From: Candidatus Poseidonia sp.
Lineage (GTDB): Archaea; Thermoplasmatota; Poseidoniia; Poseidoniales; Poseidoniaceae
Direction of reading: 5' to 3'
Assembly (NCBI GenBank): GCA_030828165.1
Contig: JAURDA010000009.1
Coordinates: 1 to 48,381 of the forward strand
Length of the DNA stretch: 48,381 bases
Position numbers and translations under genes: made by a program. Within the stretch, counting starts at the first letter, position 1. Every line of letters begins with the position of its first letter. Shown here one piece after another: positions 1 through 48,381 of the stretch. The notes below the pieces were generated by a model. It worked only from the letters and a program-made list of their open reading frames with translations. It searched no databases and had not been told where the DNA came from.

Positions 1-189
1 CCAATCTTGGGCCGTGGCGTACACCGATTGAACGAGGATCATCGTGTCGTTGTCGAGTGCCGTCCCCATCCAAGCGGCGATGCATCCGTTTTGTCGACGT
101 TTGAATTCTTGCCGTGCAAGGACAAGTCGGCGGAGCTTTGCACTGCTGCCGTCTTTCGCGGAACACACCACCGTCTCAATCACGTTCAT
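1..189 (-). CDS. ABM-type monooxygenase-like protein, N-terminal part (cut by window edge)
   Basis: The minus strand is open from an ATG at 189 to the left edge, giving 63 residues. They begin MNVIETVVCSAKDG and contain the spaced pattern of the small antibiotic-biosynthesis-monooxygenase (ABM, dimeric alpha-beta barrel) fold: a first strand, a helix rich in Leu/Arg, then QNGCIAAWMG and a strand ending ILVQSVYATAQDW, where the family usually has a 'GC...' turn and an Asp/Glu-Trp. The AT-rich stretch 190-258 supplies a promoter. Function beyond the fold is not assignable; the rest of the gene lies outside the window. Confidence 0.6.
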   Translation of the reverse strand, partial: MNVIETVVCSAKDGSSAKLRRLVLARQEFKRRQNGCIAAWMGTALDNDTMILVQSVYATAQDW

Positions 190-258
190 GAATATCACTT
201 ATTTGTTTTTGAACCGAAACACCTTATTCTAATTTTTTCAAAATATAAAAGTTGTAGT
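190..258 (-). promoter_or_regulatory. AT-rich intergenic stretch: promoter of the monooxygenase-like gene and end of hutI
   Basis: This 69-bp gap is far more AT-rich than the genes around it. Read on the minus strand it starts with T-rich runs just after the hutI stop, as expected of a U-rich archaeal terminator. It also holds TATA-like boxes, the clearest being TTTATATT (plus-strand positions 242-249). The exact transcription start cannot be fixed because several AT-rich boxes lie in register. Confidence 0.45.
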
Positions 259-1506
259 TCAATGGGCGATGAATTGGCCGTTCAAGACCGTCGCTGAAAA
301 GGGACTCCCGGTTGGCCTCAAACAAACGGACTCCCAATGCTCCGTTTGAAGAATGTTGAGATTCGCAACCGCTCCTTCTTTGATTTGCCCGTGAACCAAA
401 CCCGTTGGATGTGGACTTGTTTTAGCAGCATTGACCGTGACCGCTCGAAGGGCATCAAGCGGATGAACGCCGCACCGTTGAACCATAAGAGACATCATGA
501 AGGGCAGGCTCAACGTCTGGCAGTTTGGGTTGAAATCGGTTGCCAGCGTAAAGGGTACGTTTTCGCTCTGAATCTCGTTCATGTTGGGCCATTGGTCGCC
601 CATTCCGTAGGGTGTTCCCGGTAGAAAGCCGGTCATGACGCCCCGGTCCCTCATGGTACGCCTCACCTCAAGCGGCGTGCAGTACGCGTGATCTGCCGAC
701 TCAACGCCTAGATCAGCTGCGAGGGCTCCGCCACCTCCGTCTTTGAACTCATCAACATGCATTCGTAAGGACATGCCCTGGTTCCGCGCCTCGGTTAAAA
801 TGCGCTCTGAAGACTCAACATCAAACCAACCCGGTTCACAGAACACATCGGCGGACCGAGCAATGTTTTGTTCAACAACGGCGGGTAGTTGTTCAGACAC
901 CAGTTCGTCAACGTATCCAACCATGGTTGCTCCAACGGGTACATCGTGAGCTCCCATCCACGTTGGGTCGATTGTTGGTACATGGGCAACGCCCCCTAGC
1001 GTTTTCATGACATCAAGCAGTCGAAGTTCGGTTTCAGTATCCAGTCCGTATCCACTCTTTGCCTCGACGTGGGTGGTCCCTGTTGACAATGCTTCACGAA
1101 GGCGAACATAACCGACCTGGAACAAGGATTCGTTGCTCGATGCGCGTGTAGCCCGGACGGTGGACTGGATGCCTCCCCCGTTTCTGGCGATGTCGGCATA
1201 GGTCATGCCTTCCCGTCGCAAGCGAACTTCAGGTGATCGGTCGCCCGCCCACAAAAGATGAGTATGCGCGTCGATGAGGCCCGGTATGACGGCGGCTCCG
1301 CCAAGATCGTGTATTTTCAACGTTGAGTCTGCATCGCTTTCGGCTCCACTGTATTCGTCAAGCAGGTCTGATGAATCTTGGATTGAAACAATCTGATTGC
1401 CTTCTATGATAATTCCCATTCCAACAGGATAAATATGTTCTTCATAGAGTGGGGTTCGAGCATCAAAGTGGACAATAGGGCCAGCATTCAACAAGACCCG
1501 CCGCAC
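259..1506 (-). CDS. hutI: Imidazolonepropionase
   Basis: Hydrolyses 4-imidazolone-5-propionate to N-formimino-L-glutamate, the third step of histidine breakdown, as a cytosolic metal-dependent amidohydrolase. The protein shows the metal-binding HxH in GLIDAHTHLLWAGDR, the EAKSGYG motif, a later His in MHVDEF, and the C-terminal TATDFNPN and HPLDALRAVTVNAA segments of this family. The open frame runs upstream to 1794, but that part overlaps kae1 on the other strand and has no family resemblance. A GTG at 1506 gives 415 residues, the usual family length, and leaves a 51-bp divergent gap to kae1; a TTG at 1494 is also possible. No other hut gene is in the window. Confidence 0.9.
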   Translation of the reverse strand: MRRVLLNAGPIVHFDARTPLYEEHIYPVGMGIIIEGNQIVSIQDSSDLLDEYSGAESDADSTLKIHDLGGAAVIPGLIDAHTHLLWAGDRSPEVRLRREGMTYADIARNGGGIQSTVRATRASSNESLFQVGYVRLREALSTGTTHVEAKSGYGLDTETELRLLDVMKTLGGVAHVPTIDPTWMGAHDVPVGATMVGYVDELVSEQLPAVVEQNIARSADVFCEPGWFDVESSERILTEARNQGMSLRMHVDEFKDGGGGALAADLGVESADHAYCTPLEVRRTMRDRGVMTGFLPGTPYGMGDQWPNMNEIQSENVPFTLATDFNPNCQTLSLPFMMSLMVQRCGVHPLDALRAVTVNAAKTSPHPTGLVHGQIKEGAVANLNILQTEHWESVCLRPTGSPFSATVLNGQFIAH

Positions 1507-1557
1507 AACTACGGGTGTGACAAGAGGGTTGAAGAACAATCGCTCGTACCCGCCACC

Positions 1558-2565
1558 ATGCCTCAGTGGACGCTTGGCATTGAAACAACTGCGCACACGC
1601 TCTCGTTTGGGCTGGTTGATGCCGATGGTACGCCTTATCCTGCCGCATCGGACACGCTCCGACCTGATGAAGGTGGAATTCATCCGAGGGAGGCAGCCGA
1701 TCATCACAAAGACGTTGCATCCGAATTGTTTGCAAAGGTCCTGGATACGAACAATCTCACTCCATCCGATATCGGTGCAGTCGCTTATTCGCAAGGACCC
1801 GGACTTGGCCCTTGTTTGAGGGTTGGCGCTGCAATCGCACGCGGTCTAGCAACCAAGATGGACGCCCCCCTCATTGGTGTCAATCATTGCGTGGCCCACA
1901 TTGAAATCGGACGCCAGCAATGCGGATGCGACGACCCCATTCTCCTGTATGTCTCTGGAGGAAACACCCAAGTTATCGCTCGGTTGCAAGGCCGCTATCG
2001 CGTACTTGGGGAAACGCTGGATATCGGCATCGGCAACATGCTTGATAAATTTGCACGGAATCAAGGCATTCCCTTCCCCGGAGGGCCCAAAATTGAGCAA
2101 CTTGCGAATCAATACTTGGAACGAACGCCTGAACCAAGCATGGAAGGATTGCAACTTCCGTACGCTGTTCGGGGAATGGATCTTGCTTTTTCTGGCTTGT
2201 TGACTGCAGCACAACGCCTCGTTGACAACGGAGCACCCTTGGACGCCGTGTGCTGGTCCCTTCAGGAGCATGCTTTTGCTTCCTGCGTGGAAGTCGCCGA
2301 GCGGGCGATGGCGCACACGGGGAAATCCGAGCTGTTGCTTGGCGGCGGTGTTGCTTGCAACCAGCGGATTCGCACGATGTGTGAGGAAATGGCCACGGAT
2401 AGAGAGGGAGCCTCGTTTGCCCCACCGCGGATGTATTGCATCGACAACGGAACGATGATCGCCCTCCTCGGGTACATTGAACTCAACCATCGAACCACGG
2501 AACTTCAGGGAAGCGCCATCGACCAGTACCTTCGTACGGACCAAACGCCCATCGTGTGGTCTTGA
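1558..2565 (+). CDS. kae1: tRNA N6-threonylcarbamoyladenosine synthase subunit Kae1 / TsaD
   Basis: Catalytic subunit of the KEOPS complex. It transfers the threonylcarbamoyl group to A37 of ANN-decoding tRNAs. Visible family marks are the N-terminal LGIETTAHTLSFG (ASKHA fold phosphate loop), the metal-binding HxxxH in NHCVAHIEIG, the SGGNTQV nucleotide loop, GIPFPGGPKIEQLA and the C-terminal LLGGGVACNQRIR. Length is 335 residues, normal for stand-alone Kae1. The frame is open from 1435, but the ATG at 1558 matches the family N-terminus. No Bud32 kinase domain is fused, unlike in many euryarchaea: the frame stops 25 residues after CIDNGTMIALLGY. Confidence 0.95.
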   Translation: MPQWTLGIETTAHTLSFGLVDADGTPYPAASDTLRPDEGGIHPREAADHHKDVASELFAKVLDTNNLTPSDIGAVAYSQGPGLGPCLRVGAAIARGLATKMDAPLIGVNHCVAHIEIGRQQCGCDDPILLYVSGGNTQVIARLQGRYRVLGETLDIGIGNMLDKFARNQGIPFPGGPKIEQLANQYLERTPEPSMEGLQLPYAVRGMDLAFSGLLTAAQRLVDNGAPLDAVCWSLQEHAFASCVEVAERAMAHTGKSELLLGGGVACNQRIRTMCEEMATDREGASFAPPRMYCIDNGTMIALLGYIELNHRTTELQGSAIDQYLRTDQTPIVWS

Positions 2566-2628
2566 TGTCATTCGAAGGCATACGGTTTTAACATGTCGTG
2601 GGTCCCTTAAGGGTAGGGGGTCTTACCA

Positions 2629-3462
2629 ATCAACGGACGACGGCGCAGGGAAGAGTTCAATCCTTTTGCAAAGGATGCATCCCAGCAACACCGTCGACGA
2701 CGTGATGAACGGGATCGTCAGGCGACTCGACGCGCACCCACACCCGTTGATGACACCCCCACTCAACCAAAAGACATCCAGGCAGATCTAGAGCGAAAAC
2801 AGCGGGAAGCCATCGAAAAACTTGAACAAAAGGGAGACGTCGTTGCACCGACCGTTGCTCCCGCACCCGTCCCACAACACCTTCCTGAAACACCGAAGGA
2901 AGAGGCACCTCGGACCTTCTCCAGAGAAGATCGACTTGCCGAACTTCGTCGCAAATCAGAAGCTCTCAAAAAGGCCGCACCAAGCCTACAAGCCGAACCC
3001 ACCGTTGAGGCCGAAGCGGTTGCTGAAACCGTTGAACCGGAAACCATGGTCGACGATGATGAGGAAGCCGAAGACGATGATGCCGTCGTGGTCAAGGCTA
3101 AGAACAAGCGTGTGAAAAACGTGTTCAAGGAAATTGAAACGAAGGTGGAAAACAAGCAGGACCGCCGACGTGGTCGCCGTCGAATGGACAAAAAAGGCGG
3201 CGGCCGCCAGAAGCAACAGAAGAAGTTGAACCGCCAAAAATACCTGGAGTACAAATACGCGGCTAAGGCTGTCCTTGACCATCCAAGCGTCCCAGAGGAG
3301 CATCGCTCGAACGTCCTTGGTCAAATTTGGGCCAAGGGTGAACGTCAAGGCGTCGACGATAGCTTCGAATTCATCGAACAAAAAGAAGCAGAACTCATTT
3401 TGCCTGCCGATGTGGCGGATGAATTGAGAAACCTCGTCAAACAAATGACAACCAGGAGATGA
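2629..3462 (+). CDS. Charged hypothetical protein; open frame without ATG, GTG or TTG start
   Basis: Unrecognised protein. The frame is open from a stop at 2614-2616 to 3462. Its codons look genuinely used throughout: Arg/Glu/Gln-rich N-terminus (RRRREEFNPFAKD), a Pro/Glu/Ala-rich middle, a Lys/Arg cluster (RRGRRRMDKKGGGRQKQQKK), then a predicted helical C-terminal domain rich in Asp/Glu. The first ATG in frame is at 3046, inside the acidic middle part; no GTG or TTG precedes it. An ATC at 2629 follows a GGGG stretch by 8 nt and would give M-NGRRRREEF. Either a rare start codon, a sequence error, or a shorter product from 3046 (138 residues) must be assumed. The stop overlaps the ribosome-binding region of the FKBP gene, so the two are probably co-transcribed. 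Confidence 0.6.
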   Translation: MNGRRRREEFNPFAKDASQQHRRRRDERDRQATRRAPTPVDDTPTQPKDIQADLERKQREAIEKLEQKGDVVAPTVAPAPVPQHLPETPKEEAPRTFSREDRLAELRRKSEALKKAAPSLQAEPTVEAEAVAETVEPETMVDDDEEAEDDDAVVVKAKNKRVKNVFKEIETKVENKQDRRRGRRRMDKKGGGRQKQQKKLNRQKYLEYKYAAKAVLDHPSVPEEHRSNVLGQIWAKGERQGVDDSFEFIEQKEAELILPADVADELRNLVKQMTTRR

Positions 3463-3467
3463 AGAAC

Positions 3468-3944
3468 ATGACCGATACTCTAGCAGAAAATACCGTAGCC
3501 AGCGTCCATTATACTGGAAAACTTCCGGAAAGTGGTGAAATTTTTGATACCAGCGAGGGACGCGATCCCCTTACGTTCCTTGTTGGCCACAAACAAATGA
3601 TTCCTGGATTTGAGGAGGAAATGATGGGTGCTAAGGTTGGCGAACGCCGCACCTTTACCCTTGAACCAGAACGCGCCTACGGACAGCGTATGGAAGATGC
3701 CGTCCAGCAGATCGAGCGAGCTCAATTCGGCGATATCGAACCAGAGGTCGGCATGATGTTGATGTCGGACATTGGTCCATTCACCATAACGGCCGTTGCC
3801 GATGACTTGGTAACCGTTGACTTCAATCACAAACTCGCAGGTGAAACCCTTGAATTTTCGGTGGAAGTTGTCGAAGTTCGGGTGGCAACCGAGGAAGAAT
3901 TGGCTCACGGTCACGCTCACGGCCCCGGTGGCCATCACCACTGA
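3468..3944 (+). CDS. FKBP-type peptidyl-prolyl isomerase, SlyD-like
   Basis: Accelerates cis-trans isomerisation of proline bonds and acts as a folding helper in the cytoplasm. The sequence has the FKBP core VHYTGKL...GEIFDTSEGRDPLTFLVG, the IPGFEEEMMG turn and GERRTFTLEPERAYG, followed by the inserted 'IF' chaperone domain (about residues 75-125) typical of SlyD and archaeal long FKBPs. It ends in a His-rich tail (HGHAHGPGGHHH) that may bind nickel or zinc, as in SlyD. An in-frame ATG at 3459 is too close to AGGAG (3454-3458); the ATG at 3468 has proper spacing and is preferred, giving 158 residues. Confidence 0.92.
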   Translation: MTDTLAENTVASVHYTGKLPESGEIFDTSEGRDPLTFLVGHKQMIPGFEEEMMGAKVGERRTFTLEPERAYGQRMEDAVQQIERAQFGDIEPEVGMMLMSDIGPFTITAVADDLVTVDFNHKLAGETLEFSVEVVEVRVATEEELAHGHAHGPGGHHH

Positions 3945-3988
3945 TTCGCGAAGCGAGTCTTGATGAAGTGCCTCGCCGTGAGGAAACC

Positions 3989-5569
3989 ATGGCGAACCAG
4001 CGTAAGCCGGACTGGAAAACGCTGAGCGGGATTGAACTTCCCCTTACCGCAACACCCGATTCGGTCAACGAACTTGCAGATGCAGGTCAACCTCCGTACA
4101 CCCGTGGCATTCACGATACGATGTACCGGTCTCGCCTCTGGACCATGAGGCAATACGCGGGATTTTCCAGTGCGGAAGCCACCAACGGACGATTCAAGTT
4201 GCTTCTGGACCGAGGCCAAATGGGTCTCTCGGTCGCTTTTGACCTCCCGACCCAATTGGGCATGGATGCAGACGACGAACTCTCGTTCGGCGAGGTGGGG
4301 AAGGTCGGTGTTTCCATCTCTTCAGTGGAAGATATGAAACTCCTGTTCAACGGCATACCTTTGGGAGACGTGAGTACATCGATGACCATCAATGCCCCTG
4401 CCATGGTTCTCCTCGCCATGTACATGGTCGCTGGAGAAGAACAGGGTGTGTCGTTGGACAAGCTCAAGGGGACGATTCAAAACGACATTCTCAAGGAATA
4501 CATCGCTCGAGGGACGTACGTCTTCCCTCCAAAAGAAAGCATGCGTCTCATTACCGACATCTTCGATTTCTGTGCCAGAGAAGTGCCCAAGTGGAACACG
4601 ATTTCAATCTCGGGATACCACATCCGTGAGGCAGGCTCAACCGCTGTTCAAGAACTCGCCTTTACGCTTGCAAACGCCTTGGCTTATGTTGATGCTGCGA
4701 TCGCCACGGGTCAAGACATCGATGCATTTGCGCCCCGTCTCTCGTTTTTCTTTAACTGCCACAACGACTTTTTTGAGGAGATTGCAAAATTTCGAGCCGC
4801 ACGGACGTTGTGGCACGATTTGATGACCGAACGCTACCAACCTCAAAATCCAAAATCGAAGATGCTCCGGTTCCACACGCAAGTCGCAGGGGTCAGCCTC
4901 ACTGCCCAACAACCGTTGAACAACGTCGCCCGTGTCACGGTACAAGCGTTGGCTGCGGTTCTGGGTGGAACACAAAGTTTGCACACCAACTCGTACGACG
5001 AAGCCTTGGGGCTCCCCACGGAAACCTCTGCCACGGTTGCTCTTCGAACGCAACAAATCATCGCAGAAGAATCTGGTGTTGCCGATACTGTGGACCCGAT
5101 GGCCGGCTCATGGCATGTTGAGCGCCTCACCCAAGAGATCTATGACCGGTCTCGCTCCATCATCGACACGATTGAATCCAAAGGAGGGGCCCTCAACGCC
5201 ATTGAGGAAGGGTGGCAACAACATGAAATCCATCTTTCAGCCTACGCCTACCTGAATGAAATCGAAAGAGGTGAGCGACGAATCGTTGGCCTCAATCACG
5301 GCGTCATGGAAGAAAACGAGAAAATTCCAATTCTGAAAACCGACGCCTCCTTGGGAGAGACCCAAGCCTCTCGATTGAGGGTGCTTCGAGAAACACGGGA
5401 CAACATGCGGGTGGAGCGCGCACTCCAATCCGTTCAAACGGCGGCTCAATCCGACGACAATCTGTTTCCGCATGTGCTAGAAGCGGTTCGTGCGAGAGCG
5501 ACCCTTGGCGAGATCATGGCCGAATTGAAGTCGGTTTTTGGCACATACACCGCTCCCAGTGGATTTTGA
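3989..5569 (+). CDS. Methylmalonyl-CoA mutase, large (catalytic) subunit
   Basis: Interconverts methylmalonyl-CoA and succinyl-CoA by a B12-dependent radical mechanism. The 526-residue protein covers only the substrate-binding TIM barrel: PPYTRGIHDTMYRSRLWTMRQYAG, GLSVAFDLPTQLGMD, STSMTINAPA and the late SLHTNSYDEALGLPTE and DPMAGSWHVE motifs are clear. The B12-binding domain with DxHxxG is missing, so a separate small subunit must exist; it is not in this window. An in-frame GTG at 3968 exists, but the ATG at 3989 follows GTGAGG with normal spacing. The epimerase gene follows after 9 nt, so the two form a propionyl-/methylmalonyl-CoA unit. Confidence 0.94.
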   Translation: MANQRKPDWKTLSGIELPLTATPDSVNELADAGQPPYTRGIHDTMYRSRLWTMRQYAGFSSAEATNGRFKLLLDRGQMGLSVAFDLPTQLGMDADDELSFGEVGKVGVSISSVEDMKLLFNGIPLGDVSTSMTINAPAMVLLAMYMVAGEEQGVSLDKLKGTIQNDILKEYIARGTYVFPPKESMRLITDIFDFCAREVPKWNTISISGYHIREAGSTAVQELAFTLANALAYVDAAIATGQDIDAFAPRLSFFFNCHNDFFEEIAKFRAARTLWHDLMTERYQPQNPKSKMLRFHTQVAGVSLTAQQPLNNVARVTVQALAAVLGGTQSLHTNSYDEALGLPTETSATVALRTQQIIAEESGVADTVDPMAGSWHVERLTQEIYDRSRSIIDTIESKGGALNAIEEGWQQHEIHLSAYAYLNEIERGERRIVGLNHGVMEENEKIPILKTDASLGETQASRLRVLRETRDNMRVERALQSVQTAAQSDDNLFPHVLEAVRARATLGEIMAELKSVFGTYTAPSGF

Positions 5570-5578
5570 GGGATGGCT

Positions 5579-6010
5579 ATGGAATTTGGACCAATTTACA
5601 TCGACCACATCGGCATTGCTACGGATAACCTCGAAGCAGGCAGCCACTTTTGGAGATTGATTGGACTTGTCCAAGCACACGAGGACGAAACCGTGGAAGA
5701 TCAAGGCGTGACAACACGATTTTTCGCCACATCACCCGGAGATGACGGTACGAAACCCAGCATGATTGAACTCTTGGAGCCGACACACGAAGACACGCCG
5801 GTGGGAAGGTTTCTCACAAAACGTGGAAAAGGAATCCAACAACTCTGTTTCAGCGTTGGAGATCTCCAAGGCCTTCTGGACCATTTGGACGCGAACGGTA
5901 TCCGGCTCATCAACCGAGAGCCGACGATAGGTGCGGGTGGAAAGCTGATTGCATTCGTTCACCCGGCTTCAACCGGGGGCGTACTGGTTGAATTGACGCA
6001 AAGAAAGTGA
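5579..6010 (+). CDS. mce: Methylmalonyl-CoA epimerase
   Basis: Converts (S)- to (R)-methylmalonyl-CoA, the form used by the mutase encoded just upstream. It belongs to the glyoxalase/VOC metalloenzymes. The first strand IDHIGIATDNL carries the first metal His; MIELLEPT, the GKGIQQLCFSV strand and the C-terminal FVHPASTGGVLVELTQ supply the other ligands. Length is 143 residues, typical. An ATG at 5573 is in frame, but GAGGG (5568-5572) abuts it; the ATG at 5579 has better spacing. The operon arrangement with the mutase makes the assignment firm. Confidence 0.92.
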   Translation: MEFGPIYIDHIGIATDNLEAGSHFWRLIGLVQAHEDETVEDQGVTTRFFATSPGDDGTKPSMIELLEPTHEDTPVGRFLTKRGKGIQQLCFSVGDLQGLLDHLDANGIRLINREPTIGAGGKLIAFVHPASTGGVLVELTQRK

Positions 6011-6030
6011 ACCCTCCAAATGCGAATACC

Positions 6031-6036
6031 TATAAT
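6031..6036 (+). promoter_or_regulatory. Possible TATA box for the small gene at 6059
   Basis: TATAAT lies with its centre about 26 nt ahead of the ATG at 6059, the distance from an archaeal TATA box to the transcription start. This would make the transcript leaderless and argues for 6059 over the in-frame ATG at 6020. Inferred from spacing alone. Confidence 0.4.
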
Positions 6037-6058
6037 CGTCCTGCACAAAATAAGGTCG

Positions 6059-6364
6059 ATGCGAAGTTGTATTGACCAACTCTTGGCCCTCCCCCATATC
6101 GACGCACCTCGCTTGAAAGGTGAAGTGCATTACCTTGCAGGCCGTCTTGAGGAACTGCGTTCTCGACGTGCAATTTCAAACGAGGCGTTCTTGGACGCAG
6201 GTGCCATTCAGGGCGCTATTGAACTGGTTGCCAACATGATCGACATGGGCGTGCCACAATCTGAGATTCAGGACCATCTGAAGTCAACGCTTTCTCGTGC
6301 GAACCGAATTGAAACCAAACATCCCGGTCTGAATTGGGCCGTTGAATCTGGACGTGCGAGTTGA
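6059..6364 (+). CDS. Hypothetical small helical protein
   Basis: A 101-residue protein I do not recognise. It is predicted mostly helical with repeated Leu/Arg heptad-like spacing (KGEVHYLAGRLEELRSRR, ELVANMIDMG, EIQDHLKSTLSRANR) and no membrane segment, signal peptide or metal motif. It lies in line between the epimerase and the ABC ATPase; its stop precedes the ABC start at 6372 by 7 nt, so it may be co-transcribed with the exporter. An upstream in-frame ATG at 6020 would add 13 residues, but that segment holds the likely promoter. Confidence 0.65.
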   Translation: MRSCIDQLLALPHIDAPRLKGEVHYLAGRLEELRSRRAISNEAFLDAGAIQGAIELVANMIDMGVPQSEIQDHLKSTLSRANRIETKHPGLNWAVESGRAS

Positions 6365-6371
6365 AACTGGA

Positions 6372-7196
6372 ATGTCCGCGCCACTGCTCGTCGTGGACGA
6401 GGTTTCCAAATCCTTTGCAGAAATTCACGCACTCCACGAAGTGAGCCTCACGATTCACCAAGGCGATATCGTGGGTTTGGTCGGCTCAAACGGTGCTGGG
6501 AAAACAACGCTTCTTCGCCTCCTTTCCGGCGTCTACCGGCCAAGTTCAGGCTCCGTCCATCTCGGTGATGGAAAGAGCATCTCCACAGCACGACACGCCA
6601 TCGGCGTCGTCCCGGAAAACACCGGACTCTATTCTCGCTTAACGGCCTGGGAAAACATCCGATACCACGCACGAATGCAAGGTATTGATGACGATGAAGC
6701 GTGGAAGAGAACGCTGTATTTCTCTCGGTACTTGGGAATGGAGGACAGTCTCCAGCGGCACACCAAGGGATTTTCGCGGGGCATGCGCCAAAAAACTGCC
6801 CTGCTCAGGGCGCTTGCCCATGCCCCGAAGGTGTTGCTGCTTGACGAGCCCACCGCAGGCCTCGATGTGACGAGTGCCCGGACCGTTCGGGAATTGGTGA
6901 AGCAACTCGGGGAAGAAGGTGGAACCGTGATTTATTCAACGCACCAACTTGCTGAAGCCGAACGCGTTTGCAACCGGATCATCATCATCCATAACGGGGA
7001 GGTACGCGCAGACGGCACCCCTCAAGAACTCCTGAACATCACGGGTCAGCCCAACCTTGAGGAAGCTTACGTCGCCCTCACCAGCGATGTCGCGCGAGAA
7101 CGAATGGAAGACAGCAAACCGCTCAAAGGCGTTGCGAAATGGTGGCGTTCCTTCTTCACGCCGAGATTGCCCAAGGGGGTGGACGAAGATGAGTGA
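6372..7196 (+). CDS. ABC transporter ATP-binding protein (NatA-like)
   Basis: ATP-hydrolysing subunit of an ABC-2 type exporter. Walker A GSNGAGKTT, the Q-loop region (GVVPENTGLYSRLTAWENI, where Pro-Glu replaces the usual Gln), the signature FSRGMRQK, Walker B VLLLDEPTAGLD and the switch His in YSTHQL are all present, so the ATPase should be active. The 274-residue length and C-terminal extension match NatA/CcmA-type exporter ATPases. The frame begins at 6342, but the ATG at 6372 starts the conserved N-terminus. It overlaps the permease gene by 8 nt. The substrate cannot be told; NatAB-like pairs export sodium ions, lipids or drugs. Confidence 0.9.
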   Translation: MSAPLLVVDEVSKSFAEIHALHEVSLTIHQGDIVGLVGSNGAGKTTLLRLLSGVYRPSSGSVHLGDGKSISTARHAIGVVPENTGLYSRLTAWENIRYHARMQGIDDDEAWKRTLYFSRYLGMEDSLQRHTKGFSRGMRQKTALLRALAHAPKVLLLDEPTAGLDVTSARTVRELVKQLGEEGGTVIYSTHQLAEAERVCNRIIIIHNGEVRADGTPQELLNITGQPNLEEAYVALTSDVARERMEDSKPLKGVAKWWRSFFTPRLPKGVDEDE

Positions 7197-8406
7197 TCGT
7201 CTTCATCGCGTCCGTGTTATTGCGAAGAAAGAACTCGTTGAATTCGTGAGAGATTGGCGCACCATTGTTGCGATTCTGGTGATACCTCTGTTGATGTTCC
7301 CTGTGTTGTTCATTCTCTTCCCGTTGTTGCTGGCTTCGGAGGCAGCAGAACTGGATGCGTTGATGCTCGACGTTGTTGTGCAAAGCGAAAATGCGACCTC
7401 GGAGATGGGCTTGAATTTCAACGATTCCAAGATGAACGTAACCTACGAACCGCTCCCTGTGATTGAAGAACTTTCAGCACCGGGGATTGATGATGCACGC
7501 TTGAGAAACGGTTCAATCGACCTTTTGATTCGTCTGAGAGCAAATGGAAGCGTCACCGAATATGCCCTCATCTACATGTCCACCTCCGAGCAAAGTTTGG
7601 AAGCAAGAAGTCGTGCCCTCGCCACCTTGTCGCAATGGGAAGAAAACGAAACCATCCAGCGCATCACCGATGCAGGTCTCGACCCTGATGAGACGCTCGA
7701 CCCGTTACGTTGGAACGGCGATGTTGCCTCAAGCGATGTCGCAACGCAAGGTGAACAAGCAGGGATGGCGCTCTCGTTGTTCATCCCACTCGTCTTAGCG
7801 GTGTGGACGTTTTCATCGGCCATCCAACCGTCTATTGACATGACGGCCGGGGAGCGTGAGCGCGGAACCCTCGAGGCTTTGCTTGCTTTACCTGCATCCC
7901 GGATGGAGTTGCTGATGGGCAAATGGCTTGCTGTAGCAACCATTACTGGAATCGGCGTGTTGCTTCAGGTTGCAGGCTTGTTGTTTGCGATTGGTTACCT
8001 CGCTTCATCAAATTTCATCTCTTTGCCCGAAATATCGCTCGCCGCCCTCGGACTTCTTGTACTTGCCGTGCTTCTTTTCGCCGTCATGGTCGTGGCGTTT
8101 GAATTGGCCTTGGCCATGCGGTCCCACAGCGTCAAGGAAGCGGGCTCGATCTTGGGGCCTGCCGTTTTGCTCATCCTTTTCCCGGCACTGTTCACCCAGG
8201 TGATCAACTTGGACGGCATCGAGACCTATTGGTTCGCCATTCCCGTCGTGAACGTTCTCCTCGCCCTGCGGGAGTTGTTGATGAATCGTATCGTTGGCCT
8301 GCACATCATCACATGGTTGGCCTCATCACTCCTTTACGCGATAGGAGCAGCATGGTACGCCGCTCGTCAGTTTAAGCGAGAGGACATCGTCACGAGTCTC
8401 TCGTAG
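7189..8406 (+). CDS. ABC-2 type exporter permease (NatB-like)
   Basis: Membrane partner of the ATPase just upstream. The 405-residue protein starts with a basic segment (KKELVEFVRDWRT), one membrane helix (about residues 22-46), a long extracellular loop with two NxT/NxS sites, then five more hydrophobic segments in the C-terminal half, including AGERERGTLEALLALP, a motif typical of ABC-2 permeases that couples to the ATPase. The ATG at 7189 lies within the end of the ATPase gene; the longer frame from 7057 is only overlap. The 3' end overlaps the convergent aminotransferase gene by 17 nt. Confidence 0.88.
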   Translation: MSDRLHRVRVIAKKELVEFVRDWRTIVAILVIPLLMFPVLFILFPLLLASEAAELDALMLDVVVQSENATSEMGLNFNDSKMNVTYEPLPVIEELSAPGIDDARLRNGSIDLLIRLRANGSVTEYALIYMSTSEQSLEARSRALATLSQWEENETIQRITDAGLDPDETLDPLRWNGDVASSDVATQGEQAGMALSLFIPLVLAVWTFSSAIQPSIDMTAGERERGTLEALLALPASRMELLMGKWLAVATITGIGVLLQVAGLLFAIGYLASSNFISLPEISLAALGLLVLAVLLFAVMVVAFELALAMRSHSVKEAGSILGPAVLLILFPALFTQVINLDGIETYWFAIPVVNVLLALRELLMNRIVGLHIITWLASSLLYAIGAAWYAARQFKREDIVTSLS

Positions 8407-9901
8407 TGCTGAATGCAACAATAGCTTCCCTGACGATACCGACGATGAGATCGATTTCTTCCGATGTGATGTTGAAGTGCGGTGTGAATCGAAGTGCGTT
8501 GACGCCACCGTGAATGACCCCTAAGCCTCGACGACGGCACCATGGCTCAACAGCCTCCATCCCAACGACCGGGAAGTGGTTGGGCTCAAGTTCTGCGCTG
8601 CACAAGAGGCCGGTCCCTTGGACTTTCGTGATAACGTCAGGGAATTCAGATTGCAATCGAGTGAACTTTTCGACAAATTCGTTGCCGCGTTCCCGAATGT
8701 TTGCGCGAAGTTCTGGGGTGATGGAATCGAGGACATTGACGGCGGTTTCCAAGGCCCTGGGATTCGTGGTCATCGTGTTTCCATAAATGCCAGTGACGTA
8801 CAATTCTGCGGCCCGTCCGTTCATGCCGAGGACAGAGAGCGGGTATTGGCCTGCGTTCAACGCCTTTGACCAGGTTTCGAGGTCGGGCGCCTCAGCGGTT
8901 TGGAATCCCTCGTAATCGATCACAGAAAGCGTACCTTGGCCCCGAATACCCGCTTGGATGGAATCAACGAGAAGCAGGCTACCGTGCTCCTTTGTCAATC
9001 GGCGTGCCTCGTCGTAAAAAGCCCGGTCCACGCATTGACCGGGATTGCCTTCGCCTTGAACCGGTTCAATCGCCATGAGTTCAATGAATACATTGTTGGC
9101 TTCTGCATGAGCGAAGGCTTCCTGAAGGGCCGCTACATCATTCGCTGGTACGAGAATGAGGTTGTTCCTGTTCTGAAAGCTCGCCAAGACTTTGTCGTAT
9201 TTGCCTTTGCATGAATGGGACATTTGGGCCGGTCGGTCGGTTCTGCCGTGGAAGCCTTGCTCTACGGCCATGATTTTGATTTCTGCACCTGCGTAGCGGC
9301 CGCCGTCTTGCGTCATGTTCTTCGCATTGACGTCGGCAATTCGCATGCTCACCGTGACGGATTCCGAGCCGCTGTTCATGCAGATGAACTTCTCAAAAGG
9401 GCACGAGCCGCGGGTGTGGCCCAGTTCCGTTCTCAGGCGTTGTTCAAGCCTCTTCTGAGAAAACGAGGGCGTCATGACGTTGGCCATGACCCAATTTTTC
9501 GACATCGCATTGATGACCTCCCGAGGGCCGTGTCCGCCACCAAGCATGCCGTAACCGCCGTTATCATGGACAACGGCTCCGTGCGACGTGATGACCCATG
9601 GGCCTCGAGCAGCAAGAGCAACGTAGGGATTGACCGTCGCAGGGTTGTAAAAATTCACGAAACCATCTTGCAAGTATTCAATCAAGGTCAATTCATTAGA
9701 GCCCTCGTACGTTGCGCCGAACTCACGTTTGAACCAAGAAAACATGTGGTTGGCTTCGTCAATAGCCTCAACAAGCAACGGGTCAAGATCGCAGAACGTG
9801 TTGATTTCTTCATCGTTCAGGCCCGGGGTGGTGATCTGCCCCACATACGACCGAATCGTCTTGAGAACATCCAAGGGACCTGCAAGCGTGGGTTTCTGCA
9901 T
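8390..9901 (-). CDS. Class III aminotransferase, substrate unknown
   Basis: PLP-dependent fold-type I enzyme of the ornithine/GABA aminotransferase class. Seen: the glycine-rich GGYGMLGGGHGP, CMNSGSESV (phosphate-binding), VEQGFHGRTDR, EPVQGEGN, the cofactor Asp in LLLVDSIQAG and the Schiff-base Lys in SKALNAGQYPLS. The usual DEVQTG is DSIQAG here, which sets it apart from standard GABA, ornithine or acetylornithine enzymes. At 503 residues it is longer than most, with about 90 extra N-terminal residues. A TTG at 9961 would add 20 residues, but the ATG at 9901 follows GGTGAG with good spacing. No pathway partner lies next to it. Confidence 0.85.
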   Translation of the reverse strand: MQKPTLAGPLDVLKTIRSYVGQITTPGLNDEEINTFCDLDPLLVEAIDEANHMFSWFKREFGATYEGSNELTLIEYLQDGFVNFYNPATVNPYVALAARGPWVITSHGAVVHDNGGYGMLGGGHGPREVINAMSKNWVMANVMTPSFSQKRLEQRLRTELGHTRGSCPFEKFICMNSGSESVTVSMRIADVNAKNMTQDGGRYAGAEIKIMAVEQGFHGRTDRPAQMSHSCKGKYDKVLASFQNRNNLILVPANDVAALQEAFAHAEANNVFIELMAIEPVQGEGNPGQCVDRAFYDEARRLTKEHGSLLLVDSIQAGIRGQGTLSVIDYEGFQTAEAPDLETWSKALNAGQYPLSVLGMNGRAAELYVTGIYGNTMTTNPRALETAVNVLDSITPELRANIRERGNEFVEKFTRLQSEFPDVITKVQGTGLLCSAELEPNHFPVVGMEAVEPWCRRRGLGVIHGGVNALRFTPHFNITSEEIDLIVGIVREAIVAFSTTRDS

Positions 9902-10000
9902 GGTAAAGAACTCACCGAGGAATCCTTTGAAGGTTGGGTTTAGGAGGGTTTTATTTTCCAAGAATCGCTACTTTTGTATTCTTCTGGTAATCGCCTACGA

Positions 10001-10009
10001 ATATATATA
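10001..10009 (+). promoter_or_regulatory. TATA box of the deazaguanine operon
   Basis: ATATATATA is centred about 26 nt ahead of the ATG at 10031, so transcription should start at or next to the first codon of the RHH gene. A GGGAGG at 10018-10023 could also serve as ribosome-binding site if the start lies further upstream. The opposite strand of this gap must hold the aminotransferase promoter. Confidence 0.6.
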
Positions 10010-10030
10010 CTGGTTTTGGGAGGCCCACTC

Positions 10031-10201
10031 ATGCCCAAGGTCTCCCTTGACATGCCGGCTGAGTTGGTGGACGACCTCAAATTGCATGTTGGCGATGATG
10101 GTAAATTTGTGAGCTTGGCCGATGCCATCCGTACGGCTTGCCGAAAATTGCTCGACCAACTGGACGCGATTGACGCCTTGCACGGGAGGAGATCATCATG
10201 A
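10031..10201 (+). CDS. Small ribbon-helix-helix DNA-binding protein heading the deazaguanine operon
   Basis: A 56-residue protein with the CopG/NikR-type ribbon-helix-helix pattern: a short strand (KVSLDMP), helix A (AELVDDLKLHV), turn (DDGKFVS) and helix B (LADAIRTACRKLLDQL). Such proteins bind DNA as dimers through the strand. The frame is open from 9974, but the ATG at 10031 begins the fold and agrees with the promoter. Its stop overlaps the start of folE by 4 nt, so it is the first gene of the folE-queE-queC-queD operon. An autoregulatory role is inferred from position; no clear inverted-repeat operator was seen. Confidence 0.8.
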   Translation: MPKVSLDMPAELVDDLKLHVGDDGKFVSLADAIRTACRKLLDQLDAIDALHGRRSS

Positions 10202-10776
10202 CGCCAACAAGAAACGATGCTGAACAAGCGGTGAGGACCCTTCTCAATTATCTCGAAGGTACCGAGAATGCCGACCGTGAGGGACTGGACAAGACCCCTG
10301 CAAGGGTCATTGATGCGTGGGATGAAATTTTTGCAGGTTATGGCATGAACGCTGGAGACATCTTGGAAGCGACGTTCAACGCCGAAGGATACAACGGAAT
10401 TGTTTTGCTGAGGGACATTGAGTTCACGTCCACCTGTGAACACCACCTCCTCCCGTTCCGTGGCCGTGCCCATGTTGCCTACATCCCTGTTGAGCGCATC
10501 GTCGGCATCAGTAAACTCGCCCGTATTGTTGAGTTGCATGCGAGGAAATTGCAGAACCAAGAGAGAATCACGAAGGGCGTTGCTGACGATCTTGAACGTG
10601 AACTCCGTCCGCTGGGCGCTGCTGTCATCTTCGAAGCATCCCATGGTTGCATGCAGTGCCGAGGGGTGGCCAAGCAGCAAGCGGTCATGACCACTTCGGC
10701 GATGCGTGGGGTCTTCTTCGATAAGCAAGAAGCCCGAGCGGAACTCATGCAACTCATCCAACAACCCCCCCTTTGA
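10198..10776 (+). CDS. folE: GTP cyclohydrolase I (type IA, FolE)
   Basis: Converts GTP to 7,8-dihydroneopterin triphosphate, the first step toward preQ0 and archaeosine (and also pterins). The zinc site is complete: Cys-His in TSTCEHHLLPF and the second Cys in HGCMQCRG. VAYIPVERIVGISKLARIVE and the ITKGVADDLERELRPLGA segment are typical. At 192 residues it matches bacterial and eukaryotic FolE; many archaea use the unrelated-sequence MptA/FolE2 instead. It sits between the RHH gene (4-nt overlap) and queE (9 nt), in an operon with all the preQ0 genes. Confidence 0.95.
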   Translation: MTPTRNDAEQAVRTLLNYLEGTENADREGLDKTPARVIDAWDEIFAGYGMNAGDILEATFNAEGYNGIVLLRDIEFTSTCEHHLLPFRGRAHVAYIPVERIVGISKLARIVELHARKLQNQERITKGVADDLERELRPLGAAVIFEASHGCMQCRGVAKQQAVMTTSAMRGVFFDKQEARAELMQLIQQPPL

Positions 10777-10785
10777 GGTGCGAGG

Positions 10786-11445
10786 ATGACATACGGTGCT
10801 TGCGAACGGGCTGGAAATGCTCAGACGGATGACCCGGCTGACCTTGCAGCGGAATACAACATCGTCGAAATCTTCCATTCGGTTCAGGGTGAGGGTTTCC
10901 ACAACGGGATCCCCCACGTGTTCATTCGTTTTGGCCGGTGCAATTTGCGCTGCGAATGGTGCGACACCAATTTTGATGAATACACGAGCATGAATGCCCT
11001 GGATATCTTGGGTGAGGTGATGAAGTATCCAGCAAAGAGAATCATCTTTACCGGAGGAGAGCCGATGTTGAACGACCTTTGGCCCTTGTCGAGGTTGCTT
11101 AAGCGAAGAGGGTACCACCTGTCCATTGAGTCCAACGGCACGGTTGAGATTCCCGAGGGAATGTTGGATTGGATTTGCATTTCACCGAAGGACCAAGTCT
11201 ACCCAAACGTGGCGGTCAAGCAACGAACAGGTGATGAACTCAAATGCGTCTATGTTGGTCAACCGCTTTCCCTGTACGACGAATTGGCTTCAGGATTCAA
11301 GCACCTGTTCCTGCAACCCTGCTACGATGAAGGTGCAAGTGTGGAAGACAACGGGCGATCCTTTGCCATGACCGAGGCCGTTGTGAAGGAAAACACGGAC
11401 TGGCGGTTGTCCCTGCAAACGCACAAATGGATGGGCATTCTCTGA
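10786..11445 (+). CDS. queE: 7-carboxy-7-deazaguanine synthase (QueE)
   Basis: Radical-SAM enzyme that turns 6-carboxytetrahydropterin into 7-carboxy-7-deazaguanine. The iron-sulphur motif CxxxCxxC is visible as GRCNLRCEWCDT, preceded by the substrate-binding IFHSVQGEGFHNG; the SAM-binding FTGGEPML and the C-terminal LSLQTHKWMGI close of the family are present. 219 residues. The N-terminal 20 residues are poorly conserved, so a start closer to the core is possible, but the ATG at 10786 follows GAGGTGCGAGG of the folE end. Third gene of the operon. Confidence 0.95.
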   Translation: MTYGACERAGNAQTDDPADLAAEYNIVEIFHSVQGEGFHNGIPHVFIRFGRCNLRCEWCDTNFDEYTSMNALDILGEVMKYPAKRIIFTGGEPMLNDLWPLSRLLKRRGYHLSIESNGTVEIPEGMLDWICISPKDQVYPNVAVKQRTGDELKCVYVGQPLSLYDELASGFKHLFLQPCYDEGASVEDNGRSFAMTEAVVKENTDWRLSLQTHKWMGIL

Positions 11446-11457
11446 GGTGAACCTTGC

Positions 11458-12612
11458 ATGAATCACGCAGTCATGGCTTTGAGTGGGGGAATGGATTCCT
11501 CATCCCTTCTGTTGCATCTCTTGCGAAAAGGAATCGCCGTAACGGCCGTCTCCTTCAATTATGGACAAAAGCACACCGTGGAATTGGAACGGGCTGCATC
11601 CCTTGTGGCTTACCTCCGAGAAAACGGGCATGCAATCAACCATCAAGAAGCCGATTTAAGGAGCGCCATGGCGTTGTTTCGAAGCGACCTGCTGCTCTCC
11701 GGAGGCGAGGTACCTCAAGGCCATTACGAGGAGGACAACATGAAAGCGACCGTCGTTCCGAACCGTAACGCCATTTTTTCCTCCCTGCTCTACGGCATTG
11801 CCCTTTCGCTCTCCGAGGAAACCGATGGTTCCGTGAGCGTTGTCCTTGGCGTACATAGCGGAGATCACGCCATCTATCCAGATTGTCGACCAGAGTTCTA
11901 TCGTGCCCTTGAGCATGCCTTCCAATTAGGGAATTGGGACAGCGAGCGTGTTGGATTTGAGCTCCCTTTTCTCTTGAAAGACAAGACATCAATCCTCAAA
12001 GATGCCTTGGAATCCGTGAATCACCTCGGCCTGGATTTTGATGAGGTTTTTCGCAGAACCATCACCTCATACGACCCCGATGACGACGGTCGTAGTCACG
12101 GAAAAACGGGTTCTGATGTTGAGCGAATCTTGGCTTTTCACGCCATCGGAAAAACGGACCCCGTCGAGTACATCCAACCGTGGGAGGTTGTCCTGGAAGA
12201 CGCTCTCACCATCGAACGTAAGCACAAGGACCAACACTACCGAGAAACCCTCACGCCTCTTCAATACCACGTCACGCGGGAAAGCGGGACCGAACGGGCG
12301 TTCACCGGTGATACATGGGACGAAAAGCGCACTGGAATGTACACCTGCATTTGTTGCAACACCTTGTTGTTCACCTCATCAATGAAATTCGATTCAGGGT
12401 GCGGATGGCCTTCGTTCCATACTGAACACGAGGAAGCAAACATCGTGAGAATCGAGGATTTCACCCACGGCATGGTGCGAACAGAGGTCCGATGCAGCGT
12501 TTGCGATGCGCATCTCGGGCATGTTTTCAACGACGGGCCGAAAGCCTACGGTGGCGAGCGATACTGCATCAATTCGGCTTCCATGACCTTTACCGTTGAG
12601 GGGGATGAATGA
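11458..12612 (+). CDS. queC: QueC-MsrB fusion: 7-cyano-7-deazaguanine synthase joined to methionine-R-sulfoxide reductase
   Basis: Residues 1 to about 240 are QueC, which makes preQ0 from 7-carboxy-7-deazaguanine, ammonia and ATP. The ATP loop ALSGGMDSSSL, FNYGQKH, VPNRNAIFSSL, GVHSGDHAIYPDCRPEF and the DPVEY end are intact. The C-terminal zinc motif (SCY...CGxCxxC..R..AF in normal QueC) reads TSY...HGKTGSD..R..AF: the four Cys are replaced by Ser204, His214, Thr217 and Asp220. Residues about 258-384 are a full MsrB: LQYHVTRESGTERAFTG, zinc pairs CICC and CSVC, SGCGWPSF with the resolving Cys315, and catalytic Cys370 in GGERYCINSAS. The frame is continuous with no sign of a frameshift. The start follows GAGGTGAACCTTGC; the stop overlaps queD. 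Confidence 0.92.
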   Translation: MNHAVMALSGGMDSSSLLLHLLRKGIAVTAVSFNYGQKHTVELERAASLVAYLRENGHAINHQEADLRSAMALFRSDLLLSGGEVPQGHYEEDNMKATVVPNRNAIFSSLLYGIALSLSEETDGSVSVVLGVHSGDHAIYPDCRPEFYRALEHAFQLGNWDSERVGFELPFLLKDKTSILKDALESVNHLGLDFDEVFRRTITSYDPDDDGRSHGKTGSDVERILAFHAIGKTDPVEYIQPWEVVLEDALTIERKHKDQHYRETLTPLQYHVTRESGTERAFTGDTWDEKRTGMYTCICCNTLLFTSSMKFDSGCGWPSFHTEHEEANIVRIEDFTHGMVRTEVRCSVCDAHLGHVFNDGPKAYGGERYCINSASMTFTVEGDE

Positions 12613-13067
12613 TGACGACAACCATACGAAGATACATCGAAACCGACACAGGTCACCGAGTTCCAAACCACAAGTCGAAATGCAGGCACTTGCACGGCCA
12701 TCGGTACCGATTTGAAGCCGAAATTGAAGGTGATGTCGTCCAAACCAGTGGCGTATCTGATGAGGGAATGCTGATGGATTTTTCAGACATCAGTGCAATA
12801 TTGACCGAACATGTGCACGATGTGGTCGACCACGCCTTCGTCGTCTACGAAGGCGACAAAGAAGGTCGTGAAGCATGCAAAGCGATGGGCTCAGAACATC
12901 GGACCGTGGTGGTCCCATTCATCCCGACCGCTGAAAACCTCGCTAAGTGGGCATTTGAAGCGGTCCATCCCCACATCCAATCGGTCTATGGGAATCGATT
13001 GCAACTTGTTGCGATGCATTGCCGGGAAACGCCCAAATCGGTCGCCACATGGCGGCCTTCAACGTAA
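12609..13067 (+). CDS. queD: 6-carboxy-5,6,7,8-tetrahydropterin synthase (QueD)
   Basis: Converts dihydroneopterin triphosphate to 6-carboxytetrahydropterin, the step between FolE and QueE. Zinc ligands are the His in DTGHRVPNH and the HxH in CRHLHGHRY; the Cys of that motif is the catalytic thiol. MLMDFSDI, DHAF and PTAENLA are the other landmarks of the 6-pyruvoyl-tetrahydropterin synthase fold. 152 residues. ATG codons at 12609 and 12612 are both usable; the first overlaps the queC stop by 4 nt, typical of translational coupling. Last gene of the operon, which therefore covers GTP to preQ0. Confidence 0.94.
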   Translation: MMTTTIRRYIETDTGHRVPNHKSKCRHLHGHRYRFEAEIEGDVVQTSGVSDEGMLMDFSDISAILTEHVHDVVDHAFVVYEGDKEGREACKAMGSEHRTVVVPFIPTAENLAKWAFEAVHPHIQSVYGNRLQLVAMHCRETPKSVATWRPST

Positions 13068-13886
13068 ACGGCGACGATGTTCCTTCATCCAATGGGGGTC
13101 ATTGTTGCTGAATTCAAGAGCCGAGGTGGCTTCGACAAATGCCCCGATGAGCCGGGTGGTTTCCTCGTTGGAGGGTGTGCCCTTGAGGAGCGTCCGCTTG
13201 AGCGTGAGTTCAATGGATTCAAGCCGTTCATCCGGTCCACTCATGCTTGATGCAAATTGATGAATCGCCTGAAGAAGGGTTTGTCTGACGTTCGGTTCCA
13301 GGACTTGGGCAAGGGGCACGATGTCGGGCATCGCGGGATCCGTACCTTGGCCTGCGAGAACCCTCGAGCGATGGGCTTCGTAGATCATGGCGTTCACTGC
13401 GTGTGAGAGGTTGGCGATGGGGTATCCTTCCCAAGTAGGTAACGTTACGAAGTAATCGCAGGAAGCGAGGTCCTCACGAGAGAGACCTTTTCCTTCTTCT
13501 CCAAAAACCAGAGCTACCTTTCCTCCAGCCCTTTCTTCTCGTTGAACCATGTCCCAAGGATACAAATAATGCCGGAACAGCGTTTTGTCACCCACCTCCC
13601 GTTTTCCTGAGGTCCCCACCACGGCTCTGCAATCTGCAACGGCTTCGGCAAGGGTCGTGTGCACCTTTGCTTCATCCAGAACGTGCTGGGCATGTTTGGC
13701 CCGTGCTCGGGTTTCGTCTTCGTCAACCGAACATTTGGGGTTCACTAGACGCAAGTCGGCGTAGCCATAATTCAGCATGCTTCTGCAAATGGCGCCAAGA
13801 TTACCCGGGTGAGAAACCCCCACCAGAACGACGACAAATTCGACCTTGCCTTCCGGAAGGCCAAGGGGTAACCGATCGCCCATCAT
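13059..13886 (-). CDS. trmJ: TrmJ-like tRNA 2'-O-methyltransferase (SPOUT family)
   Basis: SAM-dependent methyltransferase of the TrmH/TrmJ SPOUT class, which methylates the 2'-OH of nucleotide 32 in tRNA. The knot motifs are clear: VLVGVSHPGNLGAICRSMLNYG (motif 1 with its Arg/Asn), ALVFGEEGKGLS (motif 2) and LPTWEGYPIANLSHAV (motif 3, with the usual Asn-Leu-Ser). A C-terminal helical region of about 90 residues matches TrmJ length (275 in all). It convergently overlaps queD by 9 nt and follows the ribosomal-protein run on the minus strand, with its start overlapping the LX-like gene. Confidence 0.85.
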   Translation of the reverse strand: MMGDRLPLGLPEGKVEFVVVLVGVSHPGNLGAICRSMLNYGYADLRLVNPKCSVDEDETRARAKHAQHVLDEAKVHTTLAEAVADCRAVVGTSGKREVGDKTLFRHYLYPWDMVQREERAGGKVALVFGEEGKGLSREDLASCDYFVTLPTWEGYPIANLSHAVNAMIYEAHRSRVLAGQGTDPAMPDIVPLAQVLEPNVRQTLLQAIHQFASSMSGPDERLESIELTLKRTLLKGTPSNEETTRLIGAFVEATSALEFSNNDPHWMKEHRRRLR

Positions 13887-14122
13887 TCATCCGCTCCCTC
13901 GCGATTCTCAAAGAAGGAGGCGATCCACCTGGGGTCACAGACCTGATAGATGAAGAAGAGATACCCGTCGTTTTCACGGTCCGGCATGACAATCGATCGT
14001 TTTCGCACGTTGTGCCGATTCCGTAGATGGAGAATCAACTGTTCAAGAATCTCCGTCTCGGCTGCGTGGACGCTGACGGGTTGACGATCCCAGTCAACCC
14101 AAAGCGACACTTGGAACACCAT
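13883..14122 (-). CDS. Probable 50S ribosomal protein LX (L18Ae-like), divergent
   Basis: A 79-residue protein directly after S17e (stop and start share one base). The first strand FQVSLWVDW, the helix ETEILEQLILHLRNRH and the NVRKRSIVM strand resemble the LX pattern (strand, helix with Ala/Leu, then 'GSrHkvkR..I'). LX normally lies in this same L39e-L31e neighbourhood in archaea and has about 77 residues. The Gly-Ser before the conserved His is replaced by Arg-Asn, so the match is partial. The longer frame from 14170 overlaps S17e; the ATG at 14122 is preferred. LX is an inference from pattern and place. Confidence 0.6.
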   Translation of the reverse strand: MVFQVSLWVDWDRQPVSVHAAETEILEQLILHLRNRHNVRKRSIVMPDRENDGYLFFIYQVCDPRWIASFFENREGADE

Positions 14123-14316
14123 CAATCGGTTCGACGGCTCCGATAGCGGGTCACGTATCCTGCAATCCAATTTCGGAGTTTCTTGTTCGAACCCACATCG
14201 GTGAGTTGCTCAACCATGTGCTTGTTGTGATCGAAATCATCGGTGAATTTCTCACCGTGTTCCTCACAAAGGCGAATGGCTCGGATTTTGATAAAACTTG
14301 GACGAATATTTCCCAT
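14122..14316 (-). CDS. rps17e: 30S ribosomal protein S17e
   Basis: Small-subunit protein present in Archaea and eukaryotes only. The 64 residues start [13 protein letters not shown] and contain [15 protein letters not shown] and [14 protein letters not shown], the two hallmark segments. A GTG at 14325 is in frame, but the ATG at 14316 matches the family start and has GGAGTG at proper distance, placed over the L31e stop. It lies in the minus-strand operon between L31e and the LX-like gene. Confidence 0.95.
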
Positions 14317-14321
14317 CTCTT

Positions 14322-14597
14322 TCACTCCTTCATCAATTTGACTTCAACAGGGAAGTCGGGTTCATCGTGGCGAATCACCATGAGGCGCACTTTGCGAGGA
14401 GGGTTTTCAATGCCTCGCTTCCAAATGAATTCGTTAACCTCGGGGTCAATGTAGAGTTCTTCATCCTCCTTGACTTTGAGGTGGCGGATGACTTGTTCGC
14501 GGATGATCTGCATGGCTCTTGGGGCCCGCTTGTAACGGGTGATGTTCCATGCGTTCCGGAGGGGGACAATAAGCTCGGATTCGTTGGGTCGTGCCAT
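14322..14597 (-). CDS. rpl31e: 50S ribosomal protein L31e
   Basis: Large-subunit protein near the tunnel exit, archaeal/eukaryotic type. Family marks: [30 protein letters not shown], the [15 protein letters not shown] segment and PPRKVRL. 91 residues, normal. It follows L39e by 11 nt and its end overlaps the ribosome-binding site of S17e, so these genes are co-translated. Confidence 0.96.
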
Positions 14598-14608
14598 GCT
14601 CCGTCACC

Positions 14609-14764
14609 TCATCGTTGCAACTTGCTTCGTCGCCATTGGTGGCGCTTTGGGTGCGACACCGTGTTTCGGTCGGTTTTGAGCATGACCCAGACGGGGACAC
14701 GCCGATTCTGCTTTCCTGCCTTCAAAAGGCGAATTTTCTTTGCTGCTGGCTTATTTTTTGACAT
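14609..14764 (-). CDS. rpl39e: 50S ribosomal protein L39e
   Basis: A 51-residue basic protein lining the peptide exit tunnel. It begins [13 protein letters not shown] and has the conserved [11 protein letters not shown] and the final [12 protein letters not shown]; this matches L39e in length and sequence. The start is the ATG at 14764, inside a longer open frame from 14947 whose upstream part overlaps PDCD5. In archaea L39e and L31e are regular neighbours, as here. Confidence 0.96.
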
Positions 14765-14777
14765 TTCGAGCACCTTC

Positions 14778-15146
14778 TCAGATTCTTCGGATTGACGCAT
14801 TGCTGCGGCTCTTTGATTGTTGGCTGAGCATCGACTTGAGCGATGCATCGGATACGGGGGCGGAAAGGTCACCGGATTGACAAAGCGTGACGATGTTTTC
14901 TTTGATGGATTGAGCCCGTGAGGGATCCACCATGGCGATTCGAGCAAGTCTTGACCGCGCTTCAGGCGTCAAGAACTTTCGAAGCAACCCATCGAGGTTT
15001 GCAGCGTGGGCTGCTTGTTGTTGAGCGTGTTCTTCTGCAGCGAGTTGCGTTTGGGCCTGGTTCGCAAGTTGCTCTTGCATGGATTGAAGTCGCTGAGCAC
15101 GGAGAATGGCCAATTCGTCTTCTTGGGAAGCGGCCATCGTCGTCAA
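14778..15146 (-). CDS. PDCD5-family DNA-binding protein
   Basis: Archaeal homologue of human programmed cell death protein 5, a small helical protein that binds DNA and, in eukaryotes, chaperonin. The 122 residues open with a long Gln/Ala-rich helix (residues 8-50) and then show the conserved [35 protein letters not shown] core. Position between S19e and L39e is the standard archaeal arrangement. Another ATG at 15137 (residue 4) is possible. Confidence 0.93.
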
Positions 15147-15160
15147 CTCCTCTCCCCCGA

Positions 15161-15652
15161 TCAGTACTTTTCTAGGCCGGGGTAGGCCGCTTCGGCTTCT
15201 CCACGAACGGCGTGTGCTACGTTGTCAACGAGACTTTGTCCGGCTGCCGTCACGCTTCGACCGTGGTAGAGTTGGACCTTGCCGTCTTCGGTTTCAATCT
15301 CCTTCTTGGGCACCTTCTCGACCAATCCAGCGTCTTCGAGTTGCTGCAGAGCGGTCCGGATGATATGACGAGATGCAACCCCGGGGGTGTTGGGCATGAC
15401 GCCGTTGTCTTTCTTTCCACCAAAGGATTGCGCGAGGTGCGTAACGCCAATGGGCCCGTTGCGAGCAACCTTGCGGAGAATCGCAGCGGTCCGCTGGAAC
15501 CACCAATCCGATTGCGTTGGTGGGCGCTCACGGTCCACAGCGGTTTTGACGTAATCGCCCCACTCCGGCATGGAGATGGCCGCGTTCTTGGCCAATTCGG
15601 CAGCCAAGGCAGGGTTGAAAATGTCTGCAGGAACATCATAGACGGTCGTCAT
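15161..15652 (-). CDS. rps19e: 30S ribosomal protein S19e
   Basis: Small-subunit protein of Archaea and eukaryotes. The sequence has YDVPADIFNPALAAEL, WGDYVKTAVDRERPP, DWWFQRTAAILRKV, a winged-helix with GGKKDNGV and HIIRTALQQLEDAGLVEK. 163 residues, normal. First gene of the minus-strand run S19e-PDCD5-L39e-L31e-S17e-LX-like-TrmJ; the promoter is the TATA box at 15688-15695. Confidence 0.96.
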   Translation of the reverse strand: MTTVYDVPADIFNPALAAELAKNAAISMPEWGDYVKTAVDRERPPTQSDWWFQRTAAILRKVARNGPIGVTHLAQSFGGKKDNGVMPNTPGVASRHIIRTALQQLEDAGLVEKVPKKEIETEDGKVQLYHGRSVTAAGQSLVDNVAHAVRGEAEAAYPGLEKY

Positions 15653-15687
15653 TGTGAAACACCAAGCAACATGGCGACCGTCCGCCC

Positions 15688-15695
15688 CTATATGA
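15688..15695 (-). promoter_or_regulatory. TATA box of the ribosomal-protein operon
   Basis: On the minus strand CATATAGG is centred about 40 nt before the S19e ATG at 15652. A start of transcription about 26 nt downstream would leave a short leader of roughly a dozen bases. The rest of the 100-bp gap to 15753 shows no other clear signal. Confidence 0.5.
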
Positions 15696-15753
15696 AAAGA
15701 ACGGCTCAGGCCTGCGATTTCTTCCTTCCAAAAACACGTGCAACCATAAGCAT

Positions 15754-16662
15754 ATGCAAGCCTTCTTGAACACCCTGTGGCTGGAAGGCTCGATGAAGAA
15801 GGCCTTGGCCCAAAACCCCAACCTTCTTCGAACGCTCATCGGCTTATCGCTAACGCTCATTTTCATGCTTTCCTACGCCGTTTACGGGGCGACGGTATCA
15901 CCTTCGGTTTACATCTACGAAACATCGTCAACGGTGGACGAATACAGCCGTGTTGAAGCCTCGGAGAACGCCGTACGGCTCTACGACGAGGAGGCGAACA
16001 CCACAACATGGGCATGGCAGGTGAGCGCAAACGGGGCCAATTTGACTTGGGTGAACGTGACGGCTACCGAAGTTTCCGCCGGATCCGTCCTTCGAGTCAC
16101 GAACGGCGGGAAACTCTACAGCCATGAGTTGCTTGGTACAGCGTACGATCTCAGCAACCCGCATGAGGACGAATTCTCATGTGCTGAACAGTGCGCTTAC
16201 GAAGCCGTTCATGAACGAACAAGCGAAGAAGGAGGCGAGATGGTGTTCCATGCCCTCACCTCGGTCGACCCTGCTCGAAGGTCGAACGGAAGCGTTTTTG
16301 CTCAGGATTTAGCAGAGGCTGAACAAAAATCCAGGGACATGATCGCCTACACCCATAGCCCCTCCCTCATCCGGATCGAGCTCGTCGAACAAGGGAACCG
16401 AACGACCCAACCGGGCATGACGGCCGAGACCGTAAACGAGGCGTTCGCCTCCGTCGAAGTGTTCTCCGTCGATGCTGCCACCGAGTTCTTGTGGGCCTTG
16501 GCGGCGGTTGTGGGATGTTTCTCAATGGTTCTCATCCCGTCTTTTACAGTCTACTTTGCGGCTAGAGCAAAAGAGAAGCGGGACGAAGCAAAACTGGCCC
16601 TCTCCAACGCTGATGTCGATGAGGAAGTATCGCAGGCAAACACGATTGGCAATACCTCGTAG
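15754..16662 (+). CDS. Hypothetical membrane protein with two membrane segments
   Basis: 302 residues, not recognised. One hydrophobic segment lies near the N-terminus (about 24-46), followed by about 190 extracellular residues with several NxT/NxS sites and a CAEQC motif, then a second segment (about 243-265) and a charged cytoplasmic tail. This is the layout of a two-helix protein with a large outside domain. An in-frame ATG at 15793 would drop 13 residues and still keep both helices. It is followed by the large secreted protein at 16743, which has its own promoter. Confidence 0.75.
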   Translation: MQAFLNTLWLEGSMKKALAQNPNLLRTLIGLSLTLIFMLSYAVYGATVSPSVYIYETSSTVDEYSRVEASENAVRLYDEEANTTTWAWQVSANGANLTWVNVTATEVSAGSVLRVTNGGKLYSHELLGTAYDLSNPHEDEFSCAEQCAYEAVHERTSEEGGEMVFHALTSVDPARRSNGSVFAQDLAEAEQKSRDMIAYTHSPSLIRIELVEQGNRTTQPGMTAETVNEAFASVEVFSVDAATEFLWALAAVVGCFSMVLIPSFTVYFAARAKEKRDEAKLALSNADVDEEVSQANTIGNTS

Positions 16663-16706
16663 CGGGATTCACCGGACCTCAGGAGCATGTTCTGCCTGCA
16701 TTGCTC

Positions 16707-16714
16707 ATAAATAC
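16707..16714 (+). promoter_or_regulatory. TATA box ahead of the 1177-residue secreted protein
   Basis: ATAAATAC lies about 32 nt before the ATG at 16743, in an AT-rich patch within a GC-richer gap. Transcription would begin a few bases before the start codon, giving a nearly leaderless message. Confidence 0.5.
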
Positions 16715-16742
16715 ATAGAGGGGCCATGCAGAACCGAGCGAG

Positions 16743-19700
16743 ATGAGGTGGAGAACGGCCTTCGGAATTTTATTCCTTCTTCTTGGCATGTCGGCAAGCC
16801 CTGCTCAAACCCTCCTTATTGACAACTCCACGCCGCATTTTAGCCCGACGAACCCCACTGGAGTCGATGTTTTGGTAACGGACATCGCGGTGGCGTACAC
16901 AAGCAGTTCCGATGCGGCAAAATACAAGATGTTCTCCTCAAATCATCCCATTTTTGGGTTTAACCGACCTGCAAACCTCTTTGTTATTGACGGGATGGTC
17001 AACGTGTCTTCAACCCTCACGGTGACCGTGGAAAATATCGGCACGGCCCAGTCGGGTGTAATCGATGTCAATGTCCTGTTGTTGCATAACGAATACACCT
17101 ACTTTGAATTCGTTAACGAAAGCGCTCAAATGTCAACCATAGGAGGTGGTGACTCCAACACCGTGACCGTAGCGATCACGCCGACGTATGCAGGGAACCA
17201 CACGCTGCTCGTGAGAGCCACCTCAACCGTCTCAGACGATGTTCCCTCAAACGATGTTTTCAACGGCCATTTCACCGTAGGCTCGGATTATTTCAACTGC
17301 GATTCAACAAGCGCATGGACCCTTGCCGGGGGCTGGACACTCAGTTCGGATACGTCAATTTCACAAGGGCGAAGTTGTCATGCGGGAAACGGACAAAGTT
17401 CGACCTACAGCAACAACATGGTGGCGAGCATGACCACACCGGTGATGGACCTCTCCGATGCGATTGCCAATCCGACAAGAACCAACGGTCTTTCCTTTTT
17501 CTACACCGGAAGTTCCGCTGCCAACGACGAACTGACCATGTACGGCCGCTCACCGTTTGGAGCTTGGACCGAGATCGGTGCCTTGTCAGGTACGGTTGAC
17601 CAAGTTTTCACCGATGGAGCGAACTGGCAAACATTCAGTTTCAACAACAAAGGAGCGTCCTCGCCCTTAATGCCGGTGTCGGGGGACTTGTTTCACAGCA
17701 CGTCGCAATTCAAATACGAATTTACTTCAGACGCTACCGGCACGGATATTGGTTTTTACATCGACGATATCGTGATGGTTTACGACCAAAAAGTGCGGCC
17801 CAACGAGTTCAATGTATCGGCCCAAGGCGTCTCCACGTCGGGCTCATTACCTGGAGAATGGGGAAGCATCACCATGCAAATCATCAACACGGGAAACATC
17901 ACGGAAACCTACATTCCGACCCTTGCCGGCCTGCCATCGGGTTGGAGCGCATATTACACTCGACCCTCCGGTACGAGCTTTGACCCGATGAGCGGATTGG
18001 TCGTCAGCCCCGGAGCACCTCAGGAGTTCAACATCATGATTCAACCCGACATCAACGCAACCATCGGTTTGAAGCAAATGTCCGTTAGCGTGACCTCCCA
18101 GTCGTATGCCTCGGTGACCACGACGCTTCCTGTCCAATTTTTGGTCAAAGCCGACCGAATTCCGGTCATCACTCCCCCGGCTGTTCGGCCTTCGTGTCCT
18201 CCGTCGTACACGTGCACCTTTGAGGTCAACATCACCAACGAAGGTGCAGCCACCGACGTGTTTGACATCGTCATCGACACCAACAACATCCCGAGCACAT
18301 GGACCGTGGCCTTGGCATGGACGCAACCTTCCTCCGTCCAAATACGTCCGGGGGAGATCGTGACGACGTTGTTTACTATGGCCATACCGCAAGGCGTGGC
18401 TCCCGACACCGTCAGTTCGTTTGACATGCGTGTTCAAGCACAGAACGACACCACACGGTTCGACATGGAATCGATTGAAGTTTCAGCTTCGATGACCAGC
18501 GTTGCCGCTGTGGACATGGTCGAATCGCTCAAAACGAACAGAATGATGGTTGACGCAGGAGACGAGATTACGATTCAATATCGGATATGGAACAACGCCA
18601 CTCGACAAGACATCTTTTCCATGCGGGTTGAGGTCGAGGAAGCCGGCATGTGGGTCGTTGAACAGCCAACACGTCCGAATGCTGTTCTCAACGCTGGAAG
18701 CACCACCATGTTTGATGTCGTCGTACGCGTTCCTTCGACGGCCCAAGCCAACGACAGAGGGCCAAAACTCACCCCCGTCATCGAGTCGCAACGCAGCAAC
18801 ATGGTGATAGAAGGGGACGAATTCGATGGCCTACGGGTCACAACGAGTCACGATTTGACCTTGGAATTGATTGAGCAGCCAACCAAACTCAACCCCGGCA
18901 TTCCAACAGAAGTTCAACTCCGGATTGAGAACCAAGGCAACGGCCCAGCAACGGCCTTCATCATGCCCCGTGATCTCCCAGCAACATGGTCATGGTGGCT
19001 CAGTGTGGAAGGTGTAAATCAGAGCGAGCCGTTGGAATTGTCCGTTTCGTATGATTTGGACCATGTGCGCGACGTATCGATTTGGCTCATGCTTCCGATG
19101 ACCGAATCCGCTGGAGAATTGCACACCGTTTCCATCATCGCCACCTTGGATGGTGAAGCCGTTGATACCGCCCCAGAGAACAATCTGGTTGAATTCGTGG
19201 CACCAACCGGTGCCGTTCGCGTTCCAACTCTCGATCTTGGGAACCAATCCTCTTCGGCGATTGCAGGAGGGGTTGTTTATGCAGAGGCTCACCTAACGAA
19301 CACGGGGAACGCCCTCGAGGATCGACTCTCGGTAACGGCGAGCGTGACCAGCTCCCCTCCCGTGTCGGGACTTGTTGTGTTTTTCACGATTGATGGCGGA
19401 GACCGTGTCGTTGGTTCATCAAACGAATTGAACATTCCACCCGGTGCAACAAACCGCTTACGTCTCGAAATCCTCGTACCTGAAGACGCTCCGCTCAACA
19501 CGCGCTTCGTCTTGAGATTCGATGTCGAAGGTGCCGTTGATGAAGCGGGTTTACCCCTCCCAATGATTGGAGAGGCGATGGTCATGCTTGACCAACGCAG
19601 GAGTATGGAGGCAAGCGTCGTGCTGGCGAACCAGGAAACGGTGCCTCATGGCACAGCGGCTCGAATTTGGGTGAATCATACGTCAACCTCCACCTTCACG

Positions 19701-20276
19701 GAGTCGTTTGTTCTCAAAGCGGCGCATGAAGAAGGATGGCAGGTGACCTGCGACAAACGATTGGTGAATTCCACCGGGACGGACTATGACCTGGCTCCGG
19801 GCCACGTAACACCGCAAGCCAAGCAACACCTGTGTGAAATTCTGCGCCTTGATGGGACCTTGGATGGAAACGTTGCGTTCTCCATCTCGTCCCATGATGG
19901 AATCCTCCAACACGGTGAATCAATCGCGATTTCCTTTGAGGCTCCCCCCGAACCCGAGGGATTTTCCAGCAATGTTCTCGTCTCCGGAGGCGTTGGTTTG
20001 GGCGTTCTTGTTCTCTTATCGGCTCTTCTGCTGGGCCGTCGTGGGCGGGATGAGGTGGACAAAACCTTCGATATCGTCTCCGAAAGCAGTGTCTCCGGCC
20101 CACCCGTCAGTCAACCGGCCGCAGATGAACCTGAACAACGGGTCGAGGCGATATCCGTTGAATCACAAACGATTCCAAACCAGGGTCCGCCTTTGCCGGA
20201 AACGGGGCTGCCCGAGGGATGGACCATGGAGCAATGGGGTTACTACGGTCAACAATACCTTGATGGAACGTTGTAA
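16743..20276 (+). CDS. Large secreted, membrane-anchored multi-domain surface protein
   Basis: 1177 residues. An N-terminal signal peptide (RWRTAFGILFLLLGMSASPAQ) is followed by a CARDB-like beta domain (about 40-175), a jelly-roll segment that ends FYIDDIVMVYD (about 183-350, resembling the MAM/immune-inhibitor domain), then several Ig-like repeats of NEW3/CARDB type with 'N.G....' turns. A membrane segment (about 1076-1098) and a cytoplasmic tail follow. The tail ends in LPEGWTMEQWGYYGQQYLDG, a compact amphipathic motif. Likely a cell-surface protein; the ligand is unknown. The 57-residue membrane gene follows 12 nt after the stop. Confidence 0.88.
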   Translation: MRWRTAFGILFLLLGMSASPAQTLLIDNSTPHFSPTNPTGVDVLVTDIAVAYTSSSDAAKYKMFSSNHPIFGFNRPANLFVIDGMVNVSSTLTVTVENIGTAQSGVIDVNVLLLHNEYTYFEFVNESAQMSTIGGGDSNTVTVAITPTYAGNHTLLVRATSTVSDDVPSNDVFNGHFTVGSDYFNCDSTSAWTLAGGWTLSSDTSISQGRSCHAGNGQSSTYSNNMVASMTTPVMDLSDAIANPTRTNGLSFFYTGSSAANDELTMYGRSPFGAWTEIGALSGTVDQVFTDGANWQTFSFNNKGASSPLMPVSGDLFHSTSQFKYEFTSDATGTDIGFYIDDIVMVYDQKVRPNEFNVSAQGVSTSGSLPGEWGSITMQIINTGNITETYIPTLAGLPSGWSAYYTRPSGTSFDPMSGLVVSPGAPQEFNIMIQPDINATIGLKQMSVSVTSQSYASVTTTLPVQFLVKADRIPVITPPAVRPSCPPSYTCTFEVNITNEGAATDVFDIVIDTNNIPSTWTVALAWTQPSSVQIRPGEIVTTLFTMAIPQGVAPDTVSSFDMRVQAQNDTTRFDMESIEVSASMTSVAAVDMVESLKTNRMMVDAGDEITIQYRIWNNATRQDIFSMRVEVEEAGMWVVEQPTRPNAVLNAGSTTMFDVVVRVPSTAQANDRGPKLTPVIESQRSNMVIEGDEFDGLRVTTSHDLTLELIEQPTKLNPGIPTEVQLRIENQGNGPATAFIMPRDLPATWSWWLSVEGVNQSEPLELSVSYDLDHVRDVSIWLMLPMTESAGELHTVSIIATLDGEAVDTAPENNLVEFVAPTGAVRVPTLDLGNQSSSAIAGGVVYAEAHLTNTGNALEDRLSVTASVTSSPPVSGLVVFFTIDGGDRVVGSSNELNIPPGATNRLRLEILVPEDAPLNTRFVLRFDVEGAVDEAGLPLPMIGEAMVMLDQRRSMEASVVLANQETVPHGTAARIWVNHTSTSTFTESFVLKAAHEEGWQVTCDKRLVNSTGTDYDLAPGHVTPQAKQHLCEILRLDGTLDGNVAFSISSHDGILQHGESIAISFEAPPEPEGFSSNVLVSGGVGLGVLVLLSALLLGRRGRDEVDKTFDIVSESSVSGPPVSQPAADEPEQRVEAISVESQTIPNQGPPLPETGLPEGWTMEQWGYYGQQYLDGTL

Positions 20277-20288
20277 TCACCACGAAGC

Positions 20289-20462
20289 GTGGCGACGTAT
20301 CCCGGTGTATGGTACGGGCTTTGGTTTGTTGTTGCGGCCGCAGGCGTTGTAACATGGTATCTGCGCCACTTTACTGAGCGGGTCCAAGCAACCCGAGTGA
20401 CGGCTCTCATCGGCACCGCATCGATGCTCACCCTCCTGCTTTGGACATGGACGGACTTTTGA
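20289..20462 (+). CDS. 57-residue two-helix membrane protein
   Basis: A short frame starting with GTG encodes (M)ATYPGVWYGLWFVVAAG..., with one hydrophobic helix at residues 7-22, a basic turn (RHFTERVQATR) and a second helix at 37-52, ending WTWTDF. It lies exactly between the large surface protein (12 nt before) and the PqqD-like gene (10 nt after); the GGAGAGGG that serves the next gene follows its stop. Both the packing and the regular membrane pattern argue that it is real. No strong ribosome-binding site precedes the GTG. Function unknown. Confidence 0.65.
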   Translation: MATYPGVWYGLWFVVAAAGVVTWYLRHFTERVQATRVTALIGTASMLTLLLWTWTDF

Positions 20463-20472
20463 GGAGAGGGAA

Positions 20473-20979
20473 ATGACCGAGATATCTGGATTGGAAGACC
20501 ACGTTCTTTCCATGAAATTCCCTTGCCGGACACCGGTGTGGTGGGCGCGGCATGGCGAGGTGGCGAAGGACCCCGGCTTACCCGGGGTGACCGGGAGGAA
20601 GATTGCGTTGAGAATTCCCAAAACTTTTGGACGAATTGAAGGATTTTTTGCCAAGTTGTTACGGGCGCCAAAAGAAGTCCGCCGACCCCTCGATACGATG
20701 AACAGCATGGTTTGGGAACTCGCTGATGGCTCGCGAACCTTTGCTGAAGTGTGCACCGTACTCGACGTTCTTTTCGCAGAAGACATCGCCCCTGTCTTGC
20801 ATAGGACGGCTGCAGCAATCTCCGTTTTCCAACAACAGAACCTAATGCTGATGCTCGATGAACCGCTCAACCGGCGATGGTTGGTTGGGCCAGGTTGCGT
20901 CCCGGAGCATCAAACGCTCGCTGAAGCAGATTCCGCCCTCAACCTCGATGCGGAGCCTGTCGCAGGAGATGCCCCCTAG
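20473..20979 (+). CDS. PqqD-like peptide-binding domain protein
   Basis: 168 residues. The central part (about 74-128) shows the PqqD/RRE pattern: LDTMNSMVWELADGSRTFAEVCTVL followed by two helices. Such domains hold precursor peptides for radical-SAM or other maturation enzymes, but many archaeal copies stand alone. The N-terminal 70 residues (RIPKTFGRIEGFFAKLLRAPKEVRR) are a basic, partly amphipathic extension typical of copies that bind membranes or partners. No radical-SAM gene or small Cys-rich peptide gene is next to it. A clear GGAGAGGG precedes the ATG. Confidence 0.7.
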   Translation: MTEISGLEDHVLSMKFPCRTPVWWARHGEVAKDPGLPGVTGRKIALRIPKTFGRIEGFFAKLLRAPKEVRRPLDTMNSMVWELADGSRTFAEVCTVLDVLFAEDIAPVLHRTAAAISVFQQQNLMLMLDEPLNRRWLVGPGCVPEHQTLAEADSALNLDAEPVAGDAP

Positions 20980-20988
20980 ACAAGGCGT

Positions 20989-21747
20989 TCATCCCTGCTG
21001 GTCCGGCTCCCAAACCAAGCGGAATCCAAGACCGTCGCTTTGTTTGCTTCGTTTCGCAGGTTGCCGTGCCGTGTTTCGGGTCGAGTCGCTTTCCGTGAAC
21101 CAGGAACCACCCCGAACGACGAACCGATCCGTTGAGTTGGAAGGCAGTGGGCGTTGTGTGCGTGAGAGAGACAATCGACGTTCCCAGCCGTCTGCACACC
21201 ACTCGTTAACGAGCCCGTTCATGTCAAACAGTCCCCACGGGTTGGCCGCTTTCAGACCAACCTCTCGGGTTGAGCCTCCAGAATTACCCGCATGCCAAGC
21301 ATTGCCGTCCAAATCCACATCTCGGTCACCAAACCACCACCGGGAGTTAGTGCCTGCCTTTGCGGCGTACTCCCATTCCGCCTCACTGGGCAAACGCCAG
21401 TGACCGATGAGACCAAGGTAACTGGTCGCTTCGTCTCGTGCGTTTAATCTCTCGAGGAAAACGGTGATGTCATCCAAATTTATCGATTCAACCGGCCTCA
21501 AGCCCGCACTCCATCCCTCTTGAAATTTTGACGGGTTAAACGCCATGAGATCGGTCCACTGCGCTTGGGTCACAAGATGCTGCCCAATGAAAAACGGCTC
21601 TGATACGGTCACGGATTGACTGGGCGTCTCCGATTTCGGTGCGCCCCCTCCATCGTTTCCAAACACAAATGTCCCCGGTTCAATGAGCCTGTAGGTTGCC
21701 CCCCATCCGTCGGTAAACGAAGGGCTTTGGTTGGCGTTGTCGATCAT
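20989..21747 (-). CDS. FGE-sulfatase-fold protein (SUMF1/EgtB-like), lacking the FGE cysteines
   Basis: 252 residues of the formylglycine-generating-enzyme fold: PGTFVFGND, FFIGQHLVTQAQWTDLM, PVESINLDDITVFLERLNAR, HWRLPSEAEWEYAAKAG, GLFDMNGLVNEWCADGW and VVRGGSWF...GLGFRLV are all present. The Cys pair that true FGEs use near the C-terminus is missing; the region reads TRNTARQPAKRSKQSDGLGFR. It is therefore more like the many non-FGE members, whose roles vary. The frame runs on to 21906, but this overlaps the FMN reductase; the ATG at 21747 lies 2 nt after that gene's stop, so the two form an operon. Confidence 0.85.
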   Translation of the reverse strand: MIDNANQSPSFTDGWGATYRLIEPGTFVFGNDGGGAPKSETPSQSVTVSEPFFIGQHLVTQAQWTDLMAFNPSKFQEGWSAGLRPVESINLDDITVFLERLNARDEATSYLGLIGHWRLPSEAEWEYAAKAGTNSRWWFGDRDVDLDGNAWHAGNSGGSTREVGLKAANPWGLFDMNGLVNEWCADGWERRLSLSRTQRPLPSNSTDRFVVRGGSWFTESDSTRNTARQPAKRSKQSDGLGFRLVWEPDQQG

Positions 21748-21749
21748 GG

Positions 21750-22298
21750 TCACGCTCGCAACTTCATTGATGCATCCAAGACCGAATCCACCAAGGCCGA
21801 CAAACGTTCGTTCAACGAATCGTCGACCAAACGGCCTTCTTCGTCGAAGGCATCCTTCACGTGGCCGACGGCCAGTTGCTCTGGCACCGGCCAGCCGTGC
21901 AACCAACGAAGCGAAATGCGCATGTGATTGAGGGTGTTAGCGTTGGTGACGCCGCCCAGCGTGGACATCAATCCAAACACCTTGCCGCCCACATGTTTGT
22001 CGTACATCCAATCCATGGTGTTCTTCATCACACCCGACATCGTCCCGTGGTATTCGGGTGACGAAAGAAGGAAGGCATCGCAACTTGTCAACAGTTCCTG
22101 GAAGGCTTTGACGTTTGGGTGCGACCAGCATCCTTCCTCGCCAACCAAGGGCAGGGGGTTTTCTGCAAGGTCCCAAAAGTGAATTTCTGCACCTTGCTCT
22201 TCCGCCAACTCCAATGCAGCATTCACCAACATACCGGATTTGGAGGTTGCGCGGTATTCTCCTGCAAGTCCGAGAATTTTCAATGGCTTTTCTCCCAT
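21750..22298 (-). CDS. NAD(P)H-dependent FMN reductase family protein
   Basis: 182-residue flavodoxin-fold protein. The N-terminal phosphate loop is LGLAGEYRATSKSGML, and the flavin-binding LLSSPEYHGTMSGVMKNTMDWM is diagnostic of this family (ArsH/AzoR-like/FMN_red). It could reduce FMN, quinones or chromate-like acceptors with NAD(P)H. It starts at 22298, divergent from the TPR gene, and is followed by the FGE-fold protein, probably on the same transcript. Confidence 0.88.
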   Translation of the reverse strand: MGEKPLKILGLAGEYRATSKSGMLVNAALELAEEQGAEIHFWDLAENPLPLVGEEGCWSHPNVKAFQELLTSCDAFLLSSPEYHGTMSGVMKNTMDWMYDKHVGGKVFGLMSTLGGVTNANTLNHMRISLRWLHGWPVPEQLAVGHVKDAFDEEGRLVDDSLNERLSALVDSVLDASMKLRA

Positions 22299-22402
22299 GT
22301 TTCACCGACGGGGCCCTCCCCCTTGAATGTAGGCGTTGTCCGTTTGTGCACAAAGAAGCAAGGCTTATTCATGAACTCGGTTTGGTTGACGACGGTGATA
22401 GC

Positions 22403-24760
22403 GTGAGTAATGAGTCAAACACCGATTCGGGCGTGACACCCACCGAGGATATTGACGATATCGCCTTGGCCTCGGTTGACGATGCCCTCACGGCTGTGGA
22501 GAACGAGCCCGCAAGTGAACCAAAGGAAGAGCCGAAGCGGAACCCATCGAACGTCATTCCTGAACTGGACGATGTTGAGGACCCCGAAGAGATGGTAGAA
22601 GTCCTGCTTACCGTTGGTGAGGAGAGAAGTCGGAGAAACGACATAAAAGGCGCCTTGGCGGCCTTCAACAAAGCCATCGCTTTGAACCCCGCCAGCGACA
22701 TGGCGTGGTTCAATCGGGGCGTTCTCTTGGAGGCCCAGCAAGATGCACGTGGTGCCCGACAATCCTTCCAAATTTGTTTGGATTTGAACGAAAACCATGC
22801 TCCAGCAACGGCCAACATGGCCATTCTCCTCGAACGAATCGGGGACCTCGAGGGCGCTTACGACATGGCCGACCGTGCACTGGGATTCTACCCCGGACAT
22901 CCAGCCCTCATTGAACTTCAATCTCGCTGCAAAGACAGCGGCATTTCGGTCCCGATGGAAACCATGCAACCTTCCGTTCAAGTCACGCAAGAGGTGGACA
23001 TGAAAATCGTTGAAGATGTGGCTCAAAAAGCCGGTATTGAAGACCCCGAAGTGCTCCTCCAAGAGGCCGTTCATCACGATCATGACGAAGATGAAACGTT
23101 GACGGAGGAGGAGTTGGAGAGCGCAGCAGAAGTGGTTGTTGCACAACAAGCCATCCAAGCAGAAACGGAACAGAATCAGCCAGAACCTGAAATCCAAGAT
23201 GTTCCGGAACAAAGCCCCGCCGGGCCAGAACCAGCCATTGATCTTGACGATAAGGTCGCAACCGCTACCGATCTCCTCAAAAACGGTGAGCCGAAAAAAG
23301 CCCTCCAACTGCTCAAACCTCATCTAAAAACCGAAGCAGCTGAACATGCAGGCGCATGGCGTATCGCAGGAGGCGCCATGGCTCGATTGGACTTGGACAA
23401 CCACGCCATTGCCGCCATGACCCATGCCCAAAACCTCGAACCGTCTCACGCTCGAGGCTGGTTTAATTTGGGTTCCATTCACCAACGATCGGGACAACTT
23501 AACGAGGCATACAGCGCCTACCAACACGCCATCAAGGCAGATCCGGCGTACGTGAAAGCCGCAGAAAAAATGGTTCAGATGACCGAAGAAAACGGCCAGA
23601 TAGAGCGGTATTTGGAATCCGCACGGGCCCTGCTCAACATGGATGCAAACCATGACGTAAAAACCGCCTTTGTCGCTATGTTGTTGAAGCTCGCCCAAGG
23701 CGAAAACGAGGTTTTGGAACAAACCACCGGACTTCCACCGACGTTGCCCGCAGGCCCCGAAATGGCGGCAGAAGCCCTGACCTACATGGGCGAAGGAAAC
23801 TCGCCCGAACGAGCAGCGGCCTTGTCGCTCTCCCACCAACACAGCGACGCGGTCTTGATGTGGAAATCGCTTATTCAGGAGGACCAATCCAACGGCGTTT
23901 CATGGACCGGCTTGGCCCGCGCCTTGGAGCAAGCAGGTGACCTCGAAACGGCAGCGAAATGTCATGCAACAGCCGCTGCGCTCTCGGGCGAAGGGGCTGA
24001 GTCAGCATCCCTTCTTGACAACTCCCAACCGGCTGAAACCCTTCCTTCCCAACCTGCCGATAGCCTTCCGGCTCAATCGGACATTCAACCTCACAGCGAT
24101 GACCTTACCAGTTTGGCACCAACCGCGGCAAGCGACCTCTCAACCTCGGTGTTGCAACCCGAAGATGCGGTCCCCGTTCAAGCGGTTCAACAGGCCCCTC
24201 CCGCAGAGATCTTGCTGACGCCAGTCGAGGTAGCCCCACGGAATGAGGAGTCCGCGAACCCGGTGGTTGACCTCGCCAAAGCAGCCTTGGATGCCGCACA
24301 AGCGGTGGCGGTAAACACACCGCAAAACACGGGTTCTCGAGCCATCGCTAACCAAGACGTGGCTTGGTTCAATCAGGGAATCCAATTGATCGAAGACAAA
24401 AAGTATCGGGAAGCCCTCTCATGTTTCGATAAAGCGCTGCCTGCATTTGCAGGCGACGATGAAATGATCATCCGTATCCTCAACAATCGAGGGAACGCCT
24501 TCTATTTGCTTGAGGAGTATCCAAAGTGCGTTGAATCCTACCATCAAGCCATGTTGATTCGCCCGACTGAAGTCCGAGGTGACACCCTTTACAACATGGG
24601 AACCGCGTATTCCATGATGCAGCGGTACAAAGACGCCATCAAATGTTTCGAACAGGCCATTCCACGAGGACTGGCTGACGACGCTGTCAGGAGTGCAAAA
24701 GACCAAATCCGACGGTGCAACATTCTTCAGAAGGCTTTGGACAAGAAGAAAAAGAAATGA
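22403..24760 (+). CDS. Large TPR-repeat protein
   Basis: 785 residues if started at the GTG at 22403, which follows GGTGA by 4 nt. Three TPR blocks are visible: about 60-175 (AAFNKAIALNPASDMAWFNRG, FYPGHPAL), about 290-400 (QNLEPSHARGWFNLGSIHQR, AIKADPAYVKA) and about 650-775 (AWFNQGIQLIEDKKYREAL, NMGTAYSMMQRYKDAI). They are joined by long acidic, Pro/Glu/Ala-rich linkers, and the protein ends in a Lys-rich tail. No membrane segment. It probably serves as a cytoplasmic scaffold; the partner is unknown. An open frame reaches back to 22115, but this overlaps the FMN reductase on the other strand. Confidence 0.88.
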   Translation: MSNESNTDSGVTPTEDIDDIALASVDDALTAVENEPASEPKEEPKRNPSNVIPELDDVEDPEEMVEVLLTVGEERSRRNDIKGALAAFNKAIALNPASDMAWFNRGVLLEAQQDARGARQSFQICLDLNENHAPATANMAILLERIGDLEGAYDMADRALGFYPGHPALIELQSRCKDSGISVPMETMQPSVQVTQEVDMKIVEDVAQKAGIEDPEVLLQEAVHHDHDEDETLTEEELESAAEVVVAQQAIQAETEQNQPEPEIQDVPEQSPAGPEPAIDLDDKVATATDLLKNGEPKKALQLLKPHLKTEAAEHAGAWRIAGGAMARLDLDNHAIAAMTHAQNLEPSHARGWFNLGSIHQRSGQLNEAYSAYQHAIKADPAYVKAAEKMVQMTEENGQIERYLESARALLNMDANHDVKTAFVAMLLKLAQGENEVLEQTTGLPPTLPAGPEMAAEALTYMGEGNSPERAAALSLSHQHSDAVLMWKSLIQEDQSNGVSWTGLARALEQAGDLETAAKCHATAAALSGEGAESASLLDNSQPAETLPSQPADSLPAQSDIQPHSDDLTSLAPTAASDLSTSVLQPEDAVPVQAVQQAPPAEILLTPVEVAPRNEESANPVVDLAKAALDAAQAVAVNTPQNTGSRAIANQDVAWFNQGIQLIEDKKYREALSCFDKALPAFAGDDEMIIRILNNRGNAFYLLEEYPKCVESYHQAMLIRPTEVRGDTLYNMGTAYSMMQRYKDAIKCFEQAIPRGLADDAVRSAKDQIRRCNILQKALDKKKKK

Positions 24761-24808
24761 CGCCGACTTATCGGTCAAGTTCAAGAACGGTGGCGGTGTG
24801 GAATTACC

Positions 24809-25189
24809 ATGGACTGTGGAACCTGTGAATCCGCCTCGCCCCTTCAAGTTCACGTACCGGACGAAGTTGAAGTTGATCTCACCATGACCGACAAGGCGAG
24901 AGATATGCTCACTGATGCCTTTGGAGATGACCGTTCCCACGCCCTTCTCGTGGGCGTGCTCAGCGGTGGATGCTCCGGCTACATGTATGACCTCCAAATC
25001 GTTGAGTCCACGGAAACACCCTGCCAGGAGCTCAACATCAACGGATTCCGTGTCCTTGTCCCTCGGGCATCCAGTCATCTCTTGAACGGGATTGAAATCG
25101 ATTATGTTGACCGGCTGATGGGTGGCGGTTTCAAAATCAACAATCCGAACGCCTCCTCCTCCTGTGGATGCGGCGAATCCTTTGCTTGA
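24809..25189 (+). CDS. Iron-sulphur cluster assembly protein, IscA/HesB family
   Basis: 126 residues. A-type carrier that holds and passes on iron-sulphur clusters. The three ligand cysteines are present: GGCSGYMY and the C-terminal CGCGESF pair. The N-terminus has an extra Cys pair (MDCGTC), unusual for the family. The core starts LTMTDKARDML. It lies 9 nt before a YgfZ/IBA57-type gene, the same functional pair that in eukaryotic mitochondria (ISCA-IBA57) builds 4Fe-4S clusters. Confidence 0.9.
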   Translation: MDCGTCESASPLQVHVPDEVEVDLTMTDKARDMLTDAFGDDRSHALLVGVLSGGCSGYMYDLQIVESTETPCQELNINGFRVLVPRASSHLLNGIEIDYVDRLMGGGFKINNPNASSSCGCGESFA

Positions 25190-25198
25190 GGAAGGCCA

Positions 25199-25852
25199 AT
25201 GGGCTTGCATCACGTGGACGGTTACGTACTGCTGTTGCAAGGTGAAAACATTCTCCCCTTTCTCGACGGGCTCTCAAGCAACCTTGTGAACGGACCATGC
25301 ACGACCGTTTTTACGGACAGGGCCGCCAAAATCATCGACGCCTGTGACGTTCTTGTCATCGGTGAAAACGTCGCTCTTGTCGGCTACGGCGATGAGAAAG
25401 ACCGATTGACTCGACATCTCTTGGACCATCTTCTCGGACAAAACATTCAGATTCGAGATATTTCATCGCTCAACAAGATCTACATCGGGGATGGCGAAGA
25501 GGATTACCCCCCCGGAGCAACCGTTCATGAAGGCTGGTTTGGTACGGTTTGTATCCTCGGAAATTCAATTGATTTTGAACCGACCTGGACCGAGGAGGAT
25601 TGGCGAGAACATCGCATTCAAAACGCCATTCCGTTCGCCAAACACGAAGTTACTTCGCGCCATCACCCGTTTGCTTGTGGTCTTGCAGAATTGGTTCACA
25701 GCAGCAAGGGATGTTATCTTGGCCAAGAGGTGCTTACACGGATGCGGAGTCGAGGGAAGTTTGGTCACCGGCTGGCGGTAAAGGAAAATCCAGTAACTGG
25801 CGCTACAACCGTTGGGAAGGCCCACAGCCTCTCCATCGAACGAATTCAGTAA
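25199..25852 (+). CDS. YgfZ/IBA57-type folate-binding protein (GcvT fold)
   Basis: 217 residues. The signature of the YgfZ/IBA57 family, KGCYLGQEVLTRMRSRGK, is intact, including the Cys. The N-terminal GcvT-type region (LQGENILPFLDGLSSNLV, VFTDRAAKIIDACDVLVI) is also recognisable. Family members assist repair or maturation of 4Fe-4S enzymes together with A-type carriers. The ATG follows GGAAGG and the gene is coupled with iscA upstream. It overlaps the convergent malate dehydrogenase by 7 nt. It is shorter than E. coli YgfZ (326), close to compact archaeal and bacterial forms. Confidence 0.88.
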   Translation: MGLHHVDGYVLLLQGENILPFLDGLSSNLVNGPCTTVFTDRAAKIIDACDVLVIGENVALVGYGDEKDRLTRHLLDHLLGQNIQIRDISSLNKIYIGDGEEDYPPGATVHEGWFGTVCILGNSIDFEPTWTEEDWREHRIQNAIPFAKHEVTSRHHPFACGLAELVHSSKGCYLGQEVLTRMRSRGKFGHRLAVKENPVTGATTVGKAHSLSIERIQ

Positions 25853-26784
25853 CCGAGCACATCGGCGAGTTGCTTTTTGTAAAACTCACCCGATGTTTGA
25901 AGCGAACCGAGTTCCTCATCGGTCAACTCAAGTTCAAAGATTTGCTCAACGCCGTTCGCTCCAAGCACGCATGGGACGCCGATGTAAACATCCTCAAGAC
26001 CGTATTGCCCGGTCAGCAGGCACGAGGCTGGCAGAACCCGGCGACGGTCGTTCAACACGGATTCAGCCATGACGGCTGCTGCTGAACCGGGTGCATAAAA
26101 CGCTGAACCGCGCTCAAGGAGCTTGACAATCTCACCGCCACCGCTCGCTGTCCGTGCGCTGATGGCTTCAATGCGCTCTTGCGAAATCAGTTGCGTAATG
26201 GGAATACCCCCCACGGTGGTGTATCTGGGAAGAGGGACCATCGTGTCGCCGTGTCCTCCGAGAACCATGGGCGAAACGTCTTCCTCAGCACAGTTGAGCT
26301 CAAGAGCGATGAAATGCGCCATGCGAGCGCTGTCAAGCACACCCGCTTGACCTAGAACTCGCTCGGGCGGGAAGCCTGTTGTTTGTTGCATGTGGTAGGT
26401 CATCAAATCCAGCGGATTGGTCACGACGATCACAACGGCCTCGGGGGCATGCTCTTTGATGCCGGTTCCGACCTGGGCGACGATCTCCGCATTTTTCCCG
26501 ATGAGATCCTCTCGGGTCATACCGGGTTGGCGTGGGAAACCTGAAGTCACAACGACAACATCGGATCCAGCAATATCGTTGTAATCTGCAGTGCCCGTAA
26601 CGGTGCCGTCGTAGTTGAGGACCGTTGCGTTTTGGGACATATCGAGGGCCTTGCCTTTCGCAAAGCCTTCGAAAATATCCAGCAAGACGATGTCTGCAAT
26701 TTTCATCTGCGCAAGGACAAACGCACATGTCGCACCAACGTTTCCTGCTCCAATGACCGAGATTTTCCTCCTGCCGTTCGCCAT
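25846..26784 (-). CDS. mdh: Malate dehydrogenase (LDH/MDH superfamily)
   Basis: Oxidises L-malate to oxaloacetate with NAD in the citric acid cycle. Nucleotide loop IGAGNVGAT, Asp in LLDIFEG (points to NAD rather than NADP), substrate loop SGFPRQPGMTREDL with the malate-selecting Arg, VTNPLDLMTY, and catalytic His in GGHGDTMVPL. 312 residues, normal for tetrameric LDH-like MDH. A GGTGTG precedes the start. It diverges from the transhydrogenase operon across a 192-bp gap; both gene sets connect NAD(P)H pools. Confidence 0.95.
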   Translation of the reverse strand: MANGRRKISVIGAGNVGATCAFVLAQMKIADIVLLDIFEGFAKGKALDMSQNATVLNYDGTVTGTADYNDIAGSDVVVVTSGFPRQPGMTREDLIGKNAEIVAQVGTGIKEHAPEAVVIVVTNPLDLMTYHMQQTTGFPPERVLGQAGVLDSARMAHFIALELNCAEEDVSPMVLGGHGDTMVPLPRYTTVGGIPITQLISQERIEAISARTASGGGEIVKLLERGSAFYAPGSAAAVMAESVLNDRRRVLPASCLLTGQYGLEDVYIGVPCVLGANGVEQIFELELTDEELGSLQTSGEFYKKQLADVLGY

Positions 26785-26976
26785 GACTCACACCTGTTGC
26801 TCGGAACCTGCGGCATGCAGTCCTTAAGAACGATGGTGAACGGTTGTCGTACGTTTGCTACCTCCAGAGGAACGGGTCAACAAACGCTGGAGTATGGGGA
26901 AGCGTCGCATCTAAAAACCTCCTTCCGGTGGCGGATTCATCCTCACCCCTCCGGAGAGGAACTCTGCGGTGAAATC
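26785..26976. promoter_or_regulatory. Divergent promoter gap between mdh and pntAA
   Basis: No gene is supported in these 192 bases. An in-frame extension of pntAA runs through it, but it lacks family similarity. A TTCTTAAGG near 26822-26830 could be the TATA region of mdh (minus), and CTAAAAAC near 26908-26920 that of pntAA (plus); both are weak matches judged by distance to the starts. Confidence 0.35.
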
Positions 26977-28146
26977 ATGAAACTGGGCGTACCAAAAGAA
27001 CCCGAGGGAGAAACACGAGTCGGTATCGTCCCATCAAGCATGAAGAAACTCTCTAAGGCAGGATTCGAGGTTCTCATCGAATCCGGTGCAGGCGTGGCTG
27101 CGAACTATGCAGATGCAGAATACGAAGCAGCCGGCGCAACCGTCGTTGGCCGGAGCGAAGCCTTGGCCTGCGAGAACATTGTGTGTATCCGTTTTCCGGG
27201 GGTAGATGGAATCTCAAAGGGAACCAACTTGGCGTGTGTTTCCGACCCCTTCCGCCGACCTGAGGATGTCAAAGCCTGCCTAGACAACGGCATCACCTTG
27301 CTTTCAATGGACATGATTCCACGGCGACTCTCCCGAGCACAATCCATGGACGTTAACTCGAGCCAAGACAACCTTGCAGGGTACAAAGCGGTTCTTCTTG
27401 GCGCCGCACATGTCCCGAAAGGCATCCCAATGATGACCACCTCGGCGGGCACGATTCGCCCGGCAAAAGTCGTCATTATGGGCAGCGGCGTGGCCGGTCT
27501 ACAAGCCATTGCTACTGCGAAGCGACTCGGTGCCGTGGTTTACGCATCCGATGTTCGCAAATCTGCTGCTGAGCAGATCGAGTCCGTCGGTGGCCGGTTC
27601 ATCGAAGTTGACGGCATGGACGATTTCGAAGACGAATCCGGCTATGCGAAACCCCTCACCCCGGAATTTATTCAGAAAGTGAACGACACGGTTTGTGGGG
27701 TGGCAGCCGATGCTGACATCATCGTGACGACGGCCCGTATCTTCGGCCGCCCAGCTCCCATCACGGTTCCCTCAACCGCCGTGGCGAACTTCAAATCCGG
27801 TGCAGTTGTTGTTGACATGAACGCCGATGTGGGCGGTAATTGCGAAAACACCGTTCCTGGAGAGGTGATAACCACCGAGAACGGGGTCATCATCGTTGGG
27901 ACATCCAATCTTCCCGGCACGCTAGCGAACACCGCCAGCATGCTGTATTCCAACAACCTCACGACGTTCTTTACCTCCTTGGTGGACAAGGAAACAAGCG
28001 CCGTCGTCATCTCCGACGACGACGATATCCTGGTTGGAGCGCCTGAAGGTTCGGACTTCTATGTCAGCGGTATGGGCGGAGTGCTCATCTGCAAGGACGG
28101 GGAAGTCCATCCAAAACAAACACGCCTCGCAGGGGTGATTGAATGA
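26977..28146 (+). CDS. pntAA: NAD(P) transhydrogenase subunit alpha part 1 (NAD-binding)
   Basis: NAD(H)-binding peripheral part of proton-translocating transhydrogenase. The start MKLGVPKEPEGETRVGIVPSS is the alanine dehydrogenase/PNT N-terminus. The Rossmann loop VVIMGSGVAGLQAIATAKRLGA and ASDVRKSAAEQI follow, then TARIFGRPAPITVPS. 389 residues. The ATG at 26977 follows GGTGA with good spacing. It overlaps pntAB by 4 nt. In this three-gene form, common in some bacteria, the alpha subunit is split into soluble and membrane parts. Confidence 0.94.
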   Translation: MKLGVPKEPEGETRVGIVPSSMKKLSKAGFEVLIESGAGVAANYADAEYEAAGATVVGRSEALACENIVCIRFPGVDGISKGTNLACVSDPFRRPEDVKACLDNGITLLSMDMIPRRLSRAQSMDVNSSQDNLAGYKAVLLGAAHVPKGIPMMTTSAGTIRPAKVVIMGSGVAGLQAIATAKRLGAVVYASDVRKSAAEQIESVGGRFIEVDGMDDFEDESGYAKPLTPEFIQKVNDTVCGVAADADIIVTTARIFGRPAPITVPSTAVANFKSGAVVVDMNADVGGNCENTVPGEVITTENGVIIVGTSNLPGTLANTASMLYSNNLTTFFTSLVDKETSAVVISDDDDILVGAPEGSDFYVSGMGGVLICKDGEVHPKQTRLAGVIE

Positions 28147-28454
28147 TAACCGAAGCCTCTCTTATCGCCAACCTCACCCTTTTCATGCTCGCCATTTTCC
28201 TTGGGTTTGAACTCATAACCAAGGTTCCGGCAACGTTGCACACACCACTGATGAGCGGAGCCAACGCCATTTCCGGAATCAGCGTGGTCGGTGCGCTTCT
28301 CGGGGCCAACGTGGCTTACAATGCTGGCGACACGGCTGTTTCTGGTCTTTTGGCCTTCGTTGCACTTGTCCTTGCAATGATCAACGTGGTGGGTGGATTT
28401 GCCGTGACCAACCGAATGTTGAACATGATCGCCGGCAAGAACAGGAGGGCTTGA
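28143..28454 (+). CDS. pntAB: NAD(P) transhydrogenase subunit alpha part 2 (membrane)
   Basis: 103 residues with three membrane helices, carrying the conserved GFELITKVPATLHTPLMSGANAISGI that marks PntAB. It forms part of the proton channel with PntB. Coupled to pntAA by a 4-nt overlap and one base apart from pntB. Confidence 0.95.
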   Translation: MITEASLIANLTLFMLAIFLGFELITKVPATLHTPLMSGANAISGISVVGALLGANVAYNAGDTAVSGLLAFVALVLAMINVVGGFAVTNRMLNMIAGKNRRA

Positions 28455-28455
28455 G

Positions 28456-29877
28456 ATGGAGGCATGGATTCCACTCGGCTATTTGCTGTCTGCAGCACTC
28501 TTCATTTTCGGACTCAAAAAACTGGGCCACCCTCGCACGGCGCCCCGAGGCAACCAATACGGTGCGATGGGCATGCTTGTTGCAGTCATCACGACGGTTG
28601 TTGACATGCAACTCGCCTCCGGAGGCATGCATTGGGAACTCATCGTTGGCGGTCTTGTCGTTGGCTCGATCATCGGCCTCATCATGGCCATCAAGGTCGA
28701 AATGACGGGGATGCCTGAACTCGTTGCGTTGTTCAACGGATTCGGCGGAGCTGCATCTGCGTTGGTTGCGCTTTCTGAGACTTGGAAATACATCGAAAAC
28801 CCTGACCTTCCCCTTCCAACCGGATTGGAGTTGGAAGTGGTGGTCATCGCTGCTGGACTCTCTGCTTTGGTCGGATGGATGACCCTTACCGGTTCGCTGC
28901 TCGCCATGTTCAAGCTAAAAGGCGGCATCGAAATTTTCGGAAAATGGTTCAGTACACCAACATGGGGCCCGTCCTGGCTCAACCCGATCAAGGTGCTCCT
29001 CGCCGTAAGCGTGCTCGCCCTCATTGTGATGTCCATCAACGACCCGACCAACACCGACTACCTTTGGGCCATCATCGGTATTTCCTGTTTGCTCGGCATC
29101 GTGCTGGTGCTTCCAATCGGCGGTGCCGACATGCCGGTTGTCGTTTCCCTGCTCAATTCGCTCTCCGGTATTGCCGCAGCGTTTACCGGTTTCATCATCA
29201 GCAATCCCGTTCTCATCGTGGCCGGTTCGCTCGTCGGGGCTTCGGGGTTGATTCTGACCTTCATCATGTGCAAGGCCATGAACCGAACCTTACCCGACGT
29301 GTTGTTCAAATCCTTCGGCGGCAGCACGAAGGAAAAAGTCACCCGCACGAAAGTGGGCTCTGATCCTGACGAAGTTGCCATGATGGTCGATGGGGCTCAA
29401 AAGGTGATCATCGTTCCCGGTTACGGCATGGCAGTCTCGCAATGCCAGCATCAGGTCAAAGAGTTCGGTGATTTGCTCAAAGAAAAGTACGACACCGAAG
29501 TCAAGTACGCCATTCACCCGGTCGCAGGACGCATGCCCGGTCACATGAACGTCTTGTTGGCTGAAGCAAACGTCCCCTATGAACAACTCATTGAAATGGA
29601 CGAAATCAATCCGGAGTTCCCCGAGTGCGACGTCGCCGTCATCATCGGTGCCAACGACACTTGCAATCCCGCCGCTCGCACGGGCGAGGGGCCGCTGGCT
29701 GGGATGCCGATCATCGATGCCGACCAAGCGCGAACGGTCATCGTCATGAAGCGGTCGCTCTCCCCCGGCTTTGCCGGGATCGACAACGACCTCTTCTACA
29801 TGGACAAGACCATGATGTTGTTCGGTGATGGAAAGGCCATGATGACGGGACTGAACAACGCCATCAAAGAGAATTGA
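28456..29877 (+). CDS. pntB: NAD(P) transhydrogenase subunit beta
   Basis: 473 residues. The N-terminal part has about eight membrane helices with the channel motif MPVVVSLLNSLSGIAAAFTGF; the soluble C-terminal part binds NADP(H): VIIVPGYGMAVSQCQHQVKEF, HPVAGRMPGHMNVLLAEANVPY, IIGANDTCNPAAR and VIVMKRSLSPGFAGIDN. All motifs are intact. With pntAA and pntAB it lets the cell drive NADP reduction by NADH with the proton gradient. Confidence 0.96.
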   Translation: MEAWIPLGYLLSAALFIFGLKKLGHPRTAPRGNQYGAMGMLVAVITTVVDMQLASGGMHWELIVGGLVVGSIIGLIMAIKVEMTGMPELVALFNGFGGAASALVALSETWKYIENPDLPLPTGLELEVVVIAAGLSALVGWMTLTGSLLAMFKLKGGIEIFGKWFSTPTWGPSWLNPIKVLLAVSVLALIVMSINDPTNTDYLWAIIGISCLLGIVLVLPIGGADMPVVVSLLNSLSGIAAAFTGFIISNPVLIVAGSLVGASGLILTFIMCKAMNRTLPDVLFKSFGGSTKEKVTRTKVGSDPDEVAMMVDGAQKVIIVPGYGMAVSQCQHQVKEFGDLLKEKYDTEVKYAIHPVAGRMPGHMNVLLAEANVPYEQLIEMDEINPEFPECDVAVIIGANDTCNPAARTGEGPLAGMPIIDADQARTVIVMKRSLSPGFAGIDNDLFYMDKTMMLFGDGKAMMTGLNNAIKEN

Positions 29878-29948
29878 TGGAGCCGATAGGCAAGGGCATG
29901 AAGCAACATTCAAAGAGCGAGGACTTTTGGAAATAACCAGGTGAGAGC

Positions 29949-30905
29949 ATGCGTCGCAACACAAGGAACCTCTCTTTGATGCTCGTTCTTTCCCTGATGC
30001 TGGTGGCTCCTGTCCTTGGTAACCCAAACGGACCTCCTTGGGACAACGGCGGTAGCCTCGTGGTCGACACGGGTTGCACCTGTCACGGGGGCGGTGCTCC
30101 GTCAACGGAAGTGGTCGTTTCCATCTCCGGTGTACCACGCGCTTACAACCTCACCGAAACCTACACCATGACCATCACGCTCCAGCACGCCTCGAACGAT
30201 GGAGGCGGCTTCCTCATCTGGGACGAAGGCGTTGGAACCCTCATCGCAGGCACCGGCAGTCAAACCGTCGCTGATGAACCGGGCGCCCTTTCCCAATCCG
30301 AACCCGGAAACAATTGGGAGATTTCATGGCAGGCGCCTTCGGAAGACGTGGGTCCGGTCAACTTCAAACTTGTAGGGAATGCGGTCAACGGCAACGGTGT
30401 TTTTGATGAGGGGGACAAATGGAACATCCTCACCTTTACCATCAGTGCTCCTGGTGCAACCGAAATCTCCACCAATGAAGACATCAGCCTCCGCACCATC
30501 AGCGTTGGCGACTACGAATCGCTTTTCGTGGCCGAGGAGGATCCTGAAGCCATTGAAGCCGAGCGACAGGAGGGCATTGCCCACGACTTCTTCACCAACG
30601 GAAACCTCTACTATTGGACCACCCTCTCCCTCATCATCGTTGCAGCGGTTGTTCAAGGCGAGTTTTACGAGCGCCGATTTGGAGGTGGACCTCCGCATTT
30701 GGACAAGAGCATCGCTATCCCTCAAGGACTGCGCCGAGGGGGACTTGCCGCATTGCTTTCCGTCGCCTTTGCGTCCTTTGTTGATGCCGGGCAACCTTGG
30801 GGGTATTCCCTCGTTCTGGGCATGTTAACGCTCTGGGCCGTGTACGGTGTTTACCGAACCGTTGTCCAAGCACGCGCACCGAAAACCTACACCGACCTCG
30901 TATGA
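29949..30905 (+). CDS. Secreted reeler/choice-of-anchor-like protein with CxCH motif and membrane tail
   Basis: 318 residues. A signal peptide (residues 1-24) is followed by LVVDTGCTCHGGGAPSTEVVVSISG and a beta-sandwich resembling the reelin/choice-of-anchor V family (TYTMTITLQHASNDGGGFLIW, NWEISWQAPSEDVGPVNFKLVGNAVNGNG), then hydrophobic segments near 223-240, 262-280 and 285-305. The CxCH at 43-46 falls one residue short of the CxxCH that carries haem c, so haem attachment is open. GGTGAGAG precedes the ATG. It lies directly before the tatC-like gene, 10 nt apart. Confidence 0.8.
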   Translation: MRRNTRNLSLMLVLSLMLVAPVLGNPNGPPWDNGGSLVVDTGCTCHGGGAPSTEVVVSISGVPRAYNLTETYTMTITLQHASNDGGGFLIWDEGVGTLIAGTGSQTVADEPGALSQSEPGNNWEISWQAPSEDVGPVNFKLVGNAVNGNGVFDEGDKWNILTFTISAPGATEISTNEDISLRTISVGDYESLFVAEEDPEAIEAERQEGIAHDFFTNGNLYYWTTLSLIIVAAVVQGEFYERRFGGGPPHLDKSIAIPQGLRRGGLAALLSVAFASFVDAGQPWGYSLVLGMLTLWAVYGVYRTVVQARAPKTYTDLV

Positions 30906-30915
30906 GGGTGCATGA

Positions 30916-32184
30916 ATGACGATTCTCCTCGAATCGGACCGCTTTGATGCGCCTCAATCTCACTTGGACGAGTTATCCATCCGGGTGACGATCGTTTTCC
31001 TGTTCGTTGGAAGTTTAACGCTCCTTTGGTCCTTCTATGTCGACGAGATTCTCCGGAGTCTTGTTGAACATCTGCAGCCTTGTCAAGGTGCATGCATGAA
31101 CGTTTACGACCCGGCCCAATGGAGTGCCGTCCGGTGGTCCGCAGCCTTGTTGTTGGGTTTCGTTTCTTCGCTTCCTCTCGTTCTTCATCACCTGTTCCGT
31201 TTTTCAAAACCAGGCCTCCTCGATTCCGAGTACCGATTCTTCAAGCGTTGGACCCTCCTTGCAACGTTCGGGGGCCTTCTCGCCACATACGCCATCGTGG
31301 TTGGCCTTTTGCCCGAATTGTATCGCTTTGGTTTTGAGCAACACATGGGAGTGGGTCTCGAAGCCCAATACAACACGGCACATGTGGTCATGCTCGCTTT
31401 GTATTTGGTCTGGATAACGTGGATATTCGTGACGACCGTGTTGCTCCTTGTCCTCGGAGGCACCCTCGGTCTGATCACTTCAGCGACAGCGGATTGGTTT
31501 CGCCTGCGCATTTACGGCCTTGGTACTCTCCTCATCATCACCACCGTACCGGGCCATGCGTCATCCCTTGCTCTACCGCTTCTGGCCACGTATGTCACAA
31601 TGGGCGAGTTGGTGGGAAAGAACTGGTACACCACTACATCAACGGTCTTTGGGGAAGCGAAAGCCAAGTTTGACCGGGAAGGGCGGCGTCGAAGATTTGC
31701 CGTGATGGATTGTTCGTGCCTTGGGGCAAACGAGCATTTCGGTGCCTGCTCTCCAGAAGGATGCACCACCCTCCGATTCCAGGGACTTTGCGCATCGTAC
31801 CAGGAACGGGAAACGGCCCTTGATCATGCACTAAAACACGGCATCACCGATCTCGTTGTCACGGGTTGCAATCGCCAACCTTTGCCTGCGTCCTTCATCC
31901 AAAATTTGGAAATCCTCGGCATCGGACTTCACGGGCTTGATTTGATGCGCCTTCGTTCCCACCGGGTTGAATCCGGTAATCTGCAACTCGACACCGCCCT
32001 GGGCATGGCATCCATTTACGCCGACGTTCTCGGTGGCTCGACCGACCGTTGGTTCACGGATGTGCTCGAGAAATACGGCGTTCTTCCGACCGAACTCGTC
32101 CAAATTGATGGAACGCTACGAGGTTGGGGGACGTTCAACGGCGATATCTTGATCTTCCTGCACAGCACACAGAACGAGGCTTGA
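30916..32184 (+). CDS. tatC: TatC-like translocase with an unknown Cys-rich C-terminal domain
   Basis: Residues 1 to about 240 are TatC, the membrane receptor of twin-arginine protein export: cytoplasmic SHLDELSIRV, six hydrophobic segments, the conserved FRFSKPGLLDSEYRFFKRW before helix 3 and PELYRFGF after. The first outer loop has a CxxxC pair (Cys56, Cys60). Residues about 245-422 form a soluble extension that normal TatC (about 250 residues) lacks: six Cys (266, 268, 278, 283, 292, 318) in a CSCLG...CSPEGC...LC arrangement, then an alternating helix/strand region ending GTFNGDILIFLH. I do not recognise this domain. By topology it should face the cytoplasm. The frame is unbroken. Confidence 0.85.
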   Translation: MTILLESDRFDAPQSHLDELSIRVTIVFLFVGSLTLLWSFYVDEILRSLVEHLQPCQGACMNVYDPAQWSAVRWSAALLLGFVSSLPLVLHHLFRFSKPGLLDSEYRFFKRWTLLATFGGLLATYAIVVGLLPELYRFGFEQHMGVGLEAQYNTAHVVMLALYLVWITWIFVTTVLLLVLGGTLGLITSATADWFRLRIYGLGTLLIITTVPGHASSLALPLLATYVTMGELVGKNWYTTTSTVFGEAKAKFDREGRRRRFAVMDCSCLGANEHFGACSPEGCTTLRFQGLCASYQERETALDHALKHGITDLVVTGCNRQPLPASFIQNLEILGIGLHGLDLMRLRSHRVESGNLQLDTALGMASIYADVLGGSTDRWFTDVLEKYGVLPTELVQIDGTLRGWGTFNGDILIFLHSTQNEA

Positions 32185-32234
32185 GGCTCCCAAACATCAC
32201 GAAGGTTCAAACACGAATCTCCATACTTCCAACC

Positions 32235-34346
32235 ATGAAGCGGCTTGCATCCATGGTGTTGGCCGTCTTGCTGCTCTCAGCATCGCTGGTGATGTGGTTC
32301 AACGGGTCTGGCTTGACCGATTGGCTGACTGAGCAACGCATCATCATCGACGAGTACGAACGTGATTCGCTTCTTGGCCTCCAAGCAGACGAGCACTGGT
32401 TGGTCGTCGTTGTTGATTTCCCTGACCATCCCGCTTCGGACGCATGGGGGCCTACGGAGGCGCAAACCCTTCTTGATCAAGCAGCTAAGCCTTACATTGA
32501 CCAGCTTTCTGGGGGAACTTCCTCGTTGACACTGGACGTTCATACCGAAGTGGTGAGGGCTTCGTCCAATTTGGCTGCATACGGGTCAGACGGGACCGGA
32601 AAAGACACGGATGCGAGCGGCCAATTTCTTCCTGCACAACTCGCTCAAGAGGTGGTAGAACGACTTGAGTCATCTCTCGCATGGGAAGATGCCGATTTGG
32701 ATGGGAACGGCCAGGTTGACCGGCTGCTCATCCTTCATTCCACAAAAGGGCAAGAGGAGAGTTCGGGCGTTCAGGAGCGCATCTGGAGCCATTTTACCAC
32801 GTTTGAAGAACCGTTGGAGGTCAAGAATGATCTCACCGTCGCCCATTACACGATGGCAAGTTTGCAAACGGGATCCAGCGGCGTTGGTACAATCCTGCAC
32901 GAAATGCTTCACCAAATGGGTGCGGTTGACCTTTATCCTGTTCATGACGAAGGCTCCTTCCAAGCATGGAAAGGTCCCGGTGATTGGGACATCATGGCAA
33001 GCGGAAACTGGAACGGCGGTGGTCGCTGGCCCGCCCTACCCACCGGGGCCACGTTGGACTTGATCGGTGCTCCACAAATACAGCCCGTTGACCTTGTATG
33101 GCCCAACTCCGCCGTGAAACCCTGCATTGGACCAACCGTTCAACTCTCGGGTCTGTCTGAAAAAGGAGACGTGCTCAAGATTCAAATTTCTGAACAGGAA
33201 TTCGTTTACATTGAACACCGCTCCGATTCAGGATTTGATGAACGATTACCCGGGCATGGTGTTCTCGTTACGTATCAAGACTTGAGCGTCGGAGACATCG
33301 AATCCAATGAATTGAACACCAACCCGAACCTCCCTTGGATGATGGTTGTTGAAGCCGATGGAGGGAACGATCTCATAAGCGGGGCGAATCAAGGCGAAGC
33401 CTCTGACCTGTTTCAAAACAACACGAGTTTCGGGGCGAGCGGCGTTCAAATACGAACCCATGACGGCGTGCTTGTCCCTTGGACTGCCCACGTGATGTTG
33501 AACAACGCATCCGCAACGCTCACCTTTGAAGCGGAGGGTTGCACGCCCCATTTTCAACTCGACTTGCCCGACCACGGAGCAACGGTCCTCTTTGATGAGC
33601 CCGTTCTTCTTTCGCTGGAGCCGTTGAGCACAACTTGCAACGCAAACCTCACCTCGTCCGATGGAAGAGCGGTCACCTTCGTTTCAAACGGCGACGAGTC
33701 CATGCTTCGGTTCTCCTCATCAGGTACACCCAATTCGATTGTCCGTATCTTGGGCACCGTAACATGCGGTGAGCGGTCAGTGGACTTGGATTATGACGTT
33801 CGCATTCTCAACCGAATCCCAAACCTCGCAGCATTCACGGATTCAGTCCACCCGACAACAAGCACATCGCTGAGTGTCCCTCTGGACTCAACGGGTGATG
33901 GCGATCAACTTCTTTCCGTTTCTCTCAACGGGCCGCTTGCCCGAGTAGCCACGACCGCTGAAACCGTCAACATGGCTTCAGGCTCGCTTGAACTGGACAT
34001 CGACCCAAACGGTTTGCTGGTTGAAAACATGCTCATCAAAGGCGAGATCGTCCTTTCAACCACGGAAGGATTGTCGTGGACCCTTCCGGTCGAGTTGGTG
34101 GCCGAATCCCGTGAAGCAGGATGGCGCACATACCTCCCTGAACCTCATCAGCTATTTTCGGGACTTCTCCTCTTGATGGCTCTCTCGATGATGGCCCAAC
34201 GAGGTACAAAGGAGACGGATGTCGAGAACAAACCCGCTGCGTACTCGCAGACACCAATGACGGACGAACTTGACGCTTGGGGAAGGCCGTTGGACACATC
34301 AACATCAAGTGCTGCGGTGGATGTTCAGATACGAGATCTGCCCTGA
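32235..34346 (+). CDS. Secreted M6-type (immune inhibitor A-like) metalloprotease
   Basis: 703 residues from the ATG at 32235, which starts a signal peptide (KRLASMVLAVLLLSASLVMW). The zinc site HExxH is present as TILHEMLHQMGAVDLY, followed by GPGDWDIMASGNWNGGG, typical of M6 peptidases. An Asp-rich strand DADLDGNGQVDRLLIL precedes it. Beta domains follow, then a hydrophobic segment near 634-650 (LFSGLLLLMALSMM) and a tail MTDELDAWGRPLD. It probably cleaves proteins at the cell surface. The frame reaches back to 32124, overlapping tatC. Its end overlaps the convergent endA by 42 nt. Confidence 0.88.
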   Translation: MKRLASMVLAVLLLSASLVMWFNGSGLTDWLTEQRIIIDEYERDSLLGLQADEHWLVVVVDFPDHPASDAWGPTEAQTLLDQAAKPYIDQLSGGTSSLTLDVHTEVVRASSNLAAYGSDGTGKDTDASGQFLPAQLAQEVVERLESSLAWEDADLDGNGQVDRLLILHSTKGQEESSGVQERIWSHFTTFEEPLEVKNDLTVAHYTMASLQTGSSGVGTILHEMLHQMGAVDLYPVHDEGSFQAWKGPGDWDIMASGNWNGGGRWPALPTGATLDLIGAPQIQPVDLVWPNSAVKPCIGPTVQLSGLSEKGDVLKIQISEQEFVYIEHRSDSGFDERLPGHGVLVTYQDLSVGDIESNELNTNPNLPWMMVVEADGGNDLISGANQGEASDLFQNNTSFGASGVQIRTHDGVLVPWTAHVMLNNASATLTFEAEGCTPHFQLDLPDHGATVLFDEPVLLSLEPLSTTCNANLTSSDGRAVTFVSNGDESMLRFSSSGTPNSIVRILGTVTCGERSVDLDYDVRILNRIPNLAAFTDSVHPTTSTSLSVPLDSTGDGDQLLSVSLNGPLARVATTAETVNMASGSLELDIDPNGLLVENMLIKGEIVLSTTEGLSWTLPVELVAESREAGWRTYLPEPHQLFSGLLLLMALSMMAQRGTKETDVENKPAAYSQTPMTDELDAWGRPLDTSTSSAAVDVQIRDLP

Positions 34347-35396
34347 GTGTGGAATCGCGCACAGCCAGTGTTTGTTAACGCCCTCTGCAAGGCGAATAGA
34401 CAAGCAGACTTCTTCCCAAGTTGCCGGGGCATCGGCCAGCCGTTGAACAAGCCATGGCGCATGTTCAACGTGGACTTCCTGTTCGTAGACGCGCCATTTG
34501 CAACCGTACTTGAATCCCGGCCGAAGCAGCAACCCTCGCCGGCTTAAATCGTGGTACACATCGTCATAGGTTTGTTGTTGGGAGGTGAGAAGGTAACGCT
34601 GCTCTTCTTCCCGAAGGAAACGACCGCTAAAGTGTTCAACCCCTACGGCCGGCAACGGCCATTCTTCGGTGGATTGAAGAAAATACCCTCCTCGTAACGA
34701 TTTTGCATTCTTGCAAGAGCGTTGGACGACGGAATGTTCGTGGTCCGAAAGTTGTTCCACCGTACGATGCACACCTTTGGGACTTGTGAGTTGCAGGTGG
34801 TAGACCGTGGCATCAAATTCGTCGTCGACCACACAGAGTTCCGGCACGTGGCCTGCGTCAACGACGGCCACCACCCACGCATGCAATTCATCCCAATCAA
34901 GGAGGTCATTCGTGTGTTGTAGCCTGACTTGACTGTAGCCACCGTTCTTTGTCCAGGGCTCATGCCGTTCCCATCGGACAGCCCATGTGGAGGAATGAAG
35001 GTCCTGGAAGCGTTGATTCAAGTGTTGTCGGGGAACGACCAACTCTCCACCGTTTCGCAGGACATCCATGGCCACCGTACGCATACCGATTTCGGGGAGG
35101 TGAGCAACTTGGTCATCAAACCAGGACTCAGCTGGGGCTGGCAGCGGGACATGACGATACCAGTGACAAAACATAACCTCCTCCGAAGTGAGCAGGATTC
35201 CTCCATCAGAGATCGGCGAACCGAGCGCACTTTTCTCATGAAGTCGTTGAGCGAGCGGGGCCGGAAGGTGCCAGAAACCGTCCCTTGCAACGGGGGAGGG
35301 GAGCGGTTGTGCAGGTGGTGTGTTGGTGGTGAGCGTCTCACCCAGCGGACGGGTGGTGCGGAGGCGCGGAGCAAATTTTCGTTCCCGCCCTGCCAT
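34305..35396 (-). CDS. endA: tRNA-splicing endonuclease
   Basis: Cuts introns out of tRNA at the bulge-helix-bulge. The C-terminal catalytic half shows VYHDLSRRGLLLRPGFKYGCKWRVY (general-base Tyr), VEHAPWLVQ (His) and EGVNKHWLCAI (Lys), the full catalytic triad. The N-terminal half resembles a decayed copy, as in the alpha-prime dimer type found in several euryarchaea, and the length (363 residues from the ATG at 35396) agrees. An ATG at 35420 is also possible. The archease gene near 37.5 kb belongs to the same tRNA-splicing process. Confidence 0.9.
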   Translation of the reverse strand: MAGRERKFAPRLRTTRPLGETLTTNTPPAQPLPSPVARDGFWHLPAPLAQRLHEKSALGSPISDGGILLTSEEVMFCHWYRHVPLPAPAESWFDDQVAHLPEIGMRTVAMDVLRNGGELVVPRQHLNQRFQDLHSSTWAVRWERHEPWTKNGGYSQVRLQHTNDLLDWDELHAWVVAVVDAGHVPELCVVDDEFDATVYHLQLTSPKGVHRTVEQLSDHEHSVVQRSCKNAKSLRGGYFLQSTEEWPLPAVGVEHFSGRFLREEEQRYLLTSQQQTYDDVYHDLSRRGLLLRPGFKYGCKWRVYEQEVHVEHAPWLVQRLADAPATWEEVCLSIRLAEGVNKHWLCAIPHSGQISYLNIHRST

Positions 35397-35485
35397 GATT
35401 TTCCGAACGGGGCACGGCATTTGAGGTCGTCGCTTAACCGATTGGCCTATGTGCTACCCACGGCACCAACGACTTGGGGCGTATC

Positions 35486-36448
35486 ATGGTCGAAGGGTTC
35501 CTCGGGACATTGACCACTGAAGAACGAACGCTTCTGCATCTGCTCAACCAAACTTTGCCGAGTGGAGGATGGGAAGCCCCGGCCACGCTCACGCAGGCTG
35601 GAATCTCTGCAGCGGTCCATGTTCAGCGCAAGCACATCCCTCGGACGCTCAAACGCATGGAGAAAAACGGACAACTCGATGTGACTCAACGGCATATCCC
35701 CGGCGGTAAGCAACGAAAACGCGTCTACACACTCAGCGCAACAGGTACAGAACACGCAATGCACCTGCGTGACCGAATTTTTGATGAGACGGTCACAGCA
35801 AACGGTGATTCCGTACGGATCGGTGACCTTTGGGTTTCTCCTCAATCCGTCCTTGAATTGCTCTCCCATGTCGACGATGGCATGAACTACCATGATACCG
35901 CACTGATTTCACCGGTATCAAACCCAGAAGGTATGGTCTCGCTCGATGCTCAGTACGGCGAGGAACTCGTTCGCCGAATGTTTGCACGAGCCTGGCAAGA
36001 CGGGAAGATTACCAAAGACGAACAAACCCTGCTGAACGAGGTTGTTGAATTCCTTGGCATGCACCCAGAACGAGCCCGACGCCTCTCCAACGAGGCCCGA
36101 AAATCGCTGAAAATACCGCCCCCGGAGGAGGTGTACTTTGACATGATTCTCCAAGCGCTTGACGACGGAGAAATCATGCAAGATGAAGTTGACCTGCTGA
36201 ACACGTTCAGAGTGGCCTTCGGCATCGATCAAGTTACGCACAACACCTTGCTCGAACGAGCAAAAAATCATCCAACAAAATCCGAAAACTACGACGCTTA
36301 TGCGGCCACGTTGAAAACGGCGCTGCAAGACAGCATCATCACGGCTGATGAACACGCTATGCTCCGGACCCTACGGGGGGAATTGAACATCTCCGAGGAC
36401 GAACACGAACGAATCATCAACGAAATTTTGGACAAATCGAGGAGGTAA
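35486..36448 (+). CDS. Winged-helix plus TerB-like repeat protein
   Basis: 320 residues. The N-terminal 90 residues look like a winged-helix DNA-binding domain of the MarR/transcription type (TLTTEERTLLHLL, IPRTLKRMEKNGQLDV, KRVYTLSATG). The C-terminal part has three similar helical units of 45-55 residues: AWQDGKITKDEQTLLNEVVEFLG, ALDDGEIMQDEVDLLNTFRVAFG and ALQDSIITADEHAMLRTLRGELN. The DG(K/E)I..DE pattern resembles TerB-like or calcium-binding helix pairs. No known function. TTG at 35474 is an alternative start. It precedes the PfkB-like gene by 5 nt. Confidence 0.8.
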   Translation: MVEGFLGTLTTEERTLLHLLNQTLPSGGWEAPATLTQAGISAAVHVQRKHIPRTLKRMEKNGQLDVTQRHIPGGKQRKRVYTLSATGTEHAMHLRDRIFDETVTANGDSVRIGDLWVSPQSVLELLSHVDDGMNYHDTALISPVSNPEGMVSLDAQYGEELVRRMFARAWQDGKITKDEQTLLNEVVEFLGMHPERARRLSNEARKSLKIPPPEEVYFDMILQALDDGEIMQDEVDLLNTFRVAFGIDQVTHNTLLERAKNHPTKSENYDAYAATLKTALQDSIITADEHAMLRTLRGELNISEDEHERIINEILDKSRR

Positions 36449-36453
36449 ATTGC

Positions 36454-37515
36454 ATGGGAATGACGGATGAAGAAGCAAACCTACACGACACGCTCTCGTC
36501 CATCAAAGACCATTTGAGGTCAAAGGACTCAGCAAAAATCGTTCTCATCGGTGACGTGATGATGGATTGCTATATTCATGGATTCGCGAACAATCTGAAT
36601 TCACGTGCCCCCGTACCGGTCTTGCGAGAGACCTCACGCGAGGAAGATGTAGGCGCCGCTGCCCACGTCGCCCGTGGCCTGCGAGCCATGGGGCTGGAAA
36701 GTCACCTATTCGGCGTGGTCGGCGACGACGCTGCGGGACTGAGTATCATCGAATCACTGGAACAAGAAGGGGTGACCACGCACGGCTTAGCGATCATAGA
36801 AGACCGAACCACCACGGTGAAAACGAGAATGTTGGCGTCAAGAGAGAGTTTGATCCGAGAAGAACAGTTGTTGTTGCGTTGGGACATTGAGGACGACAAT
36901 CCGGTTCCTGAAGAAGCATCTCACGCGCTCTACGACCAAGCCGTTGATGACCTGAAAGGCGCAGCCGCCTTGATCGCTTCAGACTATGGGCAAGGCGTCC
37001 TCACCGACCAGGGCGCAGAGCAGTTGTTTTCGGAAGCTCGGAAACTCGGCATCCCCGTCATCGCCGATCCAAAATTGACTGGACTGCACCGGACCGAGGG
37101 CGTTGATTGGATTTTGTTCCAATCCCACGGACTTGAATTGATGCGCCGCCGCCTTGCAGCCTCCACCGGAGCGGAAGCCGCTGAGAAACTCATCAACCAA
37201 TACGGATGGAAACATTTGGTGGTGCTCTCCGGAGAGGCGGGCGTGACCATTTACTCCCACGATACCGAAACCGTCCATGCACCGTGCAGTCTCTTGGATT
37301 TGCGTCAAATGATCGGCATCATCGACGCCGCTGCGGTCGCCATCGCTTTCGCCCTCTCCCGAGGATTGGACGTTGCCTCCACGGCGCTTCTTGCGAACGC
37401 AGCGTGCGAATGCATCCTTGCTGCAGAACAAACCGATGCCTTCGTGCTCAGCAAGGAAAATCTGATTCACAGAATTGGCGAACACGTTTGGAATTTGCAA
37501 GTATCAAAACGCTGA
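36454..37515 (+). CDS. PfkB/RfaE-family protein with altered active-site motif
   Basis: 353 residues of the ribokinase fold, closest in pattern to the heptose-7-phosphate kinase RfaE: LIGDVMMDCYIHG, SRAPVPVLRET, GAAAHVARGLRAMGL, FGVVGDDAAG, SDYGQGVLT, IADPK. In kinases of this family the C-terminal motif is DxTGAGD; here it reads MIGIID, which keeps the catalytic Asp (291) but loses the glycines of the anion hole. The PN..E segment is also changed (FQSHGLEL). It may have lost or changed kinase activity. GAGGAGG sits 8 nt before the ATG. It is followed by archease after 9 nt. Confidence 0.85.
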   Translation: MGMTDEEANLHDTLSSIKDHLRSKDSAKIVLIGDVMMDCYIHGFANNLNSRAPVPVLRETSREEDVGAAAHVARGLRAMGLESHLFGVVGDDAAGLSIIESLEQEGVTTHGLAIIEDRTTTVKTRMLASRESLIREEQLLLRWDIEDDNPVPEEASHALYDQAVDDLKGAAALIASDYGQGVLTDQGAEQLFSEARKLGIPVIADPKLTGLHRTEGVDWILFQSHGLELMRRRLAASTGAEAAEKLINQYGWKHLVVLSGEAGVTIYSHDTETVHAPCSLLDLRQMIGIIDAAAVAIAFALSRGLDVASTALLANAACECILAAEQTDAFVLSKENLIHRIGEHVWNLQVSKR

Positions 37516-37524
37516 GGTGACCCC

Positions 37525-38019
37525 GTGAGCGCTTGGGTTTTTCCAACGACCGCTGATGCCGGCATGCGGGTTTATGCGCCCAATCTCTCCACGTTGATGG
37601 TCGATGCTGCACTGGGTGTCCAATCGTATTTGATGTCAACGTCTGCTGTTTCACGAATCCAAGAACTCCCTCGCCATACGGGTGAATGGAGGGTTCGGGC
37701 CGACCACAGCCGACACGATTCCACCATGCTCTTTGTCGCTTGGTTGGATGAAATCCTCTACCGAAATGAAGTGCATCAGCAATGGTTAACGGAGGCACAT
37801 CTTCGTATCGAGGAATCCACGGAAGGCCTTGAAATCATCGCGCAAATTTCGTGGGTGAACGGTTCTGAAATTGAACGGGAAATCGAGATAAAAGCCGTCA
37901 CGACCCATGAATTGCAGGTGAGTCAAGTAGATGCGGGCCAGACCGTTCCCGGAGGCCATGAGGACGTGCCTGACTTTGTAGGACCAGGATGGTACGCGAA
38001 CGTCGTGTTTGATATTTGA
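37525..38019 (+). CDS. Archease (RtcB ligase activator)
   Basis: 164 residues. Archease helps the RNA ligase RtcB turn over guanylyl groups in tRNA splicing. Family marks: TTADAGMRVYAPNLSTLMVDAA, EILYRNEVHQ, IEIKAVTTHELQV and the C-terminal WYANVVFDI; the metal-binding Asp residues are kept (Asp11, Asp163). The start is a GTG at 37525 after GAGGTGA. RtcB is not in this window, but the splicing endonuclease is 2 kb away. Confidence 0.92.
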   Translation: MSAWVFPTTADAGMRVYAPNLSTLMVDAALGVQSYLMSTSAVSRIQELPRHTGEWRVRADHSRHDSTMLFVAWLDEILYRNEVHQQWLTEAHLRIEESTEGLEIIAQISWVNGSEIEREIEIKAVTTHELQVSQVDAGQTVPGGHEDVPDFVGPGWYANVVFDI

Positions 38020-38320
38020 GGTGGGAGGGCCAAGGGTGGACGTGCGCTTCGCGCGGCCAAATCCGCAGGCATCCTCCATCCCGGATTCCCACAGCACCCA
38101 TGGCCCCAGGTAGGGCTGCTCCGTTCCCGGCCTGACCTAGTCCCCCGGTTATCCAATTCCCGTTTCCTTCCGGAGACGGTTCATGACACCCGAGTCATGT
38201 GGGAGCGAGACATCAACGTCCGCCTACGGGAACCTCGCGACCGCTTTCGCCGCCCCAAGGCGTTCAGTCCACCATAACGACGCTTTGTGGTACAGGGTAC
38301 GCCGAGCTCCCCACCTATCC
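38020..38320 (-). ncRNA. Signal recognition particle RNA (7S)
   Basis: This 346-bp gap without a gene holds an archaeal SRP RNA on the minus strand. The helix 8 core is at about 38108-38138 and reads AGGUCAGGCC, GGGAAC loop and GGAGCAGCCC, with the GGAA tetraloop and the GGAGCAGC asymmetric loop that SRP54 binds. The 5' end GGUGGGGAG can pair with the 3' end CUCCCACC to form the closing helix, giving about 300 nt, the expected length. A TATA box lies 26 nt before the start. The ends are approximate by a few bases. Confidence 0.9.
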
Positions 38321-38340
38321 CAAGCAAGCGTCACGCTCAG

Positions 38341-38348
38341 CATATATG
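38341..38348 (-). promoter_or_regulatory. TATA box of the SRP RNA gene
   Basis: CATATATG is centred about 26 nt before the likely start of the SRP RNA near 38320, the correct archaeal distance. It lies just after the end of the ccmE gene. Confidence 0.7.
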
Positions 38349-38365
38349 AAGGCAACGAAAGGACC

Positions 38366-38803
38366 TCAAGGGGTCGTTTCCGCCTCTTCGTATTTTGATG
38401 GGCACGATGTCTTGATGACGTTGGCCTCGAGGACGTAGTTGGTTCCGTCGTAACGAAGAACACCCTCGGCGTACACGGTCCGGTTGTCGTCAAGACCGTT
38501 GGAAACCGAGGCGTCAATAAACTCGATGACGAGGGATTTCGCTGATCCTTCCAACACGAAGGTCATCGTGTTGTTGTCGATGGTGCCGTCTCTAACTTCA
38601 CCACGAACGGCAATCTCCTGATCAACAAATTCCGCTGGATTGTTCATCAGTTCGTCAACGGTTTGTGTCGGCGTGGGAGATTGCAAAACCACGGTTGCAA
38701 GGAGAGCAAGCGTGAGCACGCCGCCAATCACGAGGATCCGTGTTCTCCGAGCCCACACAAAATAGCCAACCGACCGACCCTTAACAATGCTGTCAAGGGT
38801 CAT
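38366..38803 (-). CDS. ccmE: CcmE-type haem chaperone, Cys variant
   Basis: 145 residues: a membrane anchor (about residues 21-41 from the ATG at 38803) and an OB-fold domain facing outside. EFVDQEIAVRGEVRDG, TFVLEGSAKSLVIEF and VYAEGVLRYDGTNYVLEANVI match CcmE. The residue that binds haem is in KTSCPSKYEE, a CxxxY motif in place of the HxxxY of E. coli, as known from archaeal and some deltaproteobacterial system I variants. The frame has a possible ATG at 38821; both overlap the end of pyrD. Other cytochrome c maturation genes are not in the window. Confidence 0.85.
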   Translation of the reverse strand: MTLDSIVKGRSVGYFVWARRTRILVIGGVLTLALLATVVLQSPTPTQTVDELMNNPAEFVDQEIAVRGEVRDGTIDNNTMTFVLEGSAKSLVIEFIDASVSNGLDDNRTVYAEGVLRYDGTNYVLEANVIKTSCPSKYEEAETTP

Positions 38804-39917
38804 GTCCACGGCCCACCGCATCTTGGATCGAAGGGAAATTCAAGTCCAATATCCGCCGATGCAGGCCATGAACCACGGCCTTGGTCAGGGCTGGCCCTTC
38901 AAACACGAAGCCGCTGTAGGCCTGCACAAGGGTTGCGCCGGCCACGATTTTTTCCCAAGCATCGTCCGCCGAAGCGACGCCTCCGACACCCACAATGGGC
39001 CATTCGGGCCCGGCAAGTTGGCGAACTTGCCGGATTAATTCCGTGGACCGGTCTTTTACGGGTTGACCGCTCAAGCCGCCTTGTTCTGCGAAAACACGTT
39101 TTTCCTTGGGATGAGCGGGTTCGGGTCGAGACACCGTCGTGTTGCTGACAACGATGCCTGCGGCCCCGTTTCCTTTGGCCATGTGCACCACCGTCTGGAG
39201 TTGATGGTCATCGAGGTCAGGAGCAATTTTGACGAGAATGGGTTTGACATCTCGACCGTTTTGCTCGGCACACGCCGCATTCGCTTCGTGACAAGCCATC
39301 AGGATGCGCACCAAATGATCGTCGTTTTGGAGGGTCCTGAGTTGTGGGGTGTTTGGCGAAGAGACGTTGATGACAAACACATCAACGTGGTTCCACAAAC
39401 GGGTGAGCGATGTAGCGTAATCAATGTGGGCATCATCAAGCGGGGTTAATTTGGATTTCCCGAGGTTTGCCCACAAAGGAACGCCGTGTTTTACGCCACG
39501 TCTTTTGAGGTGGTCCAACTTCGCAGCGATGGATTCGCTACCTGCGTTGTTGAAGCCCATTCGATTCACCAGAGCTTTCGATGCATCCGCCCGGAACATC
39601 CTCGGTTTTGGGTTGCCGTCTTGTTGCAACATCGTGACGCCCCCAATTTCGATGAACGCCAAGCCTACGGATTCCCACCCACCAAGGGCAGTGGCGTTTT
39701 TGTCCATGCCAGCTGCGAGGCCAAAGGGGTGGTCATAGGTGTGGCCGAAGACCGTGACGGGAAGCCGGCGCCGAGGTTTGTACATCGTTCGGAGCGCCAA
39801 CCTTCCAAGAGGATTTGAAGCGGTCAGCCGCAGCAGGGCGAGCGAACGATGGTGAGCCCGTTCTGAATCTTGGAAACGCAGCAAAGGACGTCCGAACCAG
39901 CGGTAGAGGAAGCCCAT
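38793..39917 (-). CDS. pyrD: Dihydroorotate dehydrogenase, class 2 (quinone-linked)
   Basis: Oxidises dihydroorotate to orotate in pyrimidine synthesis, passing electrons to quinone. Landmarks: LAAGMDKNATAL, GFIEIG-type strand AFIEIGGVTML, NRMGFNNAG, LWANLGKSK, and the class 2 catalytic-serine motif INVSSPNTPQLR; VGVGGVASADDAWEKI and GATLVQAYSGF bind FMN phosphate. The N-terminal helix pair (FLYRWFGRPLLRFQDSERAH) typical of the membrane-bound class is present. The frame is open to 40424, but the ATG at 39917 starts the family N-terminus; 374 residues. It overlaps the start of ccmE by 11 nt. Confidence 0.94.
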   Translation of the reverse strand: MGFLYRWFGRPLLRFQDSERAHHRSLALLRLTASNPLGRLALRTMYKPRRRLPVTVFGHTYDHPFGLAAGMDKNATALGGWESVGLAFIEIGGVTMLQQDGNPKPRMFRADASKALVNRMGFNNAGSESIAAKLDHLKRRGVKHGVPLWANLGKSKLTPLDDAHIDYATSLTRLWNHVDVFVINVSSPNTPQLRTLQNDDHLVRILMACHEANAACAEQNGRDVKPILVKIAPDLDDHQLQTVVHMAKGNGAAGIVVSNTTVSRPEPAHPKEKRVFAEQGGLSGQPVKDRSTELIRQVRQLAGPEWPIVGVGGVASADDAWEKIVAGATLVQAYSGFVFEGPALTKAVVHGLHRRILDLNFPSIQDAVGRGHDP

Positions 39918-39971
39918 GGGAATCCGTCGGACAAGCCATCCTTCAAGACTTGCGGCGTTCTCGGCGAAAAC

Positions 39972-40409
39972 ATGCGAATCACGGACCGGCGTTGGCCAGC
40001 GGTCCGTGAGGCAGCACGTCGGTTGGTTCGGGAACACAACATTGTCCTCCAGGGTCCCGATTGGTTGGAACAGGAATTGCATGAACTGTCCATTCACATG
40101 GGCGACCGATTGCCATCGAGGACAACCTTCCCAACATGTCTCCCGATGGCGGAGGAACCGCTCACCATGATCGACGCAGAAACCAACCGGGTTCTCGTGC
40201 TGTGTTCCTTCGCTGAACCGCACCACGACGTGGTTTGGATTCCTCTCGAAACACACGAAGCGTGGCGGGCGATCAAAGCGACGGCCATGGATTTGATCGA
40301 TGCAGGCTACCCTGGATGCATCGGGTGTGCAGGTGCTGAAGCCGAACAACCGTGGGATGAAAAAACAAACCGGGAAAACCTTCGGAATGTGGAATCCAAC
40401 GGCCAATGA
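39972..40409 (+). CDS. Hypothetical protein divergent from pyrD
   Basis: 145 residues, not recognised. Pattern of a small alpha/beta protein: basic helix RITDRRWPAVREAARRLVREH, a strand RVLVLCSF, then HHDVVWIPLETHEAWRAIKA and DLIDAGYPGCIGCAG with a CxxC pair (PGCIGCAG). There is no signal peptide or membrane segment. The frame is open from 39870, but that part overlaps pyrD; the ATG at 39972 leaves a 54-bp divergent gap. The topoisomerase gene follows. Confidence 0.7.
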   Translation: MRITDRRWPAVREAARRLVREHNIVLQGPDWLEQELHELSIHMGDRLPSRTTFPTCLPMAEEPLTMIDAETNRVLVLCSFAEPHHDVVWIPLETHEAWRAIKATAMDLIDAGYPGCIGCAGAEAEQPWDEKTNRENLRNVESNGQ

Positions 40410-40491
40410 AATGTTCCATTTCATGCGTACGAAGAGAGCATTGTCAGCATAAAGGAGGGTTCAAGTACGGTTGGCGGTGCGCTTCAACATC

Positions 40492-43242
40492 ATGTCCATC
40501 GTCATCATCGCCGAGAAACCCAGCGTTGCAGAAGACTTGGCGAACGTGCTGGGAGTGAGCAAAAAAACCGACACCCACTGGCACAGCGAGGACATCATCA
40601 TCACCTGGGCTGTCGGGCATTTGTTGGAACTCAAATTCATGGATGAATACGATGAAGCCTTCAAAAATTGGAGGAAAACCATCGACCGGCTCCCCTACAT
40701 CCCCACAGAATTTGAATACAAACCAAAGGGTGGCCGTAACAAAAGTCAACTGACCGCCATCAAAAAACTCCTGAAGGACAAAAGCGTCACGGAGATTGTG
40801 AACGCCTGCGATGCTGCACGAGAAGGCGAACTCATTTTCCGAACCATTGTCCAACATGCAAAGGTGAAAACGCCCACTTCAAGAATGTGGATGCAATCCA
40901 TGACGTACGAAGCCCTTCTTTCGGCATTTGAAGGTCGAAAAAGCGGCGAAACCTACGATGCTCTGGGAGATGCAGCCTATTCCCGTTCGCATGCTGATTG
41001 GATCATCGGCATGAACGGATCCCGTGTAGCGAACACGTTTTTGCCGCAGAACCGCAGAGAGCGGTCATCCAATTCCCTCGGTCGCGTGCAAACCGCTACG
41101 CTTGCGCTGATCGTCGACCACGAACTCGAGGTCCTCTCCCACGTCCCGATGCCGTACTGGCAACTCCAAGCCACCTTTTCCGCAGGCGATGGACGATGGA
41201 CAGCAAGGTGGGAGCGCACCGACCACAAAGACGACCCCGAACGTCCGGAAATGAAAGCACACCGAATTGTGGAACAGTCCGAAAAAGAAGCCATCGAGGC
41301 GATTCTCTCCGGAAACGGACCGTTTGAAACGGAGGAAACGAAACGTACCAAAACCGAACAACCACCCCTCAACTTTGACCTCACCACGCTTCAAAAGAGG
41401 GCGAACGGACTTTGGTCGTGGTCGGCGAAGCGAACGTTGAGTGTCGCCCAGGACCTTTACGATAAATTCAAGCTCACAACGTACCCGAGAACCGACTCAA
41501 AGCACCTCCCTGAAGACATGCACGAAACCGTTGCAAAGACCCTCGATCAACTCAAACTTCAATCCGATTACACCGTGCATGTCAACCGCCTCCAAAGCGA
41601 TGGGTTGTCCAATGCTGGACGGAACTTCAACAACAGCAAGGTGTCAGACCACTACGCCATCGTCCCCACCGGTCAAACTCCTCCGCAGAATTTCGGTGGT
41701 GACCACAGCAAACTCTACGATCTCATCGTTCGAAACTTCTTGGCTTCATGGCACCCGCCTGCATCATGGACGGTCACCAAGCGAACAACGCGCTCAAACG
41801 GTCATCAATTCATCAAGGAGGCTGAAGCCCTTGCTGAGCCGGGATGGCGAGCGGTCGTCACGAAAAATGACAAAGTGCCCGAAGGATGGGGAAAACTTCC
41901 CTCCAATCCGTGTGCAAGTAAACTTGAGGACCACGAGTTCACCGAGGAGTTTTCAAAGCCGAAAAATCGTCTCAAAGAAGCCAGTCTTCTCCAACTCATG
42001 GAGCATGCAGGGAAACACATTGACGACGATGAACTGGCTGAAGCCATGAAAGACAAGGGCCTTGGAACCCCTGCTACTCGTGCCGACACCATCGAGAAGT
42101 TGCTGAGTCGAAATTACATTCGGCGCTCGAGGAACGGAACCATCAGCGCAGCGCCCCACGGTATCCGGATGATCGACATCTTGCGACGTATCCCGGTGGA
42201 GTGGATCACCTCGCCCGAACTAACGGGCGACATGGAAGCATCTCTGTTAGCGGTTCAGCGGGGTACCGAACCGATGGAGAGTTACATGCAGAAGATCATC
42301 GAACAAACAACCGTCATGGTTCAGCGAATTCGAGAGCACGACCGAAGTTTGTTGTACGCCAACGAACCGGCGCTTGGAACCTGCCCAAAATGCGATTCAT
42401 CCGTCGTTGAAACGACCTTATCCTATCAGTGTGAAATGAATGAAGGTCGAGATAAAGGGTGTTCGTTTGTCTTTTGGAAGGACACTTCGGGACGGTGGTT
42501 CGACCGCACGACAGCCACGCGTCTCCTTGAAAGCCGCACGCTCGAGAATCTCCACGGATTCTTTTCACAAGCTGGCGAAGGCTATGATACATCGGTTGAA
42601 TTGAAGGACGATGGAAAGGTGATGGCGAAAGGCAGTGCAGCGGGCGCGCCAACCGACGATGATGAAGTTCTGTGTCCTTGTCCGGTGTGTGACCACGGCT
42701 CCATTCGCATCACCAACACCTCGTACGCCTGTGACTTCGATGACTGCACGTTCCGAGGAATGCAGAACGTCATGTGCAAGCGTCCAGTTTCGCCTTCGGA
42801 GGCGAAACAAATCTTCACCGAAGGACGCTCCCAACTCCTGGAGGATTTTACATCGAAACGGAACCGCCCGTTCAGTGCGTTCCTTGTTTTAGAGAAAAAC
42901 CGCGTCGCCTTTGATTTCCCACCAAGAGAAGCCGCTGCTGATGCAAAACGGTTCCCTGTTGCACCAGGTGTGGTTGGCGTCTGTCCAACGCACAAAGCCA
43001 ACATCATTGAAACCGAAACCCATTACACGGTTGAAGATTCATCGTCCGGTTGCAAAATACACCTTGAACGAAGCATTTCCAAACGGGATCTCACCCGGGA
43101 GGAAGCAAAATCCTTGATTGAAGAACGGAGTTTTGGACCCGTTGATGATTTCACATCCAAGAAAACAGGCAACCCCTTCGCCGCCTCCCTGTACCTGAAA
43201 AAGAACGAAGCCGTTGGGTACAAGTTTGCAAAGCGGTCCTAA
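40492..43242 (+). CDS. topB: Type IA DNA topoisomerase, TopB/topoisomerase III-like
   Basis: Relaxes or decatenates DNA by single-strand passage. 916 residues. Toprim domain: IIAEKPSVAEDLANVLG and ACDAAREGELIFR (acidic metal triad); the active Tyr is in TTYPRTDSKHL; SNSLGRVQTATLALIV and LGTPATRADTIEKL are the other core motifs. The C-terminal part has two zinc ribbons (CPKC...C...C near 662 and CPVC...C...C near 760) and two similar 75-residue modules (DFTSKRNRPFSAFLVL and DFTSKKTGNPFAASLYL). Starts at TTG 40471 or GTG 40477 are nearer to AGGAGGG (40454-40459); the ATG at 40492 matches the family start. Confidence 0.92.
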   Translation: MSIVIIAEKPSVAEDLANVLGVSKKTDTHWHSEDIIITWAVGHLLELKFMDEYDEAFKNWRKTIDRLPYIPTEFEYKPKGGRNKSQLTAIKKLLKDKSVTEIVNACDAAREGELIFRTIVQHAKVKTPTSRMWMQSMTYEALLSAFEGRKSGETYDALGDAAYSRSHADWIIGMNGSRVANTFLPQNRRERSSNSLGRVQTATLALIVDHELEVLSHVPMPYWQLQATFSAGDGRWTARWERTDHKDDPERPEMKAHRIVEQSEKEAIEAILSGNGPFETEETKRTKTEQPPLNFDLTTLQKRANGLWSWSAKRTLSVAQDLYDKFKLTTYPRTDSKHLPEDMHETVAKTLDQLKLQSDYTVHVNRLQSDGLSNAGRNFNNSKVSDHYAIVPTGQTPPQNFGGDHSKLYDLIVRNFLASWHPPASWTVTKRTTRSNGHQFIKEAEALAEPGWRAVVTKNDKVPEGWGKLPSNPCASKLEDHEFTEEFSKPKNRLKEASLLQLMEHAGKHIDDDELAEAMKDKGLGTPATRADTIEKLLSRNYIRRSRNGTISAAPHGIRMIDILRRIPVEWITSPELTGDMEASLLAVQRGTEPMESYMQKIIEQTTVMVQRIREHDRSLLYANEPALGTCPKCDSSVVETTLSYQCEMNEGRDKGCSFVFWKDTSGRWFDRTTATRLLESRTLENLHGFFSQAGEGYDTSVELKDDGKVMAKGSAAGAPTDDDEVLCPCPVCDHGSIRITNTSYACDFDDCTFRGMQNVMCKRPVSPSEAKQIFTEGRSQLLEDFTSKRNRPFSAFLVLEKNRVAFDFPPREAAADAKRFPVAPGVVGVCPTHKANIIETETHYTVEDSSSGCKIHLERSISKRDLTREEAKSLIEERSFGPVDDFTSKKTGNPFAASLYLKKNEAVGYKFAKRS

Positions 43243-43292
43243 GACTCCCCGACCGAAGGAAGGTTGAAACACGAGGGACAGCACCTCAAATC

Positions 43293-44507
43293 ATGGCCTC
43301 TCACGACTATGACGTTGTGATCGTCGGCGCCGGGCCGGTTGGAGGCCGGGCAGGTCAATTGCTGGCTAAGAAATCGTTGAAGGTCTTGATTCTGGAGGAA
43401 CATGCCGAAATCGGGCGTCCGTTTCAGTGCGCAGGACTGGTTACACCCTCCGCCATGGATGCCGTGGAAGCACACCACACCGTGCTGGAAGAAGTTGACG
43501 GAGCGCTCATTCATGGTCCAAGCGGCACCCTCGTACCCGTCGGCACGGAAGGAACCCTGAGAACATACGTCGTTTGCAGAAAACGATTTGACCAGTTTGT
43601 CGTTCAACAAGCCATGGAAGAGGGGGCTCATTTGTGGCTCAATTCAACACCGAAGGATGCGATAGTTCACCAAGAAGGCGTTGAAATTTTGGTTGACCGA
43701 GACGGGGAGGCATCCACAATCAACTGCAAACTCTTGATCGGTGCTGACGGAGCCCACAGTTGGACCCGTCGTACGTTCAAGATGGGCCGGCCAAAAGAAC
43801 TCATGATTGGATTCCAAACCGAAGTCGTCGGCTACGAGGGACGAGACCGCTGGTTGGAGATGTACAGCGGCGAGGCCATCGCTCCTGGATTCTTTGCATG
43901 GGTGATCCCCTCCGGATTCGGTTCTCACCGCATCGGGTTGTGGTCGACGGCGGAACGGCTGAACGGGAGGAGCATCGAATCGTGTTACCAAGACCTCATT
44001 GACCACCCACTCTGGAAAGACCGTTTTGAGAACGTGACTGAAGTAGCCCGCTATTGCGGACCCGTTCCCTCCGGCATGGTGAAACGGAACGTCAAAAACC
44101 GGGTCATGTTGCTCGGGGACGCAGCTGGAATGGCTAAACCGACAACCGGAGGAGGAATTGGACCCGGATTCCATCAAATTCAGTGCATCCTTGAGCCGTT
44201 GGTTGAAGCGGTCTTGCAAAACCAACTTGGTGAAGCCGAACTCAAGCACATCACCAAGAAACCTTGGGACGCCATGAAACGGGAACAAGATCGAGCACGG
44301 GCTTTGCGCAACTTGCTTGTGAGCGACTGCTCCGACGAGACATTGGACAAGCATTTCCGTGCCTTTGCACACCCCTCAACGCTTGAACTGATCAACGAAA
44401 TCGGCGATATCGAGAAACCCGTCCCTCTTGGCATGGCTCTCCTACGCCAAGTACCCGCATTCCGACCGCTGGCCCTAAAGGCAGGCGTCCGCTTGTTGTT
44501 GTCTTGA
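43293..44507 (+). CDS. Geranylgeranyl reductase family flavoprotein
   Basis: FAD enzyme that saturates the isoprenoid chains of archaeal membrane lipids (digeranylgeranylglycerophospholipid reductase) or related substrates. 404 residues. FAD loop VVIVGAGPVGGRAGQLLA, GRPFQCAGLVTPSA with the family Cys, LLIGADGAHSWTRR and VMLLGDAAGMAKPTTGGGIGPG are all present. The C-terminal 90 residues are helical. In the absence of neighbours from lipid synthesis the substrate is inferred from family only. Confidence 0.9.
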   Translation: MASHDYDVVIVGAGPVGGRAGQLLAKKSLKVLILEEHAEIGRPFQCAGLVTPSAMDAVEAHHTVLEEVDGALIHGPSGTLVPVGTEGTLRTYVVCRKRFDQFVVQQAMEEGAHLWLNSTPKDAIVHQEGVEILVDRDGEASTINCKLLIGADGAHSWTRRTFKMGRPKELMIGFQTEVVGYEGRDRWLEMYSGEAIAPGFFAWVIPSGFGSHRIGLWSTAERLNGRSIESCYQDLIDHPLWKDRFENVTEVARYCGPVPSGMVKRNVKNRVMLLGDAAGMAKPTTGGGIGPGFHQIQCILEPLVEAVLQNQLGEAELKHITKKPWDAMKREQDRARALRNLLVSDCSDETLDKHFRAFAHPSTLELINEIGDIEKPVPLGMALLRQVPAFRPLALKAGVRLLLS

Positions 44508-44517
44508 GGGAAGGGAG

Positions 44518-45660
44518 ATGACACCGCTCCACGAAGTTCAATACGTGCGTTACCCACCGTTTGAGGCAGGTCGATGGCTCCCTCAAGCCCTGCCTCTCAC
44601 CCAACGGCGCCGATACCTCGGAAATTTTGCAACAAAGAAGGACGCCCTTGAGCTGCTTAAGACCCTCCATCCACCGTTTAAGCTCGGCACGAGAGACGGC
44701 TGGTTCGTTGAAACATCCTACGTTTACGGAGAGGAAGTCCTCGAAACCAAAACCACGAGGAACATTACGGATGAGGCCCCCTTCGTGGACCTCATCAATC
44801 ATCAGCGTCGGGGTTGGTATCTCATTCCCAACCCGATTCACCACGTGGTTCGCCAATTCATCAACACCGTTGTATTGGTCCTTCTGGCAGCGCTGTTCTA
44901 TCTCTTCATTTCCCCTCTCTTGATCTTCTTCGGCCTTCCCGTTTACGGTCTTGAAACCGTTCAATGGGGGCTTTTGGACTACCCTGCTCTGGCCGTCTTT
45001 GTTGTTCCTCTCCTCTTTGCTCCCCTCGTTATTCGCGTGGTTGCAAACTTGGTTGAATTGCAACGTCAAAATCGGTTTTTGAGAAGCGACCCCTCCCCGC
45101 CCGAAATAAAACTCGCTGGACCGGTGATTGCCAACGAACCGCTGGGATTGACCGTGTCGTTCACCAATTTTCCAGAGGATTGGAATCACGTTGATGTGCT
45201 TTGGAGGGTGGGGGTCCTGCCGCCTTCTCGCGAAGAGTTGCTCAAAGAATTGAACCGATTGCCCGGGCGTCAGCCACCTCCCGGACTTTCAACCGAATTG
45301 CCCCATCACTGGATCGTTGGTTTGGACGACGGTACCGCTGGGGGAGAAGATGCTCCGATGCAAATACAGGAAGTGAAAGGTGGCCTGTTTTTGCGACCGA
45401 TGCGAATCATGGCGACCTCCGAGCAACAACGGTGGAACGATGGAGAGGAAGTTCTTCTTCAACCCCCAAAAGGCCCTTGGCCCGGTTCGGTCAACACCGA
45501 TTTGGTCCGTGTCCATTGGGAGTGCATCCTACGGATTGACCGTTCAAAAGGCGGAGCCTTGTTGTGGGTCCAGCCGCTCAAAGTCGCTCATGCAGATGTG
45601 GCTTCGGTCTTGCCCGCGTTACCGTTGCACGATGGACGTTCCGAATTGGACATCACCTAA
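44518..45660 (+). CDS. Hypothetical membrane protein
   Basis: 380 residues, not recognised. A basic N-terminal domain of about 115 residues (PLTQRRRYLGNFATKKDALELLKTLH) is followed by two hydrophobic segments (about 121-145 and 158-180), then a soluble beta-rich C-terminal half (NEPLGLTVSFTNFPEDWNHVDVLWRVG, HHWIVGLDDGTAGGED). No signal peptide. GAGGG lies 7 nt before the ATG, and the gene follows the geranylgeranyl reductase by 10 nt, so they may share a transcript. Confidence 0.75.
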   Translation: MTPLHEVQYVRYPPFEAGRWLPQALPLTQRRRYLGNFATKKDALELLKTLHPPFKLGTRDGWFVETSYVYGEEVLETKTTRNITDEAPFVDLINHQRRGWYLIPNPIHHVVRQFINTVVLVLLAALFYLFISPLLIFFGLPVYGLETVQWGLLDYPALAVFVVPLLFAPLVIRVVANLVELQRQNRFLRSDPSPPEIKLAGPVIANEPLGLTVSFTNFPEDWNHVDVLWRVGVLPPSREELLKELNRLPGRQPPPGLSTELPHHWIVGLDDGTAGGEDAPMQIQEVKGGLFLRPMRIMATSEQQRWNDGEEVLLQPPKGPWPGSVNTDLVRVHWECILRIDRSKGGALLWVQPLKVAHADVASVLPALPLHDGRSELDIT

Positions 45661-45697
45661 ACAACACCTTCAAGGGCGGCCATAACCTCCTTCGGCC

Positions 45698-47767
45698 ATG
45701 AACCCCAAACGCTGGTCGGCGGTGTCCTTGGTGCTTCTGATGACGTTTGCTGGTTGTTTGGGGGCGACCGAACCAGCCAAACCTCTTCCCGAACCAACCG
45801 AAGAAACCTACCGTTTGGAAGCCACGATGGTGGTTGCGCCCGACGAGACGAAGCTTGGTGAAGAGGCCACCTTCGTCCTACGAGTGGATGTTTTGGGAGA
45901 AGGTGTTTTTGAAAGTACAGTTTCCGTACTTGACCCTTCTTTCGCACCCGTTGAGTCGTTTGAATGGACGGAACAAAGCACCGGATTCCAACTCTCCTTC
46001 ACACCGTCCGTGATCGGTCAACACATCGTATCAATTTCATTTGAAAACACCGGAGAAACCGTCATGTCTCCATCGTTTGAACCGCTGGTTCTCGGTATTC
46101 TCGTCACCGCTCCAGAAGAGCCTGCCCCCGTGCTCACCACACCAGGACGATTGGTCTTGGAAGAACCGAATGTCGTTTGGTTTGAAGGAAGGGTAGAACA
46201 TGCAGCGGTCTCATCATGCGAAGTGCGATACGAAATATCAGACGGCACCGCAAGCAACATCGCTCTCGACGATGATGGAAAATGGAAGATCTTGCTCGAC
46301 TTCACCGAAGCGTCCTCGTCGCACACCATCACCACGACCGCATCTTGCGGCCGATTTTCGGTCTTGAGCGACACCACCTCCACTCAGGTCCTCATCGAAG
46401 GAGCAGGGGATGACGAAGATGGCGATGGGATACAGAACACGAACGACCGGTGTCCAAACGGCATCGGTGCGAACGAGGGCTGGCAGTCAACCATTGCCAC
46501 TGACGGCGATCAGGATGGATGCCGTGACAACGATGAAGACGAGGATGACGACAACGACGGGATCGTTGACATGCACGACGGCTGTCCAGAATCCTATGGA
46601 TGGGTGAGCACACCAAGTGCAGATTACGATTACGACGGCTGCCATGACGCTGATGAAGACACGGACGACGACAACGATGGCGTTGAGGACGTAGCGGACA
46701 GCTGCCCCGTCGGGAGGAAAGGATGGTACTCAAATCGATACAGCGATTGGGACAACGATGGTTGTTCGGACCTTGACGAAGACGAGAACGACGATAACGA
46801 CGACCACAACGATTCAAGCGATTCGTGTCCCAAGGGTGTGGCCTCTTGGTTTTCGACCAACGAAACCGATTGGGACGATGACGGGTGCCGTGATGCAGAT
46901 GAGGACACCGACGATGACAACGACGGCGTCAACGACGACGATGATGCCTTCCCTTACGATGCAGATGAATGGTCTGACCTTGACGGCGATGGTGTTGGCG
47001 ACAACAGCGACACGGATGCCGATGGTGACGGCGTTGAAGCCGGTGAAGACCTCGATGACTTTGACCCGAGCGTTGGCGTTGAAGACCAACCCGACATGGA
47101 CAACGATGGGATTCCCGATGGCGAGGATGACGACATGGACGGTGATGGGGTTCTCAACGACAACGACGCCTTCCCATCGGACAACGGAGAGTCGGCTGAC
47201 CTTGACGGGGACGGCGTCGGAGACAACGCCGATACCGATGCAGATGGCGATGGTGTTCTGAACGATGTTGACCAAGACGACATGGATCCAACCGTTGGGG
47301 CATCTGAAACGAACAACGGCAACGAAACCAACAACGGCAACGAAACCAACAACGGCACAGACAACGGAAACACCACGACGCCAAACGACCTTGACGGTGA
47401 CGGGACGCCCGACACCGAGGACGACGACATCGATGGTGATGGCGTTCCCAACAGCGAGGATCAGTTCCCCGAGGACAAAGGCGAAACTCGAGACCTTGAT
47501 GGCGACGGTGTCGGCGACAACGCAGACGACGACGCTGACGGCGACGGCATACCTGCAAGCGAAGACCAAGATGACTTTGACGCAACGGTCGGTCGGTTCT
47601 CAAACGCACAAGGTGCCGAGAGCGAAGATGGCTTCTCCCTCATTTGGGTGGTGCTGCTCGCCGTTCTCGCTGGCCTCGTGTTCGTTGTGCTGCGCTCCGA
47701 TGAGGAAGAAGATGCGACGCCCTACGAACAGAAAGACGTCGTTTCCATCTCTGAAGAGGAAGAGTAA
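45698..47767 (+). CDS. Surface lipoprotein with thrombospondin type 3-like Asp repeats
   Basis: 689 residues. The N-terminus RWSAVSLVLLMTFAGCLG looks like a lipobox signal (Cys20). Two beta domains follow (about 25-230), then from residue 237 a long run of DxDxDG units in two forms: four of 'DxDxDGCxDxDEDxDDDNDG...CPxG' and four of 'DLDGDGVGDNxDxDADGDGV'. This is the pattern of calcium-binding thrombospondin type 3 repeats. A Gly-Asn-Glu-Thr linker splits the run. A hydrophobic segment (about 649-669) and a short acidic tail end the protein, so it may be anchored at both ends. Confidence 0.9.
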   Translation: MNPKRWSAVSLVLLMTFAGCLGATEPAKPLPEPTEETYRLEATMVVAPDETKLGEEATFVLRVDVLGEGVFESTVSVLDPSFAPVESFEWTEQSTGFQLSFTPSVIGQHIVSISFENTGETVMSPSFEPLVLGILVTAPEEPAPVLTTPGRLVLEEPNVVWFEGRVEHAAVSSCEVRYEISDGTASNIALDDDGKWKILLDFTEASSSHTITTTASCGRFSVLSDTTSTQVLIEGAGDDEDGDGIQNTNDRCPNGIGANEGWQSTIATDGDQDGCRDNDEDEDDDNDGIVDMHDGCPESYGWVSTPSADYDYDGCHDADEDTDDDNDGVEDVADSCPVGRKGWYSNRYSDWDNDGCSDLDEDENDDNDDHNDSSDSCPKGVASWFSTNETDWDDDGCRDADEDTDDDNDGVNDDDDAFPYDADEWSDLDGDGVGDNSDTDADGDGVEAGEDLDDFDPSVGVEDQPDMDNDGIPDGEDDDMDGDGVLNDNDAFPSDNGESADLDGDGVGDNADTDADGDGVLNDVDQDDMDPTVGASETNNGNETNNGNETNNGTDNGNTTTPNDLDGDGTPDTEDDDIDGDGVPNSEDQFPEDKGETRDLDGDGVGDNADDDADGDGIPASEDQDDFDATVGRFSNAQGAESEDGFSLIWVVLLAVLAGLVFVVLRSDEEEDATPYEQKDVVSISEEEE
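46405..47595 (+). repeat. Coding repeat array (Asp-rich calcium-type units)
   Basis: GAC/GAT-rich coding repeats of the lipoprotein, in two forms of unit of about 35 and 55 codons. Within it 47312-47357 holds a near-perfect 18-bp tandem repeat coding GNETNN, with NxT sites that could be N-glycosylated. Not a CRISPR array: units are coding, without constant-length spacers. Confidence 0.8.
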
Positions 47768-47862
47768 GCGCAGTTTTCGGCTGCGTCCCTCCGAGCCATG
47801 CAGGTTCGGATGGACAGCGAAGGCCTTCGGTGTGGCTGGACGAGCGCTTCAACCCTCAGGGG

Positions 47863-47868
47863 AAAAAA
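47863..47868 (-). terminator. T-run after the 39-residue minus-strand ORF
   Basis: Six T on the minus strand start 8 nt after the stop of the small ORF, in an otherwise GC-rich gap. Archaeal transcription ends at such runs; this supports a short minus-strand transcript. Confidence 0.35.
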
Positions 47869-47876
47869 CGTTCAGG

Positions 47877-47996
47877 TCAAGTTTGAGCATTGAGTTCGTG
47901 CTCAATCAGAACCATAGCCAACTCTGCCCACCGAGCCATCCAAATCCCGTTGGTTGCATGTTCACCGTTGACGCAAACCGCTGTGTTCACCGCCAT
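47877..47996 (-). CDS. Possible 39-residue protein
   Basis: Frame (M)AVNTAVCVNGEHATNGIWMARWAELAMVLIEHELNAQT (given here only in outline: Ala/Val-rich start, Trp-Met-Ala-Arg-Trp centre, amphipathic helix end). It fills the 264-bp gap between the lipoprotein and the right-edge gene. Support: continuous sense composition and a T-run just after the stop. Against: no homologue known to me and no clear ribosome-binding site. The rest of the gap, 47768-47862, shows nothing identifiable. Confidence 0.4.
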   Translation of the reverse strand: MAVNTAVCVNGEHATNGIWMARWAELAMVLIEHELNAQT

Positions 47997-48031
47997 AGGT
48001 CGCGAACGGCTCACACGCGTGATACTAAGCG

Positions 48032-48381
48032 ATGAAATACCTCTTCTTCGTGCCAGTCGTCATGCGCTCCACCTTGGTTGCCTTGTTGTTGCTTGCCGCT
48101 CTCCACCCCATGATGGGCTCCACCCCTGCTCTTGACGAAACCCAGCCGTGGTTCAACGCCGGTCAGGGCGTTGAGGTGATTGAAGAAGTTGAGCCCAACA
48201 ACGTCAACACGTCGGGGCAAGAAGTCTACCCCGGTGATGTTGTCCGCGGGGCGGTGGACATGTGGGACGACAAACGCGACTGGTTTTCCGTTTGGTTGGA
48301 ACCCGGCCAAACTCTGCTTTTGACACTCTCGCACGCCTCCGGTGACGGGGTTTCGATGTCGGTTTGGGACGAGGAAAACAC
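48032..48381 (+). CDS. Secreted protein with PPC-like domain, N-terminal part (cut by window edge)
   Basis: 116 residues up to the right edge. A signal peptide (RSTLVALLLLAALHPMMG) is followed by EVEPNNVNTSGQEVYPGDVVRG, the typical start of a bacterial pre-peptidase C-terminal (PPC) beta domain, then DMWDDKRDWFSVWLEPGQTLLLTL. Such domains occur in secreted proteases and surface proteins. ATG codons at 48032 and 48062 are both usable; the second starts the hydrophobic core of the signal peptide more closely. Confidence 0.75.
   Translation, partial: MKYLFFVPVVMRSTLVALLLLAALHPMMGSTPALDETQPWFNAGQGVEVIEEVEPNNVNTSGQEVYPGDVVRGAVDMWDDKRDWFSVWLEPGQTLLLTLSHASGDGVSMSVWDEEN

Follow-up and report, generated by a model that had tools for sequence, protein, structure and literature searches.

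HdrA_N-type Fe–S domains are known from the energy metabolism of methanogens, and where multiple TatC proteins occur in the manner of Bacillus TatCd and TatCy they make up complete translocases that work in parallel. Individual residues of TatC have been assessed in E. coli, where five positions in the first cytoplasmic loop (F94, P97, L99, Y100, and E103) are critical and D211 of the third outer loop is essential (PMC3712464); signal-peptide binding is blocked in F94A/E103A, and TatC works as an obligate oligomer (PMC5102672). The N-terminal domain of HdrA (HdrA_N), for its part, belongs to an electron-transfer protein (PMC9012536; domain order also in PMC12054007), and one ligand of its cluster is supplied by a partner subunit (PMC9012536). 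The window analyzed here, a stretch of 48,381 nucleotides from a MAG of the Poseidoniales (Marine Group II), joins a TatC to what is very probably a relative of HdrA_N. Poseidoniales are the commonest archaea of the surface ocean.

Architecture of the locus

The open reading frame at 30916-32184 (+) encodes a TatC of 422 residues, here termed TatC2, whose coordinates, strand, and length are exact, and which consists of TatC and a C-terminal HdrA_N-like extension. The Pfam TatC domain (PF00902) covers residues 15–211 with 59.1 bits against a cut-off of 25.1, and TatC chains in the PDB match residues 15–227, placing the membrane part at residues ~15–227 (30958-31596, +). On the same frame the NCBIfam TatC models score below their cut-offs, so this part of the protein is divergent. 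The signal-peptide-binding motif, F96-SKPGLLDS-E105 (31201-31230, +), is equivalent to F94...E103 of E. coli. The CxxxC pair that the first-pass annotation placed in the first outer loop is present as C56-QGA-C60 (31081-31095, +). This pair is invariant within the family to which the window belongs and absent from the other Poseidoniales family, is conserved independently of the cysteines in the extension, and could possibly form a disulfide outside the membrane. Beyond the TatC part lie ~175 further residues, which are cytoplasmic, as previously proposed, given the known topology of TatC.

Adjoining tatC2 upstream, at every locus examined, is a choice-of-anchor V domain protein, here of 318 residues (29949-30905, +; NCBIfam NF041895, 80.3 bits), with a GCTCHG motif and membrane segments at its C-terminus; the GCxCH portion of the motif could bind metal or heme. 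Further upstream, at 28456-29877 (+), is a conserved neighbor that we take to be a pntB-like transhydrogenase beta subunit, a name that comes from sequence recognition rather than a family search. Downstream lies a conserved M6-family peptidase-like protein (32235-34346, +; Pfam PF05547; start codon inferred). The arrangement pntB, choice-of-anchor V, tatC2, M6 peptidase recurs at nearly all loci examined, with a few cut by contig ends, including loci whose TatC2 has no extension, and GCxCH is invariant whatever the state of the extension; the neighbors therefore do not explain the domain. Conservation of the order across 28456-34346 in two Poseidoniales families is in itself unusual for seemingly unrelated genes.

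Two TatC paralogues with complementary motif loss

Most Poseidoniales genomes encode two TatC proteins, TatC2 and, at a different place in the genome, a shorter TatC1 of 250–300 residues (for example G000:C10:19952-20602, given also as L159:2390-3229, on the minus strand), and at most one recognizable TatA per genome was found in those searched. Both paralogues were aligned to E. coli TatC (NC_000913). TatC2 keeps F94 in 52 of 54 sequences and E103 in 53 of 54, lacks F-E/Q-x-P (E. coli 169–172), and has mostly replaced D211 of P210-D211. TatC1 (n = 13; the row T1_L163 is a wrongly sorted TatC2) shows the reverse, with F94 and E103 missing, an insertion in the first cytoplasmic loop, and F-Q-x-P and P-P-D present in 13/13. 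Like the TatC proteins of E. coli and other Thermoplasmatota, TatC2 thus has the TatC Pfam domain and the first-loop F..P.L...E, but it differs from them in its cytoplasmic extension and in the absence of F-E/Q-x-P and P-D, motifs that are held instead by the second TatC. In outgroups of the phylum, the single TatC combines F94/E103 with F-E/Q-x-P, and D211 is variable.

The complementary loss of motifs, in line with the obligate oligomerization of TatC (PMC5102672), leads us to predict, with a modest lean in its favor, that TatC1 and TatC2 form one mixed, split receptor. Bacillus likewise carries two TatC paralogues per cell, TatCd and TatCy (PMC3827258), whereas each Poseidoniales paralogue lacks motifs that the other has kept. 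A quick tree places TatC1 and TatC2 in separate clusters, and both TatC types are apparently found in the sister family of the class as well, there without the extension. The split between them thus appears to be older than the extension. A third and far more canonical TatC was seen in a single Poseidoniales MAG (G275:C6:8225-8851, L178), on a contig that is probably a bacterial contaminant.

Identity of the extension

The first-pass annotation regarded the extension as unrecognized, and single-sequence searches against Pfam, NCBIfam, and the PDB indeed gave no significant match, the best hint being hdrA_Methbact at E 0.12. Profile searches, which covered Thermoplasmatota, instead reveal a relative of HdrA_N at residues ~251–346 (31666-31953, +). 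Alignment of the extension profile to 49 HdrA N-domains with hhalign yielded a score of 44.5 over ~84 columns (P 94%, pairwise E 1e-7); because this E-value refers to one pairwise comparison, shuffles are the better guide, and they reached at most 18.7 (100 column shuffles) or 24.6 (shuffles with Cys fixed), with 12.5 for the reversed profile. The score was still 34.0 when the HdrA Cys columns were masked. All four conserved cysteines of the extension align with those of HdrA_N (CxC, C, C).

Searching 194 Thermoplasmatota genomes with the extension profile returned, outside Poseidoniales, mainly long open reading frames, with per-genome E-values from 2.9e-5 upwards. The 22 matches at i-Evalue ≤0.02, in 20 loci outside Poseidoniales, comprise 18 with the strict HdrA_N Cys motif, three with a looser version, and one in a MiaB-type-like protein, and those host proteins that were checked match HdrA models. 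In the reverse direction, the best three Poseidoniales matches to an HdrA_N profile (residues 2–108 of 5ODC chain A) were the extended TatC proteins of three genomes (G017 and G002, both at E ~1e-4, followed by G031); no other convincing HdrA N-domain was found in the Poseidoniales searched with this profile. Taken together, these comparisons make it very probable that the extension is related to the N-terminal [4Fe–4S] domain of HdrA.

The relationship is not one of identity. The extension shares with HdrA_N (5ODC chain A, residues 2–108) the CxC, C, C cysteines in equivalent places and perhaps, as far as a weak model shows, a similar order of predicted strands and helices. It lacks, however, CG.NI and NIRE..SWVH, which are invariant in HdrA_N, and has a segment after CxC that is ~9 residues shorter; having kept the four cysteines without these motifs, it is best described as HdrA_N-like rather than as an HdrA. 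It also sits on TatC rather than on an FAD/thioredoxin-reductase domain, and the protein ends at residue 422. The model in question, made with AlphaFold for the full protein and for the domain from an alignment of three sequences, was of low confidence (domain pLDDT 55), and Foldseek gave no significant match to the domain so modeled, an outcome we regard as uninformative at this model quality. The variable C-terminal tail (residues 347–422; 31954-32181, +) is short or absent across much of the second family, and may weakly continue the similarity to HdrA, in that hhalign detects weak homology to the next HdrA segment (P 38%).

Conserved cysteines

Residues 245–422 contain six cysteines in the layout described by the first-pass annotation (C266-x-C268, C278, C283, C292, and C318), yet only part of its CxC...CxxxxC...C pattern withstands comparison, with the CxC, C292, and C318 strictly conserved and the CxxxxC pair (C278 and C283) not. 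Across 56 distinct domains, C266, C268, C292, and C318 are all present in 51 and all missing in 5, with no intermediates, a pattern that excludes chance or an assembly artifact as the origin of these cysteines. The core of the aligned members further includes D-x-E-G, R-R, D-C-S-C-x-G-A and a later C, together with E-R, T-D, I-T-G-C-D, P-x-P, and G-L. The proposed cluster ligands are accordingly located at 31711-31719 (C266-x-C268, ligands 1 and 2), 31789-31791 (C292, ligand 3), and 31867-31869 (C318, ligand 4), all on the plus strand. Homology to HdrA_N and the all-or-none behavior of the four cysteines both support the Cys-based metal or Fe–S site suggested previously, and we consider it likely, judging from sequence, that the extension binds an Fe–S cluster. 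Four local ligands are an assumption, because in HdrA a partner subunit supplies one (PMC9012536), and the extension has no HdrA partner Cys available to it.

Distribution and probable gain and loss across Poseidoniales

TatC was found in 193 of 194 Poseidoniales genomes and the extension domain in 137 of the 194, spanning 18 of 21 genera and at one conserved locus, so that the fusion extends well beyond a single assembly. Several genera retain the tatC2 locus without the extension; because almost every genome is a draft assembly, an isolated absence carries little weight. The idea that the domain might occur elsewhere as a separate gene next to tatC found no support, since genomes without the fusion gave no domain match among the Poseidoniales searched. 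Because both families have the domain and its absences are scattered at one locus, we infer that it was gained on the Poseidoniales stem and subsequently lost. Mapped on a tree of the neighboring choice-of-anchor V protein, absence of the domain entails at least three changes and loss of its cysteines at least two. In two lineages, all four cysteines were lost together and the rest of the domain was retained, which suggests that part of its role is metal-independent. In one genome (G245), TatC is cut off from the extension by an in-frame stop (L219:332-1384), which probably reflects a sequence error or else a break of recent date.

Proposed role and alternatives

We tentatively propose, at somewhat short of even chances, that TatC2 functions in a mixed TatC1–TatC2 receptor with the HdrA_N-like domain as an auxiliary redox- or Fe–S-responsive module. 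TatC2 would be the signal-binding half, retaining the cytoplasmic signal-peptide-binding site, and TatC1 would supply the two elements missing from TatC2, FE/Q-x-P and P-D, with both paralogues probably acting jointly with the single recognizable TatA. The relocated and divergent HdrA_N-type domain would most likely hold a [4Fe–4S] cluster on C266, C268, C292, and C318, and would probably respond to redox or Fe–S state by tuning the docking of Tat substrates or the assembly of the receptor. Confidence falls along this chain: redox gating of export by the TatC2 domain is a doubtful prospect, and the strictest version, in which neither TatC1 nor TatC2 is complete, both function solely within a mixed oligomer, and a redox-active [4Fe–4S] domain on the signal-binding subunit gates the export of folded proteins, is less likely still. 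Arguing against the redox-responsive module are the dispensability of the domain in several genera and the Cys-less domains of two lineages.

The main rival is that the extension is a docking or oligomerization module, holding TatC2 to TatC1, TatA, or a cytosolic factor, with a metal that is structural and conveys no signal. This is unlikely, though a serious contender; the HdrA_N cluster is itself shared between subunits (PMC9012536), and the domain survives the loss of its four cysteines in two lineages, but their strict all-or-none retention in the other lineages suggests that the site is important in its own right. A further explanation is that the resemblance to HdrA_N reflects convergence, i.e. 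a similar Cys pattern on an alpha/beta domain that is really zinc-binding or unrelated. The failure of single-sequence searches to find a significant match speaks for this, and yet the alignment scored 34.0 with the HdrA cysteines masked compared to at most 24.6 for shuffles that kept them, and matches outside Poseidoniales are nearly all to HdrA, leaving convergence with little probability.

Two further alternatives take the domain to be concerned with cofactors or electrons, and both appear very unlikely. The first-pass annotation had suggested that the extension proofreads Tat substrates, checking that Fe–S or other cofactors are loaded before export. To our knowledge, Tat proofreading is performed by substrate-specific chaperones and not by TatC. 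Quality control of Tat substrates is nonetheless a known theme (PMC3712460), and the domain does sit on the subunit that retains the signal-peptide site. Set against this, the domain or its cysteines have been repeatedly lost, the domain being dispensable and the cysteines having disappeared twice, and the Rieske proteins recovered, which we considered as a reason for the domain, have no evident association with it: they have a cytosolic oxygenase- or ferredoxin-type appearance, carry no Tat signal, and occur regardless of the domain. Proofreading of cofactor-loaded substrates is thus not borne out by this survey, which among cofactor-bearing proteins covered the Rieske type. Alternatively, TatC2 could be the membrane anchor of an electron-transfer module that relays electrons between the cytoplasm and a membrane protein or a neighbor, with the transhydrogenase and the CxCH protein as candidate partners, an idea favored by the role of HdrA_N in an electron-transfer protein (PMC9012536, PMC12054007) and by the conserved neighborhood of pntB, the CxCH protein, and tatC2. 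The neighborhood and GCxCH are, however, unchanged in genomes that lack the domain or the four cysteines, and the signal peptide of the CxCH protein puts its motif outside the membrane, on the opposite side from the domain. Moreover, TatC2 has kept its signal-peptide site and is hence still a Tat protein.

If the redox-responsive reading is correct, the Tat translocase would be directly redox-controlled, and a split two-TatC receptor with a grafted Fe–S-type domain would constitute a new architecture of an ancient exporter. Export in Poseidoniales may accordingly be linked to the redox or iron–sulfur state of the cell, offering a possible route from redox state to the control of secretion, and the paralogues provide natural separation-of-function variants of TatC. 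Neither a split TatC receptor nor an Fe–S-type domain on TatC was found described in the literature searched, which included few subscription journals.

FlpD/MvhD (PF02662), also a Cys-bearing domain and with a profile related to that of HdrA_N (score 39.1), was considered as the family of the extension and rejected: the extension matches HdrA_N (44.5) far better than PF02662 (17.8, P 2%), to which it has no Pfam match. FlpD was not found in the Poseidoniales searched. A stand-alone HdrA_N-like protein of 130 residues (CxCxGTCPSF...C...GC) is encoded in another Thermoplasmatota genome (L131:1329-1718, −), and its CxCxGxCPS stretch is close to the extension of the second Poseidoniales family.
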